Assembly: GCA_030747595.1 (NCBI GenBank)
Contig: JASLKK010000003.1
Span: 1-64,000 of the forward strand
DNA: 64,000 nucleotides
Direction of reading: 5' to 3'
From: Acidimicrobiales bacterium
Lineage (GTDB): Bacteria; Actinomycetota; Acidimicrobiia; Acidimicrobiales; MedAcidi-G1
The notes below the pieces were generated by a model. That model was not told the DNA's origin, did not search any database, and worked only from the letters and a program-made list of their open reading frames with translations. This document shows positions 1 to 64,000 of the stretch, in pieces (the first letter of the stretch is position 1; each line of letters begins with the position of its first letter). Made by a program: the position numbers and the translations under genes.

Positions 1-9
1 AAAACGGTG

Positions 10-39
10 GGAGGCCGGGCCCTTGTGGGCCCGGCCTCC
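10..39 (-). terminator. Intrinsic terminator of the triple solute-binding-protein gene
   Basis: A perfect 13-bp inverted repeat (10-22 with 27-39) encloses a TTGT loop. Read on the minus strand it is followed by CCACCGTTTT, where the window ends, so the T-run may be longer. It lies 67 bases after the stop of the minus-strand lipoprotein gene. Confidence 0.75.
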
Positions 40-105
40 GGTCACCGTGTCCCGTTGCCTGCCCCTCAGAGAGGGACCGGATCCGGGATCAAACGTTTAG
101 GCCGT

Positions 106-2970
106 TCAGCCAGCAGCCTCAGCGATCCACGCATCAACGTGAGCCGCGTTCTCAGCCATCCAGCCAGTCGCCAGTTCAGCGACATGGGCCTGGGAACCGT
201 CACCATCGGTCTGGTCGACCTGCAGGAACGAAATGTCCAGGATCGACGGCTTGATCAACGGGAACAGCTTCCGCAAGAACCCATCAGTGCCATCGAGCAT
301 GTCGGTACGGGCCGACACCTGAATGTCAGCAGCCGACCAACCCAACTGGCAGGGCTGGGTGCACATGTCGGCACCGAAGGCCGTGAAGCCCTCTTCCTGC
401 TGGTGGTTCTCGCCACCCTCCTTGCCCAACGGGTTGGACTCGTCAAGAACCGCCTCAACAGACAGCCACAACACGTTGTCACCAGGCACCAGCACCGTCA
501 GGTACGAAGCAGGCGACCACGTGTACAAGATCCCCGGCTCACCGGCATTGACGCGGTTCACCATCTCGGCGAACAAGGCGTCGTACTCGGCCTTGGTCTC
601 CTCCATGTTGTCCCACGGCTCACTGCCGTTACCCCAGGCGATCTGGTTCTCGATGATGTCGTCACAGGTCCACGACTCCGGGCAACCAAGGATCTCGCCC
701 TTGCCGTTGCCATCAGAATCGAACTGCGACCACAACGACTCGTCACGGTTGATCTGATCAATCGTCGAGATGTTGTTGTCCTCAGCCCAGGTCTTGGTCA
801 CCAGGAAGCCCTGGACACCAGAGTCCTGGAACAGACCCGGCACAGCCTCAACGTGGTCACCCACGAGGCTGCCGTCAGACAACTCGTTTTCGAACCACGA
901 GAAGTGACCCGGGTACCAAGAGTTGGCCCAGAAGTCACACGAACCCTCAGCCATTGCCGTATAGGCATTGGACGGGCCCAACTCGATGACCGACGGATCA
1001 GAGATCTCGTAGCCAGCCTGCTGAAGGACCTGACGCACGATCTCGGCCTGGATGTAACCAGACGCCCAGTTCGCACGACACATCGTCAACGACACACCAT
1101 CACCAGGCAGCGCCGCCGCGTCCTCGGCGTAGGCGCCGTCACCGATGTCGTCGTAGGTGACCGTGAATGCGGTACCGAAGTACTTGCCGTTCAGTGCAGC
1201 GAGAGTGCCGTCGTCCTTCATGGACTGGATGGCCTCGTTGAACGGAGCCACGAGGTCACTGCCTTCAGTGAAGGCCCAGCCCAGCGGATCCGACTGCAGG
1301 GGATCGGGGAGCATGTCCACAGAATCTGCGTTCTCACCCTGGTAGCCCTGACCGGCCACGTCGTCCATGATCACGGCGCACACGTCACCGGTGATCAGGG
1401 CCTGCACGGCAAAGGCGAATGACTCGAATGCCACGATCCGGTCCTCGCCGACTACGTCCACTGAAAGGTCGTAGTTGGTGGTTCCGGTCTGCGAACCGAC
1501 GTTGCAGTTCGCAGCCTCGAGGTCGCCACGAGAGCCGATCTCCGAGTTGCCCTTGGCCACAAGGATCTTCTGGTCAGTGCTGATGAAGCTGATCGAGAAG
1601 TCCACGACCTTGTCACGCTCTTCGGTGATCGTGATACCGCCACCGGCCATGTCGAACTGGCCCTCGCCTGTGGCGATGATCGTGGCGTCCCAGCCAAACT
1701 CCTGGAAGCTCGGAACGCAGTTCAGTCGTGCACAGACCTCGTCCATGGCGTCGTAGTCCCAACCCATAGCCACACCGGTGTCAGCCGGGATGTAGGCGAA
1801 CGGCAGGTAGGCGTTGTCCACCGCGATGGTGACGACGCGGCCGCCCAGGTCGGGCAGAACCACTGCCCGCTCACCGGGCACCTCGGGCACGCTGATGGCG
1901 CCGCTAACGACCTTTGCCTTGAGGGAGTCAAGATCCCCGGCAATGTCGTCTACGAAACCACCACTTGTGGCGTAACCAACTCCGTCGTTGGAGAGGTTGA
2001 ACATGACCGCTCCGCCCTGGAATGTGCCTTCACCCTGAGCCTTAATGGTGTCGAACACGGATACGTCCATGTTCTTCATCATCGAGGTCAGGAGGTATTC
2101 CTTGACCGAGTCATCGACCACGTTGTACTGGTCAGAGTCCACGCCAATGGCCCAGACCTTCGAACCTGAGTCCTCGGTATGGGACTTTGTGGCCTCGAAG
2201 ACACCGAATCCGGTTCCACCAGCGGCCTGGTAGATGATGTCGGCACCCTTTTCGTACATCGACAGTGCGATCTCGCGGCCCCGGTCAGGAGCGTTGAATC
2301 CGTCGAAGTCCGGTGGTTCGGTGACGTACTCGACCAGGACTGTTGCGTCCGGGTTGGTCTGCGCGACACCGGCGGCGAAACCAGCCTCAAACTTGTTGAT
2401 CAGTGGGAAGTTCACGCCACCGATGAATCCAATGACGTTGGCGCTGGTCTTCATACCCGCTGCCGCACCCACGAGGAACGAACCTTCGTGTTCGGCATAG
2501 AGCAGAGAGGCCACGTTCGACGCATCCACGAAGCCATCGATGATGGCGAAGTTCGTGTCCGGGTATTCGGCCGACACCTCGGCCATCGAGGAGTCGAACA
2601 GCCAGCCAACACCAATCACCAGATCGTTGGATTCAGCCATCAGGCGGAGTAGTTCTGCCCTATTCGAGCCATCAGAGTTGGGCGAGGCGTCGGAGATGTT
2701 GGCTCCGAGCTCGTTGGCCGCCTTCTCTAGACCTGCATAGGCCATGTCGTTGAATGACCCATCTCCGCGGCCACCGATATCGAAGACCAGTCCCACATTG
2801 ACCGGTTCGTCCGGCGGTGCCGGAGCCTCGGTGGCTGCCGGTGCAGCAGTCGCAGCGGGTGCCGCGGTGGTCGCCGCTGGTGCGGCATCGTCGCTGTCGC
2901 TACCGCACGCCGAGACAACTAGGGCAAACCCCAGCATCACAGCGAGCAGGCTGGTAAATCGCTTACTCAT
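106..2970 (-). CDS. Lipoprotein with three tandem solute-binding domains (BMP/PnrA + SBP_bac_3 + OpuAC)
   Basis: 954 aa. Residues 1-22 are a lipoprotein signal ending in VSAC (lipid-modified Cys22), followed by an Ala/Pro/Thr-rich linker to about 55. Three full-length binding modules follow. About 56-370 is a BMP/PnrA-like nucleoside-type domain, with [17 protein letters not shown] at its start. About 375-615 is a polar-amino-acid family 3 domain ([28 protein letters not shown]). About 620-954 is an OpuAC glycine-betaine/proline-type domain ([33 protein letters not shown]). These families normally occur as separate proteins serving different ABC transporters. The ATG at 2970 is chosen because GGAGGGG lies 5-11 bases upstream and the signal peptide starts there; an upstream in-frame start at 3069 lacks this support. 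No permease or ATPase gene is adjacent within the window. Ligands are inferred only from family. Confidence 0.9.
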
Positions 2971-3134
2971 GAACCCCTCCGGTCCCTTGTCGCATCGTTG
3001 CGCTGCGCGACGACCCATGGTCACCCGCAGGACAGATGACGGTACTCCCTCCTGTGACCGAACGCACATGAAACTGATCGGGTCGGTGAGGTACGGGCGA
3101 TTCCGGTCAGCGGGAATGGTCCAGGAGGCCGAGT

Positions 3135-3501
3135 TCAGGACCGAGCACCGGCGACCGTCACGGTGGTGACGATGCCGCTGCTGGCCTGCTGGGTCAGGGC
3201 GGCGGAGACCGGTACCGCAACGACATCGTCTAGGTGGGCGGCGATTTCGGACACCAGACGTTCGGCGAAGATGCTGCGACTGTCAAAGGTCCGCAGGTAA
3301 AGCTTGAGCGACTTGTACTCGATGTCGATCGTGTAGAAGTCCGGCCAATTGGTGACCGGTCACGTTGAAGCGAGCTTCGAGAAGACGAAGTGCACCAGAT
3401 CGAGCGAGCCCCTGGCTCTATCCCTTGGCGGGGAAGGCCTCGAACTGACTGCTGGGAAAGGCGTCGGGACGGCAGAGAACCGGCTCGTCAAGGGACGCCA
3501 T
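3135..3501 (-). pseudogene. Decayed QueF (7-cyano-7-deazaguanine reductase) relic
   Basis: The 3' part translates to a clear QueF C-terminus: PVTNWPDFYTIDIEY, then KSLKLYLRTF, and near the end [11 protein letters not shown]. QueF normally reads S-L-C-P-x-T-x-Q-P-D-F and then VESKSLKLYL. Three lesions are visible. The codon of the catalytic cysteine is TGA (3357-3359). About ten codons, including the substrate-binding Glu before SKSLKLYL, are missing. The N-terminal piece starting at ATG 3501 (ending FEAFPAKG) lies in another frame and stops at once. Queuosine precursor synthesis is therefore probably lost at this locus. Alternative: a recoded selenoprotein, considered in the findings and thought less likely because of the other lesions. 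Confidence 0.6.
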
Positions 3502-3512
3502 GACGGGGTTCG

Positions 3513-3602
3513 TCAGCTGTTGCGACCCAGATTGGGTTTGCGACCGTGGTTGGCTTTCTTACGGCGGACGTTGGCCTTCGCCCTGCTGGTGCGCTTTGAC
3601 AT
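3513..3602 (-). CDS. Small ribosomal protein, bL37-like
   Basis: A 29-aa, very basic protein: MSKRTSRAKANVRRKK, then ANHGRKPNLG. The ANHG-[RK]-[RK]-PN segment with a Lys/Arg-rich front matches, as I recall it, the roughly 24-aa large-subunit protein bL37 described in mycobacterial ribosomes. The start is supported by TACCCT (minus strand, 3610-3615) exactly 7 bases before the ATG, the same leaderless-promoter layout as other genes here. The longer in-frame ORF starting at 3803 would overlap ychF antisense and adds no family sequence. Confidence 0.6.
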   Translation of the reverse strand: MSKRTSRAKANVRRKKANHGRKPNLGRNS

Positions 3603-3609
3603 GTCGGTC

Positions 3610-3615
3610 AGGGTA
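3610..3615 (-). promoter_or_regulatory. Leaderless -10 box (TACCCT) for the bL37-like gene
   Basis: TACCCT on the minus strand lies 7 bases before ATG 3602, so transcription would begin at or next to the start codon; no Shine-Dalgarno is seen. Confidence 0.45.
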
Positions 3616-3703
3616 GCGGCGGCCATCACCGGATCCGCAGGGCTGATCCAGTCAGACCGCCGGGCCTCGGTCACACAGCCGTCGGCCGTCCGGCCGTCGG
3701 ACC

Positions 3704-3709
3704 TAGCCT
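3704..3709 (+). promoter_or_regulatory. Candidate -10 box (TAGCCT) for ychF
   Basis: TAGCCT lies 38 bases before the GTG start of ychF. This gene has a leader with a GGAG-type ribosome site (3731-3740), unlike the leaderless genes in the window. Confidence 0.35.
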
Positions 3710-3747
3710 GATCCGACCAGAGGACACGTCGGAGCCGGAGGCCCCAA

Positions 3748-4860
3748 GTGGAACGGTTCGGATTCGTGGGGCTACCCAACGCGGGAAAGTCATCGCTGTA
3801 CAACGCACTGGCTGGAGGCGGCGCCCTGGCCGCCCCTTACGCATTCGCCACCACTGACCCGAATATCGGCGTGGCCAAGGTCCCCGACGTTCGTCTTGAC
3901 CGTCTGGCCGAGATGAGTTCCTCGAAGAAGGTCGTCCCAACCAGCGTGGAGTTCGCCGACATTGGCGGCTTGGTCGAGGGGGCATCCCAGGGTGAGGGCC
4001 TGGGCAACAAGTTCCTGGCCGGCATTCGCGAGGTCGACGCCATCGTGTTCGTCCTGCGAGCCTTTCGCGATGCCGACGTGCCGGGCCCGAGCGACCCACT
4101 GGAACACCTCCGCGTCGTCGAGGTGGAGCTGGCTCTCGCCGACCTCGAAACCACCGAGAAGCAACTCGACAAGGTGCGCCGTGCCGCCAAGGGTGATCCG
4201 TCCCTAGGCCCGGCCCTGGCGGCCCTCGGCAAGGCCGTGGACCAGCTCGGTGAGGGCGTGCCCCTATACCGCAGCGACCTTTCGGCCGATGACCGGACGG
4301 CGCTACGGCCGTTCTTCCTCCTCACTGACAAGCCGGTCCTGGCCGTGGTGAACCTCGACGAGGAGCAGGTCATGGATCCTGACCCGGTACTGGCGCCGGT
4401 CTGCGCCGAACTCGAGGGTGCGTCGAGCACCGCTGGTCCCGGAGGAGCGGAAGCCGACGCACAGGTCGTAGGAATGTGCGTGCAACTCGAGGCCGAGGCT
4501 GCCCTTCTACCTGAGGCCGACCGAGTCGAGATGCTTGAGGGGCTGGGACTGGGTGAGGGTGCGCTGCCCGTGTTCGTCCGGGCCGCCTACCACCTGCTCG
4601 GTCTGCGGACGTACTTCACGACCGGTGAGAAGGAGAGCCGGGCCTGGACCTTCCGGGCCGGCTCGTCAGCCCCCGAGTGCGCCGGTCGAATCCACACCGA
4701 CTTTCAACGAGGCTTCATCCGGGCCGAGACCATCCGGTGGGACACGCTGCTAGATAAGGGTTCGTGGTCCGGGGCACGGGATTCCGGGCTGGTTCGTAGC
4801 GAGGGCAAGGACTACTTCCCCGAGGACGGCGACGTGATGGAGTTCCGTTTCAACGTCTGA
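3748..4860 (+). CDS. ychF: Ribosome-binding ATPase YchF
   Basis: 370 aa, usual length. The P-loop GLPNAGKSS is at the N-terminus. NLDE occupies the nucleotide-specificity site, and NxxE rather than NKxD is the mark of YchF's ATP preference. The C-terminal TGS-like domain carries YFTTGEKESRAWTF. YchF is a cytosolic Obg-family protein that binds ribosomes and is linked to stress responses. The GTG start directly precedes the P-loop strand and has GGAGCCGGAGG upstream. It heads the plus-strand run of translation genes. Confidence 0.93.
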   Translation: MERFGFVGLPNAGKSSLYNALAGGGALAAPYAFATTDPNIGVAKVPDVRLDRLAEMSSSKKVVPTSVEFADIGGLVEGASQGEGLGNKFLAGIREVDAIVFVLRAFRDADVPGPSDPLEHLRVVEVELALADLETTEKQLDKVRRAAKGDPSLGPALAALGKAVDQLGEGVPLYRSDLSADDRTALRPFFLLTDKPVLAVVNLDEEQVMDPDPVLAPVCAELEGASSTAGPGGAEADAQVVGMCVQLEAEAALLPEADRVEMLEGLGLGEGALPVFVRAAYHLLGLRTYFTTGEKESRAWTFRAGSSAPECAGRIHTDFQRGFIRAETIRWDTLLDKGSWSGARDSGLVRSEGKDYFPEDGDVMEFRFNV

Positions 4861-4897
4861 TAGGAGCGAGGCCCGCCCTCGGTCGTCGGTCGGGACG

Positions 4898-4903
4898 TAC
4901 GCT
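4898..4903 (+). promoter_or_regulatory. Leaderless -10 box (TACGCT) ahead of the rsmI leader ORF
   Basis: TACGCT is followed by 7 bases and ATG 4911, the spacing shared by other leaderless starts in the window. Confidence 0.35.
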
Positions 4904-4910
4904 CAGTGCC

Positions 4911-4967
4911 ATGCCATGGTTGGTTCGATGCGATGGCAATCCCGTGGATCAGGAGACGAGTCGATGA
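4911..4967 (+). CDS. 18-aa leader peptide ORF coupled to rsmI
   Basis: ATG 4911 opens an 18-codon frame (MPWLVRCDGNPVDQETSR). Its TGA stop overlaps the ATG of rsmI as ATGA (4964-4967). A TANNNT box 7 bases upstream suggests transcription begins at this ATG, so ribosomes would reach rsmI by translating this peptide first. No homology is recognised. It may be a coupling or regulatory uORF, or a chance frame. Confidence 0.3.
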   Translation: MPWLVRCDGNPVDQETSR

Positions 4968-5803
4968 CTGGCCGGCTGGTACCGGGCCGACTGATGCTGG
5001 TGGCCACTCCGATCGGCAACCTCGGCGACCTGTCGCCACGGGCCGTCGAAGCGTTGGCTAGCGCCGACCTGGTGGCCTGTGAGGACACCCGGCGGACCGG
5101 TCGACTGCTCCAGCACGCCGGAATCACCGGAAGCGACCTCCTCCGCCTCGATGATCACACCGAGGAACGTTCCGCAGTCGTGGTGCTGCGCCGGATCGGC
5201 GAGGGAGCCACCGTGGCCCTCGTGTCCGACGCCGGTATGCCCGGGATCTCGGACCCCGGAGAACGGGTGGTGCGCCGGGTCGTCGACGCCGGTCATTCGG
5301 TGGTCGTGGTGCCGGGGCCCTCTGCTCCGGTGGCGGCCGTAGCGGCCAGCGGTCTGGCTACTGACCGGTGGTGCATGGAGGGGTTCCTGCCCCGCAAAGG
5401 CTCGGCCCGCTCGGATCGGCTGGCCGAGTTGGCCGTCGAGGAACGGACCATGGTGCTGTTCGAATCGCCGCATCGTCTGGCAGCCACCCTGGGAGAAATG
5501 GTCAGGGTTGTGGGTCCCGACCGGCGGGCCGTGGTGGCCCGCGAGATCACCAAACTCCACGAGGAGTTCGTCCGGGGCACGGTGGCTGAGTTGGCTGAGC
5601 GGTTCGCCGAACCGCCAAAGGGCGAGATCGTGCTGGTGCTCGAAGGGGCACCGCCGCCGTCCGAGGTCGGCGACGAGCGTATTCGGGTGGTGCTGGCGGA
5701 GGCACGGGCCAGCGGGGCGTCGACCCGTGACGCCGCCGACGAGGCGGCCCGCCGTCTCGGGGTGTCGCGGCGCCGGGCCTACCGCCTGGGCCTCGAGAGC
5801 TGA
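4964..5803 (+). CDS. rsmI: 16S rRNA (cytidine1402-2'-O)-methyltransferase
   Basis: 279 aa. N-terminal LVATPIGNLGDLSPRA, then CEDTRRTGRLL, VSDAGMPGISDPG and GEIVLVLEGAP follow the RsmI (YraL) pattern within the tetrapyrrole-methylase fold. It methylates the 2'-OH of C1402 in the decoding centre. ATG 4964 is chosen because AGGAG lies 8 bases upstream; a further upstream in-frame ATG (4916) adds 16 residues outside the family. The start overlaps the stop of a short leader ORF. Confidence 0.93.
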   Translation: MTGRLVPGRLMLVATPIGNLGDLSPRAVEALASADLVACEDTRRTGRLLQHAGITGSDLLRLDDHTEERSAVVVLRRIGEGATVALVSDAGMPGISDPGERVVRRVVDAGHSVVVVPGPSAPVAAVAASGLATDRWCMEGFLPRKGSARSDRLAELAVEERTMVLFESPHRLAATLGEMVRVVGPDRRAVVAREITKLHEEFVRGTVAELAERFAEPPKGEIVLVLEGAPPPSEVGDERIRVVLAEARASGASTRDAADEAARRLGVSRRRAYRLGLES

Positions 5804-5875
5804 CGGAGCGGGATCGCTGCCGATTGGATTCCCTGAGGGCCGGTATCGGGCACCGTTCGATCGCGGGCCCACCGG

Positions 5876-5881
5876 TAGCCT
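5876..5881 (+). promoter_or_regulatory. Leaderless -10 box (TAGCCT) for metG
   Basis: TAGCCT is followed by 7 bases (GCGGGTA) and ATG 5889; no Shine-Dalgarno is present. Confidence 0.5.
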
Positions 5882-5888
5882 GCGGGTA

Positions 5889-7610
5889 ATGGTTGATACA
5901 CCCCAGACCGATCGGCGCGCCGAGATACCTGTTGCTGGTACGCCTGCTGGCACGCCGGTACTGGTGGCCGTGGCCTGGCCCTACGCCTCCGGATCGCGTC
6001 ACCTCGGGCACCTGGCCGGTGCCTACCTGCCGGCCGACATCTACGCCCGCCACCAGCGCCTGGTCGGCAACCGGGTGATCATGGTGAGCGGATCGGATGT
6101 CCACGGCACCCCGATCACCGTTCGGGCCGATGCCGAGGGGGTCACCCCAGCTGACGTCGTGGCTCGCTACCACGCCGAGTTCGTCGCCGACTGGGATCGG
6201 CTCGGCATCAGTTGGGATTGCTACACCTCCACCGGCACCGCCAACCACGCTGAGGTCACCCAGGACGTCTTCATGCGCCTCCTGGACAATGGCCACATTG
6301 ATCGTCGGATCAGCGACCAGTACTACGACGCCGAGGCCGACCGGTTCCTACCCGATCGGTACATCGAGGGCACCTGCCCCCACTGCGACTACACGGAGGC
6401 TCGCGGTGACCAGTGCGAAGACTGTGGCCGCACGCTTGACCCCGAAGAACTGGTCGACCCCCGGTCCAAGATCACGGGTTCCACGCCCGAGCTGCGTTCC
6501 ACTGAACACTTCTACCTGCGGCTCTCGGACTTCACCGAGCGGTTGGGGGAGTGGTTGGGCACCCGCGAGGGTTGGCGCCGGCACGTACTCAACTTCTCCA
6601 AGGGTTGGGTCGACGAGGGTCTCCAGGATCGCGCCATCACCCGGGACCTCGACTGGGGCATCGAGTTGCCGGTCGACGATCTGGGCCCCGGTAAGCGGAT
6701 TTATGTCTGGTTTGAGGCCGTCATCGGCTACCTCTCGGCAGCCAAGGAATGGGCGAGGGCTAGTGGTGACCCTGAGGCCTGGCGCGATTGGTGGGAAGGC
6801 GACGACGCCCGCTCCGTCTACTTCATCGGCAAGGACAACATTCCGTTTCACACCATCATCTGGCCGGCGATGCTCATCGGATACGGCGGGTTGAACCTGC
6901 CCACAGACGTGCCCGCTAACCAGTACGTGACCTTCAAGGGCGGGAAGGCCTCGGCCAGTCGTGGTGTGGGCCTGACTATCGGCGAGGGGCTCGAACTCTT
7001 CGAGGCCGATGCGCTGCGGTATGCGCTGGCCGCCTCGTTGCCTGAGCAAAGCGATACTGACCTTTCCGTCGAGGAGATCGGCCGCCGCATCAACGAGGAA
7101 CTGGTCGCCACCTGGGGAAATCTGGTCAACCGGGTGTTGTCGATGGTCCACAAGACGTGTGAGGGGGTAGTGCCCGAAGCAGATGGACGGAACGCTGAGG
7201 ACCTCGCCGTGCTGGCCACCGTGGACGCTGCGCTGGCCACCGTGACCGACCAGATCGAGGAGGTCGAGTTGCGGGCAGCGCTGAGGACTGGCATGGATGC
7301 CGCGGCGTCCGTCAACGCCTATCTGAACGCCACCGAACCGTGGAAGTTGGCCAAGACCGACCCCGGCCGGGCCCGGGTGGTGCTGGGTACTGCTCTGGCC
7401 GCGGTAGCCGGCGTCCGGGTCTCGTTGTCTCCCTACCTGCCGTTCACCACGCTGGCTCTCGAGGACGTGTTCGGACCCGTCCTCGCCTGGAAGCGGGTGG
7501 AGCCGGCACCTGGCACGCCTGTGTCCAAGCCCACTCCGCTCTTTACCAAGATCGACCTCGACGAACTGCTCGACGGCCAGTCACCCATCCAACAACCCCC
7601 GGCCGAGTAG
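5889..7610 (+). CDS. metG: Methionyl-tRNA synthetase
   Basis: 573 aa, class I synthetase that charges tRNA-Met. The HIGH motif is HLGH in SGSRHLGHLAGAY. A zinc knuckle CPHC...CEDC lies near residues 165-185, and the anticodon-binding helix bundle follows (INEELVATWGNLVNRVL). No C-terminal EMAP-like domain is present. The KMSKS loop reads KASAS (in GGKASASRG), so the second lysine is absent; relaxed versions of this loop occur in some actinobacterial MetRS. ATG 5889 is preferred over upstream in-frame starts because the synthetase fold begins about 20 residues later and a leaderless promoter box sits 7 bases upstream. Confidence 0.94.
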   Translation: MVDTPQTDRRAEIPVAGTPAGTPVLVAVAWPYASGSRHLGHLAGAYLPADIYARHQRLVGNRVIMVSGSDVHGTPITVRADAEGVTPADVVARYHAEFVADWDRLGISWDCYTSTGTANHAEVTQDVFMRLLDNGHIDRRISDQYYDAEADRFLPDRYIEGTCPHCDYTEARGDQCEDCGRTLDPEELVDPRSKITGSTPELRSTEHFYLRLSDFTERLGEWLGTREGWRRHVLNFSKGWVDEGLQDRAITRDLDWGIELPVDDLGPGKRIYVWFEAVIGYLSAAKEWARASGDPEAWRDWWEGDDARSVYFIGKDNIPFHTIIWPAMLIGYGGLNLPTDVPANQYVTFKGGKASASRGVGLTIGEGLELFEADALRYALAASLPEQSDTDLSVEEIGRRINEELVATWGNLVNRVLSMVHKTCEGVVPEADGRNAEDLAVLATVDAALATVTDQIEEVELRAALRTGMDAAASVNAYLNATEPWKLAKTDPGRARVVLGTALAAVAGVRVSLSPYLPFTTLALEDVFGPVLAWKRVEPAPGTPVSKPTPLFTKIDLDELLDGQSPIQQPPAE

Positions 7611-7629
7611 CCGACGGACCCCGGTAACC

Positions 7630-8388
7630 ATGTCCACTTGGTTCGACAACCACTGCCACCTGGGTGCTGATGCAGGCGAGGTGGTGGACCGGGCCCGGGC
7701 TGGAGGTGTGGTCGGCATGGTCACCGTGGGGTGCGACCTTGACGACAGCAGGGCCGCCATCGTGACGGCGTCGGCCCATGACGACGTATGGGCCACGGCC
7801 GGCGTCCACCCCCATGAGGCCAGCCACGGCGTCGAAGGTCTGGCCGATCTGTTGTCGGAACCGAAAGTGGTGGCGGTCGGTGAGGCGGGGTTGGACTTCC
7901 ACTACGACCACTCGCCACGCGATGCCCAGAGAGAAGTGTTCGCTGCCCAGGTCGGGTTGGCCAACGCCCACGACCTCCCGTTGGTCATCCACACCCGTGA
8001 GGCGTGGGAGGAGACCTTCGCCCTGTTGGACGCCGAGGGGGTTCCGAACCGGACGGTGTTCCACTGCTTCACCGGTGGCCCCGACGAGGCCCGTGAGGGA
8101 CTAGAGAGAGGTGCCCTGCTGTCGTTTAGCGGGATCATTACCTTCCGGGCCGCCGATGATCTCCGGTCTGCGGCGGCTATCTGCCCACTGGATCGGGTCA
8201 TGGTCGAGACCGACTCGCCCTTCCTGACGCCCGTGCCCCACCGCGGGAAGGCCAACGAGCCGGCCCACGTGGCGCTGGTGGGTGCCGCGGTGGCCGAGGC
8301 CATGGGGCGGCGGGTCGACGAGGTGGCTGAGGCCACCACGGCCAACGCTCGGGTCTTCTACGCACTAGCGGGCCACGACCAGACCTGA
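7630..8388 (+). CDS. tatD: TatD-family metal-dependent DNase
   Basis: 252 aa, usual length. The metal-binding sites of the TatD TIM barrel are all visible: NHCHLG at the N-terminus, GVHPHEA, VGEAGLDFHYD, VIHTREAWEE, FHCFTGG and ETDSPFLTP. TatD proteins are cytosolic 3'-5' exonucleases linked to DNA repair. It lies 19 bases after metG, a pairing common in Gram-positive bacteria, where it precedes rpf/rsmA as here. Confidence 0.92.
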   Translation: MSTWFDNHCHLGADAGEVVDRARAGGVVGMVTVGCDLDDSRAAIVTASAHDDVWATAGVHPHEASHGVEGLADLLSEPKVVAVGEAGLDFHYDHSPRDAQREVFAAQVGLANAHDLPLVIHTREAWEETFALLDAEGVPNRTVFHCFTGGPDEAREGLERGALLSFSGIITFRAADDLRSAAAICPLDRVMVETDSPFLTPVPHRGKANEPAHVALVGAAVAEAMGRRVDEVAEATTANARVFYALAGHDQT

Positions 8389-8459
8389 CGCGTCGTGTAT
8401 TCCGGGGTTCCTCCCCCGGGGCGGTGACCGACGACCGGCTGGTCGATCCGTCCCCGATC

Positions 8460-8488
8460 TTGCGTTGACCGGCTGTCGTCCCTATCGT
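8460..8488 (+). promoter_or_regulatory. Candidate sigma-70-type promoter of the rpf-like gene
   Basis: TTGCGT (8460-8465), a 17-base spacer and TATCGT (8483-8488) lie about 30 bases before the start of the Rpf-like gene. No riboswitch-like structure was recognised in the rest of the 128-base gap. Confidence 0.35.
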
Positions 8489-8516
8489 CGCGCCGGCGAT
8501 CCGGCCATGGCCGGTC

Positions 8517-9344
8517 GTGTCCGGAGGGGAAGGGGACGGAGCTCTGGACGTTGAACCCACCGTCGAACGGTGGCGTGTGGTCGTCGTGGCCCTGGCCACG
8601 ATCGCTGCGTTGCCGCTGTTCGTACTCGAGAACCCGTCGTCGCCCGGTGCACTCACCGGGACGGCTGACGCGGCCACCCGCCCCGTCAGCGACGCGCCCC
8701 GGATCGAGACGATCGAACTCGTCGTCGCCACGCCGGACCGTTCCTCGTCGGGGGCATGGCCCACCCCCGCGGTTTCGGAGCTGAGTTCGCGGGCCCGGGA
8801 CTGGCATCTGGCCCGGTCCACTCGGGAGGTTCAGGACCAGATGGCGGTCGTGGCCCACGAACACGAGGCCGAGGCGCTGGCCGCCGCCCGCCTGATGGCC
8901 GCCGAGGAGTTCGCTGAGAGGGCCGAGCTGGACGCCCTGCTGGCCAGCCGACAGTTGGAGGCCGATCGTCAGGCCGAACGGGCCCGCCTCCGGGCCGAGG
9001 AGCTCAAGCGTCGCGAGGAGGCCATGGTCGCCCCGGGCCCGACGACCACCATCCCGTGGGACACCGATCCTCATCCGCATGGTCCGTCGGACATTCAGTG
9101 GGAGGCACTGCGGTTCTGCGAAGCCACTGGCAACTACACGGCGGTGAACCCGACCGGCAAGTACCGAGGCGCCTACCAGTTCAGCCGACAGACCTGGGAT
9201 TGGATAGCCGGACTGAACTTCGAGCATCTCGTCGGCGTGGACCCGGCTGCCGCAACGCCTGCCGATCAGGACCGCATGGCCCAGGCCCTCTACGACCTGC
9301 GAGGTCGGGGCCAGTGGCCGGTGTGCGGCCGCTACCTGCCCTGA
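8517..9344 (+). CDS. Resuscitation-promoting-factor-type transglycosylase, membrane-anchored
   Basis: 275 aa. One N-terminal hydrophobic segment (about 21-40, VVVVALATIAALPLFVL) serves as signal or anchor. A long Ala/Glu/Arg-rich coiled coil follows (about 100-165), then a C-terminal Rpf lysozyme-like domain: WEALRFCEATGNY with the catalytic Glu, GKYRGAYQFSRQTWD, and a closing WPVCGRYLP whose Cys pairs with the first one. Rpf enzymes cleave peptidoglycan glycan strands outside the cell and help dormant cells resume growth. It sits just before rsmA-ispE, the classic actinobacterial rpf position. The start is uncertain: GTG 8517 is given, but GGAGGGG at 8522 could serve a start further in. Confidence 0.82.
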   Translation: MSGGEGDGALDVEPTVERWRVVVVALATIAALPLFVLENPSSPGALTGTADAATRPVSDAPRIETIELVVATPDRSSSGAWPTPAVSELSSRARDWHLARSTREVQDQMAVVAHEHEAEALAAARLMAAEEFAERAELDALLASRQLEADRQAERARLRAEELKRREEAMVAPGPTTTIPWDTDPHPHGPSDIQWEALRFCEATGNYTAVNPTGKYRGAYQFSRQTWDWIAGLNFEHLVGVDPAAATPADQDRMAQALYDLRGRGQWPVCGRYLP

Positions 9345-9387
9345 GCGACCTTCGGGTCCGGCCCGCTACCGCGTCGACCGCCAGATC

Positions 9388-10254
9388 GTGACCCTCACCC
9401 GGACGCAGGTCCGAGGCCTGCTGGAGCGTCATGGCATCCACCCAAAGCGGTCGCTTGGGCAGAACTTCGTGGTCGAACCCAACACGGTGCGACGTATCGC
9501 TGAACTGGCTGGCGTCGGGCCCGGAGACCGGGTGGTCGAGATCGGGCCGGGCGTGGGTTCGTTGACCCTTGCCCTGGCCGACACCGGAGCCTCGGTCACC
9601 GCCGTGGAGATCGACGACGCACTGGTTGGCGTGTTGGCCGAGGTGATGGCCGGACCGGGGGCCCGTCGAGACGTCCGGATCGTCCACGCCGACGCCATGG
9701 AGGTCGACTGGGATTCGGTGCTCTACACCGGCCCGGGTGGAGGCGATCCAGGAGATGGGAACTGGACGTTGGTTGCCAACCTCCCGTACAACGTGTCTGT
9801 TCCGCTTGTCTGCGATTTGCTGGACGGTGTGCCGGCCATCGGCAAGATGGTGGTGATGGTCCAGAAGGAGGTGGCCGACCGTCTGGTGGCTGGTCCAGGT
9901 GACGACGCCTACGGACTGCCCAGTGTGAAGGTGGCGTACCACGCCGTCGGACGGCTGGTCGGCCGAGTGCCGCCCTCTGTCTTCCTGCCCCGCCCGAACG
10001 TCGACTCGGCCCTCGTCGAGGTGGTACGTCGGCCCGAGCCGGCTGTCAACGCCGACCAAGGTCGGTTGTTCGGCCTGGTCCGGGCAGGGTTCGGCCAGCG
10101 CCGCAAGATGCTGCGCCGGTCGCTGGCCGGGCTAGTCGACGAGGCAGTCATCGTGGCCGCGGGAGTAGATCCGACCGAGCGGGCCGAAGAACTGAGTCTC
10201 GAGCAGTGGGCGGCGCTGGTCGACGCGTCCGGCCCGGTGGGTGCTAATTCATGA
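9388..10254 (+). CDS. rsmA: 16S rRNA (adenine1518/1519-N6)-dimethyltransferase
   Basis: 288 aa, the KsgA family. SLGQNFVVEPNTVRRI at the N-terminus, SAM-binding VEIGPGVGSLTLAL, and catalytic NLPY in VANLPYNVSVPLV are all present. It dimethylates two adjacent adenines near the 3' end of 16S rRNA during late 30S assembly. It starts at GTG 9388 and overlaps ispE by 4 bases (ATGA), so the two are translationally coupled. Confidence 0.94.
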   Translation: MTLTRTQVRGLLERHGIHPKRSLGQNFVVEPNTVRRIAELAGVGPGDRVVEIGPGVGSLTLALADTGASVTAVEIDDALVGVLAEVMAGPGARRDVRIVHADAMEVDWDSVLYTGPGGGDPGDGNWTLVANLPYNVSVPLVCDLLDGVPAIGKMVVMVQKEVADRLVAGPGDDAYGLPSVKVAYHAVGRLVGRVPPSVFLPRPNVDSALVEVVRRPEPAVNADQGRLFGLVRAGFGQRRKMLRRSLAGLVDEAVIVAAGVDPTERAEELSLEQWAALVDASGPVGANS

Positions 10255-10991
10255 CGACCGAGGTGCTGGTTGCTCCGGCCAAGCTCACCCTGTCGCTGCG
10301 GATGGTCGGCCTCCGAGCCGACGGCTACCACCTGATCGATGCCGAGATGGTGGCCCTGGACCTGGCTGACGAACTGGTGGTCGGTCCGCCGACGGGCGGC
10401 GGCACGCTAACGATCGAGGACCTCACCGGCGGCGGCGGGCTGACGGTGCCCGGAGACTCTGACGATCTGGTGGCCCGGGCGTTACGTCTGGTCGACCGGA
10501 CGGTTGATGTGGTGGTCCACAAGGTGATTCCGGCGGGTTCGGGCCTCGGTGGCGGGTCGGCCGATGCGGCAGCGGTGCTGCGCTGGGCGGGCCTCACTGA
10601 TCTGGTCGCCGCAGCGCGGATCGGCGCCGACGTAGCGTTCTGCCTGATGGGTGGCCGGGCCCGGGTGGCCGGTATCGGCGAGATCGTCGAGCCCCTTCCG
10701 TTCGAGGAGCAGGTGTTTACCCTGCTGACACCGCCTGTCGGCTGTCCGACGCCCGCTGTCTACCGACGGTGGGACGAGATGGGCGGCCCGACAGGCGAAC
10801 ACGGCAATGACCTCGAGCCAGCGGCCGTGGACCTGGTGCCAGAGTTGGTGCGCTGGCGGGACGTGCTCGGGGACGCGACGGGTCGCCGTCCGAGGCTGGC
10901 CGGCAGCGGGAGTACGTGGTTCGTGGAGGGGGAGTATCCGGGAGGCGGTCGCCGAGTCGTGCGGACGATTCCACAGGCGGCGATGGCCTGA
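10251..10991 (+). CDS. ispE: 4-diphosphocytidyl-2-C-methyl-D-erythritol kinase
   Basis: 246 aa, short for the family (about 280-300). GHMP-kinase motifs are intact: PAKLTLSLRMVGLRADGYH, ATP-binding PAGSGLGGGSADAA, and C-terminal LAGSGSTWFV. IspE phosphorylates CDP-ME in the MEP isoprenoid pathway. Its ATG overlaps the TGA of rsmA, and rsmA-ispE is a conserved actinobacterial pair. The shortening lies between the conserved blocks and does not remove a recognisable motif. Confidence 0.9.
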   Translation: MTTEVLVAPAKLTLSLRMVGLRADGYHLIDAEMVALDLADELVVGPPTGGGTLTIEDLTGGGGLTVPGDSDDLVARALRLVDRTVDVVVHKVIPAGSGLGGGSADAAAVLRWAGLTDLVAAARIGADVAFCLMGGRARVAGIGEIVEPLPFEEQVFTLLTPPVGCPTPAVYRRWDEMGGPTGEHGNDLEPAAVDLVPELVRWRDVLGDATGRRPRLAGSGSTWFVEGEYPGGGRRVVRTIPQAAMA

Positions 10992-10999
10992 GATTAGGA

Positions 11000-11098
11000 C
11001 TACTTGCCCCGCTGCCGCTGGGCGCGGGTGCGCTTGAGCATCTTGCGATGCTTCTTCTTGCGCATGCGCTTACGGCGTTTCTTGATCAGGGATCCCAT
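11000..11098 (-). CDS. Small ribosomal protein bS22-like (AURKAIP1/COX24 domain)
   Basis: 32 aa: MGSLIKKRRKRMRKKKHRK, then MLKRTRAQRQRGK. The GS-x-IKKRRKRM-x-KKKHRK pattern is the actinobacterial bS22/AURKAIP1-like small-subunit protein. The gene is on the minus strand, 8 bases past the end of ispE. No strong Shine-Dalgarno is present; TAGTCT lies 10 bases before the ATG. Confidence 0.88.
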   Translation of the reverse strand: MGSLIKKRRKRMRKKKHRKMLKRTRAQRQRGK

Positions 11099-11235
11099 GA
11101 CGGGCCGCAGACTAACGGCGCCGTCGAGGATTGCGACGGCCGGCGTGGTGGGAACCGATCATTCGAACGTCAGGTGGTGCACTCCCTCTTCGGCCCCGTT
11201 GCCCCTCGACCGCTTGGCGATGGGAGGCTATGCCG

Positions 11236-11712
11236 ATGGATGCTTCGCGGACCGAGGATGAATCCCTTCTGGACCTGGCCATTGTCGAGGCCCGTGCCGG
11301 GCTTGCTGAGGGTGGCATCCCGATCGGAGCGGTGCTGGTGGTCGACGGCGAGGTGCTGGGCGCTGGCCACAACCGACGGGTCCAGCAGGGCTCGGCCATC
11401 CTCCACGGCGAGACCGATGCCCTCGAGGCGGCCGGCCGGCTACCAGCGTCCACCTATGCCCGAGCCACAATGGTCACCACGCTTTCACCGTGCCATATGT
11501 GTACCGGCGCGGTTCTTCTGTACGGGATCAGGCGGGTAGTGGTCGGCGAGAACCGCACGTTCCTGGGTGCCGAGGACCTGCTGCGGTCCCACGGCGTCGA
11601 GGTGGTGAACCTGGATTCCGAGGAATGCATTGAGATGATGACGGACTTCATCGCGGCGAATCCGATGCTCTGGAACGAGGACATCGGCGAGGTCGACCGA
11701 TTGGATACCTGA
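11236..11712 (+). CDS. Cytosine deaminase, yeast FCY1-like (CDA fold)
   Basis: 158 aa, the same length as yeast Fcy1 as I recall it. Zinc ligands and catalytic Glu are present: HGE in ILHGETDALE, then SPCHMCTGA. EGGIPIGAVLV, GHNRRVQQGSAILHGE, YGIRRVVVGEN and the C-terminal WNEDIGE closely resemble yeast cytosine deaminase rather than bacterial CodA (a TIM-barrel amidohydrolase) or TadA. Predicted role: cytosolic cytosine to uracil plus ammonia (pyrimidine salvage). ATG 11236 is preferred because GGAGG (11223-11227) is 8 bases upstream; ATG 11230 is too close. The specific substrate is inferred from similarity. Confidence 0.75.
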   Translation: MDASRTEDESLLDLAIVEARAGLAEGGIPIGAVLVVDGEVLGAGHNRRVQQGSAILHGETDALEAAGRLPASTYARATMVTTLSPCHMCTGAVLLYGIRRVVVGENRTFLGAEDLLRSHGVEVVNLDSEECIEMMTDFIAANPMLWNEDIGEVDRLDT

Positions 11713-11752
11713 GTCGACCGGTTGCCTCCGATGCGCTGATCGGGGCGGCCAT

Positions 11753-11758
11753 TATCAT
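11753..11758 (+). promoter_or_regulatory. Candidate -10 box for tRNA-Gln
   Basis: TATCAT lies 13 bases before the 5' end of the tRNA gene; no convincing -35 is visible. Confidence 0.3.
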
Positions 11759-11771
11759 CGGGCATGCGCAG

Positions 11772-11847
11772 TGTCCGGTAGTTCAACTGGCAGAACGCCT
11801 GACTTTGGATCAGGAGGTTGGAGGTTCGAGCCCTCCCCGGACAGCCA
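11772..11847 (+). tRNA. tRNA-Gln (anticodon TTG)
   Basis: Acceptor stem TGTCCGG/CCGGACA, anticodon stem CCTGA/TCAGG around loop CTTTGGA (anticodon TTG), T-loop GTTCGAGCC, discriminator G and encoded CCA. In many actinobacteria a tRNA-Gln lies next to glmU-prs; here about 8.5 kb of other genes separates it from prs. Confidence 0.93.
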
Positions 11848-11920
11848 CTACCGTGCCAGACGCAGTCGTACCGCCACGGCCGCCGCACCAGTGGGTGCGC
11901 CATCAGGGGGAGGTTGGTCG

Positions 11921-13273
11921 ATGACGCCGGACGAACTGAAGTCCCAGATCGCTGACGACGGGGTGGAGTTCATCTACGCCATGTTCGTCGAGATGCACGG
12001 CAAGCCGTGCGCCAAGCTGGTGCCCGTCACCGCCATTGACGACCTGTTGGAGGTGGGTGCCGGGTTTGCCGGGTTCGCCGCCGGGCCGCTTAGCCAGAAT
12101 CCGGCCGACCCCGACATCCTGGCCATCCCCGATCCGGATTCGTACGTCCAGTTCCCGTGGCAGCCCAACGTGGCCGCCATGCAGTGCGACGCCACCGTGG
12201 AGGGCGAGCTTTGGCCCTACGCGCCGCGGGTAATCCTGCAGCAGGTGCTCGCCCGGGCCGCCGAGCAGAACCTGGTACTCAAGGCGGGAGCCGAAGTGGA
12301 GTACTCGCTGCTGCGGCGTCACGAGGACGGCTCGCTGAGCGTGGCCGACGAGCGGGACGTGTCGACGGCGCCCTGCTACGACGCTCGGGGCCTGACGGCG
12401 GTGCTCGACCACCTGAGCACGGTGTCACGACACATGGATGCCATGGGGTGGGGCAACTACGCCAACGACCACGAGGACGCCAACGGCCAGTTCGAGCAGA
12501 ACTTCAAGTACGCCGATGCCCTTACCACCGCCGATCGCCTGGTCGTGCTTCGCCTGATGTTGCACACGCTGGCCCGACGGGATGGTCGGTACGTAACGTT
12601 CATGCCCAAGCCGTTCGCTGACAAGACGGGCAATGGGTTGCACACCCACCTCAGCCTGTGGACTGCCGACTCCGACGAACCGCTGTTCCACGACGACGAC
12701 GATCCGAGGGGACTGGGCCTCAGTGAGATGGCCTACCAGTTCACCGGCGGGATCCTGGACCACGCCCAGGGGCTGACCGGGATCGTCTGCCCGACGGTTA
12801 ACTCGTTCAAGCGCATTGGTGTTGGTCCGCCTGACTCGGGGGCCACCTGGGCGCCTTCGTACGTGGCCTATGGAGGGAACAACAGGACACAGATGATCCG
12901 CATCCCCGAGGGTGGCCGCCTCGAGGTCCGGGTGCCCGATGGGTCGGCTAACCCCTACCTGGCCCTGGCTGCCCTGTTGGCCAGCGGCCTGGACGGGATT
13001 GAACGTGCTGTGGATCCGGGCGAGCCCAACACCGACAACCTGTTCACGCTGTCACTTGACGAGATCGCCGCCCGGGGCATCGCCGCGCTGCCGCCCACCT
13101 TGCTGCACGCCATGGATGCCCTGGTGGCCGACGACGCCCTCCGATCAGCGATGGGGTCGGGTCGCGATGGCGACTACGTGGACTACTTCGCCGAGGTGAA
13201 GCGGGCCGAGTTCCGTGCCGTCAACGACCAGGTCTCTCCGGCCGAGATCGACCGGTACCTCACGCTGATGTAG
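11921..13273 (+). CDS. Glutamine synthetase-like ligase (type III/GlnT; possible gamma-glutamylmethylamide synthetase)
   Basis: 450 aa. FVEMHGKPCAKLVPV and GAGFAGFAAG form the N-terminal beta-grasp part; AGAEVEYSLL, NHEDANGQFEQNFKYADA-like YANDHEDANGQFEQNF, NGLHTHLSLW and NNRTQMIRIPEGGRLEVR are the catalytic glutamine-synthetase blocks. This GlnT/GmaS subfamily joins glutamate to ammonia or, in methylotrophs, to methylamine as the first step of the N-methylglutamate route; sequence alone does not decide between the two. ATG 11921 has GGGGGAGG 7 bases upstream. The adenylylation-type GlnA tail is absent. Serine-cycle genes elsewhere in the window make methylamine use plausible. Confidence 0.8.
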   Translation: MTPDELKSQIADDGVEFIYAMFVEMHGKPCAKLVPVTAIDDLLEVGAGFAGFAAGPLSQNPADPDILAIPDPDSYVQFPWQPNVAAMQCDATVEGELWPYAPRVILQQVLARAAEQNLVLKAGAEVEYSLLRRHEDGSLSVADERDVSTAPCYDARGLTAVLDHLSTVSRHMDAMGWGNYANDHEDANGQFEQNFKYADALTTADRLVVLRLMLHTLARRDGRYVTFMPKPFADKTGNGLHTHLSLWTADSDEPLFHDDDDPRGLGLSEMAYQFTGGILDHAQGLTGIVCPTVNSFKRIGVGPPDSGATWAPSYVAYGGNNRTQMIRIPEGGRLEVRVPDGSANPYLALAALLASGLDGIERAVDPGEPNTDNLFTLSLDEIAARGIAALPPTLLHAMDALVADDALRSAMGSGRDGDYVDYFAEVKRAEFRAVNDQVSPAEIDRYLTLM

Positions 13274-13333
13274 AGCAGCCGGTCGCTCCTGATCGGTTGC
13301 CCTCGGTGGCCTATTGCCATTCCCGCCGCGGGA

Positions 13334-14956
13334 TCAGGCCATCTCCGTCCACTGGCCGTCCACCCACTGGTCGCGGAGCACGAACTTCTGGATCTTGCCG
13401 CTACCCGTGAGTGGGTACTCCTCTACTTCGAACCAGTGGCGGGGCGTCTTGTGGGGCGCCAGGTGTTCCCGAAGGTAGGTGAACAGCTCGTTGCGGTCGA
13501 TGGCCTGGCCGGGGGCCGGCCGCACGAAGGCCGATACCACCTCACCCCACTTGTCGTCGGGTAGGCCCACCACGGCCACTTCGCCCACCGTGGGGTGGGC
13601 GAACAGCAACTCCTCGAGCTCCCTGGGATAGATGTTCTCGCCGCCCCGGATGATCATGTCCTTGAGGCGACCCTCGATGGTCAGGTAGCCCCGCTCGTCC
13701 ATGGCCGCTAGGTCGCCGGTGTGCAGCCACCCGTCGGCGTCGATCGTTTCAGCGGTGGCATCGGGCATCTCGTAGTAGCCGTGCATGACCAGATAACCGC
13801 GGGCGCAGTACTCACCGACCGTGCCTGGGGGCACCGTCTCGCCGGTCTCCGGGTCGATGATCTTGACCTCCACGTGGGGCATGGCGTTGCCGATGGTCGA
13901 CGCCTTGTCCTCGATGGTGTCCGTGGTGTGGGTCATCGACGACACCGGCGACAACTCGGTCTGGCCGAACACGATGGTGAACGGAGCCTTCAGTTCCCGC
14001 TCGAGGCGTTCCACGAGCGCCGCGGGCACCGTGGAGCCGCCGGAGCAGATGGCCTCGATGGCCGACAGGTCGCGGATGGCGAAGTCCGGGTGTTCGAGCA
14101 TCGCCACGAGCATGGTGGGTACGCCCAGCATGGCCGCCCCGTCGTAGGCCTCGATGAGTTCCAGCACGAGGCCCGGGTCGAAGGCCTCGACCAGAACCAT
14201 GGTCATCTTCATCGACACCGCGGTGAGGACCCCGAGCACGCACCCACCGGTATGGAACAGCGGCATGGTCAGGACGTAGACGGCGCCCTCGGTGACCCCG
14301 ACCCGGTCGCCGGTGTGGGCACCGTTGTTGACCAGGCCCCGATGGTGCAGCAGGGCACCCTTGGGGAAGCCGGTGGTGCCCGACGTGTACTGGATCATGC
14401 AGGGGTCCATCGGGTCGGGGTCGGGCAGCTCGCCGTCCCAGACATCGCCCGAAGCCAGGAAGTCCTTCCACTCGTCTAGGCGGATGACCTCGCGCAGTTC
14501 GGGGCACTCCGACTGCACGTCGAGGGCTGTGCCCAGCATCGGGTTGCCCCGGAACTCGGGGAGCAAGATCAGCCCTGCCGCCCGGGACTGGGTCAGGACG
14601 TACTGCAGTTCCCGGGCCTGGTAGGCCGGGTTGATGGTTACCAGGATCACCCCTGCCATGCCGCAGGCAAACTCCAACACCACCCACTGGGGCACGTTGG
14701 GAGCCCAAAGTGCCACTCGCTCCCCAGGCTCGAAGCGGACCCGCAGGGCACGGGCCGCCCGTTCGGCGTCAGCCAACAAATCGGCGTAGGTCCACTCGCG
14801 GCGGCCGGCGGGATCGGGCACGCCGGCCACCAGGGCCCGCCGGTCGGGGACCTGGGCGGCCACCTCACGAAGCAACCCGCCGATAGTCAAGTCGCGTAAC
14901 GGCGGTTCGGAGGGGCCGCGGGTCTCGGAGAGGGTGAGGGTGCTGGCATCGGTCAT
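13334..14956 (-). CDS. Acyl-CoA synthetase (AMP-forming)
   Basis: 540 aa, ANL superfamily. The P-loop-like YTSGTTGFPKGALLHH, FGQTELSPV, the hinge GRLKDMIIRGGENIYP and the C-terminal Lys in GSGKIQKF are complete. It activates a carboxylic acid to acyl-AMP and then acyl-CoA; overall similarity suggests medium- to long-chain acids, as in FadD3/FadK-like members. ATG 14956 is preferred over the upstream in-frame start (15055) because the conserved part begins soon after and TACGGT lies 8 bases upstream. It converges with the glutamine-synthetase-like gene and diverges from the SDR. Confidence 0.88.
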   Translation of the reverse strand: MTDASTLTLSETRGPSEPPLRDLTIGGLLREVAAQVPDRRALVAGVPDPAGRREWTYADLLADAERAARALRVRFEPGERVALWAPNVPQWVVLEFACGMAGVILVTINPAYQARELQYVLTQSRAAGLILLPEFRGNPMLGTALDVQSECPELREVIRLDEWKDFLASGDVWDGELPDPDPMDPCMIQYTSGTTGFPKGALLHHRGLVNNGAHTGDRVGVTEGAVYVLTMPLFHTGGCVLGVLTAVSMKMTMVLVEAFDPGLVLELIEAYDGAAMLGVPTMLVAMLEHPDFAIRDLSAIEAICSGGSTVPAALVERLERELKAPFTIVFGQTELSPVSSMTHTTDTIEDKASTIGNAMPHVEVKIIDPETGETVPPGTVGEYCARGYLVMHGYYEMPDATAETIDADGWLHTGDLAAMDERGYLTIEGRLKDMIIRGGENIYPRELEELLFAHPTVGEVAVVGLPDDKWGEVVSAFVRPAPGQAIDRNELFTYLREHLAPHKTPRHWFEVEEYPLTGSGKIQKFVLRDQWVDGQWTEMA

Positions 14957-14964
14957 GAACGGTG

Positions 14965-14970
14965 ACCGTA
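14965..14970 (-). promoter_or_regulatory. Leaderless -10 box (TACGGT) for the acyl-CoA synthetase
   Basis: Minus-strand TACGGT, 8 bases before ATG 14956, in the short divergent gap shared with the SDR gene. Confidence 0.4.
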
Positions 14971-15039
14971 CTGTGGAGGCCGCGGCTGGTTCGTGGGCGG
15001 GGCTACATTCCGCGGAGTTGCAGCACTGAGACAGGGGGA

Positions 15040-15792
15040 ATGCCTGTGGGGGCACTGGACGGAAAGTCGATCGTGGTCACAGGGGCCAGCAGCGGCATCG
15101 GCGAGGCCATTGCCCGCCGGATGGTTGCCGAGGGGGCCCGGGTCGTGGTGGGCAGTCGGTCGGAACCGTCGGTGGACGGTGCGGTCTGGGTGCCGACCGA
15201 CGTCACCGATCCGGTGGCCGTCGATGCGCTGGTCGCCGCGGCAGTCGACGCCTACGGGGGCCTCGACGTGATGGTGGCCAATGCCGGGGTCCAGATTGCG
15301 AAGACGGTTGCCGACACCACCGACGCAGAGTTCGACCAAGTCATCGGGGTCAACGTGCGGGGTGTGTTCAACTGCTGCCGGGCCGCCGTGCGCTACATGC
15401 GCGACCACGGAGGGGGGTCCATTGTCAACATCGGGTCGGTGGCCGGCGACATGGCCGACCACGGGATGGCCGTGTACAACGCCTCCAAGGGAGCGGTGCA
15501 TTCGCTGACCCGTGCGGTGGCTGTCGACCACGGGCGTGACGGGGTGCGCTGCAACGCCATCCGTCCCGGGTGGATCACCACCGAGATGGCCGAGGTGGTC
15601 TTCGCCGGGGCTGATGATCCGGCGGCCATGCGAGCTGACGTGGTGGATGCCCATCCGGTGGGTCGTCTCGGGTCACCTGGCGACATCGCGGCGTTGGCCG
15701 TGTGGCTGGCGTCTGATGAGTCGACGTTCGTGTCGGGGAGCCTGTTCACCGTCGACGGGGGCCTTACCGCCCAGAGTCCCGTCAGGAGCTGA
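15040..15792 (+). CDS. Short-chain dehydrogenase/reductase
   Basis: 250 aa classical SDR. NAD(P)-binding VTGASSGIGEAIA, NAG in MVANAGVQ, a catalytic Ser in IGSVAGDMADHG, YNASK for the Tyr/Lys pair, and IRPGWITTEM. The C-terminal LFTVDGGLTAQ is typical. Substrate unknown. ATG 15040 is given, but the purine run (15034-15038) fits better with the in-frame GTG at 15046. It is divergent from the acyl-CoA synthetase and followed by a PhyH dioxygenase. Confidence 0.87.
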   Translation: MPVGALDGKSIVVTGASSGIGEAIARRMVAEGARVVVGSRSEPSVDGAVWVPTDVTDPVAVDALVAAAVDAYGGLDVMVANAGVQIAKTVADTTDAEFDQVIGVNVRGVFNCCRAAVRYMRDHGGGSIVNIGSVAGDMADHGMAVYNASKGAVHSLTRAVAVDHGRDGVRCNAIRPGWITTEMAEVVFAGADDPAAMRADVVDAHPVGRLGSPGDIAALAVWLASDESTFVSGSLFTVDGGLTAQSPVRS

Positions 15793-15849
15793 GCCGGGGG
15801 CGGGTCGTCCGTTCATCCGACGGAACTGGACGTTCGTTCAGCCCATCGG

Positions 15850-15855
15850 TAGCGT
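15850..15855 (+). promoter_or_regulatory. Leaderless -10 box (TAGCGT) for the first PhyH gene
   Basis: TAGCGT, 6 bases (GCACCC), then ATG 15862. Confidence 0.45.
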
Positions 15856-15861
15856 GCACCC

Positions 15862-16773
15862 ATGGCCGGATCACCCACCACCGGGCCACCTGTTGCTGGG
15901 TCGCTGGCCGCGACACAGATCGCGACCTATCGGGACGAGGGGTACCTCTTCCCGGTTCCGGTGTTCGACGCTGACGAGGCGGCCGAACTACGGGCCGCCT
16001 TCGAGGCCTTTGAGGCTCGCTGGAGCGACGACACCCACTTACCCCGCCCCTTCGCCCAATACCTGCGCGACGGAATGCAGGTCATCAGCCCGGTGGCCGA
16101 CCGCATTGCCCGCCACCCGGCGGTCCTCGACGTCATCGAGTCGATCCTCGGCCCGGATCTGATGGTCTGGACGTGCGAACTGTTGGCCAAGGAACCCCAC
16201 AGCTCGAAGATGCTGACCATGCACCAGGATCTCCACTATTGGGGCTTCGACGCCATTGGCCAGCATGTCACTGCGTGGATTGCCCTGTCGGAGGTGACTG
16301 ACGAGAACGGCGCCATGCACTTCGTTCGGGGAAGCCACCGGTGGGGCAATGTCGACCACTACGACACGTTCGGCGCCGACAACATCTTGAGTCGAGGCCA
16401 GCAGGTGACGGTGACCCACGATCCGGCCGACGAGGTGGTGGTGGCCCTTAGCCCCGGAGAGATGTCCCTGCACGACGGCCTGATGGTCCATGGATCGGGA
16501 CCCAACGTCTCTGACGTGCGGCGGGTCGGCGTGGCCATCAGGTACCTGACGCCGTCGGTTCGAATGCAGGCCGGGAGGGATGACTACGCCACACCAGTAC
16601 GTGGGGACTGCTCAGGGGCCGAGCTGCTAATGCTTCCAGTGCCTGCCGTCGACTTCGACCCCGAGACGGTGCCGTTCCATGAACGGATGCTGGTGGCCCA
16701 CGATGAGACGCTGGGGGCCGGAGCCACCCAACCCATGGTCTACGACGGGATCAGAACGGTCGAATCAGCCTGA
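15862..16773 (+). CDS. Phytanoyl-CoA dioxygenase (PhyH) family oxygenase, copy 1
   Basis: 303 aa Fe(II)/2-oxoglutarate oxygenase. The iron-binding HxD is in MHQDLHYWGF (about residue 120), MHFVRGSHRWGN follows, the distal His is in HDGLMVHGSGPN, and the 2-oxoglutarate-binding Arg is in VGVAIRYLTP. Bacterial PhyH proteins hydroxylate acyl-CoAs, ectoine, phosphonates or other small molecules; the substrate cannot be told here. It lies between an SDR and a hot-dog protein, with a second PhyH 1 kb on. The two copies are clearly diverged. Confidence 0.85.
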   Translation: MAGSPTTGPPVAGSLAATQIATYRDEGYLFPVPVFDADEAAELRAAFEAFEARWSDDTHLPRPFAQYLRDGMQVISPVADRIARHPAVLDVIESILGPDLMVWTCELLAKEPHSSKMLTMHQDLHYWGFDAIGQHVTAWIALSEVTDENGAMHFVRGSHRWGNVDHYDTFGADNILSRGQQVTVTHDPADEVVVALSPGEMSLHDGLMVHGSGPNVSDVRRVGVAIRYLTPSVRMQAGRDDYATPVRGDCSGAELLMLPVPAVDFDPETVPFHERMLVAHDETLGAGATQPMVYDGIRTVESA

Positions 16774-16798
16774 CGCCACTCGGCATCAGAGCCGGCCC

Positions 16799-17764
16799 TC
16801 AGGAGCCGGTGGGGTAGCCGGGGTAGGAGTCTTTGAACACGCCCTGGTGGAGCAGTACCTCAGCGGTCGGCCCGTCACCCTCGGTGTCGGTTAGTACCGT
16901 CCGGGTCCAGTAGGACTCGGTGCGACGGCTGGCACCCATGGCCACGATTTCCCGGTCGACCCGGTACGTGTGTCCGACCAGCACCGGTCGGCCCAGTAAG
17001 CGCACCTCCAAGTCGATGAAAAGACCGATGGATGGCTGGCGGGCCGCGAACCCCGAGTGCTTTGATGCCGAGTTGGTCAACACGCTGAGCATCTCGATGG
17101 GGACGATTGGGCCGCCCCAGGTCGTGTCGGCCTCCGGCAGATACCACGGCGACGGTTCGGTGATCCGGTCCAGTTTGTGGGCTAGCGAGAACGGGTAGAG
17201 GTCACCGAAGTCCTCGTCGAAGGTCACGGTGACCGATTCGTCGCCCGGTCCGGTCATGCCGACGGACAGAATGTCGATGACGTGGAGGTCGCCCGGTGGC
17301 TCAGCCTTCGCTCGGGCCAGCCTAGGGGCCAGTGCGGTGTCCGGATGGTCGGGGCCGACCGAAGCCGTCCCAGTCAGCACCGGCGTGCCGTCGGCCTTGG
17401 CCGCATCGATGGTGACCCGGCAGGCGTCAGATTTGTCGTCCGTCACACTGGCCCGTACCTGCTCGCCTCCGACGACCATGGTCTGGAAGTGGGCGCTCAG
17501 GCATCCGTGGGAGAACCACCGGTCCCCCCACCGGTCGACCAGCAGTGGATCGAACTGGCTGAAGTGGGTCGGTCCTTCGATGGGTCCGGCGGTCAGGCCA
17601 AGGGAGGCCGCGGTAGCGTCGTCATGCACACTGGCGTGACCGCCATAGGACTGGTCGGCCAGCATCTGGGCGGGCGCTCGCAGCGGTCCGGAGACCGTGT
17701 CCTCGACGCTGCGGTCCAGTTCGGTATCGAACGGCTGCGGGGTGTAGCGGAGATCTTCGGCCAT
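16799..17764 (-). CDS. Hypothetical double hot-dog (MaoC-like) protein
   Basis: 321 aa. Not recognised with certainty. The N-terminal half (GPTHFSQFDPLLVDRWGDRW, then GTASVG) and the C-terminal half (IDLEVRLLGRPVLVGHTYRV, then ESYWTRTVLTD) each look like a hot-dog unit, as in fused acyl-CoA hydratases/thioesterases. The usual MaoC D-x4-H hydratase motif is not obvious, so catalysis is doubtful. ATG 17764 is supported by TACCGT 6 bases upstream; the much longer in-frame ORF (from 18145) runs antisense through the next gene and is rejected. It is flanked on both sides by PhyH genes. Confidence 0.6.
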   Translation of the reverse strand: MAEDLRYTPQPFDTELDRSVEDTVSGPLRAPAQMLADQSYGGHASVHDDATAASLGLTAGPIEGPTHFSQFDPLLVDRWGDRWFSHGCLSAHFQTMVVGGEQVRASVTDDKSDACRVTIDAAKADGTPVLTGTASVGPDHPDTALAPRLARAKAEPPGDLHVIDILSVGMTGPGDESVTVTFDEDFGDLYPFSLAHKLDRITEPSPWYLPEADTTWGGPIVPIEMLSVLTNSASKHSGFAARQPSIGLFIDLEVRLLGRPVLVGHTYRVDREIVAMGASRRTESYWTRTVLTDTEGDGPTAEVLLHQGVFKDSYPGYPTGS

Positions 17765-17770
17765 GGGCGG

Positions 17771-17776
17771 ACGGTA
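17771..17776 (-). promoter_or_regulatory. Leaderless -10 box (TACCGT) for the hot-dog protein
   Basis: Minus-strand TACCGT, 6 bases (CCGCCC), then ATG 17764. Confidence 0.45.
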
Positions 17777-17828
17777 TCGGTAGGCCGGCGTTTGCGCTGG
17801 GTTGGCGACAGCAGGAAGGATGCGCGTC

Positions 17829-18671
17829 ATGAAGACTCTCACAACCGTGGATCGCGACGAACCGATCGATGAGTTGCTGGCCCATTTGCATCGTGACGGC
17901 GGGGTGATCGTCCGGGACCTGCTGTCCGACGAGGGACGCCTGGCCATCATCGAGGATCTGGCCGGAGCTATGGAGGTCATTGAGCCGGGGTCCCGGAGCG
18001 GGCTCGAGCAATGGGAGCTCTTCCACGGTCGGGAGACGATCCGGTTCTGTGGGCTGGCTGCTCGAAGTCGGGCCTTCGTCGACCACGCCCTTTTGGAACC
18101 GGTGTTCGGTGCGGTCACCGACCACGAGCTGCTCGGCGGGTGCACCTCCTACTGGTTGAACACCGGCCAGGTCATGGCTGTCGGCCCGGGGGAGAAGGCC
18201 CAGTACCTCCATCGCGACGAGAACAACTGGCCCGAGGCCATCACTGCCGAACGGGAGATCACCGTCAGTTGCATGTTTGCCCTCTCGGAGTTCACCCGGG
18301 CCAACGGGGCCACCGTCGTGGTGCCCGGGACGCAGGCCTTGCCGCCCGGACTGGTGCGCGGTCACGAGGTAACCGAGGACGACCTGGCCTACGCCGAGAT
18401 GCCGGCCGGCGCCGGCCTCATCTATTCGGGCAAGGTCATCCACGGCGCTGGCGCCAACACCACCGACGTAATGCGGTACGGCATGCACGTGAGTTTCGTG
18501 GCCGGGTGGCTGCGACCCGAGGAGGCCAGCCCGCTCCACGTCGATCGGGCCCGGGCCGCCGGCCTACCCGAGGAGGCCCGAAGGCTGCTGGGTTGGTCGT
18601 CGTACCACTCCGAGGGTGGCGGTCGGACGTGGCTGGTCGACTTCGAGGACGCCGCCGACCTGTTCACCTGA
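17829..18671 (+). CDS. Phytanoyl-CoA dioxygenase (PhyH) family oxygenase, copy 2
   Basis: 280 aa. HxD in YLHRDENNW (about residue 127), distal His in SGKVIHGAGANTTD, and a candidate 2-oxoglutarate Arg in VMRYGMHVSF. ATG 17829 has AGGAAGG about 9 bases upstream. The C-terminal RRLLGWSSYHSEGG resembles bacterial PhyH proteins of unknown substrate. It diverges from the hot-dog gene and converges with the PLP enzyme gene. Confidence 0.83.
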   Translation: MKTLTTVDRDEPIDELLAHLHRDGGVIVRDLLSDEGRLAIIEDLAGAMEVIEPGSRSGLEQWELFHGRETIRFCGLAARSRAFVDHALLEPVFGAVTDHELLGGCTSYWLNTGQVMAVGPGEKAQYLHRDENNWPEAITAEREITVSCMFALSEFTRANGATVVVPGTQALPPGLVRGHEVTEDDLAYAEMPAGAGLIYSGKVIHGAGANTTDVMRYGMHVSFVAGWLRPEEASPLHVDRARAAGLPEEARRLLGWSSYHSEGGGRTWLVDFEDAADLFT

Positions 18672-18691
18672 TCAGGACACGACTTTCTCCG

Positions 18692-20050
18692 TTATTCCAG
18701 AGTCGAGTATGCGCCGGCCTCGGGTTCGGAGCAGCGGTCACCGGTTGACCGCACCTCGTCCACGGCATCGGCAAGGTCGGCCAACCACTCGTCCACGATC
18801 GGTGCGTTACCGGCGCTCACCGTCAGGTGCAGGTTGTCTGGTGGTGCCTGCCGATCGTGGTGCCAACCCCGGGAGGCCAGGGCATCGCCCACCGCATACG
18901 GATCGAGCGGTCGATCGGCTACGACATCGGCGGTGATGGAGAGCAGGTGGTGGCGAGGGTCGCCAAGCACCGTCAGTCCGTCCATGGCCCGAACGCCGGC
19001 CCGGATCCGGTCGGCGGCCTCCAGCGCGGTGCGAACCAGACGCCGGTAGCCGTCGACGCCGAGGAACCGAACCACGGCCCATGCGGCGGCCATTGGTAGG
19101 CCCGACCGGGTGCCCTGCAGGTTCGGTGTGACGTACCGCCCACCCAACCAGCCGTCGAAGTCGAACGTCTGGTAACGCCGCAGCGCCCGGGACCGGTGGA
19201 GCAGCACCGACACCCCCTTGGGGGCGTAGCCCAGTTTGTGGAGGTCGGCCGAGATGCTGGTCACGCCTTCGACCGCTAGATCCCACGGCGGAGCCGACCA
19301 CGCCTGTGGCTGCTCCAGGGCGGCGAACGGGAGGACGAAGCCGCCCATGCATGCGTCGACGTGGCACGACGCCCCGGCCTCGGCAGCCATTGCCGCGATC
19401 TCGGTCACCGGGTCGACCACCCCCTGCGGGTACTGGGGTGCGGAGGCCACTACCAGGGCCGTGCGATCGGAGATGGCGTCGGCCATTGCGTCGAGGTCGG
19501 GCGTCCAGTCCCCGGTCACGTCCACGACACGGGTTCGCAGTCCGAACAGGTGGGCTCCTTTGTGGAAGGCCGCATGGGCGCTGGTCGCCAGCACGATCTC
19601 CGGCTCGTTGACGCCGCGTTCGGCCCGGGCCCGCTCCCGGGCCGCCTCCACCGCACACAGGATGCTCTCGGTCCCACCACTGGTCACGAAGCCCGCAGTC
19701 CCCTCCGGGCCATGGAGCAGGTCAGCTGTCCAGGCGCAGAGTTCGGACTGAATGGTGCCCAGTGACGGGAAGGCGGCGGTGCTGAGCGCGTTCTCATGCA
19801 GGAACGCCCGGGCCGCCCGTTCGGCCACGTCACGGACCTCGGCGCCACCGTCGAACACCAGGCCGAAGGTACGCCCCTCGTCCCAACGGACGTCGTCGTG
19901 GCGTTTGTCCTCCAATTCGGCCAGCACCTGATCAGCCGGCGTAGGACCTGCGGGGAAGCGCTTCGAGTCGGGGGGAGGCGTGGGAGTGGAGATGGGAACG
20001 ACAATAGGGTCGAACCAGTGGATGGTGCCGGGCCCTTCTCGTTTTCCCAT
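18692..20050 (-). CDS. PLP-dependent group II decarboxylase/sphingosine-1-phosphate-lyase-like enzyme
   Basis: 452 aa. The PLP lysine is in SADLHKLGYAPKGVSVLLHR, nearly the S1P-lyase signature (SADTHKYGYAPKG). VFDGGAEVRDVAERA, FPSLGTIQSELCAW, TSGGTESILCAV and CHVDACMGGFVLPF follow the lyase/aspartate-decarboxylase fold. S1P lyases split long-chain base phosphates into an aldehyde and phosphoethanolamine; bacterial relatives also include amino-acid decarboxylases, so the substrate is open. The first start giving only family sequence is ATG 20050; upstream in-frame starts (to 20206) add low-complexity Arg/Pro sequence. Confidence 0.75.
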   Translation of the reverse strand: MGKREGPGTIHWFDPIVVPISTPTPPPDSKRFPAGPTPADQVLAELEDKRHDDVRWDEGRTFGLVFDGGAEVRDVAERAARAFLHENALSTAAFPSLGTIQSELCAWTADLLHGPEGTAGFVTSGGTESILCAVEAARERARAERGVNEPEIVLATSAHAAFHKGAHLFGLRTRVVDVTGDWTPDLDAMADAISDRTALVVASAPQYPQGVVDPVTEIAAMAAEAGASCHVDACMGGFVLPFAALEQPQAWSAPPWDLAVEGVTSISADLHKLGYAPKGVSVLLHRSRALRRYQTFDFDGWLGGRYVTPNLQGTRSGLPMAAAWAVVRFLGVDGYRRLVRTALEAADRIRAGVRAMDGLTVLGDPRHHLLSITADVVADRPLDPYAVGDALASRGWHHDRQAPPDNLHLTVSAGNAPIVDEWLADLADAVDEVRSTGDRCSEPEAGAYSTLE

Positions 20051-20082
20051 CCGGTCGACGAGGTGTCGGCGGCACGGCCACG

Positions 20083-20232
20083 GTGCTGGTGGTCGCCGTG
20101 TCGGCCGTCGCCTTGCTGGAGGCATTTCTCGGTCTGTGCCTCGGATCCCACCTATTCCGCCTGCTGATTCAATTGGGGCTGGCGCCGCCCGAGACGTGCG
20201 AGGCATGGGTCAACCTCTGGGAGGCGCGCTGA
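20083..20232 (+). pseudogene. DUF4395-like C-terminal fragment
   Basis: A 49-codon open stretch ending TGA 20230 encodes one hydrophobic helix, VSAVALLEAFLGLCLGSHLF, then RLLIQLGLAPPETCEAW. This resembles the last helix of DUF4395 membrane proteins (LEA-x-LGFCLGC-x-[IM]-[YF]), with the second Cys changed to Ser. The upstream part of that family is not visible. It could be a remnant or a very small membrane protein starting at GTG 20083. Confidence 0.35.
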
Positions 20233-20398
20233 GCAACCTCGGGTGATCCACTGGATCGGAGCCTGCTGAGGTACCCGAGGCCGGCAACCTTTCGGCATGG
20301 TCCCTTCGAAACTCGTCTACATCGGCTGATCCGTGCCACCAGTCGCCGACGTATGATCGAAAACGAAACCGCCCCCGACGAGGATCTCGCCGCAGCCC
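20233..20398 (+). other. Promoter region of prs
   Basis: This is the remainder of the 348-base gap between the PLP-enzyme gene and prs. TATGAT at 20352-20357 is the best -10 candidate, 42 bases before the prs start. No glmU remnant or tRNA was seen. Confidence 0.35.
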
Positions 20399-21379
20399 AT
20401 GGAACTGGTCACGCACAAGAAGTTGTACCTCGTCGCCGGTCGGGCTAGCCGCCCGCTGGCCGAGGCCGTCGCCACCGAACTCGGCGAGTCCCTCGGGGAG
20501 CCCAACATTGCCGAGTTCGCGAACGGGGAGATCCACTGCAGGTTCTCCGAGTCGATCCGAGGTTGCGACGCCTTCATCATTCAGACCCACTGCCATTCTG
20601 AGGGCATGTCGATCAACGACACCCTGATGGAGCAGTTGATCATGGTCGACGCGGCGCGCCGGGCCTCGGCCAAGCGGATCACCGTGGTCTGCCCGCACTA
20701 CGGCTACGCCCGTCAGGACCGGAAGGCATCGGGCCGCGAGCCCATCACAGCCAAGCTGGTGGCGAACCTGTTCAAGGAGGCCGGAGCCAGCCGCCTAGTG
20801 GGGATCGACCTGCACTCGGGTCAGATTCAGGGCTTCTTTGACGGGCCAGTCGACCACCTCACCGCCATGCCGGTCCTCGTCGACCGTCTGCGGTTACTCG
20901 AGGGAGACCTAGCCATCGTGTCTCCTGATGCCGGTCGAGTAAAGGTGGCCGAGCGTTATGCAAATCAGTTGGACGCCGATCTGGCCATTGTTCACAAGCG
21001 CCGCAGCCATACGGCGTTCAACACCGTGGAGGCCAAGGAGGTCGTTGGTGAAGTGGAGGGCAAGGTCTGCGTCATCGTCGACGACATGATCGACACGGCG
21101 GGCACCGTCTGTGCCGCGGCCGAGCAGTTAGCCGAACGAGGCGCCTCGCGGGTCATCGCGGCGACTACCCATGGCGTGTTCTCCGGACCGGCACTGGAGC
21201 GACTGTCTGCGTCGCCCATCGAGAAGGTCATCGTCACCGACACGGTGCCGCTGCCCGACGGTGCCGACCTCGACCTGGTCGAGGTTCTGTCCGTGGCCCC
21301 AATCATCGCCCGAGCCATCGACGCCGTCTTCGAGGACGCGTCGGTCAGCGAGATCTTCGGCGGCGACAACCTCTCCTGA
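20399..21379 (+). CDS. prs: Ribose-phosphate pyrophosphokinase (PRPP synthetase)
   Basis: 326 aa. FANGEIHCRFSESIRG, the catalytic loop CPHYGYARQDRKASGREPI, DLHSGQIQGFFDGPVDHL and the PRPP loop VDDMIDTAGT are all present. It makes PRPP from ribose 5-phosphate and ATP for purines, pyrimidines, His, Trp and NAD. It normally follows glmU in actinobacteria, but glmU is not upstream here. rplY and pth follow. Confidence 0.95.
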   Translation: MELVTHKKLYLVAGRASRPLAEAVATELGESLGEPNIAEFANGEIHCRFSESIRGCDAFIIQTHCHSEGMSINDTLMEQLIMVDAARRASAKRITVVCPHYGYARQDRKASGREPITAKLVANLFKEAGASRLVGIDLHSGQIQGFFDGPVDHLTAMPVLVDRLRLLEGDLAIVSPDAGRVKVAERYANQLDADLAIVHKRRSHTAFNTVEAKEVVGEVEGKVCVIVDDMIDTAGTVCAAAEQLAERGASRVIAATTHGVFSGPALERLSASPIEKVIVTDTVPLPDGADLDLVEVLSVAPIIARAIDAVFEDASVSEIFGGDNLS

Positions 21380-21395
21380 CGCCCCGGGGCCGTGC

Positions 21396-21417
21396 GCCGG
21401 TAGGCTTTTCTGCCGGT
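21396..21417 (+). promoter_or_regulatory. Stem-loop between prs and rplY
   Basis: CCGGTAG (21397-21403) pairs with CTGCCGG (21410-21416, one G-U pair) around GCTTTT. It may terminate prs or attenuate read-through. TAGGCT (21401-21406) inside it also fits the local -10 pattern for a separate rplY promoter. Confidence 0.35.
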
Positions 21418-21489
21418 CCCCACAAGACCACCTGTCCGAACCTGCCGACCCGCGCAGGCCGGTTGAACGCACCTCCAGAAAGCACTTCC

Positions 21490-22185
21490 ATGAGCGAGAT
21501 CGTCCTCTCCGCAGAGACCACCCGGGAAACCGGAACCCGGTCCAGCCGCCGCCTCCGTCGCGCGGGTCGTATCCCCGCTGCCGTCTATGGCCTTAGCCAG
21601 GACCCGGTCAGCATCGACGTCGACTGGCCGGACTTGCGTCGTGTGTTGACGACCGATGCCGGCGTGAACGCGGTGATCCACCTTGAGTTTGACGGCGCCA
21701 AGCAGATGTCGATCGTCAAGGACATCCAGCGTCACCCGGTACGCCGTGACGTGATCCACGTCGACTTTCTGCGTATCGACCCCAAGCAGGACGTGACCGT
21801 CGACGTCCCCATCGTCATGGTCGGGGAGGCCAAGGAGGTCTCCGATGCCGACGGCATGGTCGACCAGAACCTGTTCAGCCTGACTGTGAACGCCGCGCCG
21901 GACAGCATCCCCAACGAGCTCGAGATCGATATCTCGGACCTCGTCATCGGCGATTCCAAGCGTGTCGGCGATATCGCCCTCCCGGCCGGCGTCACTACCG
22001 ACGTCGACGTCGAGGAGACAGTGGCCGTCGGCATGATCACCCGCTCCACGTTGGAGGCCATGGCCGCCGACGAGGCTGCTGAGGAAGAGGCTGCCGAAGG
22101 CGCCGAGGCTTCGGACGGCGAGGACGGCCAGGACGGCGAAGGTGGCGAGGGCGGCGACGCTGACGAGGCCGCCGACTCCGAGTAG
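21490..22185 (+). CDS. rplY: 50S ribosomal protein bL25 (CTC/TL5 form)
   Basis: 231 aa. The N-terminal L25 domain (RSSRRLRRAGRIPAAVYG; later HVDFLRID) binds 5S rRNA, and a C-terminal TL5-type beta domain follows (ELEIDISDL). The last 40 or so residues are a Glu/Asp/Ala/Gly-rich acidic tail. ATG 21490 is chosen because L25 begins there (MSEIVLSAETT); the upstream in-frame start at 21463 adds nine atypical residues. Confidence 0.93.
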   Translation: MSEIVLSAETTRETGTRSSRRLRRAGRIPAAVYGLSQDPVSIDVDWPDLRRVLTTDAGVNAVIHLEFDGAKQMSIVKDIQRHPVRRDVIHVDFLRIDPKQDVTVDVPIVMVGEAKEVSDADGMVDQNLFSLTVNAAPDSIPNELEIDISDLVIGDSKRVGDIALPAGVTTDVDVEETVAVGMITRSTLEAMAADEAAEEEAAEGAEASDGEDGQDGEGGEGGDADEAADSE

Positions 22186-22206
22186 CGACTAGGACCGACA
22201 CGACAC

Positions 22207-22818
22207 GTGCTGCGTCGGTCCCGCGCCGAACGGACCGGGGAACCGGCGGCCCTACTGGTCGTCGGCCTCGGAAATCCCGGAGACGACTACGACGGCACGC
22301 GCCACAACGTGGGTGCCGACGTCGTTGCCGTCCTGGCCGACCGCCACGGTGGCTCGATGCGTCGGTCCAAGGAACTTGCCCTGTCGTGCGAGGTCCGCAT
22401 TGGTGGCCAGCGAGTGGCGTTGGCGTTTCCGCAGACCTTCATGAACGAGTCGGGTCAGTCGGTTCGCAAGCTCACGCACCGGCATGGGGTGGACGATCCG
22501 GCCCGGATCGTCGTTGTCCATGACGAACTCGACCTGCCGGTCGGCAGCCTGCGGGTCAAAGTCGGCGGTGGCATGGCCGGCCACAACGGCCTGAAGTCGA
22601 TCACCGCACATCTGAAGACACAGGACTACCTGCGGATCCGCATCGGGGTGGGTCGGCCCCCCGGTCGCCAGGCCGGCGCCGATTATGTTCTGCGCCGTCC
22701 CGGGAAGGCTGAGGTGGCTGAACTTGGTGTGATCGTGCAGGAGGCAGCCGACGCGGTGGAGGCGATCCTGGCAGAAGGTGTCGACGCCACCATGGGCCGC
22801 GTCAACGCCCGCTCCTGA
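22207..22818 (+). CDS. pth: Peptidyl-tRNA hydrolase
   Basis: 203 aa. VVGLGNPGDDYDGTRHNVG carries the catalytic His, TFMNESGQSV and VHDELDLPVG the substrate Asn and Asp, and GHNGLKSI the second conserved Asn. It releases peptides from prematurely dissociated peptidyl-tRNA. GTG start 21 bases after rplY; its TGA stop is the first element of a short tandem repeat leading into mfd. Confidence 0.94.
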   Translation: MLRRSRAERTGEPAALLVVGLGNPGDDYDGTRHNVGADVVAVLADRHGGSMRRSKELALSCEVRIGGQRVALAFPQTFMNESGQSVRKLTHRHGVDDPARIVVVHDELDLPVGSLRVKVGGGMAGHNGLKSITAHLKTQDYLRIRIGVGRPPGRQAGADYVLRRPGKAEVAELGVIVQEAADAVEAILAEGVDATMGRVNARS

Positions 22819-22865
22819 GAAATCCTCCCTTGAGAAACCTCCGCTGAGAAACTTTCGCTGAGAAA
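22816..22865 (+). repeat. Four tandem TGAGAAA repeats between pth and mfd
   Basis: TGAGAAA begins at 22816, 22831, 22845 and 22859, spaced 15, 14 and 14 bases and separated by pyrimidine-rich CCTCC- and TTTCGC-type spacers. The array starts with the pth stop codon, ends one base before the mfd ATG, and fills the whole gap. No Shine-Dalgarno is present. Confidence 0.75.
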
Positions 22866-22866
22866 C

Positions 22867-25800
22867 ATGTCGAACCTCCTGGAGCACCTCCCCGCGTTGC
22901 TCGACGATGAGCCGTCGGTGGCTGCCGTATTGGGTCGCCGGACCGCCTCGCTCGCCGTTGCCGAACCGGCCCGGGCCGTGGTTTTGGCCTCCCTCGTGCG
23001 CCGGACGGGACGGACGCCACTAGTGGTGGCCGTCCCAACTGGGACCGAGGCCGAGCGCCTGGCCAACGACCTACGGCTCTTTCTGGGGGATCGGGCCGTC
23101 GAGTTGTTTCTGGCATGGGAGACGTTGCCCTTCGAACGCATTAGTCCCGGCGTGGAGACCATGGGTCGCCGGCTTCGTGCCCTCCACCGGTTGGCTTCGC
23201 TTGATGACCGCCCGTTGGTAGTCGTGGCATCAGGAAGGGCGCTCGTCCAGCGACTCGGCCCGGGTGCCGGGCGGATCGACCCGGTTCGCATCGGACCCGG
23301 CGACACTGTCGACCAGCAGTCGCTCGTCGCGGACCTGGTGGCTGTGGGCTACCGGCGCGAATACCAGGTCGAGCATCGAGGTGAGCTGGCAGTACGTGGT
23401 TCGATCATCGATATCTGGCCGTCCACCGACGATGCGCCGGTCCGGATCGACCTGTGGGGCGACGAGGTGGAACGCCTGACCGAGTTCGGGGTGGCCGACC
23501 AGCGGGCCACTGTGCCCCGCTCCGAGGTCGAACTGCATCCCTGCCGAGAACTGCTTCCTGACGACGAGGTTCGGGCTCGGGCCACCCAACTGGTGGCCTC
23601 CGAACCTTGGGGTCGGGAGCAGTGGGATCGGCTGGCTGACGGCGAGCTGTTCGACGGAATGGAGTCGTGGTTGCCGTGGTTGTCCGGTGACGAGCGGGTC
23701 CTGTTCGACCTCGTCGACGATGACGCACTGGTGGTGGCCGTCGAACCTCGGCGGCTAAGAGATCGCATTGCTGACCTCCAGGCGGAGGAGGCGGAGCTGG
23801 CCGCCACGCTGGCCACCACGTGGGGTGCCGACGACACGGTCTTCCCCCGGCTGCATACCGACTGGGATCGCCTACTGGCCCATACCGGCGCCCCGGTCTG
23901 GACCATGGACGCCGTACCGGACGGGCCCGGCGTGGAGACCGTTCAGGCTTCCGGTTGGGGCCGTGATGTCGCAGTGGCCGTGATTGCCGAAGACTCCGAG
24001 GGGCCGGCTGGACGGCTTCGACGCCTGCTGGCCGAAGGCCACCGGGTGGTGGTGGCTGCCGACGGGGAGGGGAGCGCCGACCAGTTGGCGCGCCGGCTCC
24101 TCGACGCCGAGATCGAGGTCTTTCGTCCGGGTGCCCACCTGGAGGGAGAAGACCTCCGGTTCCCGACCGGCGCATCGCTGGTCGTGGCGCCCGTCGAGCG
24201 GGGCTTCGTCCTGCCGGGCTCCCGGCTGGCGCTCGTCACCGAGGGCGAGCTCACCGGCCGCCGACGGACCAGGCGACGGACCCGGCCTCGCCGACGGTCG
24301 GCCATCCGGGTGTTTGAGGATCTGGCACCTGGTGACTACGTCGTCCATGAGCACCACGGGGTGGCCCGCTTCGGCGGTCTGACTACCCGGTCGATGGGCG
24401 GCGTCGAACGCGACTACCTGCTGCTCGAGTACCGGGGCGACGACCGGCTCTATCTCCCAACCGACCAGATCGACGCCATTCGCCCCCACACGGGCGGCGA
24501 AGTCCCGACCCTGAGCCGCATGGGTGGGTCGGACTGGCAGAAAACCCGGGCCCGGGTGCGGTCCGAGGTGGCCGAGATCGCCGAGGAACTGGTGGTGCTC
24601 TACCAGCAGCGGGTGACCGCCGAGGGCCACGCCTTCGCTGAGGACACCCCGTGGCAGCGAGAGCTCGAACAGGCCTTCCCATTTCAGGAGACGCCCGACC
24701 AGTTGCGAGCTATCGATGAGGTCAAGGCCGATATGGAGCGGCCGGTGCCCATGGATCGCCTGGTGTGCGGTGACGTCGGCTTCGGCAAGACCGAGGTGGC
24801 GGTGCGCGCCGTGTTCAAGGCCGTGCAGGACGGTCGTCAGGCCGCCGTGCTGGTCCCGACCACCTTGTTGGCCCAGCAGCACGGCCAGACGTTCCGGGAC
24901 CGCTTCGCCCCGTACCCGGTACGCGTCGAGGTGTTGAGCCGCTTCCTGACCACCGCTGAAGCCAGGACGGTGTCGGAGGGGTTGGCCGACGGATCGATCG
25001 ACGTGGTGATCGGCACCCACCGCCTGTTGTCGGCCGACGTCCGGTTCGCCCGCCTCGGCCTGCTCGTCGTTGATGAGGAGCAGCGGTTTGGCGTCAGCCA
25101 CAAGGAGGCGATCAAGACGTTCCGGGCCAACGTCGACGTTCTGACCCTGACCGCCACCCCGATTCCCCGAACGTTGGAGATGTCGCTTACCGGCATCCGC
25201 GACCTCAGCCTGCTCGACACCCCACCTGCGGATCGCCAACCCATCCTCACCTACGTGGGCGACTACGACGAACGTCCGATCGCCGAGGCGATTCGGCGCG
25301 AGTTGTTGCGCGAGGGGCAGGTGTTCTTCGTCCACAACCGGGTGCACGACATCGACCAGGTGGCCGGTGGGGTACGCGATCTAGTGCCCGAGGCGCGGGT
25401 TGCCGTCGCCCACGGACAGATGGACGAGACCAGCCTGGAGTCGGTGGTATTCGACTTCTGGGAGGGTCGCTACGACGTTCTGGTTTGCACCACCATCATC
25501 GAGTCGGGCATCGACATGCCGACGGTCAACACCCTGGTCGTGGACCGGGCCGACCTTCTGGGTCTGGGCCAGCTCCACCAGCTGCGGGGCCGGGTCGGCC
25601 GTGCAGGACAACGGGCCTACGCCTACCTCTTCACTCCGCCGGACAGGTCGCTCAGCGAACAGGCCCACGAACGGCTCCGCACCATCGGCGAAACCACTGA
25701 GCTGGGTTCGGGCTTTCGGATTGCCATGCGCGACCTTGAGATCCGGGGGGCCGGCAACCTGCTGGGCACCGGGCAGACCGGGCACATTGCGGCGGTGGGC

Positions 25801-26376
25801 TATGACCTCTACTGCCAGATGGTTACCGAGGCGGTGGCTGAGCTGGCTGGAACGGCATCGGTGCCGCAGGCCGAGATCCGTGTTGAGTTGCCGGTCGACG
25901 CCCACCTGCCGGAGGACTACGTGTCCCGAAGCGACCTACGACTCGAGGCCTACCGCAAGCTTGCCAACGCCGGAACCGAGCCTGATCCGGCTGCCGTCGA
26001 CGCCGTGCAGGCCGAGTGGGAAGACCGCTATGGGCCGATTCCTCAGCCGGTGAAGGCGCTCCTGGCGGTGGCCCGCCTCCGTACGGCATGCGTGGCCCGT
26101 GGCATTACCGAAGTCATGGTTGGCAAGGGCCCCGGTCTCGGCGGGCCCGAACACATTGCCCGCTGTGCCCCGGTGGTCCTCCCCTTGAGTCGCCAGGCCC
26201 GCCTGGCCCGCCTGTATCGCGACGCCCGGTACAAGGAAGAGCAGCAGCAGGTCTTCCTGCCGCTGAAGAAGCCCAGCTCCGGCGACCTCGCGTCGGTGCT
26301 AACCGAGATTCTGGAAGACGTCGTGCCACTGTTTGAGGCTGGCGTGGCGACGGGTGTCGGCACCGCCACGACCTGA
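22867..26376 (+). CDS. mfd: Transcription-repair coupling factor Mfd
   Basis: 1169 aa, full length. In order: an N-terminal UvrB-homology module (FLAWETLPFERISPG); the RNA-polymerase-interacting CarD-like domain near 480-560 (PGDYVVHEHHGVARFGG); RecG-like translocase motifs CGDVGFGKTEVAVRA (Walker A), VVDEEQRFGV (Walker B), TATPIPRTLEMS and QLRGRVGRAGQRAYAY; and a C-terminal TRCF domain. It removes RNA polymerase stalled at lesions and recruits UvrA. It has no spacer other than the TGAGAAA repeats after pth. Confidence 0.95.
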   Translation: MSNLLEHLPALLDDEPSVAAVLGRRTASLAVAEPARAVVLASLVRRTGRTPLVVAVPTGTEAERLANDLRLFLGDRAVELFLAWETLPFERISPGVETMGRRLRALHRLASLDDRPLVVVASGRALVQRLGPGAGRIDPVRIGPGDTVDQQSLVADLVAVGYRREYQVEHRGELAVRGSIIDIWPSTDDAPVRIDLWGDEVERLTEFGVADQRATVPRSEVELHPCRELLPDDEVRARATQLVASEPWGREQWDRLADGELFDGMESWLPWLSGDERVLFDLVDDDALVVAVEPRRLRDRIADLQAEEAELAATLATTWGADDTVFPRLHTDWDRLLAHTGAPVWTMDAVPDGPGVETVQASGWGRDVAVAVIAEDSEGPAGRLRRLLAEGHRVVVAADGEGSADQLARRLLDAEIEVFRPGAHLEGEDLRFPTGASLVVAPVERGFVLPGSRLALVTEGELTGRRRTRRRTRPRRRSAIRVFEDLAPGDYVVHEHHGVARFGGLTTRSMGGVERDYLLLEYRGDDRLYLPTDQIDAIRPHTGGEVPTLSRMGGSDWQKTRARVRSEVAEIAEELVVLYQQRVTAEGHAFAEDTPWQRELEQAFPFQETPDQLRAIDEVKADMERPVPMDRLVCGDVGFGKTEVAVRAVFKAVQDGRQAAVLVPTTLLAQQHGQTFRDRFAPYPVRVEVLSRFLTTAEARTVSEGLADGSIDVVIGTHRLLSADVRFARLGLLVVDEEQRFGVSHKEAIKTFRANVDVLTLTATPIPRTLEMSLTGIRDLSLLDTPPADRQPILTYVGDYDERPIAEAIRRELLREGQVFFVHNRVHDIDQVAGGVRDLVPEARVAVAHGQMDETSLESVVFDFWEGRYDVLVCTTIIESGIDMPTVNTLVVDRADLLGLGQLHQLRGRVGRAGQRAYAYLFTPPDRSLSEQAHERLRTIGETTELGSGFRIAMRDLEIRGAGNLLGTGQTGHIAAVGYDLYCQMVTEAVAELAGTASVPQAEIRVELPVDAHLPEDYVSRSDLRLEAYRKLANAGTEPDPAAVDAVQAEWEDRYGPIPQPVKALLAVARLRTACVARGITEVMVGKGPGLGGPEHIARCAPVVLPLSRQARLARLYRDARYKEEQQQVFLPLKKPSSGDLASVLTEILEDVVPLFEAGVATGVGTATT

Positions 26377-26384
26377 GGATCGCG

Positions 26385-26390
26385 TAGCCT
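26385..26390 (+). promoter_or_regulatory. Leaderless-type -10 box (TAGCCT) for the parvulin lipoprotein
   Basis: TAGCCT, 9 bases, then GTG 26400; slightly wider than the 6-8 base spacing at other loci. Confidence 0.4.
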
Positions 26391-26399
26391 GCACGACCT

Positions 26400-27329
26400 G
26401 TGCGTCCCTTGAACGAGGTCCCCGCGAAGAGACGAGTCGGCTCGACCGCCAGTGCGCTGGTCGCCCTCACCCTGCCCATCATGCTGCTGGTCGCAGCCTG
26501 TGGTTCCTCGGTCGAGGCGATCCGGGTCGGCGAGACCACGTTGGATCGGGAGGGAGTGGCCGCCCTTGTGGCCGAGGCCACCGGAGGCCCGGTGGATGTC
26601 GAAGCCGTGAATGCCGAGGCGGCGGCCAACGTCGTCGACCGGTACGTCCGTTACGAGGCGCTGTCCGACCTTTTGGCCGAATACGACGTGGCGGTCGATG
26701 CCGAGGCGCGCACTGCTGCCCGGGATCGCCTGATCGCTGCCGGCGTGGATGCCGGAGACCCCTCGTTGCCGCGCTTCATCGGGTGGCAGTCCGCCCTCGA
26801 CGTGGTGGAGGAGGCCGGAGGCGGCATCCGGGCCGCCTACGAGGCCAACGCCCACCTGCTGGGCCACGACCTGTGCACCAGTCACATTCTCGTCTCTTAC
26901 GAGGACGATGCCCGGGCCGTCATGCATCTCCTTGAGTCCGGGGAGGACTTCGCGGCATTGGCCGGATCGGTCTCCCAGGATCCGGGATCGGGACAGGCCG
27001 GCGGATCGCTGGGTTGTGTCGGACTCGGTCGTTTCGTTCCCACATTTGAACGGGCCGCCCTCGGAGCCCTAGCTGCCGGTGAGACTCTGGTGGGTCCGGT
27101 ACCCAGCGAGTTCGGTTTCCACGTGATTCGCATCGACGAGGTGCGTCCCGTCGAGCCTGTGGCATTCGACGACCTCGGGGTCCGCCTGTCCGCCGCGCTA
27201 CTCCAGATCGCCGGGCTGACCCGTACCGTCGAGGTGGACGCACGTTTCGGTGACTGGGACCCCGTGGTGGGACGGGTCGCTCCGCCCGCCGGCCCGCTAG
27301 CTCCGGCGCTCGCCCGACTGGGTTCGTGA
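26400..27329 (+). CDS. Parvulin-type peptidyl-prolyl isomerase lipoprotein (PrsA/SurA-like)
   Basis: 309 aa. The lipoprotein signal ends in LLVAAC (Cys about residue 37). A SurA-N-like helical region follows, and then one parvulin domain (about 160-245): SHILVSYEDDARAVMHLL, FAALAGSVSQDPGSGQAGGSLG and FGFHVIRIDEV. It probably helps fold secreted proteins at the outer face of the membrane. mfd-foldase-mazG-eno is a recurring actinobacterial order. GTG start with a TANNNT box upstream. Confidence 0.85.
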   Translation: MRPLNEVPAKRRVGSTASALVALTLPIMLLVAACGSSVEAIRVGETTLDREGVAALVAEATGGPVDVEAVNAEAAANVVDRYVRYEALSDLLAEYDVAVDAEARTAARDRLIAAGVDAGDPSLPRFIGWQSALDVVEEAGGGIRAAYEANAHLLGHDLCTSHILVSYEDDARAVMHLLESGEDFAALAGSVSQDPGSGQAGGSLGCVGLGRFVPTFERAALGALAAGETLVGPVPSEFGFHVIRIDEVRPVEPVAFDDLGVRLSAALLQIAGLTRTVEVDARFGDWDPVVGRVAPPAGPLAPALARLGS

Positions 27330-27352
27330 TCCGACGAGGTTCGTGAGGTCCG

Positions 27353-30029
<2,677 letters not shown>

Positions 30030-30032
30030 ACC

Positions 30033-30359
30033 GTGCGACCAGCCGCCACCCGACGGCTGATCCTGCTGTTGGTGGTCGTCACCGCAGCCGCTGCTGCATT
30101 GCCGCTCGGGGTGGTGCCGTTTCGCGACTGGTTGGAGCAGCGGGACCGCACCGCAGCGCTGCGGGTCGAGGTTGAAGCCGTCGAGGACGTCAACCGGGGC
30201 TACGACGAACGGATCGACGCCCTGGGTACCGATGAAGAGATCGAACGGCGGGCCCGCGAGGACTACGGCCTGATCCGGCCTGATGAGGAGGCCTACGCCA
30301 TTCCGCCGTCACCCCGTGCCGAACGAGAGATCCCTGGCGTCTGGCCCTTTGGCGACTGA
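30033..30359 (+). CDS. FtsB/DivIC-like septum formation initiator
   Basis: 108 aa. One membrane helix (about 9-27, LILLLVVVTAAAAALPLG) is followed by a heptad-type coiled coil (about 35-65) and RAREDYGLIRPDEEAYAI, the conserved FtsB/DivIC end. It is a divisome membrane protein that bridges FtsL and FtsQ. GTG start, 3 bases after eno. In actinobacteria it is normally followed by DUF501 and ppx, which lie 8 kb away here. Confidence 0.87.
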   Translation: MRPAATRRLILLLVVVTAAAAALPLGVVPFRDWLEQRDRTAALRVEVEAVEDVNRGYDERIDALGTDEEIERRAREDYGLIRPDEEAYAIPPSPRAEREIPGVWPFGD

Positions 30360-30396
30360 TGGGCCACCTACCCCGAACTCCCGGGCAACGGTTGCT

Positions 30397-33210
30397 TCAG
30401 CCGGTATTGCGCATTCCCGCGGCGATGCCGTTGATGGTCAGCAGTAGTCCCCGCTGGAGCTCGTCGTCGGCTGGCATACCTTTGGCCGGGCCGGACCGGG
30501 AACGATGCAGCATCTCCACCTGGAGGACGTTGAGCGGGTCGAGGTAGGCGTCGCGGACGGCCAGGGTGCGGCGCAGCGTCGGCTTCTCGGCCAGCAGGGC
30601 GGCACCGGTGATGGCCCGGATCTCGTCGGCCGTCCGGTGGTACTCGTCGACCACCGTGTCGAAGAGGTGGTGCAGCGACGGATCCACCAGGCGTTCCACG
30701 TAGTGGTGGGCAATGGCCAGGTCGGTCTTGGTCAGCGTCATCTCGACATTGGAGACGTAGGTCCGGAAGAAGTGCCAGTCCTTGTACATGGCGCGTAGTT
30801 CGTCGCCATGGCCGGCCGCCCGACACGCCGCCAGGCCGCTACCGGCGCCGAACCAGCCTGGGATGATCTGACGGGACTGCGTCCACCCGAACACCCAGGG
30901 GATGGCTCGTAGGTCGGCGATACCGGTGGTGGCCCCCCGGCGTCGGGCTGGGCGCGAACCGATGTTCATCTCGCCCAACTCCTCGACCGGCGTCGAGGTG
31001 GTGAAGTACTCCACCAGTCCTGGGGTCTCGACGAAACTCCGGTAGGCCGCGTAGGCGTCGTCTGCCATGTCGTCCATGATCGAGTGCCACCGGATGATGG
31101 TGGCCTCGTCGTGCCGGGGGGCCCTGTGGGCCAGTGACGCTTCGATCACCGCGGTGAACGCCAGGTCAAGATTTCGGCGGGCGATCTCGGGGTGCCCGTA
31201 CTTGTCGGCGATGACTTCGCCCTGTTCGGTGAACTTCACTTCGCCGTCCAGTACGCCGTTTGGTTGTCCGAGGATCGAGGCATGGGTGGGGCCTCCACCC
31301 CGGCCAATCGTCCCGCCTCGGCCGTGAAAGACGCGAATGGGGATTCCCGTCTCGTCGGAGACCTCTCGGATAACCCGCAGGGCCTTGTGAATTTCCCACT
31401 GTGAGGTGGTGATGCCCCCGTCCTTGTTGGAATCCGAGTAGCCGACCATGACCTCCTGATTGCCGCCGCGGAGCTCCACGATGCGGCGGTAGGGGGCCAC
31501 GGCGAACAGGGCCCGGAGGGTGGGCCCGATCGAGCGGAGGTCGTCGATGGTCTCGAAGAGGGGCACGAACCCGATCCGCGCCGTGTCGTGCGCTGGGTCG
31601 ATGAGCCCCACCTCGCGGGCCAGCACCACGGGGGCCAGGACGTCCTGGACGCCCTGGGTCATGGAGATGACGTAGCTCTCGATCACGTCGTCACCGTCGC
31701 GGTCCATGATCTGACGCAGGGTTCGGAACAGTGCCAGAGCACCGGCGTCGTCGGGCGTGGCGGGCGGTGCCAGTGGCCGTCGGCTCTCCATCTCGGCGGC
31801 CAGAAGAGTGCAGCGTTCGGCCGGGGTGAGTGCGCCGTAGTCGACGTCGTTGGCGGCAAATAGCGTGGTCAGGGCGTCGTGGTGACGATCGGAGTGTTCG
31901 CGGACGTCGAGGGTGGCGAAGTGGAAGCCGATCACCTGGAGGATCCGTCGCACCCGGGCAACGGCTCCGTCGGCCAACAGGCCGCCACCGTTGGCTCGCA
32001 GGGAACGGTCGATGACCTGAAGGTCGGCGTGGAGTTCGGACGGTGACTCGTATCCACGTATCCCGGCGGTTGCGGTTTGGAAACCGGCGGTGGCCCGAAG
32101 TCGACGCCGGATGGCTTCGCACCGGATCCGGTAGGGCTCCGAGTGGTCGACCCGGTTGCCCAGGTCGGACAGCATTGAACGGTCGGCCTCGGTGGCCGTG
32201 GCAAGTTCATCGGACACGCCGTGGACCCTCGTGCTGATACTCAACTCATGGCCTAGGTCACGCACCTCCTCGGTGAGGATCTCGAGTGCGCGGCGGCGCT
32301 GCAGGCCGAGCACCTCGGCGGTGGTGGCCGGGAGCACGTTGGGGTTGCCGTCCCGATCGCCACCCACCCACGTCCCGAACCGGATGGGTACTCGATCGGC
32401 GGGCAGCGACTGGCCGATGGAGGATAGGGCGGCCTGCATTTCGTCGAACAGGTCGGGGATGGCCTCCCGGACCGTCAGGCCGATGTAGTAGAGGACTGAA
32501 CGCGCCTCGTCCATCGGATCGGGGCGTACATGCCGCAGTTCGTCGGTCTGCCAGACGGCGTCGATGATCTCTTCGATTCGGCGGTCGATCCGTCGCTGGT
32601 CGGCCTCGGTGCGGCGCTGCTCGGACCGCTGTTCGAGGAGTTGACTCACCGTGGCCAATTTGTCGAGGATGGCCCGACGTGACGCCTCGGTCGGATGCGC
32701 GGTGAAGACCGGTCGGACCTCGGCTCGTCCGATGAGGGTGGCGATCTCGTTGGGGGTGACGCCCGTCGCCACCAACGAGTGGATGGTTTCCTCGAACTGG
32801 TTGGCGGCGTTGGGTGATCCTGAGTTGAGGTCCTCGATGCGGTGGACCTGTTCGGCCACGTTGGCCAGGTGGAAGTAGACGGTGAAGGCCCGGACTAGGA
32901 GGATGGCGTGGGCCACATCGGTGTCGTCGAACAACTCGTGGAGTTCGGTGGCCGCCCATCCTTTGGCAGAAGAGCTGGCGACGGCTGGCTCGTCGACGAT
33001 CTGGCCATCGGGTGGGGTTTCCCGGGTGCCTTGCTCTCGGAGGTGTCGGGTTAGAGAGCGGACCCGTTCCACGGCCTCTAGTAGATCTTCGCCGTGCTGG
33101 CGCACCAGCGTGTTTCCCAACTGGGTCCCGAGGCGTCGGATGTCGGCCCGGAGGGCGGCGTCGGTGGGCTCAGGACCGCGCTCAGGTGTAACTGATGTCA
33201 ACTGTGACAT
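30397..33210 (-). CDS. ppc: Phosphoenolpyruvate carboxylase
   Basis: 937 aa, full-length bacterial type. Catalytic VFTAHPTEASRRAIL, bicarbonate/PEP-site GYSDSNKDGGITTSQWEIHKA (Lys in SNKDGG), FHGRGGTIGRGGGP, and the obligatory C-terminal NGIAAGMRNTG are all present. It makes oxaloacetate from PEP and bicarbonate: the anaplerotic CO2-fixing step and the carboxylation step of the serine cycle. It diverges from mcl-mtkA-mtkB. ATG 33210 has TAGGTT 6 bases upstream and no Shine-Dalgarno. Confidence 0.96.
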   Translation of the reverse strand: MSQLTSVTPERGPEPTDAALRADIRRLGTQLGNTLVRQHGEDLLEAVERVRSLTRHLREQGTRETPPDGQIVDEPAVASSSAKGWAATELHELFDDTDVAHAILLVRAFTVYFHLANVAEQVHRIEDLNSGSPNAANQFEETIHSLVATGVTPNEIATLIGRAEVRPVFTAHPTEASRRAILDKLATVSQLLEQRSEQRRTEADQRRIDRRIEEIIDAVWQTDELRHVRPDPMDEARSVLYYIGLTVREAIPDLFDEMQAALSSIGQSLPADRVPIRFGTWVGGDRDGNPNVLPATTAEVLGLQRRRALEILTEEVRDLGHELSISTRVHGVSDELATATEADRSMLSDLGNRVDHSEPYRIRCEAIRRRLRATAGFQTATAGIRGYESPSELHADLQVIDRSLRANGGGLLADGAVARVRRILQVIGFHFATLDVREHSDRHHDALTTLFAANDVDYGALTPAERCTLLAAEMESRRPLAPPATPDDAGALALFRTLRQIMDRDGDDVIESYVISMTQGVQDVLAPVVLAREVGLIDPAHDTARIGFVPLFETIDDLRSIGPTLRALFAVAPYRRIVELRGGNQEVMVGYSDSNKDGGITTSQWEIHKALRVIREVSDETGIPIRVFHGRGGTIGRGGGPTHASILGQPNGVLDGEVKFTEQGEVIADKYGHPEIARRNLDLAFTAVIEASLAHRAPRHDEATIIRWHSIMDDMADDAYAAYRSFVETPGLVEYFTTSTPVEELGEMNIGSRPARRRGATTGIADLRAIPWVFGWTQSRQIIPGWFGAGSGLAACRAAGHGDELRAMYKDWHFFRTYVSNVEMTLTKTDLAIAHHYVERLVDPSLHHLFDTVVDEYHRTADEIRAITGAALLAEKPTLRRTLAVRDAYLDPLNVLQVEMLHRSRSGPAKGMPADDELQRGLLLTINGIAAGMRNTG

Positions 33211-33216
33211 GCGGGA

Positions 33217-33222
33217 AACCTA
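33217..33222 (-). promoter_or_regulatory. Leaderless -10 box (TAGGTT) for ppc
   Basis: Minus-strand TAGGTT, 6 bases (TCCCGC), then ATG 33210. Confidence 0.5.
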
Positions 33223-33271
33223 GTTCTTGCGAGGGACCGAATCGTCCCTGTGGTTCTATCTACTTGAATAC

Positions 33272-33308
33272 GAGGAAACATTCGTGCAGAATGCGTATCA
33301 GTTTCCTC
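33272..33308. promoter_or_regulatory. Inverted repeat GAGGAAAC-N21-GTTTCCTC between ppc and mcl
   Basis: Arms 33272-33279 and 33301-33308 are perfect; their centres lie 29 bases apart, close to three helical turns. Such symmetry in a divergent gap suggests a dimeric regulator's operator or a looping pair. An inner ATTC/GAAT repeat lies between the arms. Confidence 0.45.
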
Positions 33309-33309
33309 C

Positions 33310-33330
33310 GCCCCATCCAGCATATGGGGC
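33310..33330. promoter_or_regulatory. Second inverted repeat (GCCCCAT-N7-ATGGGGC) before mcl
   Basis: 7-bp perfect arms (33310-33316 and 33324-33330) 19 bases before the mcl start. It may be an operator or a 5'-leader hairpin, placed close to the ribosome site GGAG (33341). Confidence 0.4.
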
Positions 33331-33348
33331 ACTTCTTGTCGGAGCATC

Positions 33349-34296
33349 ATGAGCCACACCCGATACGCCCCTGCCCGCCAGCGACTCCAACGGAGTGAGC
33401 TTGCCGTGCCTGGATCCAACCCGGCAATGTTCGAAAAGGCGGCAGCCAGCGACGTGGACTACGTGTTCCTGGACCTAGAGGACGCGGTCGCTCCCGGAGA
33501 CAAGGAACAGGCACGCCGTAACGTCATCGAGGGTCTCCGGGACATCGACTGGCGAGGGCTGGGCAAGACCATCTCGGTTCGGATCAACGGCATCGACACC
33601 CATTACATGTACCGGGACGTCGTCGACGTGGTCGAGCAGGCCGGCGAGCACCTCGACACCATCCTCATTCCCAAGGTGGGCGTGGCTGCCGACGTCTACA
33701 TGGTCGACGCCATGGTCACCCAGATCGAGGAGGCCACTGGACTCGACATCTCCGATGGCGGGATCGGCATCGAGGCTCTCGTCGAGACCACGCTCGGCAT
33801 GGCCAACGTGGAGTCGATCGCCACCTCCAGTCGTCGGCTCGAGGCGATGCACTTTGGTGTCGCCGACTACGCGGCGAGCTGTCGAGCCCGCACCACCAAC
33901 ATCGGTGGTCTCAACCCGGACTACCCGGGAGACCAGTGGCATCAGGCTCTCTCGCGGATGCTGGTGGCCTGTCGGGCCTACGGCGTCCGACCTATTGACG
34001 GTCCGTTTGGCGACTTCAACGACCCCGACGGCTACCTGGATGGTGCCCGTCGTGCCGCCGCGCTGGGCTACGAGGGCAAGTGGGCCATCCATCCCTCCCA
34101 GATCGAGTTGGCCAACCAGGTCTTCTCGCCGCCCGCTGACGAGGTTGACCGGGCCCACCGGATCCTGGCGGCCCTCGAAGAAGCGGCTGCCGACGGTCGG
34201 GGAGCGGCTCAACTGGAGGGCCGGATGATCGACGCAGCGTCAGCCCGCATGGCCGCCAACGTGGTGGCCCAGGCCGCAGCCATCGCCGGTAAGTAG
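33349..34296 (+). CDS. mcl: Malyl-CoA lyase (HpcH/HpaI-CitE family)
   Basis: 315 aa. [35 protein letters not shown] (metal and CoA site), [33 protein letters not shown] and [11 protein letters not shown] follow malyl-CoA/citramalyl-CoA lyases. The direct link to mtkA-mtkB, whose product is malyl-CoA, strongly favours malyl-CoA to acetyl-CoA plus glyoxylate. It starts at ATG 33349 with GGAG 5 bases upstream, and sits 58 bases before mtkA. Confidence 0.88.
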
Positions 34297-34354
34297 CCGA
34301 ACCAGTAGATCCACGCCAGAAACGCGTTCGAGAAAGCAGGACGGAGACCAGTCC

Positions 34355-35527
34355 ATGGACATCCACGAGTATCAGGCCAAGGCTCTGCTCTCGGAATTCG
34401 GCGTACCGATCGCCACCGGAGGTCTCGCCTACAGCCCGGAGCAGGCGGCCTATCGCGCCAAGGAGATCGGTGGCGAGAAGTGGGTCGTCAAGGCCCAGAT
34501 CCATTCCGGGGCGCGAGGCAAGGCCGGCGGCATCCGCATGTGCGCTGACGAAAACGAGGTCTGGGAGGCCGCCGACGACTTGCTCGGTCGTCGACTGGTG
34601 ACCAACCAGACCGGTCCGGCCGGCAAGGGCGTCTATCGCCTCTACATCGAGCCCGTGGTGCCCTTCGAATGTGAGCTCTACCTCTCCATGGTGCTCGACC
34701 GCCAAACCGAACGGATCGTGCTCGTCATGTCCGGATCTGGTGGCATGGAGATCGAGGAGCTGGCCGAGACCGACCCCGGGGCCATCCACCGCACCCACAT
34801 CGAGCCAGCGGTCGGACTCCAGGGCTTCCAAGCTCGGGAGGCCGCCTTCGCCTGCGGCCTGGACGCCGGGCTGATCTCCCAAGCCGAGACCCTGCTGCTG
34901 GGGGCCTACCGATCCTTCCGGAACCTTGACGCCACCCTGCTCGAAATCAACCCGCTGGTGGTCACCGAGGAGGGTCGTCTACTGGCGCTGGACGCCAAGA
35001 TGAGCTTCGACGACAACGCCCTGTTCCGTCACCAGAACGTGTCCGAACTCCGGGACAAGTCACAGGAGAACCCCCGTGAGATGAACGCCGCTGACCGTGG
35101 TCTCAGCTATGTGGGTCTCGACGGCAACATCGGCTGCATCATCAACGGGGCCGGCCTGGCCATGGCCACCATGGACATGATCAAGCACGCTGGCGGGGAG
35201 CCGGCCAACTTCTTGGACATCGGCGGTGGGGCCTCGCCCGACCGGGTGGCCAAGGCATTCAAACTGGTCCTGTCCGACGACCGGGTTGAGGCGATCCTCG
35301 TGAACATCTTCGCCGGCATCAACCGCTGCGACTGGGTGGCCGAGGGCGTCGTGAAGGCCATGACCGAACTAGACGTGAAGGTCCCGGTGGTCGTAAGGCT
35401 GTCGGGCACCAACGTCGAAGAGGGGCGTCGCATCCTCGACGAGAGCGACGTCGACACCATCACCGCAGAGACGCTGGCCGAGGCCGGCGAGAAGTCTGTG
35501 GCCGCCGTGTCCTGGGAGGCGAACTAG
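34355..35527 (+). CDS. mtkA: Malate--CoA ligase, beta subunit
   Basis: 390 aa ATP-grasp subunit of the succinyl-CoA-synthetase superfamily. [72 protein letters not shown] and [18 protein letters not shown] match methylotroph MtkA more closely than SucC. With MtkB it makes malyl-CoA from malate, CoA and ATP. It lies between mcl and mtkB, the classic serine-cycle arrangement. GGAG lies 9 bases before the ATG. Confidence 0.9.
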
Positions 35528-35529
35528 TC

Positions 35530-36408
35530 ATGAGCATCATCGTGAACGAGAAGACCCCAGTCATCGTCCAGGGGTTCACCGGACGCATGGGCACGTTTCA
35601 TGCCGAGGAGATGATCGAGTACGGGACGAACCTCGTCGGGGGGATCGCGCCCGGCAAGAGCGGGTCGGACCATCTGGGATTACCGGTGTTCGATACCGTC
35701 AAGGACGCCGTCAACGAAACGGGGGCTGAGGCGAGCATCGTGTTCGTCCCGCCACCCTTCGCTGCTGACGCCATCATGGAGGCTGCCGACGCCGGCATTG
35801 CCCACTGTGTGTGCATCACCGACGGCATCCCGGCCCAGGACATGATGAAGGTCAAGCGCTACATGCGGACCAAGCGGGTCGAGAGGCGAATGACCCTCAT
35901 GGGCCCGAACTGCGCCGGCGTGATAAGTCCCGGCAAAGCCTTGCTCGGAATCATGCCCGGCCACATCTACGTCAATGGCCCGGTGGGCATCATTGGACGC
36001 TCCGGAACGCTGGGCTATGAGGCCGCCTCGCAGCTCAAGGCGTTGGGCATCGGGGTGAGTACCAGTGTTGGAATCGGCGGTGATCCCATCAATGGAAGTT
36101 CGTTCACCGACCACCTCAAGGCTTTCGAGCAGGATCCCGAGACCAGCTTGGTCTGCGTCATCGGCGAGATCGGTGGCCCACAGGAGGCTCAGGCAGCGGC
36201 GTTCGCCAAAGAACACATGCATAAGAAGGTGGTGGCTTACATCGCCGGCCTGTCGGCCCCCAAGGGTCGAACCATGGGCCATGCCGGAGCCATCGTCACC
36301 GGTCCCGGTGAGTCAGCGGCTGAGAAGGTCGAGATTATGAAGGACCACGGGGTGACGGTGGTCGAGCGACCGTCGGACTTCGGAGGCGTCATCTCCAAGC
36401 TCCTCTGA
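35530..36408 (+). CDS. mtkB: Malate--CoA ligase, alpha subunit
   Basis: 292 aa. CoA-binding VQGFTGRMGTFHAEEMI, VPPPFAADAIMEAADAGI, GPNCAGVISPGKALLGIMPG, and the phosphohistidine site GRTMGHAGAIV. SVGIGGDPINGSSF is shared with MtkB/SucD. It follows mtkA by 2 bases and completes malate thiokinase. Together with mcl it splits malate into acetyl-CoA and glyoxylate at the cost of ATP. Confidence 0.9.
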   Translation: MSIIVNEKTPVIVQGFTGRMGTFHAEEMIEYGTNLVGGIAPGKSGSDHLGLPVFDTVKDAVNETGAEASIVFVPPPFAADAIMEAADAGIAHCVCITDGIPAQDMMKVKRYMRTKRVERRMTLMGPNCAGVISPGKALLGIMPGHIYVNGPVGIIGRSGTLGYEAASQLKALGIGVSTSVGIGGDPINGSSFTDHLKAFEQDPETSLVCVIGEIGGPQEAQAAAFAKEHMHKKVVAYIAGLSAPKGRTMGHAGAIVTGPGESAAEKVEIMKDHGVTVVERPSDFGGVISKLL

Positions 36409-36461
36409 CGTACCGACCCAGGGCTCCTCACGGAAGACGGTGGCGGCACGACGATGGGCCA

Positions 36462-36467
36462 TAGCCT
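36462..36467 (+). promoter_or_regulatory. Leaderless -10 box (TAGCCT) for the first XdhC gene
   Basis: TAGCCT, 6 bases (GCGGGC), then GTG 36474. Confidence 0.5.
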
Positions 36468-36473
36468 GCGGGC

Positions 36474-36788
36474 GTGCGAGAGTTGATCAACGACATCCAG
36501 CGGTGGCGCCGTCAGGGCCATCGGGTCGCGCTGGCCCGCGTTGTCGACGTGGAGGGCTCCGGGCCACGTCTGCCGGGCGCGGCGATGGCCGTTGCCGAGG
36601 GTGGCGAGGTCGCCGGATCGGTCTCGGGAGGCTGTGTCGAGGGAGCCGTGGTCTCCGAGGCGCTCGAGGTGCTGGCCACCGGTGACCGTCGCATGGTCTC
36701 CTTCGGGTACAGCGACGATGAAGCGTTCGCCGTCGGATTGACGTGTGGTGGCACCGTCCACATCTTCGTCGAACCCCTGGACTGGTAA
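36474..36788 (+). CDS. XdhC/CoxI-family protein, small N-terminal-domain form
   Basis: 104 aa. VALARVVDVEGSGPRLPGAAM and SGSVSGGCVEGAVV-type sequence (GSVSGGCVEGAVVSEA) mark the XdhC N-terminal domain, and GLTCGGTVHIFVEPL its end. The Rossmann C-terminal half is absent, as in two-gene XdhC systems. XdhC proteins insert sulfurated molybdenum cofactor into molybdenum hydroxylases. GTG start with a leaderless box; the second XdhC gene follows. Confidence 0.85.
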   Translation: MRELINDIQRWRRQGHRVALARVVDVEGSGPRLPGAAMAVAEGGEVAGSVSGGCVEGAVVSEALEVLATGDRRMVSFGYSDDEAFAVGLTCGGTVHIFVEPLDW

Positions 36789-36833
36789 CCGGTGCCTGCG
36801 TCGACAGAGGGACGGACCGTTAAGGCTGGTGGG

Positions 36834-37661
36834 ATGGACCAGATCTTCGACCGACTGGCCGAACTATTGGTCGACGAGGTGCCCGTGGCGTTAGCCACCG
36901 TCATCGATGAGACCGGCGAGGCAGTACCAGCAACGGGGGAGTCAGCGGTGGGCCGCCACCTGCTGGTCCGGCGTACCACCGGAGGTGGCGTCGAGGTTCT
37001 GGGTTCACTCGGTGACGAGGGGCTGGACCGGGTCGTCTCTCGTGACGCGCTCGGTGAACTGTCGGCCGGCCGCAGCGGTGTCCGCCACTATGGCGAACAC
37101 GGCGAGGCTCGTGAGGAGACCATCTCAGTCTTCGTTGAGTCGTTCGCCGCTCCGCCTCGGATGCTGGTGTTCGGAGCGGTGGACTTCACCGCGGCGCTCG
37201 TGCGGGTGGCCAAGGTGCTGGGCTACCGGGTCACGGTGTGCGACGCCCGCGAAGTATTCGCCACTACGCAGCGGTTCCCGCTGGCTGATGAGGTCGTTGT
37301 GGACTGGCCCGACAGGCTCCTCGCCGAAGTCGGTCACGATCTCCGTCGCCGTGATGTGGTGTGCGTGCTCACCCACGACGTGAAGTTCGATGTGCCTGCC
37401 ATCATCGGGGCGCTGGCCACCTCGGTCGGCTACATCGGGGTCATGGGGTCCAGACGAACACATGACGACCGCCTGGAGCGACTCCGGGAAGCCGGCGTAA
37501 CCGACGAGGAGTTGGCTCGGCTGCGGTCACCCATCGGGCTGGACATCGGCGCCCGGACACCCGAGGAGACAGCCATCTCCATCGTGTCGGAGATCATCGC
37601 CCTGCGGACCGGACGTTCGGCTCGGGGGCTCTCGGCCACCGACGGCCCGATTCACGACTAA
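36834..37661 (+). CDS. XdhC-family molybdenum-hydroxylase maturation protein
   Basis: 275 aa. An XdhC N-terminal-like region comes first and lacks the usual SGGC motif. A Rossmann-type C-terminal domain follows: RMLVFGAVDFTAALVRVAKVLGYRVTVCDAR, given here only as a region (about 105-140), then YIGVMGSRRTHDDRLERLR and IGLDIGARTPEETAISI. The N-terminal SGGC and the Rossmann part are thus divided between this and the preceding gene. ATG 36834 is preferred because the family begins there (MDQIFDRLAELL); GTG 36792 is possible. The target enzyme is not encoded in the window. Confidence 0.83.
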   Translation: MDQIFDRLAELLVDEVPVALATVIDETGEAVPATGESAVGRHLLVRRTTGGGVEVLGSLGDEGLDRVVSRDALGELSAGRSGVRHYGEHGEAREETISVFVESFAAPPRMLVFGAVDFTAALVRVAKVLGYRVTVCDAREVFATTQRFPLADEVVVDWPDRLLAEVGHDLRRRDVVCVLTHDVKFDVPAIIGALATSVGYIGVMGSRRTHDDRLERLREAGVTDEELARLRSPIGLDIGARTPEETAISIVSEIIALRTGRSARGLSATDGPIHD

Positions 37662-37671
37662 AGACGCAACC

Positions 37672-38250
37672 GTGCCTTCTGTGGGCGATAGGGCTACCCG
37701 AGCCGCCGTGGTGCTGGCCGCCGGAGGCGGCACCCGCTGGGAGGGCGACGGTCACAAGTTGCTGGCCGAACTGAACGGACGACCCTTAGCTGCCCACGCG
37801 TTGGACGCCGCTGCCGAAGCTGGCCTGGATGAACTTGTCGTGGTGACGGGGGCCGTGGACCTTTCCGCGGTGATCCCGGATGGGGCGACGGTGCTGCACA
37901 ACGACCGGTGGGCTGAAGGCCAGGCCGCTTCCCTTCACTTGGCCCTGACCCATGCGGTGATCGCCGGCCACGACGCCGTTGTGGTGGGTCTGGCCGACAG
38001 TCCGGGTGTGCCGGCTGAGGCATGGCGGGCGGTTGCCTCGGTCGACGCCATTCTGGCCGTTGCCACCTTCGGCGGAAGCCGCCGTCCACCGACGCTGATC
38101 GGACGGAGCCTCTGGGGGGACCTTCCCGAGACCGGCGACGAGGGGGCGCGGACGCTTCTGGCCGAGCGGTCGGACCTCGTGGTGGAAGTACCGTGCCCGG
38201 GCGATCCCGCTGACGTGGACACCATGGAGGACCTCCGCCGATGGAGATGA
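37672..38250 (+). CDS. MocA/MobA-like molybdopterin nucleotidyltransferase
   Basis: 192 aa, NTP_transf_3 fold. AAVVLAAGGGTRWEGDGHKLLA is the nucleotide-binding loop with the essential Lys, ASLHLALTHA and VVGLADSPGVPAEAW follow (GLADxP carries the metal-binding Asp), and a C-terminal DPADVDTMEDL closes the fold. In this setting it probably transfers CMP to molybdopterin for xanthine-dehydrogenase or CO-dehydrogenase-type enzymes. GTG start 10 bases after xdhC; it overlaps the DUF501-ppx gene by 10 bases. Confidence 0.82.
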   Translation: MPSVGDRATRAAVVLAAGGGTRWEGDGHKLLAELNGRPLAAHALDAAAEAGLDELVVVTGAVDLSAVIPDGATVLHNDRWAEGQAASLHLALTHAVIAGHDAVVVGLADSPGVPAEAWRAVASVDAILAVATFGGSRRPPTLIGRSLWGDLPETGDEGARTLLAERSDLVVEVPCPGDPADVDTMEDLRRWR

Positions 38251-39671
38251 GCCACGGTCGTACGACCGAGGGGCACGACGATCGGCCGACCGAGGGGCTG
38301 GTCGTAGAAGAACTTCTGGGTCGGCGACCCGAGGGGGCGTTCGTCGTCGTCGTCCGCGATGAGGACGGCACGCCGGTGGTCATTCGCAACCATCCGCTGC
38401 TGGACGACGGACGACCTATGCCCACCCGGTACTGGCTGGTTGGCAACGCCCTCCGGACGCGCATCGGCACGTTGGAGTCGACCGGCGGGGTCCGCGACGC
38501 CGAAGCGGCTTGTGATCCCACCGAGTTGGCCGAGGCTCATGGTCGGTACGCCGCCGAGCGTGATGCGGCTATTCCGGCCGACCACGAGGGACATCGCCCG
38601 TCAGGCGGTGTTGGTGGCACCCGCCAAGGGGTCAAGTGCCTCCATGCCCACTATGCGTGGTTCCTGGCCGGTGGCGACGACCCGGTGGGCCGCTGGATCC
38701 ATGGCCGACTCGCTCCCGAGAGGACCGCGGGCGGGGAGCCGGAGGTGGGAGTAGTGGCCGCCATTGACTGCGGGACGAACTCCACGCGCCTCCTGATTGG
38801 TCGGGCTTCTGCTGGTTCGAGTCTGGCGGGATTCGAGACCCTCGACCGGCAGATGCACATCACCCGGATGGGGGAGGGGGTCGACGCCACGGGGCGACTG
38901 GCACCGCAGGCCATCGACCGGGTGTTGGCCGTCCTCGGTCGGTACCGCGAGGCCATGGATGCCTATGGGGTGGCCAGTTGTCGGATCACCGCCACCTCGG
39001 CGGCCCGGGACGCGGCCAATCGCGATGAGTTCTTCGACGCGGCCGAAGCCATCGTGGGATTCCGGCCCGAGTTGTTGTCTGGCCTGGACGAGGGGCGGCT
39101 GTCGTTCGCCGGAGCTACCGCGGACCTCGACGCCGACGATGGACCGTTCCTGGTTGTCGACATCGGCGGTGGATCGACGGAGTTCGTGGTCGGCACCACC
39201 GACGCCGAGGCGGCCTGGTCGTGCGACATTGGATGCGTCCGACTCACCGAACAGTGGATCGACCACGATCCGGCCCGACCCGAAGAGTTGGTGGCCTGCT
39301 TGTCGGTCACCGAAGCCCACCTCGATGAGGTGCTGCTCGAGGTTCCGGGGGCGGCCGACGCCCGCACGCTTGTCGGATTGGCCGGCACCGTGTCGTGCAC
39401 GGCGGCCGTCGAGATTGGCCTGGCCGCCTACGACCGGGAACGAATCCACCATTTCCGACTCTCCAAGGAGGCGGTGGAGGACGTATACCGAACGCTGGCC
39501 ACCGAGGATCGTGACGAACGCATGGCCAATCCGGGAATGGAGGAAGCGCGGGCTGACGTCATCGTGGGTGGCCTCTCGATCCTCGTGAAGGTGATGCGCC
39601 AGTTCGGCTTCGACGAGTGCCTGGTATCGGAATCTGACATCCTCGACGGCTTGGTGGCCTCGCAGGTTTGA
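38241..39671 (+). CDS. DUF501 domain fused to Ppx/GppA exopolyphosphatase
   Basis: 476 aa. Residues about 18-150 are DUF501 (VVRNHPLL-like VVIRNHPLLDDGRPMPTRYW, then CLHAHYAWFLAGGDDPVG). About 172-475 are Ppx/GppA: AAIDCGTNSTRLLIG (phosphate loop), TSAARDAANRDEFF, LSGLDEGRLSFAGA, VVDIGGGSTEFVVG and LVGLAGTVSCTAAV. The second part degrades polyphosphate or pppGpp. In Mycobacterium the two are adjacent separate genes after eno-ftsB; here they form one frame with no stop. ATG 38241 overlaps the MocA-like gene. Confidence 0.88.
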   Translation: MEMSHGRTTEGHDDRPTEGLVVEELLGRRPEGAFVVVVRDEDGTPVVIRNHPLLDDGRPMPTRYWLVGNALRTRIGTLESTGGVRDAEAACDPTELAEAHGRYAAERDAAIPADHEGHRPSGGVGGTRQGVKCLHAHYAWFLAGGDDPVGRWIHGRLAPERTAGGEPEVGVVAAIDCGTNSTRLLIGRASAGSSLAGFETLDRQMHITRMGEGVDATGRLAPQAIDRVLAVLGRYREAMDAYGVASCRITATSAARDAANRDEFFDAAEAIVGFRPELLSGLDEGRLSFAGATADLDADDGPFLVVDIGGGSTEFVVGTTDAEAAWSCDIGCVRLTEQWIDHDPARPEELVACLSVTEAHLDEVLLEVPGAADARTLVGLAGTVSCTAAVEIGLAAYDRERIHHFRLSKEAVEDVYRTLATEDRDERMANPGMEEARADVIVGGLSILVKVMRQFGFDECLVSESDILDGLVASQV

Positions 39672-39749
39672 CCGTTCGACGAAGGCGGAGGCCCCAAGAA
39701 CGTATTTCCTGAGGGGAGATAACTTTCCCACCAGTAGTGATTTATGGAC

Positions 39750-39755
39750 TAGCCT
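39750..39755 (+). promoter_or_regulatory. Leaderless -10 box (TAGCCT) for the glyoxylate aminotransferase
   Basis: TAGCCT, 7 bases (GCGCTCC), then ATG 39763. Confidence 0.5.
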
Positions 39756-39762
39756 GCGCTCC

Positions 39763-40857
39763 ATGTCGCACGCTGACCGCATCCTCATGGGCCCCGGCCC
39801 CGGGAATCCGTACCCGGAGGTTATGGAAGCCTTCAGTCGCCCGGTCATCGGCCACCTGGACCCGGACTTCATCGCTCTTCTGGACGAGACCAACGACCGC
39901 CTCCGCCAGGTATTCCGCACCGCCAACCCGCTGACCTTTTCCGTATCGGCGACCGGCTCGGCGGGCATGGAAGCCACCTTCGTCAACGTGCTGGGCCCCG
40001 GCGACGTGGTCGTCATCGGCGTCAATGGCGTGTTCGGCGAGCGCATGTGTGACGTCGCGTCGCGCTGCGGCGCCGAGGTCGTCCGAGTCGACGCCGAATG
40101 GGGCACGGCCATCGACCCCCAGACCCTGCTCGACGCCCATCCGTCGCCCAAGGTCATTGCCGTGGTGCATGCCGAGACCTCGACCGGCGTTCGCAACGAC
40201 ATTGCTCCCATCGGGGCCGGAAAGGGCGACGCTCTGCTTCTCGTGGACTGTGTCACCTCCCTCGGCGGCATCCCGTTGGAGGTCGACGCCTGGGGCGTCG
40301 ACCTGGCCTACAGCGGAACCCAGAAGTGCCTCGGGGTACCGCCCGGCCTCTCGCCGGTGACCGTGTCGCAGGCCGCCATTGAAGGCTTCGTCGAGAAGTC
40401 ACAGTCCTGGTACCTCGACTTCGCCATGATCGCCAACTACGTGACCGGTGGCGGCGCTCGCGCCTACCACCACACCGCTCCCATCTCCATGCTGTACGCG
40501 CTCCACGCCGGTCTGGGCGTGGTGCTCGACGAGGGGCTCGAGAACGTCCAGGCCCGACACCAGGCATGTGGTGACCGGCTACAGGAAGGCCTCGTCAAGC
40601 GGGGCTTCGAACTCTTCGCCCAGGAGGGCCACCGGCTACCGGAGCTCACCTCTGTGATCGTCCCGGTGGACCGACTGCCCTCCGGCGTCGACGAAGCGGG
40701 CGTACGCAAGCGCCTCCTGGTCGACTACGGGATCGAAGTTGGCGGTGGACTCGGGCCGGTGGCCGGCCGGGTCTGGCGAATCGGCTGCATGGGCCACACC
40801 GCCCGCCAACGCAATGTGACTCTCTTGCTGGGTGCCCTGGACGAGATCCTGAGCTGA
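39763..40857 (+). CDS. Serine/alanine--glyoxylate aminotransferase (class V)
   Basis: 364 aa. ILMGPGPGNPYPEVMEA, SATGSAGMEATFVNVLGPGD, HAETSTGVRND, LVDCVTSLGGIPLEVDAWGVD and the PLP Lys in YSGTQKCLGVPPGLSP follow the AGXT1/serine-glyoxylate family. It transaminates glyoxylate to glycine; with serine as donor it feeds hydroxypyruvate into the serine cycle. The malyl-CoA lyase gene nearby supplies glyoxylate. Donor preference (Ser or Ala) cannot be read from sequence. Confidence 0.88.
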   Translation: MSHADRILMGPGPGNPYPEVMEAFSRPVIGHLDPDFIALLDETNDRLRQVFRTANPLTFSVSATGSAGMEATFVNVLGPGDVVVIGVNGVFGERMCDVASRCGAEVVRVDAEWGTAIDPQTLLDAHPSPKVIAVVHAETSTGVRNDIAPIGAGKGDALLLVDCVTSLGGIPLEVDAWGVDLAYSGTQKCLGVPPGLSPVTVSQAAIEGFVEKSQSWYLDFAMIANYVTGGGARAYHHTAPISMLYALHAGLGVVLDEGLENVQARHQACGDRLQEGLVKRGFELFAQEGHRLPELTSVIVPVDRLPSGVDEAGVRKRLLVDYGIEVGGGLGPVAGRVWRIGCMGHTARQRNVTLLLGALDEILS

Positions 40858-40922
40858 CCTGCCGGAGCCCGTGGGTGGGTCCCGGGTTGTCCATAGACCC
40901 GGGCCGCCGGGGAAGATGCATC

Positions 40923-41561
40923 GTGGCTACCGAGGAGATCGTCGACAGCCCGGTCGTCCAGGGCCGGCGACTGGTTCTGCGACCCCTGGAGTCTGACGAC
41001 TTCCAGGACTGGCGTGACGTCCGGCGACGCAACGCCGACTGGCTGACCAGTTGGGAGCCCCGCCGGGGATTCGGCCAACCCGACCCGGTGGAAGATCAGC
41101 AGGCGTTCGCCATGCGGTGCGCTACCCGGCGACGGGAACGCCAACTGGGCACAGGCTGGGGATTCGGCGTGTTTGTCATCGGTGACGTCGCGTCGCCCGC
41201 CTTCGCCGGCGAAATAAACCTCGCCAACGTGGTCCGTGGCGCCTTTCGCAGCGCCCACGTGGGGTACTGGATGGACGAGGACTTAGCCGGCAACGGCTAC
41301 ATCCCCGAAGCCCTGGCCGCACTCTGCAGATTCGCCTTCGACGAGGTTGACCTGCACCGCGTCCAGGTGTCGATCGTGCCCCGCAACACGAGGTCCCGTC
41401 GAGTGGTCGAGAAGTTGGAGTTCCGCTGCGAAGGACTCGCCGAGCGTTACCTGGAGATCGCCGGAGTGTGGGAGGACCACCTTCGCTACGCCATGACCGC
41501 CGAGGAGTGGTGTGTGCGACGAGCCGAACTGGTCGGCACGTGGCTGGAGGACGCGGGCTAG
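40923..41561 (+). CDS. GNAT N-acetyltransferase, RimJ/RimL type
   Basis: 212 aa. RRLVLRPLESDDFQDW opens the fold; the acetyl-CoA loop region is VGYWMDEDLAGNGYIPEAL, and HRVQVSIVPRNTRSRRVVEKL is the typical RimJ C-terminal block. Such enzymes acetylate ribosomal protein N-termini or small amines. GTG 40923 is chosen over the ORF's earlier start (40875) because conserved sequence begins shortly after. Confidence 0.82.
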   Translation: MATEEIVDSPVVQGRRLVLRPLESDDFQDWRDVRRRNADWLTSWEPRRGFGQPDPVEDQQAFAMRCATRRRERQLGTGWGFGVFVIGDVASPAFAGEINLANVVRGAFRSAHVGYWMDEDLAGNGYIPEALAALCRFAFDEVDLHRVQVSIVPRNTRSRRVVEKLEFRCEGLAERYLEIAGVWEDHLRYAMTAEEWCVRRAELVGTWLEDAG

Positions 41562-41574
41562 TTCTCGACGATTT

Positions 41575-42342
41575 TCACTTGTTTCCAGCGATCTTCGCCT
41601 GGAGCTTGGCCACCATCTCGGTGAAGGCCGGCTGACGCATCGACCAGACCTGGGGTTCGATCTCCAACTGCACCGACGGGACCGAGTCGGTCACCGCCGC
41701 GGTGTCGTGCAGGGTCTGCTTGGTGACGGCCACCAGTTCGCGTGGGTGCTTGGCCGCCTTGGCTGCGTACTCCACCGCCCGGTTCAGGAGGTCGTCGTCG
41801 TCCACGCAGTCCCAGGCCACGCCGTGCCGGACTGCCTCCTCGCCGTTCAGAATCTGTTCGAACAACACCATGGCTTTGGCTGTCTGGAGGTCGGTGATGT
41901 TGCGTAGGCGCCACGTGTGGCCGCCGCCCGGGTGGATACCGATAGTCAGGAACCGAGAGTCGAACCGGGCTGACCGGCCGGCGATGACCAGGTCGCAGGC
42001 CAGGATCATGTTCATCCCGGCGCCCACCGCTGCACCGTTGACGGCCGCCACCGTGGGAAGCGGCGTGTGGGCCACACGAAGAAAGCCCCGGTAGATGTCG
42101 GGGAGCGAACCGTCGGCTCCGTCTTTGCCGGCATCCAACAGGTCGTCCAGCACCGCTCCGGCGCAGAATGCCCGCCCCTCGCCGGTGAGGACGACCGCTC
42201 CGACGCCCTCGTCGGCCTCCAACTCGTCAAAGGCCGTGAGCAGCTCGTCGTTCAACTCGTTGCTGATCACGTTGCGACGATCGGGATCGTCGAAGGTCAG
42301 GATGGCCACACGGTCGCGTCGTTCGATTCTCAGCATGCTCAT
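41575..42342 (-). CDS. Enoyl-CoA hydratase/isomerase family protein
   Basis: 255 aa crotonase fold. VAILTFDDPDRRNVIS, GRAFCAGAVLDDLLDA (first oxyanion residue), VNGAAVGAGMNMILACDLVIA (second), and FLTIGIHPGGGHTW. The usual catalytic Glu pair of hydratases is not clearly conserved in HPGGG, so the reaction is open. ATG 42342 is chosen; MSML also allows 42336. It converges with the GNAT gene and diverges from the MFS gene. Confidence 0.85.
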   Translation of the reverse strand: MSMLRIERRDRVAILTFDDPDRRNVISNELNDELLTAFDELEADEGVGAVVLTGEGRAFCAGAVLDDLLDAGKDGADGSLPDIYRGFLRVAHTPLPTVAAVNGAAVGAGMNMILACDLVIAGRSARFDSRFLTIGIHPGGGHTWRLRNITDLQTAKAMVLFEQILNGEEAVRHGVAWDCVDDDDLLNRAVEYAAKAAKHPRELVAVTKQTLHDTAAVTDSVPSVQLEIEPQVWSMRQPAFTEMVAKLQAKIAGNK

Positions 42343-42448
42343 GGTCGGAGTCTCGCACGGGCCCGATCGGAGCTGACCATCAGAGTTCTGGCCATCAGAG
42401 TGCAGGCAGCCCCAGATGTCCGCTAGCCGGTGCGGACGGGGCCTCATC

Positions 42449-42454
42449 TAGGGT
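42449..42454 (+). promoter_or_regulatory. Leaderless -10 box (TAGGGT) for the MFS gene
   Basis: TAGGGT, 7 bases (CGAAATC), then ATG 42462. Confidence 0.45.
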
Positions 42455-42461
42455 CGAAATC

Positions 42462-43724
42462 ATGTCGACCGGAGCTCAAGTCTCGCCCGGTCGGCGGTAT
42501 CCGGCGATGGCCTTCCGCAACTATCGACTCTTCTGGATCGGTGGTGCGCTCACCAATAACGGCCGGTGGACCCAGTACGTGGCCACCTACTGGATCGTGT
42601 ACCAGATCACCGAGTCCGCGGCCTGGGTGGGGACTGCCGCCTTCGCGTCGTTCATCCCGATGCTGATCACCAATCCGGTGGCCGGCTACGTGTCGGACCG
42701 CTTCGACCGCCGAAAGGTGCTGCTGTGCACGAACACGGGCTGCTCCCTGCTGGCTGCGCTGATGGCCATCACCTGGGGTCTGGGCGTTCGCAACGTGGCA
42801 GCCTGGATCGGCCTTTTGTTGGCTGGTGGGTTCGTCTACGGGATCCAGCTGCCCACCTGGCAGTCATTCGTGGCCGAATGCGTCCCCCGCGAGCACCTCC
42901 GCAACGCCATCACCTTGAACTCAACCCAATTCAACGCGGCCCGGACGTTCGGCCCGGCTCTCGGCGGTGTACTCATCGGAACGGTCGGACCCGGGTGGGC
43001 GTTGTTCGTGGCGGCCGCCTTCTACGGTCCGGTCCTCACCGCGTTGTACCTGATTCGGGCCTCTGACCTGTTCCGGCCCGAACGGGTGCCCGACGGGAAT
43101 CCGACCGACCATGCGCCGTCGATCCTCGGGGACTATCGGGAGTCGATCCGGTACGTCCTGGGCTCGCCGGGCATCAGAGTGGCCATCGGGACCACCGCTC
43201 TCGTGTCGACCATGGGTCAGCCGGTGGTCCAGCAGATCGTGGTGTTCGCCGAGGAGGTGTTCGAGGTCTCGCCGTTCTGGTTCGGCATGCTCGGTTCGGC
43301 GCAGGGCCTGGGTGCCCTGCTGGCCGCCCCGCTAATCGTCGGGGAACTCGGGCAGATGAAGCGCTCCAGGATCCAGGTGTTCGCCACCTGCGGGTACGGC
43401 ATCGCTCTCATGTTGTTCGCGGCCGCTCCAGTCCTCTGGATGGGGTTCGTGGGACTAGGCCTGATCGGATGCATGCACCTCGGGTCGGCCTCCAACCTGA
43501 ACGCCACCGTGCAACTCCAGGTCGACGACACCATTCGTGGGCGGGTGATGGCCCTGTACCTGATGGGGGTGCTGGGGGTGTCGCCATTCGCCAACTTGGC
43601 CATGGGGGCGGCCATCGCCGTGTTCGGCCCCCGCCCGGTCGTGGCCTTCGCCGGTCTCGTGGTGCTCGGCGGGGGAGTGTTCCTCCACCTCACGGGCCGG
43701 TTCCGACTCCTCGACGTCAATTGA
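42462..43724 (+). CDS. Major facilitator superfamily transporter (MFS_3, enterobactin-exporter-like)
   Basis: 420 aa, about 12 membrane helices. FRNYRLFWIGGALTNNGRW is the typical start of the EntS-like MFS_3 group. YVSDRFDRRKVLL is the loop 2-3 signature, and an amphipathic helix loop lies mid-protein (SILGDYRESIRYVLGSPGI). It is probably a proton-coupled exporter; the substrate is unknown. It stands alone with its own promoter box. Confidence 0.85.
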   Translation: MSTGAQVSPGRRYPAMAFRNYRLFWIGGALTNNGRWTQYVATYWIVYQITESAAWVGTAAFASFIPMLITNPVAGYVSDRFDRRKVLLCTNTGCSLLAALMAITWGLGVRNVAAWIGLLLAGGFVYGIQLPTWQSFVAECVPREHLRNAITLNSTQFNAARTFGPALGGVLIGTVGPGWALFVAAAFYGPVLTALYLIRASDLFRPERVPDGNPTDHAPSILGDYRESIRYVLGSPGIRVAIGTTALVSTMGQPVVQQIVVFAEEVFEVSPFWFGMLGSAQGLGALLAAPLIVGELGQMKRSRIQVFATCGYGIALMLFAAAPVLWMGFVGLGLIGCMHLGSASNLNATVQLQVDDTIRGRVMALYLMGVLGVSPFANLAMGAAIAVFGPRPVVAFAGLVVLGGGVFLHLTGRFRLLDVN

Positions 43725-43769
43725 GCAGCGATCCGAGCGGACGGCCGACCTGAGACGACCGGCTGATCG

Positions 43770-44738
43770 TCAGTCGTCGTCGAACTCGGCTCGATGGGCC
43801 TGACCGACATCGCATTCGTCATAGGCCGGACACCACCTGCAGGGTGGTCCCGGTATCCGGTTCGGCGTTCGGCCGCCGTGGCGGAGCTCGACCAGTCGCC
43901 CGACGCCGTCGGCCACCCGGGCAATGGTGGTTCGGAGGGTTTCGATGGTCACCGCCTCGGGGACGAAGTGGGCCCGATCCAGATAGTAGGAAGCCAACAT
44001 CCGCGGTGGAACGCCGATCCGGAGTGCATCGATCAGGGCGTAGAAGCGGAGGTCCTCGCGGTGAAGGGGAAGAGACGTGCCGGTCTTGAAGTCCACGATG
44101 ACCTTGCCGGCCTGGAGCCCGCGGGCCGTGCCCAAGGAGAGGTCGACCTTGCCGTCGAGGACTACCCGGCCGTCACACAACTCGGCCCGGAGTCGGGACT
44201 CGGTGACCGGTCGCCAGGCCGGCTGGAGGCGAGGCCAGCACTCCACGAACTTCGTGAAGGAGTCCACGGCAAGGGAACGCAGTTCGGCCCGTTCGGCCTC
44301 GGACACCCCCTGGAGCCAGTAGCCCAGGCCCCGGTCCTCAGCTTCGAGGCGGGCCAGGGCCTCGTCGACCAGGGACGGAGGCTCGAAGTCCCGTCGCCAG
44401 TGGACGGCCAGTTCCACGGCTTTGTGCACCACTGATCCACGGGCGATGGGCACCCGCCATTCGAAATCCTCGGCATCCTCGGCGAGGTACTTTGCCTCGC
44501 ACCCGTGGACCTGACCGAGTCGGTGTTTGGAGAGGTAGACGTCCTCGTTCGGCGGGAGGGCGTCAAGGTGCGGCTCGATGGCCGTCTCGAGGGCCGCTCG
44601 GAGGTGCGGGCGGAGGTCCTCGTCGAATTCCGGGCGATCGCCGGCCCTGGCGCCCAACTCGTCGAGCACCGCCTGCTGGGCGGGGTTCAGCTCCTCGCGT
44701 TTGGTGGTGGGGTCATCGGCCCCTCGGTCTTCCGACAT
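43770..44738 (-). CDS. RecB/Cas4-like PD-(D/E)XK nuclease with Fe-S cysteines
   Basis: 322 aa. VHKAVELAVHW supplies the first His/Glu helix, LDGKVDLSLG the Asp, and VIVDFKTG the D-x-K core. Four cysteines are arranged as C (in VHGCEAKYL), then C-x2-C-x5-C near the C-terminus (PPCRWCPAYDEC), the 4Fe-4S pattern of AddB/Cas4-type nucleases. It is a stand-alone gene with no helicase or CRISPR nearby. ATG 44738 is chosen over an upstream GTG (44936), which would run antisense into the next gene. Confidence 0.8.
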   Translation of the reverse strand: MSEDRGADDPTTKREELNPAQQAVLDELGARAGDRPEFDEDLRPHLRAALETAIEPHLDALPPNEDVYLSKHRLGQVHGCEAKYLAEDAEDFEWRVPIARGSVVHKAVELAVHWRRDFEPPSLVDEALARLEAEDRGLGYWLQGVSEAERAELRSLAVDSFTKFVECWPRLQPAWRPVTESRLRAELCDGRVVLDGKVDLSLGTARGLQAGKVIVDFKTGTSLPLHREDLRFYALIDALRIGVPPRMLASYYLDRAHFVPEAVTIETLRTTIARVADGVGRLVELRHGGRTPNRIPGPPCRWCPAYDECDVGQAHRAEFDDD

Positions 44739-44791
44739 GAGACGAGTATGACCCGAGAGGGCTGTCACAGGCGGGCGCGAAGATCGTCGGC

Positions 44792-45142
44792 ATGGAGCGG
44801 AGAGATGAGAGATCACCAAGAGCGGGTACCGGGCGCAGCGAGAGCCCGGGGGCCATCCGGTTCGCCGAAGCGGCCCGGTCGATCGGGCGGGCCGCCCGGT
44901 TGCGGGGCCTCGAGGTGCCGACCTTCCGGAGCCCACCCGGCCTGGAGGGGGTGCAGCGAACCATCCGGCGACGCGGCGCGTCGGCCACCGTCTCGGTGGT
45001 GGTCCGGGGTCGCCCCTGGGGTGCCGTGCTGGCCGACATGGTCGAAGGCGTGGCGGTAGCCAACGAGTTGGACAGTCGACGGGCCGACACCGTGCGAGCC
45101 GCGTTGTGGCAAGCCGTCGACGAACCGGCGCTCGCAGCCTGA
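44792..45142 (+). CDS. Hypothetical protein, 116 aa
   Basis: Not recognised. Arg-rich N-terminal 40 residues, then a compact alpha/beta-like segment (TVSVVVRGRPWGAVLADMVEGVAVANEL). No signal peptide or membrane helix. ATG 44792 is divergent from the nuclease gene and 54 bases away. A tRNA-Leu follows directly. Confidence 0.5.
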   Translation: MERRDERSPRAGTGRSESPGAIRFAEAARSIGRAARLRGLEVPTFRSPPGLEGVQRTIRRRGASATVSVVVRGRPWGAVLADMVEGVAVANELDSRRADTVRAALWQAVDEPALAA

Positions 45143-45172
45143 GGCCTGCGGGCTGGCTACCGTGGGCGGTAC

Positions 45173-45258
45173 GCCCGGGTGGCGGAACTGGTAGACGCAG
45201 CGGGCTTAAACCCCGCGGCCCCTCCGGGGGCGTACAGGTTCGAATCCTGTCCCGGGCA
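45173..45258 (+). tRNA. tRNA-Leu (anticodon TAA)
   Basis: Acceptor stem GCCCGGG/CCCGGGC, D-loop with GGTAGACGC, anticodon stem GCGGG/CCCGC around CTTAAAC (anticodon TAA), a long class II variable arm (GGCCCCTCCGGGGGCG) and T-loop GTTCGAATC. CCA is not encoded. Confidence 0.94.
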
Positions 45259-45322
45259 CGGCTATTCCGATCGCGTACCGCTGCGGTTCCGGACGAGGGG
45301 GAGCGCGGGGGAGAATGTCCCC

Positions 45323-46066
45323 ATGTCAGAATCCCCCGATGCCCAGATGGGCGAATCGCCCTACCGGTACCCCTATCCGTCGCCTGACCTGGCTGCCCGA
45401 CATCCCTTCGTGGTCCATGACCATCAGCGGGTCGATGACGACACCATGCGCAGCCGTGCCGAGGCGTTTCGCTCCTCGGTCGACCGTCGACGCAGCATTC
45501 GGATGTTCAGCCCCGACCCGGTACCCCGGGACCTCATCGAGTCGGCGGTGGCCGCTGCCTCGACCGCCCCCTCTGGTGCCCACAAACAGCCGTGGACCTT
45601 CGTAGCGGTCTCCGACCCGGCGACCAAGGAACGGATCCGACTGGCCGCGGAAACCGAGGAGAAGGCCAACTACCTCGAGAACCGGATGAACGCCGAGTGG
45701 CAGGAGGCCCTGGCCCCGTTGGGGACCGATCACCACAAGGAGTTTCTGGAGGTGGCTCCGTGGCTGGTCGTCCTGTTCGAGCAGCGATACGAGTGTCGTC
45801 CGGACGGATCGAACCGAAAGAACTACTACGTCAAGGAGAGCACGGGCATCGCCGCTGGATTGTTCGTGGCGGCCATCCACGAGATCGGCCTGGCCACCCT
45901 TCCCCACACGCCGTCACCCATGGCCTTCCTGCGGACCGTGCTCGGCCGTCCCGACAACGAGCGCCCGTTCGTGATGTTCCCCGTTGGGCATCCACTTCCT
46001 GGTGCCTGTGTGCCTGACCTGGCCCGCAAGGCCCTCGAAGAGGTGCTGGTCGTCATCGACGACTGA
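45323..46066 (+). CDS. Nitroreductase-family flavoprotein, iodotyrosine-deiodinase-like
   Basis: 247 aa. FMN-binding RRRSIRMFSPDPVPRDLIE and TAPSGAHKQPWTFVAVSDP closely resemble animal IYD. AETEEKANYLENRM aligns with the IYD lid, whose Glu and Tyr bind the zwitterion of halotyrosines; the Lys of that triad may be the one in TDHHKEFL. Near the end PVGHPLPGACVPDLARKAL matches IYD (PVGYPS..ATVPDL..K). Bacterial IYD homologues reductively dehalogenate iodo- and bromotyrosine. ATG 45323 lies just after tRNA-Leu with GGGGGAGAA upstream; the upstream in-frame ORF runs through the tRNA and is rejected. Confidence 0.8.
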   Translation: MSESPDAQMGESPYRYPYPSPDLAARHPFVVHDHQRVDDDTMRSRAEAFRSSVDRRRSIRMFSPDPVPRDLIESAVAAASTAPSGAHKQPWTFVAVSDPATKERIRLAAETEEKANYLENRMNAEWQEALAPLGTDHHKEFLEVAPWLVVLFEQRYECRPDGSNRKNYYVKESTGIAAGLFVAAIHEIGLATLPHTPSPMAFLRTVLGRPDNERPFVMFPVGHPLPGACVPDLARKALEEVLVVIDD

Positions 46067-46123
46067 ACGACGTTCCCACGACCAGGGGGACCGGCAGGGC
46101 GCCTCGCCGGACGGGGAGACTCG

Positions 46124-47017
46124 TCAGAGTAGAAGAGCGGTGCCCACCACCGTGAGGGCGGCGCCCGCCCAGGCGCCGACGGTCGGAACTTGGCGCATCC
46201 GTAGCCACAGGAGGGGAAGCAGGATGACCGGCGTGGTGGCCGAGAGGATGGTGGCTACACCGGTATCGCCGTGCCCGAGCGACCACAGCAGCAGCGACAT
46301 GCCCACCACCATGGCCACGAAGCCACTCCCGGCAAGCCGAAGATGGTCCAATGGCAGCAATGCGCCGCGCCGTGCCGGGCGAGCCAGCCGGTCACCGGGT
46401 CGGGCGAAGACCCAGAGGGCGATCGTGGCTATCACCACCCGGGCGGCTGCCACGGCCAGCGTGTCGGCTCCACCGTCGAGGATCGGCTTGACGGCCAATG
46501 CCCCGAGGGCCTGACCGAGGGCGCCGATACCGGCCCATGTCGCCCCGACCAGCAGTGATCCTTCGACCCGTTCGAAGACGTCGGTGTGGGTTCCGCTGCG
46601 TGAGCCGAAGTTCACGGCCAGAGTGATCCCGGCCACCGTCAGGACGGCGCCGACAAGAGCCCATGGGGCGAATGACTCGTCGAACAGCAGCACGCCACCC
46701 ACCGCGGCCAACGGGGCATTGCAGGTGAACAGCACCGACGTTCGACGGGGACCGATCCGTGCCATGGCGGTGAACAACGCCAGATCGCCCACCAGGATCC
46801 CAACCAACCCCGACACGGCCAACAGGCCCAGATCGGACGCGTCCAGGGTCGTCCAGCCTCCGGTGGCGGTGACTAGGACGAGGAGCATGGCACTGACGTA
46901 CAGCATCCGAATGCGGCAGAACCGGGGACCGCCGAGCCGACGCACCGGTTCGGCGGCGATGAGGCTGCTGCACGCCCAGGACGTGGCAGCCAGAAGAGCG
47001 GCGATCTGATAGGGCAG
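46124..47017 (-). CDS. EamA/DMT-family transporter, probable non-ATG start
   Basis: About 297 aa with ten predicted helices and two EamA repeats (first ending GAVLTVAGITLAVNFG; second VGAWAGAALTVVGTALLL). The first canonical start is GTG 46945, but it would remove helix 1. In the same frame upstream the sequence continues LPYQIAALLAATSWACSSLI, a typical EamA first helix, without any ATG, GTG or TTG. CTG 47017 (preceded by GGTGGTGG) is therefore proposed; a frameshift near the 5' end is the alternative. Substrate unknown (amino acid or metabolite exporter). Confidence 0.75.
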   Translation of the reverse strand: MPYQIAALLAATSWACSSLIAAEPVRRLGGPRFCRIRMLYVSAMLLVLVTATGGWTTLDASDLGLLAVSGLVGILVGDLALFTAMARIGPRRTSVLFTCNAPLAAVGGVLLFDESFAPWALVGAVLTVAGITLAVNFGSRSGTHTDVFERVEGSLLVGATWAGIGALGQALGALAVKPILDGGADTLAVAAARVVIATIALWVFARPGDRLARPARRGALLPLDHLRLAGSGFVAMVVGMSLLLWSLGHGDTGVATILSATTPVILLPLLWLRMRQVPTVGAWAGAALTVVGTALLL

Positions 47018-47112
47018 ATCGGCAGTCCACCACCGGTGATCCGTTTCGGCACCATCGGATATGGGGCATCGGGTGTGGGTTCCGAGGTGCGGTGCCGTGC
47101 GAGGATGCGCGC

Positions 47113-47559
47113 ATGGGTTCTGAACTACGGGCGTTCGAAGGCGAGGACGCCGCCGAAGAGCGAGCGACCGGAGGTTGTGCCTGCGGTGGAGTCCGCTACC
47201 GGGTCACCGGTGGGCTCCGTGACGTCGTCCACTGCCACTGCGAGCCGTGCCGGCGGATAACCGGCCACCACATGGCGGCCACCGCGGCGCGAGCTGAGGA
47301 CCTCCACCTGGAGTCCGACGAAACGCTCCAGTGGTACCAGCGAACCGAGACCGTCCGGTACGGGTTCTGTTCGGCGTGTGGCGGCACCCTGTTCTGGGAG
47401 GCCACCGACAAGGCGAACCGTGTGTCGATCGCCGCCGGCACCCTTGACCAGCCGTCCGGCCTGCGAACGGGGGTGGCCATCTACGCTGGCGATGCCGGCG
47501 ACTACCACCACCTCGACCCAACGATCGAGACTTTCGATGGCGACCAGGCCGTCGACTAA
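47113..47559 (+). CDS. GFA-family zinc protein (glutathione-dependent formaldehyde-activating-like)
   Basis: 148 aa. Zinc-binding cysteines are at GGCACGGVRY, HCHCEPCRRITG and GFCSACGGTLFWE, the CENP-V/GFA pattern. Founding members were reported to speed S-hydroxymethylglutathione formation, but most are of unknown function, and actinobacteria generally lack glutathione, so a formaldehyde role is uncertain. ATG 47113 is chosen over GTG 47092 because conserved sequence starts about 25 residues later. Confidence 0.83.
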   Translation: MGSELRAFEGEDAAEERATGGCACGGVRYRVTGGLRDVVHCHCEPCRRITGHHMAATAARAEDLHLESDETLQWYQRTETVRYGFCSACGGTLFWEATDKANRVSIAAGTLDQPSGLRTGVAIYAGDAGDYHHLDPTIETFDGDQAVD

Positions 47560-47644
47560 CCGTCCATCATCGAGCCCAGGGTGGACCAGGTCTGACCGCC
47601 TCTCGAACTCCACGGGGGTACCCGGTGGGGCGGGGTGCCGGATC

Positions 47645-47650
47645 TATGCT
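47645..47650 (+). promoter_or_regulatory. Leaderless -10 box (TATGCT) for the LysM lipoprotein
   Basis: TATGCT, 6 bases (CCGACC), then ATG 47657. Confidence 0.5.
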
Positions 47651-47656
47651 CCGACC

Positions 47657-48268
47657 ATGCGCAGGCTCGCCTTTTCCCTGACCGTTCTCGCCTTGGTTGC
47701 CACCGCCTGTGGCGGCTCCGACGACGATCCTGTCGTCGTCCCGGCCACCACGACGGCCATCTTCGCTACCACCACGGTTGATGTACCGACCGGCGACGCC
47801 TCGGCCGCCACGACCACGACTGAGGCCGTATACGAGGCGCCCACGACCACGACCACGATCACAGCGGCGCCGGCCACCACCACGGAGGCACCTCCGGAGG
47901 TCGCCGAGTCGGTGACCGTCGAGGCCGGCGATTCGCTGTCCAAGATCGCCAAGCGGTTCGGCACCAACGTCGACACGCTGGTTCGCATCAACGAACTGTG
48001 CGACGCCAATCAGATCTTCGTCGGACAGGTCATCCTGCTCACCGATCCGGATGCCGACGAACCCGCCGAGGAAGGCGACGTTCTCATCGTGACCGTCATG
48101 GCCGGGGATTCGTTGACCAAGATCGCCAAGCGCCACGACACCACGGTCGAGGAGATCATGGAACGCAACGCCATCGACGACGCCAACCTCCTCTTCGTGG
48201 GTCAGGAACTGGTCATCGACGGGGACGTCCCGGCTCCTGACGAGCCTGAGGTCAACCCGAACTGTTGA
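47657..48268 (+). CDS. Lipoprotein with two LysM domains
   Basis: 203 aa. Signal peptide ending in VATAC (Cys18), a Thr/Ala/Pro-rich linker (about 25-85), then two LysM units: SVTVEAGDSLSKIAKRFGTN (about 90-135) and IVTVMAGDSLTKIAKRHDTT (about 148-192). LysM binds peptidoglycan N-acetylglucosamine, so this tethers between membrane and wall. ATG 47657 is chosen from the signal peptide and the leaderless box; the longer ORF from 47378 overlaps the GFA gene. The stop overlaps the TTG start of the next gene. Confidence 0.87.
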   Translation: MRRLAFSLTVLALVATACGGSDDDPVVVPATTTAIFATTTVDVPTGDASAATTTTEAVYEAPTTTTTITAAPATTTEAPPEVAESVTVEAGDSLSKIAKRFGTNVDTLVRINELCDANQIFVGQVILLTDPDADEPAEEGDVLIVTVMAGDSLTKIAKRHDTTVEEIMERNAIDDANLLFVGQELVIDGDVPAPDEPEVNPNC

Positions 48269-49533
48269 CGCTCCGCCTCGACGAGCGCGACGCCGCACGT
48301 CTGGCGGGAGACGAGGGTCCGGCAGTTGCCCTGGCCATGCGGGTGGTGACCCGGGTCGCCGAGGCCATGGAGGCCGACCGACTGTTGGACGTCGTCGGGG
48401 CCCACATCGACTCCTGCCTGTTCACGGGCATGGCCGCACTCGACTTTGCCGATCGCCTGGCTGGGGGTGGCGCCCGGGTTTCGGTGCCGACCACCCTGAA
48501 CGTCTCGTCCCTCGACCTGCTCCACCCCGAACTCTCCCGGGGTGATCCGGAAGAGGCCCGATTGTCGCGCCTCCTCATGGAGCGGTTTGAGGAAATGGGC
48601 TGTCGGCCCACCTGGACCTGCGCGCCCTACCAACTTGAAGATCGCCCGGCCTTCGGTGAGCACGTGGCGTGGGCCGAGTCCAACGCCATCGTGTTCGCCA
48701 ACTCTGTCCTCGGAGCACGCACCCACCGGTGGGGGGACTTCATCGACCTTTGCTGTGCGATCACCGGCCGTGCGCCGGCTGCCGGCCTGCACCTCGACGC
48801 CAACCGGGTGGCCACCGTGGTAGTTCGACTTAGCGAGGTGTCTGACGACCTCCTGGATCGTGACGTCCTCTACCCGGTACTCGGCGGCCTGCTCGGGTCG
48901 CTGGTCGGCAAGGCCGTCCCGGCCATCGTGGGCCTGCCGTCAGGGGTCTCCGAGGATCGGCTGAAGGCCGTCGGTGCCGCCGCGGCCTCGACGGGCAGCG
49001 TGGGCCTGTTCCACGTCGTGGGTAGCACGCCCGAAGCCCCCACGCTCGAAGCAGCGCTTGGAGGCCGTCCCCCGGTGGCCGAATTCCGGATCGGGCCATC
49101 GGAACTCCGGGTCGCTCGGGACCGACTCAGCACGACCACCGATGGCCACCTTCGTACGGTCAGCCTCGGCACGCCGCACTATTCGGTGGGGCAGTTCGGT
49201 CGCCTCGTCGAGGTTCTGGGCGACCGTCGCGTCCACGACGGGGTTGCCGTCTACGCCTCGACAGGTCGTGACGTGCTCCACGAGGTCGAGTTGCGTGGCT
49301 GGGCTGACCGCCTGGCCCGTGCCGGCGTCCAGTTGGTGGTCGACACCTGCACCTACTTCACGTCCATCATCGAGGACACGTCGGGTACTTCGATGACCGA
49401 CTCGGCCAAGTGGGCCTACTACGCGCCGGGGAACCTCGGCGTCGAGGTGGTGTTCGGCAGCGTCGAGGACTGCGTCGAATCGGCGATCGCCGGCCGGGTG
49501 GTCCGTGACGAAGGGTTGTGGGCTCGTGCCTGA
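48265..49533 (+). CDS. Aconitase X catalytic (large) subunit
   Basis: 422 aa. LDERDAARLAGDEGPAVALAM is the start typical of AcnX (DUF521). AHIDSCLFTG, PTTLNVSSLD, WTCAPYQLEDRP, WAESNAIVFANSVLGARTHR and VVDTCTYFTSII carry the conserved Asn, Cys and Ser positions. AcnX enzymes dehydrate cis-3-hydroxy-L-proline in bacteria, or phosphomevalonate in archaea. TTG start overlapping the LysM stop. The swivel subunit follows with overlap, so the enzyme is two-subunit. Confidence 0.8.
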   Translation: MTLRLDERDAARLAGDEGPAVALAMRVVTRVAEAMEADRLLDVVGAHIDSCLFTGMAALDFADRLAGGGARVSVPTTLNVSSLDLLHPELSRGDPEEARLSRLLMERFEEMGCRPTWTCAPYQLEDRPAFGEHVAWAESNAIVFANSVLGARTHRWGDFIDLCCAITGRAPAAGLHLDANRVATVVVRLSEVSDDLLDRDVLYPVLGGLLGSLVGKAVPAIVGLPSGVSEDRLKAVGAAAASTGSVGLFHVVGSTPEAPTLEAALGGRPPVAEFRIGPSELRVARDRLSTTTDGHLRTVSLGTPHYSVGQFGRLVEVLGDRRVHDGVAVYASTGRDVLHEVELRGWADRLARAGVQLVVDTCTYFTSIIEDTSGTSMTDSAKWAYYAPGNLGVEVVFGSVEDCVESAIAGRVVRDEGLWARA

Positions 49534-49978
49534 GCAGGTGCCTGCTCTGATGCTTGAGGGCCGGGCCATGGTGGCCGGCGAGGCATCGGGCCAGGTCCTC
49601 CGTCTGGACGAGCCTCTGAGTTTCTGGGGTGGCCTCGATCCGGCGACCGGCCGGATCATCGACCGGCGTCACCCCCAGGTCGGACAGTCGGTGACCAACC
49701 AGATACTGGTCATGCCCTCCGGTAGGGGCTCCAGTTCTGGAAGCAGCACCCTGTGCGAGGCGGTCCGTGCCGGGACGGGCCCGGCCGCCATCTTGATGGG
49801 GGAACCAGACGAGATCATTGCCCTCGGCGCTGTAGTGGCCGACGAGATCTACGGTCGACTGATCCCGGTGGTCGTTCTTCCGGCCGATCGGTTCGACGAC
49901 CTGTCGACCGGTGTCCGAGTCGAGGTGTCCGGGGCGGTCTGTCGGGTCGGGGCGTCCGGTCAGACGGCGAGCGCGTAG
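49526..49978 (+). CDS. Aconitase X swivel (small) subunit
   Basis: 150 aa (DUF126). GEASGQVLRLDEPLSFWGGLDPATG, given as a region (about 15-40), is followed by HPQVGQSVTNQILVMPSGRG and SGSSTLCEAVRAGTGPAAIL, the swivel-domain phosphate or carboxylate site. GTG 49526 is chosen, overlapping the large subunit; GTG 49505 and ATG 49550 are alternatives. Its end overlaps the convergent sulfotransferase-like gene by 19 bases. Confidence 0.78.
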   Translation: MPEQVPALMLEGRAMVAGEASGQVLRLDEPLSFWGGLDPATGRIIDRRHPQVGQSVTNQILVMPSGRGSSSGSSTLCEAVRAGTGPAAILMGEPDEIIALGAVVADEIYGRLIPVVVLPADRFDDLSTGVRVEVSGAVCRVGASGQTASA

Positions 49979-50679
49979 CCCACAAGTCGTTCGTAGAGAC
50001 TCCGGGCCTCGGCGACCACCGGTCGGAGGTGGGTTGGAACGGGTTCAGTGCTGGGCACCCCGGCCTCAAAGCCCGTGGACCGGTGGGTGCTGGCGTACCA
50101 GTGCTTGGCCCACACGCCGTCGGCGGGCTTGGGCCCGGCCGGCCACGAGAGCATGGCCGGGTCGAAGGGCAGGCCGAGGCGACCACACAACAGCCTCAGC
50201 ATCGGCTCGGGTGAGGCCAGCAGTGCGGCTGAGTCGACCACGAGCGGTTCCTCGCCGGCGGCAAGCATGGCCTCCAGTAGCTCGACCTGGATGGACAACC
50301 CGGTGTCGGCCACCCCCACATCGGGGACGTTCTTCGCGAACGACGTCACCACCCGCTCCGGGTCCCGGATCAGGAGCATGTTGCGACACGATTCGAGGAA
50401 GTCCAGATCGAGGTCGACTGCGTGGTGGGCCATCTGCTTGAAGAAGACCACTGGCGTCGGATGGTCGCCGAGGATCACGTCTCGTACTACAGCTTCGCCG
50501 TCGGGATCCTGGCTGGCTAGCACCTCGGCCCTCCCGGGGTGCTGGCGCCCGGTCACCCGCAGGTAGTGGGCGTAGATCGGTTCGTCGAACACCTTGGTGT
50601 CGGCCCGTTGCCCGAAGGCGTACATGAACGACGTCGAGATGTTGCGTGGTCCCGACCAGCAGTTGATGCGAAGGGTCAT
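49960..50679 (-). CDS. Sulfotransferase-like P-loop protein
   Basis: 239 aa. The N-terminal INCWSGPRNISTSFMYAF is a PAPS-type P-loop (SGPRNxST), LLIRDPERVVTSFAKN the 3'-phosphate-binding RDP..S motif of sulfotransferases, and WAKHWYASTHRSTGF the C-terminal part. The acceptor is unknown. It starts 17 bases after the class IV aminotransferase stop, so the two form an operon. Confidence 0.72.
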   Translation of the reverse strand: MTLRINCWSGPRNISTSFMYAFGQRADTKVFDEPIYAHYLRVTGRQHPGRAEVLASQDPDGEAVVRDVILGDHPTPVVFFKQMAHHAVDLDLDFLESCRNMLLIRDPERVVTSFAKNVPDVGVADTGLSIQVELLEAMLAAGEEPLVVDSAALLASPEPMLRLLCGRLGLPFDPAMLSWPAGPKPADGVWAKHWYASTHRSTGFEAGVPSTEPVPTHLRPVVAEARSLYERLVGYALAV

Positions 50680-50696
50680 CAGGAAAGCAGCCCTGG

Positions 50697-51611
50697 TCAG
50701 CGGGACACGTCAGCTTCGACGGCCGCCTGGTACAGGTCACGAAGTAGGGCCGTCATGGTTCCCGGGCCACCGTCGCCGATGCTTCGCCCATCGACGGCGA
50801 TCACAGGAGTCAGGCCGGCGAACGTGCCGGTCACGAACGCCTCGTCAGCCGAGTAGACGTCGGTCAACGAAAACGGCTTCTCGTGGACGGTCAGCCCGGC
50901 CTGCGGTGCAATCTCCAGCACCAACTGGCGGGTGATGCCGTTCAGGTTGTAGTGCCCGGTCGACGTCCACACCCCGCCGTCGCGCACCACGAAGAAGTTG
51001 GTGGCGTTGCAGGTGGCCACCGCACCGGTCGGATCCAGCATGAGGGCCTCGTCGGCACCGGCCTCCACGGCTTGGATGAGCGCGATCACCTCGTGCAGCT
51101 TGGAGTGGCAGTTGAGACGCTGGTCAAGCGTGTCGGGCGGCGGGCGTCGCACGGTTGCCGTGAACAACGAGATGCCTGACTCCAGTACCGCCGGATCGGC
51201 CGCCTTGTACTCGGCAATGATGACCACGTTGGGCCCACCCACACAGTTCGACGGGTGCTGGGAGGGAGTTTTCTTGTCGCCCCGGGTGACCATGAGTCGT
51301 ACGTGCACATCGTCGTGCATGTCGTTGTGGTCCACGGTTGCCTGCAGGGCGTTGGCCACGCCATCCCGGGTCATCTCGATATCGATGCCGGTGGCGGCCA
51401 GTCCGGCGAACAGGCGATCCAGGTGGCGGTCCAGGAAGGCGAACCGGCCGTGGTGCAGGCGAAGCCCCTCCCAGACGCCGTCGCCCACCAGGAAGCCGCT
51501 GTCGAACACCGACACCTTGGCCTCGTGACGGGGAAAGAACTCGCCGTTGATGAAGATCTCGACGGTGGCGTTGCGTTCGTCGGTTAGGGCCTGGTGGGTG
51601 CTGCGGGACAT
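50697..51611 (-). CDS. Class IV aminotransferase (branched-chain/D-amino-acid type)
   Basis: 304 aa. FINGEFFPRHEAKVSVFDSGF, GVWEGLRLHHGRFAFLDRHLDRL, the PLP Lys in LNCHSKLHEVIALIQA, EALMLDPTGAVATCNATNFF and TGTFAGLTPVIAVDGR cover the fold. Family members transaminate branched-chain amino acids, D-amino acids or cleave aminodeoxychorismate. ATG 51611 has TACGCT 6 bases upstream; the in-frame ORF start at 51767 is rejected. It is divergent from livHMGF, which would fit a branched-chain role but does not prove it. Confidence 0.82.
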   Translation of the reverse strand: MSRSTHQALTDERNATVEIFINGEFFPRHEAKVSVFDSGFLVGDGVWEGLRLHHGRFAFLDRHLDRLFAGLAATGIDIEMTRDGVANALQATVDHNDMHDDVHVRLMVTRGDKKTPSQHPSNCVGGPNVVIIAEYKAADPAVLESGISLFTATVRRPPPDTLDQRLNCHSKLHEVIALIQAVEAGADEALMLDPTGAVATCNATNFFVVRDGGVWTSTGHYNLNGITRQLVLEIAPQAGLTVHEKPFSLTDVYSADEAFVTGTFAGLTPVIAVDGRSIGDGGPGTMTALLRDLYQAAVEADVSR

Positions 51612-51617
51612 AGCGGG

Positions 51618-51623
51618 AGCGTA
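51618..51623 (-). promoter_or_regulatory. Leaderless -10 box (TACGCT) for the class IV aminotransferase
   Basis: Minus-strand TACGCT, 6 bases (CCCGCT), then ATG 51611. Confidence 0.45.
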
Positions 51624-51760
51624 CCGAGGGCCACCACCGGGTGGCCGGCCAGATGTCAGCGGGCCGTTGATATGCCAACGGTGACGGAGGACACGCGACC
51701 ACACCGCCGGGCAGGTAATCTTCCGTCTGCCCTTTGCCAGTGACGTCAGACGGAGCACCT

Positions 51761-52891
51761 GTGCCAACCCACGCCATTACGACGAAGTCAGCGCGACGAC
51801 TCGTGTCCGTCGACCGCTTCCTCACCTTCATCAGGGTCTTCTTGGTGACCGTGATCGTGGTCGGGTTCCTGGCCTTCATCTGGCAGCAGTTCGACGCCGA
51901 CAACCCGTTCGCCCAGTGGCGCAATCCCGGTGCCCGAGGTCTAACCGGCGACCAGTTCAAGGGCCTACTCATCTCCGGCCTCTCCCAGGGTTCGATGTAC
52001 GGCCTGATCGCCTTGGGCTACTCCATGGTCTACGGCGTGCTGGGCTTCATCAACTTCGCCCACGGTGAGGTGTTCATGGTGGGTGCCATGACCGGCTTCA
52101 TCGCCTCGGACAAGTTCCAGGCCAACGGGATGTGGGAGTCCAACTTCCTGCTCTGCCTGGCCCTGATCATCGTGATGGCCGTGTTCTTCTCAACGTTTAC
52201 CGCGGTGGTCATGGAGAGGGTGGCCTACCGGCCGCTTCGCAACTCGCCCCGCCTCATTCCGTTGATCACGTCGATTGGTGTGTCGTTCTTCATCCAGAAC
52301 TTCGTACTCGGTCTGTTCGGTCCGGCCACCAAGAGTTACCCCCGTCTCCCGGAGTGGTTGGCCAAGCAGCGGTCGATCCTGACGTTCGAGATCGCCGGAA
52401 CCCGCTTGCTGGTGTTGGTGGTGGCCGCCGTCTCGATGGCCGGACTCTGGTACATCGTCGAACGCACCAAGACCGGCAAGGCCATGCGAGCCGTCGCCGA
52501 GGACAAGGAGATCGCGTCCCTCATGGGGATTGACGTGAACCGCACCATCGTCACCACGTTCGCCGTGGGTGGCGCCATGGCCGGCGTGGGAGGGATCCTG
52601 TGGGGGCTCATGTTCCGGTCGGTGACCCATATGACCGGCTTCCTACCCGGCGTCAAGGCTTTCACTGCAGCGGTGGTCGGCGGCATCGGCAACCTGGGTG
52701 GCGCCATGGCCGGCGGCATCTCTCTGGGCTCAGCGGAGTCCATTGCTCCACTGGTCATCCTCGAACCGCTCGGCGTGCCGGGCGTGTCCCAGCTCAAGGA
52801 CGCGGTGGCCTTCACCGTGCTGGTCCTCGTGCTCCTGTTCAAGCCCTCCGGGCTCTTCGGAGAGCGGCTCTCATCGGAGGATCGGGCATGA
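51761..52891 (+). CDS. livH: Branched-chain amino acid ABC transporter permease LivH
   Basis: 376 aa. LISGLSQGSMYGLIALGYSMV and GVLGFINFAHGEVFMVGAM are the LivH signature; RTKTGKAMRAVAEDKEIASLMGI is the EAA-type loop that contacts the ATPase. One extra membrane helix (about 20-45) precedes the core. GTG 51761 has GGAG 6 bases upstream; TTG 51734 and GTG 51740 are alternatives. The ATGA overlap with livM shows coupling. Confidence 0.9.
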   Translation: MPTHAITTKSARRLVSVDRFLTFIRVFLVTVIVVGFLAFIWQQFDADNPFAQWRNPGARGLTGDQFKGLLISGLSQGSMYGLIALGYSMVYGVLGFINFAHGEVFMVGAMTGFIASDKFQANGMWESNFLLCLALIIVMAVFFSTFTAVVMERVAYRPLRNSPRLIPLITSIGVSFFIQNFVLGLFGPATKSYPRLPEWLAKQRSILTFEIAGTRLLVLVVAAVSMAGLWYIVERTKTGKAMRAVAEDKEIASLMGIDVNRTIVTTFAVGGAMAGVGGILWGLMFRSVTHMTGFLPGVKAFTAAVVGGIGNLGGAMAGGISLGSAESIAPLVILEPLGVPGVSQLKDAVAFTVLVLVLLFKPSGLFGERLSSEDRA

Positions 52892-54711
52892 GTACCTTGG
52901 CTGCACCCATGCCGTCCTCAGCTCTGGATCAGGACTGGCGAAAAGTTCTCCGATGGGGGTTCATCTGTGGCGGCGCCCTGATCGCCCTCTGCCTTGTCGG
53001 CATGCCCGTCGAGTTGGATCGCCGAGAAATCATCGAGCGGTACCTGAGTCTCGGCTACCTCTCAGTGGTGCTGGTCCCCCTCGTCATCGGCTGGGTATCT
53101 GCCAGTCAGGTCGTCCTTGAGGGCTTCGAGTCCCGCAAGCAGGGCCTGTTTGACCTTGTCACCGGTCTGGTGGTCGGCGTGATCGGCGGCGGGCTCCTGT
53201 CACTGCTCATGGTGGCGCTTGACACGTGGAACCTGCGGGACCCGCTGGTCAACTGGAGCCCCAAGCTCTTTCGATTCCTGACCTATGAGAACGGCATGGG
53301 CTTCGGTGCCGGTGCATGGATCGTGACCTGTGGGGTACTCGGCCTGGCTGGGGCGTCGTTGCACGTGGTGCCCCGCTTCGCCCGTCGCATCGTGGCCATC
53401 GTCATAATCGGATTGTTGTCCCTGTCGGTGCTGGAGGCTGCGGTTTCGGACGTCTCGGAGGGCTTCGGCCTGGAGTGGCTGACCGATCTGATCTACGCCA
53501 AGAAGGGTGGCCTGACCCTGACGTCGGCCTTCGTGGTCGGCGCCGTGATAGCCGTCGTGGCGGCGCTCACCGACGGCCGGGTCAAGGCGGTGACAAACCG
53601 GTACCGCGACATGGAGGGCGTCGAACGGCAGAAGACCTCCATGATCCTGTTTGCCGTGGTGGCCGTCCTGTGCATTGTCCTGCCGATGTTCCTCGGCAAG
53701 ATCATGAACGAACTGCTGGCCAACGTCGGACTCTTCCTGTTGCTGGCCCTCGGTCTGAACATCGTGGTCGGCCTGGCCGGCCTTCTCGATCTCGGCTACG
53801 TGGCCTTCTTCGCCGTCGGCGGCTACACGACCGCGGTGCTCACCTCACCAAACAGCCCGTGGTTCGCCCCTGAGCTGCACTTCGGATTCAGCCTCTTCTT
53901 CGTGGTGATCTTCGCCATCATCGTCGGCCTGGTCATTGGGGCGCCCGTCATCAGGATGCGCGGCGACTATCTGGCCATCGTGACCCTCGGCTTCGGCGAG
54001 ATCATCCGCCTGCTGTTCATGTCGGACTGGCTGGGCCCGTACTTCGGTGGCGCCCAGGGCATCACCAACGTGCCGGGCGTTGACCTGGGCTTCGCCATGG
54101 TGAAGGGCACCGACCCGAGGTCGGTCTTCTACCTGGTGTTGTTCTTCTCTGTGATCGCCATCTACGTGTCCTGGCGCCTGCAGGCGTCCCGCCTGGGTAG
54201 GGCCTGGATGGCCATCCGGGAGGACGAGCAGGTGGCCGAGGCCATGGGTATCAACACGGTGAGTGCCAAGTTGATGGCCTTCGTGGTGGGTGCCGTGCTG
54301 GCGGCCTTCAGCGGTGCCGTACTGGTGGCCAAGGTCGGCTCCGTGTTCCCGACCAGCTTCATGATCCTGATCTCGATCATCATCCTCGTGGTGGTGATCG
54401 TCGGCGGGATGGGCAACATCGCCGGCGTGATGGTCGGCTCGTTCGTCCTCATCGGCGTCCTTGGTGGGCCCAAGCAGCCCGGCCTGCTCCAGGAGTTCCA
54501 GAACTTCAAGCTGCTCATCTACGGGATGCTGCTCGTCTTCATGATGCTGAAGCGTCCGGAGGGCCTCGTGCCGAGCGCCCGCCGTAGTCGCGAGCTCCAC
54601 CAAGAAGAGTTCCTGCAGGACGCCTGGCTCAGGGGAGACAAACCCGGCATCGACGATGACGATGACGCGGCGCCCCTGCTAGTGGGCGACGGGGGAGGGG
54701 AGGAGGAATGA
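52888..54711 (+). CDS. livM: Branched-chain amino acid ABC transporter permease LivM, N-terminally extended
   Basis: 607 aa, far longer than usual LivM (about 320-420). The LivM core starts near residue 260: LLALGLNIVVGLAGLLDLGY, YLAIVTLGFGEIIRLLF, LGRAWMAIREDEQVAEAMGI, and VVVIVGGMGNIAGVMVGSF. The first 250 or so residues carry about six additional hydrophobic segments of no recognised family (for example LIALCLVGMPVELD, VVGVIGGGLLSLLMVAL). The C-terminus is acidic (DDDDDAAP). It overlaps livH and livG by 4 bases each. Confidence 0.88.
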   Translation: MSTLAAPMPSSALDQDWRKVLRWGFICGGALIALCLVGMPVELDRREIIERYLSLGYLSVVLVPLVIGWVSASQVVLEGFESRKQGLFDLVTGLVVGVIGGGLLSLLMVALDTWNLRDPLVNWSPKLFRFLTYENGMGFGAGAWIVTCGVLGLAGASLHVVPRFARRIVAIVIIGLLSLSVLEAAVSDVSEGFGLEWLTDLIYAKKGGLTLTSAFVVGAVIAVVAALTDGRVKAVTNRYRDMEGVERQKTSMILFAVVAVLCIVLPMFLGKIMNELLANVGLFLLLALGLNIVVGLAGLLDLGYVAFFAVGGYTTAVLTSPNSPWFAPELHFGFSLFFVVIFAIIVGLVIGAPVIRMRGDYLAIVTLGFGEIIRLLFMSDWLGPYFGGAQGITNVPGVDLGFAMVKGTDPRSVFYLVLFFSVIAIYVSWRLQASRLGRAWMAIREDEQVAEAMGINTVSAKLMAFVVGAVLAAFSGAVLVAKVGSVFPTSFMILISIIILVVVIVGGMGNIAGVMVGSFVLIGVLGGPKQPGLLQEFQNFKLLIYGMLLVFMMLKRPEGLVPSARRSRELHQEEFLQDAWLRGDKPGIDDDDDAAPLLVGDGGGEEE

Positions 54712-55490
54712 GCCTTCTCGAGATCAAGGACCTAAAGATCACCTTCGGTGGACTCGATGCCCTGTCGGGACTGAACTTCCATATCGACGAGGGCGAGATC
54801 GTCAGCGTGATTGGCCCCAACGGCGCCGGCAAGACGACCTTCTTCAACGCCATCTCAGGCCTGGTGACCCCCACTGAGGGCGACATCCTTTTCGAAGACG
54901 AGACGATCGTAGGGCTCGATCCCAGCACGGTGACATCACTCGGCATCGCCCGGACGTTCCAGAACGTTCGCTTGTTCCCCAACATGACCATCCTCGAAAA
55001 CGTGATGGTGGCCCAACACTGCCGGACCAGCCAGCTGGTCTACGGGGCGCTGCTCCAGACGAAGGCCTTCAAGCGCGAGGAGCGGGAGATCCGGGAGCGG
55101 GCCATCGAGGTCCTCGAGTTCTTCGGGCACCGCCTCGTCGGCTACCGGATGGACCAGCCGGCTTTCGCGCTGTCGTACGCCAACCGGCGCCGCCTCGAGA
55201 TCGCACGTGCCATGGCCACCCAGCCTCGCCTGCTACTGCTCGACGAACCGGTGGCCGGAATGAACCCGATAGAGACCGCGGAGTTGACTGCCCTGGTCGG
55301 TCGGCTCCGTACCGAGTGGGGCTTCACGATCATCATGATCGAACACGACATGAAGGTGGTACGTGACGTCTCGGACCGAGTCGTGGTTCTCGACCACGGG
55401 GTGCCCATTGCCCAGGGGTCCTACGACGAGGTGTCGACCAACCCGGACGTGGTGGAGGCCTACCTGGGTCGTCCCGTGGAGGCCAACTGA
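54708..55490 (+). CDS. livG: Branched-chain amino acid ABC transporter ATPase LivG
   Basis: 260 aa. Walker A GPNGAGKTTFFNAIS, LFPNMTILENVMV, signature-like ALSYANRRRLEIARAMA (degenerate for LSGGQ), Walker B LLLLDEPVAGMN, and the switch His in MIEHDMKVV. The altered signature is usual in LivG. It powers LivHM together with LivF. Confidence 0.9.
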   Translation: MSLLEIKDLKITFGGLDALSGLNFHIDEGEIVSVIGPNGAGKTTFFNAISGLVTPTEGDILFEDETIVGLDPSTVTSLGIARTFQNVRLFPNMTILENVMVAQHCRTSQLVYGALLQTKAFKREEREIRERAIEVLEFFGHRLVGYRMDQPAFALSYANRRRLEIARAMATQPRLLLLDEPVAGMNPIETAELTALVGRLRTEWGFTIIMIEHDMKVVRDVSDRVVVLDHGVPIAQGSYDEVSTNPDVVEAYLGRPVEAN

Positions 55491-56233
55491 TGAGCGAGAC
55501 CGCTTCCACCAACGGCGCCACGCCACTTCTCGAGTTCCGCCAGGTCAACACCCACTACGGCGCGGTCCACATCCTCAAGGACGTCGACCTGTCCATCTAC
55601 CCGGGTGAGCTGGTCTGCCTGCTGGGCGGCAATGCCTCGGGCAAGTCCACGACGCTCAAGACCCTGCTGGGTATGGTCACGCCGACGTCGGGCGAGGTGG
55701 TGCTGGACGGCGAGGTCGTCAACGACAAGCCGACCAGCTACCGGGTCATCAACGGCATCACGATGGTTCCCGAGAACCGCCGGCTCTTCAAGCGCCTGTC
55801 AGTCAAGGAGAACCTTGAGTTGGGGGCCTACCTCCGCAACGACAAGGACGGCATCGCCGAGGACCTCGAGAAGATCTATGACCTGTTCCCACGGGTCAAG
55901 GAGCGCCTCTCGCAGAAGTCCGGCACGTTGTCTGGCGGTGAGCAGCAGATGGTGGCCATTGGTCGTGCGCTCATGTCGCGCCCGCGGGTCCTGCTCATGG
56001 ATGAGCCGTCGATGGGTCTGGCCCCGGCACTCGTCCAGCAGAACTTTGAGCTGATCCAACAGATCCACGCCGACGGTACGGCCATCTTCATGGTGGAGCA
56101 GAACGCCAACATGGCGTTGTCCATTGCTGATCGGGGCTGGGTTCTCCAGACCGGCCGGGTGGTGCTCGACGACACTGCCGAGGCCCTGCTGGCCAATCCG
56201 GAACTGCGGGCCTCCTACCTTGGTGAAGGCTGA
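55490..56233 (+). CDS. livF: Branched-chain amino acid ABC transporter ATPase LivF
   Basis: 247 aa. Walker A reads GGNASGKSTTLKTL (Ala-Ser where GAG is common), VPENRRLFKRLSVKENLELGA, signature LSGGEQQMVAIGRAL, Walker B VLLMDEPSMGLAP, and FMVEQNANMALSIADR. It starts one base before the livG frame ends. The four Liv genes form a complete inner-membrane transporter, but no periplasmic-type binding protein gene lies beside them. Confidence 0.9.
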   Translation: MSETASTNGATPLLEFRQVNTHYGAVHILKDVDLSIYPGELVCLLGGNASGKSTTLKTLLGMVTPTSGEVVLDGEVVNDKPTSYRVINGITMVPENRRLFKRLSVKENLELGAYLRNDKDGIAEDLEKIYDLFPRVKERLSQKSGTLSGGEQQMVAIGRALMSRPRVLLMDEPSMGLAPALVQQNFELIQQIHADGTAIFMVEQNANMALSIADRGWVLQTGRVVLDDTAEALLANPELRASYLGEG

Positions 56234-56298
56234 GATCCAGTTCCGTTGACCCCCGTGCCCAGGCCGACCGTTGAAGAAATGCTCGATCAAGGTGACTC

Positions 56299-57393
56299 TT
56301 GTGGACGGTCGGATCCGATGCCTACCCGAAACCCACCGCTGTGAGTTCTGTTGGCACCGGCCTGGCCCGGCGACCTCTTACCGTGATTACCGAACAGGCC
56401 TCGACTGTCGAAGCCGTCTGGGATGAGGGGCGACCCATCGTGGGTCCCGAGGTACTTGGTGAACTGCTTGGCTGGGAGTGGCGTGCCGAAGGCCTATGTC
56501 GTGAGACGGTTTGCGTTCCTGTCTCCGACCGCTCCCAGGTCGAAGACGTCGAAGGTATCGACATTCTGGCCGTCGCCAAGATATTGGACCGACCAACCGT
56601 GATAGACCCCGACGCCGGGCTACTGGTTGTTGGGCAACCCTCAGGTGACCGGCACGAAGTCCTTTACAAGCGCAGGGCCCCCGACTTCACGCTCCCTGAC
56701 CTGACGGGGTCGCTTCACTCTTTCTCCGACTGGGTAGGCCACAAACGGCTCCTGGTGGCCTTCGCTAGTTGGTGAGGATGCGCCTTTGACCTGCCCGGGT
56801 GGCAGGTGCTGCAAGACGAACTGGGCGACACGGGCTTTACGGTCATTGCGGTAGCTATCGACGAAGACGTCGACGCTCTCAAAGAGCTCGCTAAAGAGGT
56901 TTCCTACCCGGTCCTGGTCGATGCCGATCACCACCTCACCGAGTTGTACGCAATAAGCAACGTGCCAACTGTGGTCTGGGTGGACGAAGAGGACCAGATC
57001 GTCAGGCCGAATGCAGCAGAGTTCGGTACCGACACCTTCACCGAGCTGACCGGCATCCACTGCGAGGACCATTTCGAACTCGTACGAGCATGGGTCGGTG
57101 ACAGCCAGGTTCCCACCGATGCAAGTCACGCCGTGGCCGATCTGACCACCGACGAGGTGGAAGCTCGACTCCACTTCAGGCTCGCCGCGCACGCCCGTCG
57201 GGCCGGCCTATCCGATGTTGCTGACTCCCACTTCGATCAGGCAGCCGAGTTAACTCCCCTCGACTTCACGGTGGTGCGAGCAGCCATGCCTCTTCGCGGC
57301 GAAAACCCGTTCGGTCAAGAGTTCTTCGATCTCTACGGTGCCTACCGGGAAGCCGGATCGCCGTACCACGGAATCCCCAGAATCTCCGGCTGA
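56299..57393 (+). CDS. Redoxin/TlpA-like thioredoxin-fold protein, predicted selenoprotein (UGA at 56773)
   Basis: One reading frame of 365 codons interrupted only by TGA at 56773-56775. Upstream it encodes an N-terminal domain (about 30-125; LGWEWRAEGLCRETVCVPV), then the start of a redoxin fold, RRAPDFTLPDLTGS and HKRLLVAFASW. Immediately after the TGA, in frame, the fold continues: GCAFDLPGWQVLQDEL, FTVIAVAIDED, YPVLVDADHHLTELYAI, NVPTVVWVDEEDQIVRP. Relatives read ASWCGC at this site, so UGA replaces the first redox cysteine, giving W-Sec-G-C. A hairpin fitting the bacterial SECIS pattern follows. The start is uncertain: TTG 56299 has AAGG 6 bases upstream; GTG 56341 is an alternative. Sec is residue 159 from TTG 56299. 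Without Sec insertion only a 158-aa fragment lacking the active site would be made. The selenocysteine machinery is not in this window. Confidence 0.75.
56773..56807 (+). promoter_or_regulatory. Predicted bacterial SECIS element with its UGA
   Basis: After the UGA and 13 bases, ACCTGCC (56789-56795) pairs perfectly with GGCAGGT (56801-56807) around the five-base loop CGGGT. The apical loop begins 20 bases after the UGA and carries G in its first two positions, both within the rules known for bacterial SECIS elements (UGA-to-loop distance about 16-37 bases). Confidence 0.65.
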
Positions 57394-57401
57394 GGTCAGT
57401 T

Positions 57402-58478
57402 GTGGCGCTCAAGGTGGTGGTGTGGGGTACCGGAAATGTGGGCCGGCCAGCGATTCGGGCCGTTGTCGCACACCGCGGGTTGGAACTGGTCGGCGTGATC
57501 GTTGCCGACCCTGACAAGGTTGGTGTCGACGCCGGCGTCCTAGCTGGGATCGGGACCTTGGGGATCCAGGCAACCGACGAGGTTTGTATTGCTGAGGCTG
57601 ACGACGTTGACGCAGTGGTCTACGCCGTGAACGCCGACTTTCGCCCCGAAGCGTCCCTGGAGGAGGTGGAACGGGTGCTTGCCTCCGGCACCGACGTCGT
57701 CTCAACGGCATTCCATGGTTTGCTCCATCCACCGTCGGCGCCGGAACCACTCCGGTCTCGTGTGGTCAGGGCCTGCGTTGAAGGCGACAGCTCGATCTTG
57801 GTGTCGGGCATCGACCCTGGCTGGGTTCTTGACATCTTGCCGCTACTCCTGACCGGGGTTTGTGCCGACATCACCGAAGTACGGGCCCAAGAGATCGCCA
57901 ACTACACCGGTTATGACCAGCCTCAGGCGGTTCGGGACCTCTGCGGCTTTGGCCACCCGCTCGACTACCCAACTCCCATACTGAGCGAATACGGGCTAAT
58001 GACAGTCTGGGCCCCAATGATCCGGGTATTGGCCGATGGTCTAGACCTCAAACTGGACTCGATAACCACTGACACCGACCGTCGAGCTCTCGAACGAACC
58101 GTGCACGTGGACGGAATGGGTGAGTTCGAAGCTGGGACACAGGGCGCTTTTCGCTTCGAGGTGAACGGAGTCATAGGCGGACGGCCGGTTCTAGTAGCAG
58201 AGCACGTAACCAGGATTGACGACAGTTGTGCACCTGACTGGCCTCAGTCCAGTGCCGATGGTGGACTTCACCGCGTCGTGATTACCGGTAGGCCGAATCT
58301 GGCCGTCTCGGTCCACGGTGAAGATGCGTCAGATCCGGGTGCAGCAGCCGGAGGAAACACTCTGGCTGCCAACCGAATCGTCAACGCGATCCCGGCAGTA
58401 TGCGAAGGGGAGCCGGGGCCGATCCATCCCCTTGCTCTTCCGTCAATCGTCGGCTCCAGCCAACTTCGCCTGTCTTGA
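57402..58478 (+). CDS. NAD(P)H-dependent amine dehydrogenase-like oxidoreductase (DAPDH/DapB fold)
   Basis: 358 aa. The N-terminal Rossmann motif VVVWGTGNVGRPAIRAVV, then LELVGVIVADPDKVGVDAG, matches the family of 2,4-diaminopentanoate dehydrogenase and native amine dehydrogenases. SGIDPGWVLDILPLLLTGVC and AQEIANYTGYDQPQAVRDL continue it. It would interconvert an amine and its ketone with NAD(P); the substrate is unknown. GTG 57402 has GAGG 7 bases upstream, only 8 bases after the selenoprotein stop, so both form an operon. Base composition is less GC-rich than neighbouring genes. Confidence 0.75.
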   Translation: MALKVVVWGTGNVGRPAIRAVVAHRGLELVGVIVADPDKVGVDAGVLAGIGTLGIQATDEVCIAEADDVDAVVYAVNADFRPEASLEEVERVLASGTDVVSTAFHGLLHPPSAPEPLRSRVVRACVEGDSSILVSGIDPGWVLDILPLLLTGVCADITEVRAQEIANYTGYDQPQAVRDLCGFGHPLDYPTPILSEYGLMTVWAPMIRVLADGLDLKLDSITTDTDRRALERTVHVDGMGEFEAGTQGAFRFEVNGVIGGRPVLVAEHVTRIDDSCAPDWPQSSADGGLHRVVITGRPNLAVSVHGEDASDPGAAAGGNTLAANRIVNAIPAVCEGEPGPIHPLALPSIVGSSQLRLS

Positions 58479-58709
58479 CCGGTCGGTTTGACTGACGGCC
58501 CAAGACAGCGACCCGTCGATGTCGGCTGGCTTGGTTGATGTAGCCAAGTTGGCAAAAGAGTTCTCGATACTGCGTCGCACGGCTTCTGATTCAGTCGTCT
58601 GGTCGCGGCGGAGCAACTGAATTCTGAAGTGATCGTCATCGAGTACGTCTGTTGCTGTGGCTCCAACTAATAGGGGATCGTTGAGCACGCGATCTCGTTC
58701 GTATTCCAC
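58443..58709 (-). CDS. Hypothetical 88-aa ORF, possibly a gene remnant
   Basis: Not recognised. The product looks protein-like (RVLNDPLLVGATATDVLDDD, then HFRIQLLRRDQTTESEAV). The same frame stays open upstream of GTG 58709 with plausible sequence (VKGTGKAHLVFNLVEYERDR) before a stop, suggesting a 5'-truncated gene. Its 3' end overlaps the convergent amine-dehydrogenase-like gene by 36 bases. It fills most of the 315-base gap between that gene and the DAO gene. Confidence 0.3.
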   Translation of the reverse strand: MEYERDRVLNDPLLVGATATDVLDDDHFRIQLLRRDQTTESEAVRRSIENSFANLATSTKPADIDGSLSWAVSQTDRSRQAKLAGADD

Positions 58710-58774
58710 GAGATTGAAGACAAGATGGGCTTTCCCAGTGCCCTTGACCTCAGCAAGGTTGCATCGGGTGGTCT

Positions 58775-58794
58775 AGTCCGACTGCAGTCGGGCT
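58775..58794. terminator. Palindrome at the 3' end of the DAO gene
   Basis: AGTCCGACTG (58775-58784) and CAGTCGGGCT (58785-58794) are inverted with no spacer and one G-U pair; the core is a perfect 14-bp palindrome. It abuts the stop codon of the minus-strand DAO gene. No T-run follows, so termination is uncertain. Confidence 0.4.
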
Positions 58795-60014
58795 TAGATG
58801 ATGGCTTTTTCAAGAAAGGGCTTTCCGGCCACGATGCGGTCGTGGCCCATCTGCGACAGGTCGATGGTGCGGTACTCGTTGTAGGTGATGAGTTCGTTGA
58901 GTGCCCGGCCCACCCCGGCGCTCTGCTGAAGGCCGTGGCCGCTGAACCCGTTGCAGAAGTAGAAGTTGGGAACCGCGCCGGCCGGACCGACCACGGCGTT
59001 GTGGTCCAGCGTGTTGTAGGCGTAGTGCCCGACCCACCGGTGGGTCACCCCAATGCGCTCAAAGGCCGGGATCCGGTGCACCAGGGCCGGCCAGATATGG
59101 TCCTCCCATTCAGCCTCGCGGACGGCGAAGTCCTCCGGATCCACCGCGATGTCGTCGACTGGTGGCATACCGGCCAGGTAGTGGGGTGGTTCGGTCCGTA
59201 CGTGCATCCCGGTGGTGTCGATGGTCAGCGGCAGGGTCGGGCCGTCCAGTGGGGTTCGGCAGTCGAACACCCAGGCACCCCGGATCCGGGGCTCGACGGG
59301 TAGCGGAAGGTCGACCAGGTCGGCCATCCAACGGGCCCTCGGACCGGTGCAGTTGACCACGCGGTCGCAGGCCACCACGGCTCCCGAGGCCATCTCCACG
59401 TGGGTTACCCGGTCGCGGGCCGGGGTGGTACGTAGTCCAATGACCCGGTCGGTGGCGTACTCCACGCCATTGTGTCGGGCTCGCTGCTGGAAGCCCCGCA
59501 TCAACGAGTAGGCGTCTAGCGTGCCCTCGTTGCGGAGGCCGAGGCTGGCACCGGCCAGATCGTCGATGTGCATGTACCCAAACCGGTCGGCCAACTCCCC
59601 GGGTGACAGCAGGGCCACTTCGGCTCCGCATGAACGTTGTGCCTCATGGTTCTCTCGCAGTACGTCCATGCCGTCGTCGGTGGCCAAGAACAGGTATCCG
59701 GTGTCCCGGAATCCGAGGTCCGGGGACTCGCCGCCCACCTGGACGTGTTGGTGGAACTCGGCGATGAACTCGGTAGCGAACATCGATAGGCGAATGTTGA
59801 CTGGCTCGGAGAACTGGTGTCGGACGCTGGCCTCCGACAGCGTGGTGGAGGCCCGTTCGTAGGTGGAGTCCATCTCTACGACCAGCACAGTCCCGTCGTA
59901 GTCGGGATTCTCCGAGAGCCAATAGGCCAGCGAGCTACCCATGACGGCACCGCCCACGATCACCGTGTCGTAGGCGGTTTCACGTGGTCCTCCGCCGCGA
60001 CCGGTCCCGGTCAC
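58794..60014 (-). CDS. FAD-dependent oxidoreductase of the DAO/sarcosine-oxidase family
   Basis: 406 aa. The N-terminal dinucleotide-binding VIVGGAVMGSSLAYWLSEN, RHQFSEPVNIRLSMFA, NEGTLDAYSLMRGFQQRA, VVNCTGPRARWMADLVDL and C-terminal NFYFCNGFSGHGLQQSAGVG are typical of DAO proteins such as FOXRED1, sarcosine and dimethylglycine oxidases. It would oxidise a secondary or primary amine carbon; an N-methyl substrate would release formaldehyde. Its start overlaps the hyuB stop by 4 bases, so it is the last gene of the operon. Confidence 0.85.
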   Translation of the reverse strand: MTGTGRGGGPRETAYDTVIVGGAVMGSSLAYWLSENPDYDGTVLVVEMDSTYERASTTLSEASVRHQFSEPVNIRLSMFATEFIAEFHQHVQVGGESPDLGFRDTGYLFLATDDGMDVLRENHEAQRSCGAEVALLSPGELADRFGYMHIDDLAGASLGLRNEGTLDAYSLMRGFQQRARHNGVEYATDRVIGLRTTPARDRVTHVEMASGAVVACDRVVNCTGPRARWMADLVDLPLPVEPRIRGAWVFDCRTPLDGPTLPLTIDTTGMHVRTEPPHYLAGMPPVDDIAVDPEDFAVREAEWEDHIWPALVHRIPAFERIGVTHRWVGHYAYNTLDHNAVVGPAGAVPNFYFCNGFSGHGLQQSAGVGRALNELITYNEYRTIDLSQMGHDRIVAGKPFLEKAII

Positions 60015-61615
60015 GTCACGTAGCCCTGCATCCGGTCGTCGTCGATGGCGTCGGGATCGCGTTCGGATGGGTTGCCGAGACCGCCGCCTCCCGGCAGTTC
60101 CAGCACCAGCGTTCGGCCTGGTGGTACAGGCTGCTTGCCCTTGGCGTCAAACGGTGTGTCGTCGTCGAGGTGTACGCCACCCGGTGCTCCATCGGAGCCG
60201 CCGCGGCGACCCCGAGCCGGGTTGGCGACCCGGTCGAACATGCATGACACGGAGATGTCGTAGCCGGCGGCCGGCCCGATCTCGATGACCTGCCCCAGGC
60301 CGCCCCGTTGGCGACCCTCGCCGCCCGAGTCCGGTCGTAGTTCCTTGCGCCATACCACGACCGGACCGGACTGTTCGGTCGCTTCGGCGGGCATGGTTCG
60401 CACTCCACTGGGAAACGCCGTGGCGCTGATGCCGTCCAGCGTGGGTCGAGCCCCCGTGCCGCCGCTGTTGAACATCAGCACCTCTCGGGGCGGAAGGCCC
60501 GACGACGGGTCCGACGCCCGGGCACTCACCTGGAAGTTCCAGAGGGCTCCGGCGCCCTCGGCGGGGACCACGTCGGGCAGGGCACTGGAAATTGCCCCAA
60601 GGCAGAGGTCGGTGACGAAGTGCCCGATGACGTGGCGCACCGCCACCGGTTCGGGATGCTTGGCGTTGAGGATGCAGCCCTCGGGGGCACTCACGGTGAA
60701 GGCGGCCAGCGACGCCCAGTTGGATGGCATCTCGGGGGCGAGGGCAACCAACATGGCGTAGGAGAAGTAGGCGTGGGCGTACGTCAACGGCACGTTCACG
60801 CCGTGGGCACAGGTTGGCGACGTTCCGGTGAAGTCGGCGTGCACTTCGCTTCCCTCTGCCGTCAACGTCACCGCCAGGTCGATCGAGTCGTTGTAGCCGT
60901 CGACCCGCATCACATTGGTGTACGTCCCGGCTGGGAGGTTGGCGAGCCGTTCCCGGGTGGCCGTGGCTGTCCGGTCAAAGACGAAGGACGCCAGGTCCTC
61001 GAGGTCGTCAATGGCGAATTCGTCGAGCATGGCGTGTAGTCGCCGGGCTCCCGTGTCGTTACAGCCCGACAGCGAGTACAAGTCGCCGACCACCTGTCCG
61101 GCCTCGCGCACGTTGTGGCGCACGATGTTCAACAGGTCCTCGTTGACCACGCCCCGCTCGGCGAACTTCATGATGGGGACGAACAGTCCCTCCTCGTAGA
61201 CCTCGGTGGCGTCGGGGCCGTAGCCCCGTCCGCCCACATCGACCACGTGGGCCGTGCAGGCGAAGTAGCCGATGAGGGCGCCGGCCCGGAACACCGGGTC
61301 CACGACCGTGAAGTCATGCAGGTGGCCGGTGCCCTTCCACGGGTCGTTGGTGACGTACGAGTCGCCCTCGTAGATGCGATGTGGGCCGATGTCCTCGATG
61401 AAGTTGGCCACTGCGGCAGCCATTGTGTTCACGTGGCCGGGCGTGCCGGTCACCGCCTGGGCGATCATCCGGCCCTGCACGTCGTAGACGCCGGCTGACA
61501 GGTCGCCCGCCTCGCGCACGCTGGTCGAAAATGCGGTCCGTACCAGCGCTAGGGCTTGTTCCTCGACAATGGAGATCAGGCGGTTCCACATGACCTGATG
61601 GCGAAGCTCGCTCAT
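60011..61615 (-). CDS. hyuB: Hydantoinase/oxoprolinase subunit B
   Basis: 534 aa, usual length. RHQVMWNRLISIVEEQALAL, FSTSVREAGDLSAGVYDVQG, YVTNDPWKGTGHLHDFTVV, VPLTYAHAYFSYAM, and C-terminal LVLELPGGGGLGNPSERDPD are the HyuB/acetone-carboxylase-beta-like signature. With HyuA it hydrolyses a cyclic imide or lactam (N-methylhydantoin, hydantoin or 5-oxoproline) using ATP. It overlaps hyuA and the DAO gene by 4 bases each. Confidence 0.9.
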   Translation of the reverse strand: MSELRHQVMWNRLISIVEEQALALVRTAFSTSVREAGDLSAGVYDVQGRMIAQAVTGTPGHVNTMAAAVANFIEDIGPHRIYEGDSYVTNDPWKGTGHLHDFTVVDPVFRAGALIGYFACTAHVVDVGGRGYGPDATEVYEEGLFVPIMKFAERGVVNEDLLNIVRHNVREAGQVVGDLYSLSGCNDTGARRLHAMLDEFAIDDLEDLASFVFDRTATATRERLANLPAGTYTNVMRVDGYNDSIDLAVTLTAEGSEVHADFTGTSPTCAHGVNVPLTYAHAYFSYAMLVALAPEMPSNWASLAAFTVSAPEGCILNAKHPEPVAVRHVIGHFVTDLCLGAISSALPDVVPAEGAGALWNFQVSARASDPSSGLPPREVLMFNSGGTGARPTLDGISATAFPSGVRTMPAEATEQSGPVVVWRKELRPDSGGEGRQRGGLGQVIEIGPAAGYDISVSCMFDRVANPARGRRGGSDGAPGGVHLDDDTPFDAKGKQPVPPGRTLVLELPGGGGLGNPSERDPDAIDDDRMQGYVT

Positions 61616-63771
61616 GGCGTGACCTCCCCGTTCCGAGGAGTCGCCCGTGTTACCAGCAGACAGCCGTCCGGCTGCATGACGGCCTGCTGGCGCGATGACA
61701 GCAGCGTCGTGGTCTGGGTTTCGACGATGACGGCCGGGCCGACCAGCCGATCCCCAGCGGCCAGGTCGTCGCGTTCGATGACCCCGGCCGGCTGGGTGGT
61801 GCCGGTGGCTGTGTCGTGGATGGGGCGGGTGCGGTCCGGGGTGATCTCCCGGACTGCGGCCATCCGCTCAACATGGTTGACCGGGGGTTGCGGGGTGGAC
61901 ACCCGAACCGACCAGCCGATGGCTTCAACGGCCAGGCCGGCAATGGCCCGGCCGAAGAACTCCTCGTAGGCCTTCTCGAACCGATTGGCCAGTAGTTCGC
62001 CGCCCACTGCGTCAAATGGGGCGGCGTCGACAGGCACAGGGATCTCCCACCCCTGCCCTGCGTAGCGCATGTAGGCCCACCGCTCGGTTTCCAGCGTCAC
62101 GTCGGCCACCGAAGCTCCGGTCGAGGCCAGCGCTTCGGACACGAAGGCGGTGGCCTCGTCGGCCAGGTCCACCAACATGGCGTTGACGGCTCCCGGATCG
62201 AACTGATCGATGGCGGCGTGATGGCTGCGTAGTGCCTCGTAGGCGAACGGGGCTCGCAGGAAGCCGATGGCCGACCCAACGCTGGCACCTGGCGGCACCA
62301 GCAGTTCGTCCACGTCAAGCTTTTCGCAGAGCCGTCCGGCGTGGAGGGGAGCCCCACCGCCGAAGGCGATCACGGTGAAAGCGGCGACGTCCTTGCCGTT
62401 TTCGACGGCGTGTACGCGGGCTGCGTTGGCCATGTTCTCGTCGACGACCTCAGCCACGCCTGCGGCTGCTGTTTCGGCGTCCATGGCCAGTGCGGAGCCG
62501 ACCGTGCGATTCAGCGCGTCCCGGGCTGCCTCGTCGTCCAGGTCGATACCGGGAGCCCCGAACGTGTCGGCCGACAGGCGACCCAGCACCAGGTTGGCGT
62601 CGCTGACCGTGGGTTCGACGCCGCCCAGCCCGTAGGCCGCCGGCCCGGGTTCCGATCCCGCACTCAGTGGCCCCACCCGAATCTGGCCCAGTACGTCGAC
62701 CGTGGCGATCGACCCGCCACCGGCCCCGATTTCGATCATCTCGATGACGGGGATGGAGATGGGCATGCCACTGCCCTTGGTGAAGCGGTGGGTGCGGGCC
62801 ACTTCGAACGTCTTGGCCGTGCGAGGCATCTGGTCTTCGATCAGGCAGATCTTTGCTGTGGTGCCACCCATGTCGTACGACAGCACCCGATCGAGGCCGT
62901 GTCGGGCTGCGATGTCCGCTGCGAAGATCGCTCCACCGGCCGGGCCGGATTCCACGAGTCGCACAGGGAATCGGGCTGCCCCGTCGACGTTGATGAGCCC
63001 GCCGCCCGAGTGGATGAGGTACACGGGGCACGTGGCGCCGGTCTCGAGTAACTGGGCTTCGAGGTTTCGCAGGTATGTGGCGATGAGTGGTTGAACGTAG
63101 GCGTTGGCGCACACCGTGTTGAACCGCTCGAACTCCCGCATCTGGGGGGCAACCTCCGACGAGATCGACACCGGCACGTCGGGGAGGCGTTCCACCAGAA
63201 GGTCGCGGAAGCGGCGCTCATGGCTGCCGTCCACGTAGGCATGGATGAAGCCGACGGCGATGGCCTCGTAGGCCTCGTCGTCGGGACGGTCGGCCAGTAC
63301 TTCGATGAGCGCCCGTGCCTCGTCCTCGTCGAATGGACGGAGCACCGTCCCGTCTGCTGCGATGCGTTCCCGTAGGACATGGCGGTCCCGGCGTTCGATG
63401 AGCGCGGCGGGTAACACGAGGTTCAGGTCGTACTGCTCGAATCGACTCTCGGTACGCATTTCGATGGTGTCGCGGAAGCCGTCGGTGGTGACCAGCGCCG
63501 TGCGGGCCCCGGTGCGGCCGATCAGGGCGTTGGTGGCGAGCGTCGTCCCGTGGATGAAGGTGTCCAGGTCAGCGAGGTCAGCGCCCGCTTCAGCCACCAC
63601 AGTGGCCACGCCGTCGAGGATGCCCCGCTCAGGGGCGTCATAGGTGGTGAGGACCTTGGTGGAGAACATCCGCCCCTCGGACCCGTCGCCCTGACCCTCC
63701 TCGCGGTCCAGTTCAAGTACGACGTCGGTAAACGTTCCTCCGACGTCGGCGCCGATCCGCATGCTTCCCAT
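61612..63771 (-). CDS. hyuA: Hydantoinase/oxoprolinase subunit A
   Basis: 719 aa. RIGADVGGTFTDVVLELD is the ASKHA-type ATP loop at the N-terminus. FIHGTTLATNALIGRTGART, SSEVAPQMREFERFNTVCAN, LSYDMGGTTAKICLIED, IGAGGGSIATVD and TVIAFGGGAPLHAGRLCEKL complete it. ATG 63771 has GAGG 8 bases upstream. The pair's substrate cannot be fixed from sequence; the sarcosine-oxidase-like partner favours N-methylhydantoin (inference). Confidence 0.9.
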   Translation of the reverse strand: MGSMRIGADVGGTFTDVVLELDREEGQGDGSEGRMFSTKVLTTYDAPERGILDGVATVVAEAGADLADLDTFIHGTTLATNALIGRTGARTALVTTDGFRDTIEMRTESRFEQYDLNLVLPAALIERRDRHVLRERIAADGTVLRPFDEDEARALIEVLADRPDDEAYEAIAVGFIHAYVDGSHERRFRDLLVERLPDVPVSISSEVAPQMREFERFNTVCANAYVQPLIATYLRNLEAQLLETGATCPVYLIHSGGGLINVDGAARFPVRLVESGPAGGAIFAADIAARHGLDRVLSYDMGGTTAKICLIEDQMPRTAKTFEVARTHRFTKGSGMPISIPVIEMIEIGAGGGSIATVDVLGQIRVGPLSAGSEPGPAAYGLGGVEPTVSDANLVLGRLSADTFGAPGIDLDDEAARDALNRTVGSALAMDAETAAAGVAEVVDENMANAARVHAVENGKDVAAFTVIAFGGGAPLHAGRLCEKLDVDELLVPPGASVGSAIGFLRAPFAYEALRSHHAAIDQFDPGAVNAMLVDLADEATAFVSEALASTGASVADVTLETERWAYMRYAGQGWEIPVPVDAAPFDAVGGELLANRFEKAYEEFFGRAIAGLAVEAIGWSVRVSTPQPPVNHVERMAAVREITPDRTRPIHDTATGTTQPAGVIERDDLAAGDRLVGPAVIVETQTTTLLSSRQQAVMQPDGCLLVTRATPRNGEVTP

Positions 63772-63794
63772 CAGTGCTGCCTCATCCGGGTCGT

Positions 63795-64000
63795 TCAGTC
63801 TCCGCCGAGGACCTGTTCGAGCGACGGGAAATCGTTGGGCGGCATGATGTCGACGGTGGCTGAGCGCTGCTGGGACAGCATCCCGCCATCCACCTTGATG
63901 ACGTCACCGGTGATGTAGCAAGCATCGTCGGATGCCAGGAACAGTGCTGGTCCGGCCATGTCGTCCGGGTCGCCGGGCCGTCCCAGGGGAATGTTCTCGC
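63795..64000 (-). CDS. Short-chain dehydrogenase/reductase (partial, C-terminal end)
   Basis: Only the last 68 or so codons lie in the window: [20 protein letters not shown], then [20 protein letters not shown], the standard SDR C-terminus, followed by a 25-residue tail. The stop is 23 bases before hyuA, so it is probably the upstream gene of the hyuA-hyuB-DAO operon. The 5' part runs off the window. Confidence 0.85.

Follow-up and report, generated by a model that had tools for sequence, protein, structure and literature searches.

The plus-strand frame 56299-57393 of a 64,000-nucleotide stretch of Acidimicrobiales DNA (contig JASLKK010000003.1; hereafter, the window) raises the question of whether its sole internal stop, a TGA at 56773-56775 (residue 159), terminates translation or is read as selenocysteine (Sec). 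The original prediction, made from the letters alone, had recognized a single frame with this one TGA, and the frame was recovered as described. The conservation of the UGA, the exchange between Sec and Cys among the relatives, the selection on the hairpin that follows, the constraint on the downstream half and the presence of the sel genes together point to a bacterial selenoprotein, and it is very probable that UGA 56773 would be translated as Sec by way of SelB, tRNA-Sec and a bacterial SECIS element (bSECIS), the product being a ResA-like Sec-Gly-Cys oxidoreductase.

The TTG at 56299 is only an upstream limit for the start, since the sequence is conserved between genera only from about residue 27 onwards (conserved coding from near 56377), and the gene closes with the TGA at 57391-57393. 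The UGA is the first residue of the Sec-Gly-Cys site, in the motif AFASW-U-GCAFDLPGW. A Redoxin/AhpC-TSA domain is found above the cut-off with both profiles (PF08534, 49.5 bits; PF00578, 46.4 bits against a cut-off of 26), and the Redoxin match covers residues 126-242, spanning the UGA, in keeping with the predicted continuity of the thioredoxin fold on both sides of the codon; because this match crosses the UGA and TGA occupies the same codon in 41 of 149 genomes, the 205 codons 3′ of it are not a product of chance. The AF2 model of the selenoprotein has a mean pLDDT of 94.8. Its thioredoxin-fold domain (56650-57105) is of the ResA/DsbE/TlpA type, and ResA and DsbE structures in the PDB match residues 92-243 (the 11 best rows having Z 14.0-15.4 and 2.0-2.3 Å across 133-138 residues). 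It is followed by a C-terminal helical region (57112-57351; helices 247-325 in the model), TPR-like by profile and matching consensus-TPR chains, and preceded by an N-terminal domain (56377-56652) that gave no Pfam match at E 0.1 in the window protein and, in the other 31 rows, two weak Pfam matches (best 0.019). When the N-terminal 92 residues were modelled alone, pLDDT reached 92.5 (77 to 92.5 across five models); the best Foldseek E was 0.64, and the best Z against the PDB was 5.0, to usher N-domains, a value that is not meaningful. In 61 genomes, this domain was found only at the places of the selenoprotein family, one short match (G063:C98) excepted. It carries an invariant CX4C pair (GLCxxxxCVP, 56497-56514, with Cys codons 56497-56499 and 56512-56514; 50/50 and 32/32 aligned rows), and Cys41 and Cys46, the Sec/Cys position 133, Gly134 and Cys135 (56779-56781), all numbered from 56377, are invariant in 50/50 rows. 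Inspection of the window protein by eye showed no export signal.

Homologues were searched in 149 genomes, the source genome included; 96 had a hit at E ≤ 0.001, in many cases a weak one to another redoxin, and the 41 with a window-type homologue and TGA at the same codon include one (G001) cut by a contig end. This codon was TGA in all of the 30 best loci (one with an extra TAA, one cut by a contig end), and among 40 further loci the site was shown in 38, as TGA in 34 and as TGC or TGT in 4. A scan of GTDB contigs, from which the best 80 of 568 confirmed stretches were taken as named loci, gave sequences titled mostly Acidimicrobiia or Actinomycetota, with 53 TGA, 17 TGC and 9 TGT, and one that ends before the site. 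After pooling and removal of copies, the distinct relatives, from two subfamilies and with the GTDB share being the best 80 of 568, number 124, of which 95 have TGA and 29 TGC or TGT; the latter mostly read [TAV][FW][AS][ST]WCGC, which bears out the placement of the TGA at the first Cys of a WCGC motif. Within the window's genus the gene is patchy, with 8 of 16 genomes carrying it; of 396 genomes drawn from the phylum, 22 gave a match to the family at E ≤ 1e-25. One orthologue (L024, G008:C44) has an extra in-frame TAA at 2347, in its C-terminal part, besides the Sec UGA, and L106 is alike; these are either decaying copies or assembly errors. Loci titled Euryarchaeota (L093) and Bifidobacterium breve (L153) have Acidimicrobiia rows as their neighbours in the tree; our guess is that they may be mis-binned contigs.

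A pseudogene, or a sequencing or assembly error, in which the TGA would be either a genuine nonsense mutation or a TGC/TGT read wrongly, could account for a lone stop in an otherwise open frame and for the Cys found at the site in 29 of the 124 relatives; nevertheless, 95 distinct genes share a TGA at this codon, which refutes it for the family as a whole. The downstream half of the relatives is kept and constrained rather than decayed, with dN/dS of 0.08-0.12 3′ of the UGA and 0.14-0.27 5′ of it in comparisons with close relatives (three full-length, one truncated), and the codon choice in the hairpin described below would be expected only with recoding, which leaves this explanation highly improbable. 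The same low probability is given to the UGA as a real stop that separates two proteins, the second being made by restart at, for instance, GTG 56806, which does open an ORF (56806-57393); the codon at this position in relatives is, however, mostly Ala, Glu, Thr or Val and seldom a start codon, a break here would split the thioredoxin fold, and the Cys relatives have a single open frame.

The hairpin ACCUGCC-CGGGU-GGCAGGU on the plus strand (stem 56789-56795/56801-56807, loop 56796-56800) has 7 bp and a 5-nt loop that lies 20 nt from the UGA. The bSECIS rule, as set out in the corresponding passage of PMC13188914, includes a loop of 3-9 nt, a stem of 4-16 bp, G in the first two loop positions, a spacing of 16-37 nt and an MFE ≤ -7.5, and the window's hairpin falls within it, with 5 nt, 7 bp, G at loop position 2, 20 nt and -12.2 kcal/mol for the hairpin alone. 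The stem, spacing and agreement with the rule had thus been anticipated correctly; the claim of G in both of the first two loop positions was mistaken, the loop being C-G-G-G-U with only the second of these a G. Folding of the RNA after the UGA, which had been suggested as a check, gave a divided result: the excised 21-nt hairpin (-12.2 kcal/mol) has a z of -3.1, as a piece chosen after the fact, and the hairpin also forms in a 47-nt piece with a z of only -0.4, but the minimum of a 71-nt piece lies in another register (z -1.6). Of two further stretches folded, those of L049 and L054, both picked by hand, the L049 one falls upstream of the hairpin position and was left out of account. Longer pieces being unremarkable, folding energy is weak evidence for the hairpin, and the case for it rests on comparison.

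For this comparison, the hairpin RNA encodes the peptide DLPGWQ, and most Cys genes encode the identical peptide, so that they serve as a control for selection at the RNA level. Much of the stem is kept in the Cys genes because a similar peptide is encoded, so that it is the synonymous positions that are informative. With the G of GAC numbered 1, Watson-Crick pairs were counted at 4-18, 5-17, 6-16, 7-15 and 8-14 in 94, 94, 93, 95 and 95 of the 95 Sec genes (pair 6-16 being missing in two), vs 28, 29, 19, 26 and 26 of the 29 Cys genes; in the Sec genes, pair 3-19 is Watson-Crick in 83/95 (90/95 counting wobble), and at the outer position 2-20 a standard pair occurs in just 9 of 64 Sec loci. The third base of the Leu codon, which contributes to pair 6-16, is G in 62/64 Sec loci, where 27.7 would be expected given the codons of these genes; the AT-rich Sec loci show it too (12 of 13), and with copies removed the figures are 92/95 Sec vs 19/29 Cys genes. 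The loop pair 9-12 (56796-56799 in the window) is Watson-Crick in 61/64 Sec loci, against 21.7 expected in the same way, this 64-locus codon test comprising both subfamilies and near copies; with copies removed, it is Watson-Crick in 87/95 Sec genes, being absent from 8, vs 10/29 Cys genes (14/29 with wobble), and within the LPG context in 68/76 Sec vs 8/25 Cys genes. There, the Sec genes use CCC-GGG (51), CCA-GGT (17), CCA-GGC (7) and CCA-GGG (1), and the Cys genes a mix of nine codon pairs. All six inner pairs, from 4-18 to 9-12, are Watson-Crick in 85/95 Sec vs 7/29 Cys genes. Fisher tests of hairpin pairing between Sec and Cys genes gave p values of 7e-8 and 2e-5, with related genes treated as independent.

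Covariation on the tree points in the same direction. For pair 9-12, the Sec rows require no fewer than 15 switches of pair type, position 9 having changed 9 times and position 12 15 times, and compensatory changes in the stem of Sec genes comprise U-A for C-G in L054, L081, L087 and L110, and C-G for G-C in L055. In tree-independent pairs, the hairpin never changed in the opposite way; since only two of the four Sec/Cys switches are supported, significance is out of reach for this kind of test. These comparisons indicate that the hairpin is under selection at the RNA level. Sec and Cys genes encoding the same LPGWQ peptide form a naturally occurring control, in which the bases of a bacterial SECIS under RNA-level selection stand out. 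The tip of the element would be a covarying base pair that encloses G-[G/U]. In the bSECIS model of PMC13188914, as drawn there with one more loop base, a pair already flanks G-[G/U] in the apical loop, so that the loop pair found here would be a strong instance of that model and no new element.

The original prediction made its reading dependent on SelA, SelB, SelC and SelD, and all four were found in the source genome (2.46 Mb in 84 contigs, 96% complete), as expected of a Sec-decoding host: a tRNA-Sec (66.9 bits; tRNA-SeC with anticodon TCA by ARAGORN), SelB (266.5 bits, above the cut-off, in an open frame of 573 aa), an adjoining SelA (398 bits) and SelD (357.5 bits). The SelD gene (L042 1225-2532, G000:C4) holds an in-frame UGA of its own, in HGAG-U-GCK, and SelD itself is therefore probably a selenoprotein; Sec-containing SelD is a known type. 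Of the 57 genomes that carry a Sec homologue from one or other subfamily, 56 had tRNA-Sec or SelB above the cut-off and 48 had both, vs tRNA-Sec or SelB in 53 of the 92 others (52/88 without either form; Fisher p 3e-9, related genes treated as independent). The exception, G038, has a UGA gene and neither tRNA-Sec nor SelB above the cut-off in a genome that is 69% complete. Of four Cys-form genomes tested, three have neither tRNA-Sec nor SelB, and G092 has a tRNA-Sec yet the Cys form; of the 26 named Cys loci, at least L146 lies on the same 36156-base contig as the tested L049. As to the insertion of an amino acid other than Sec, through a reassigned code or near-cognate readthrough, nothing beyond the open frame favours it, and it is the least probable of the three alternatives, since TGA terminates the selenoprotein gene, the upstream ABC-transporter ATPase ORF and the downstream ORF, as in the standard genetic code, the UGA swaps only with Cys codons in the loci examined (26/26 non-TGA codons were TGC/TGT in a search that allowed any residue, the motif pattern of the other counts allowing stop or Cys only), and the genome encodes tRNA-Sec(UCA), SelA, SelB and SelD.

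Under the selenoprotein reading, SelB and tRNA-Sec would decode UGA 56773 as Sec, guided by the bSECIS hairpin at 56789-56807, to give a putative thiol-disulfide oxidoreductase whose thioredoxin fold is ResA-like and in which a shortened Sec-Gly-Cys site replaces CxxC. In such an enzyme, Sec would attack as the nucleophile, and the Cys two residues on (56779-56781) is likely the resolving residue, forming a selenenylsulfide. The invariant CX4C pair of the N-terminal domain may exchange electrons with the Sec-Gly-Cys site in either direction, and it is as possible that it serves as a metal site or structural disulfide as that it is a redox partner pair. Sec insertion, redox chemistry and localisation are all deduced here from sequence.

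The selenoprotein gene is followed on the plus strand by an ORF (57402-58478) that matches DapB_N and DAP_DH_C, with which it is perhaps co-transcribed. This ORF had been taken for an amine dehydrogenase of the same operon; it does follow and is dehydrogenase-like, but its resemblance to 2,4-diaminopentanoate dehydrogenase (94.7 bits) is far under the curated cut-off of 400, and it is present in only 7 of the 80 named loci, belonging to part of the window's genus or to one other genus, with some loci too short to show it. Elsewhere, the recurrent neighbours vary by lineage and include acyl-CoA dehydrogenase, Mur ligase-like, MFS, P450, ECH and sulfatase-type domains (from a search of 9 proteins, 2 of which matched no domain), and context therefore gives no function. 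ABC-transporter genes lie directly 5′ of the selenoprotein gene (51734-56233), of the branched-chain amino-acid type by eye; the last ORF, the only one of this region searched, matches ABC_tran, and these genes occur at high identity in close relatives only. The minus strand at 58794-63771 holds an FAD-dependent oxidoreductase (DAO match) and two large ORFs that resemble hydantoinase A/B subunits. A search of a plasmid collection gave no match.

Annotation that ends genes at UGA would yield only fragments of this gene and of its relatives. As the nearest curated model, NCBIfam NF041054 (WAxxUGC_long), does not reach the clade either, a model made for the latter would recover the selenoprotein in many uncultured Acidimicrobiia. 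Apart from these consequences for annotation, the recognition of a selenoprotein gene from the bare letters was correct in this case.

Regarding its place among known families, the claim that the selenoprotein is new was not sustained. UGC-containing Prx-like or TlpA disulfide reductase family selenoproteins appear in the tables of PMC2398784 (2008), PMC9312934 (2022) and PMC13188914 (2026), and the row of the first reads 46, 15, 855, of which 46 are taken as selenoprotein and 855 as Cys sequences. This published family, from marine metagenomes, shares with the window protein a pfam00578-type thioredoxin fold and the U-G-C motif, as judged from the table rows; the published passages on the Prx-like (UGC-containing) family make no mention of the CX4C N-terminal domain or of the Sec/Cys history. 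The reviews give MDE0950781.1 and MBL6689828.1 as accessions. The name WAxxUGC was not found in a literature search, and by title nothing related was found on selenoproteins in Acidimicrobi-. NF041054, which describes a ResA-like WAxxUGC motif-containing protein, is a sister model: the window protein aligns with it over model positions 9-202, sharing the N-terminal CX4C and the UGC site, and scores 189.4 bits (161.8 for the genome match), below the cut-off of 300. NF041054 matches above the cut-off occur in 21 of the 149 genomes, and several genomes carry both this family and a window-type gene. In contrast to this likeness, the window clade is separate in the tree (99% SH-aLRT, quick method). 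It holds 101 rows, 72 Sec and 29 Cys, with 4 Sec/Cys changes, 2 of them forced by starred branches of this quick tree; the NF041054 clade holds 23 rows, 20 genes over the cut-off and three below, all Sec. Sec to Cys is the simpler direction, since Sec occurs in both clades, the tree itself giving no direction. A more tentative proposal, and one that we consider rather unlikely, is that of a distinct selenoenzyme subfamily, mainly of Acidimicrobiia, in which the orphan CX4C domain and the Sec-Gly-Cys site would make up a self-contained selenium-dependent electron relay, with conversion to Cys on more than one occasion upon loss of the Sec machinery. ResA, TlpA and DsbE proteins are exported and have a CxxC active site. 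The window protein shares their thioredoxin fold (the Z of 14.0-15.4 over 133-138 residues given above), but differs from them in its UxC site, which is CxC in the Cys forms, in its extra N- and C-terminal domains and in the lack of a signal seen by eye. In summary, the gene represents a clade of a known kind of selenoprotein that lies outside the nearest curated model.
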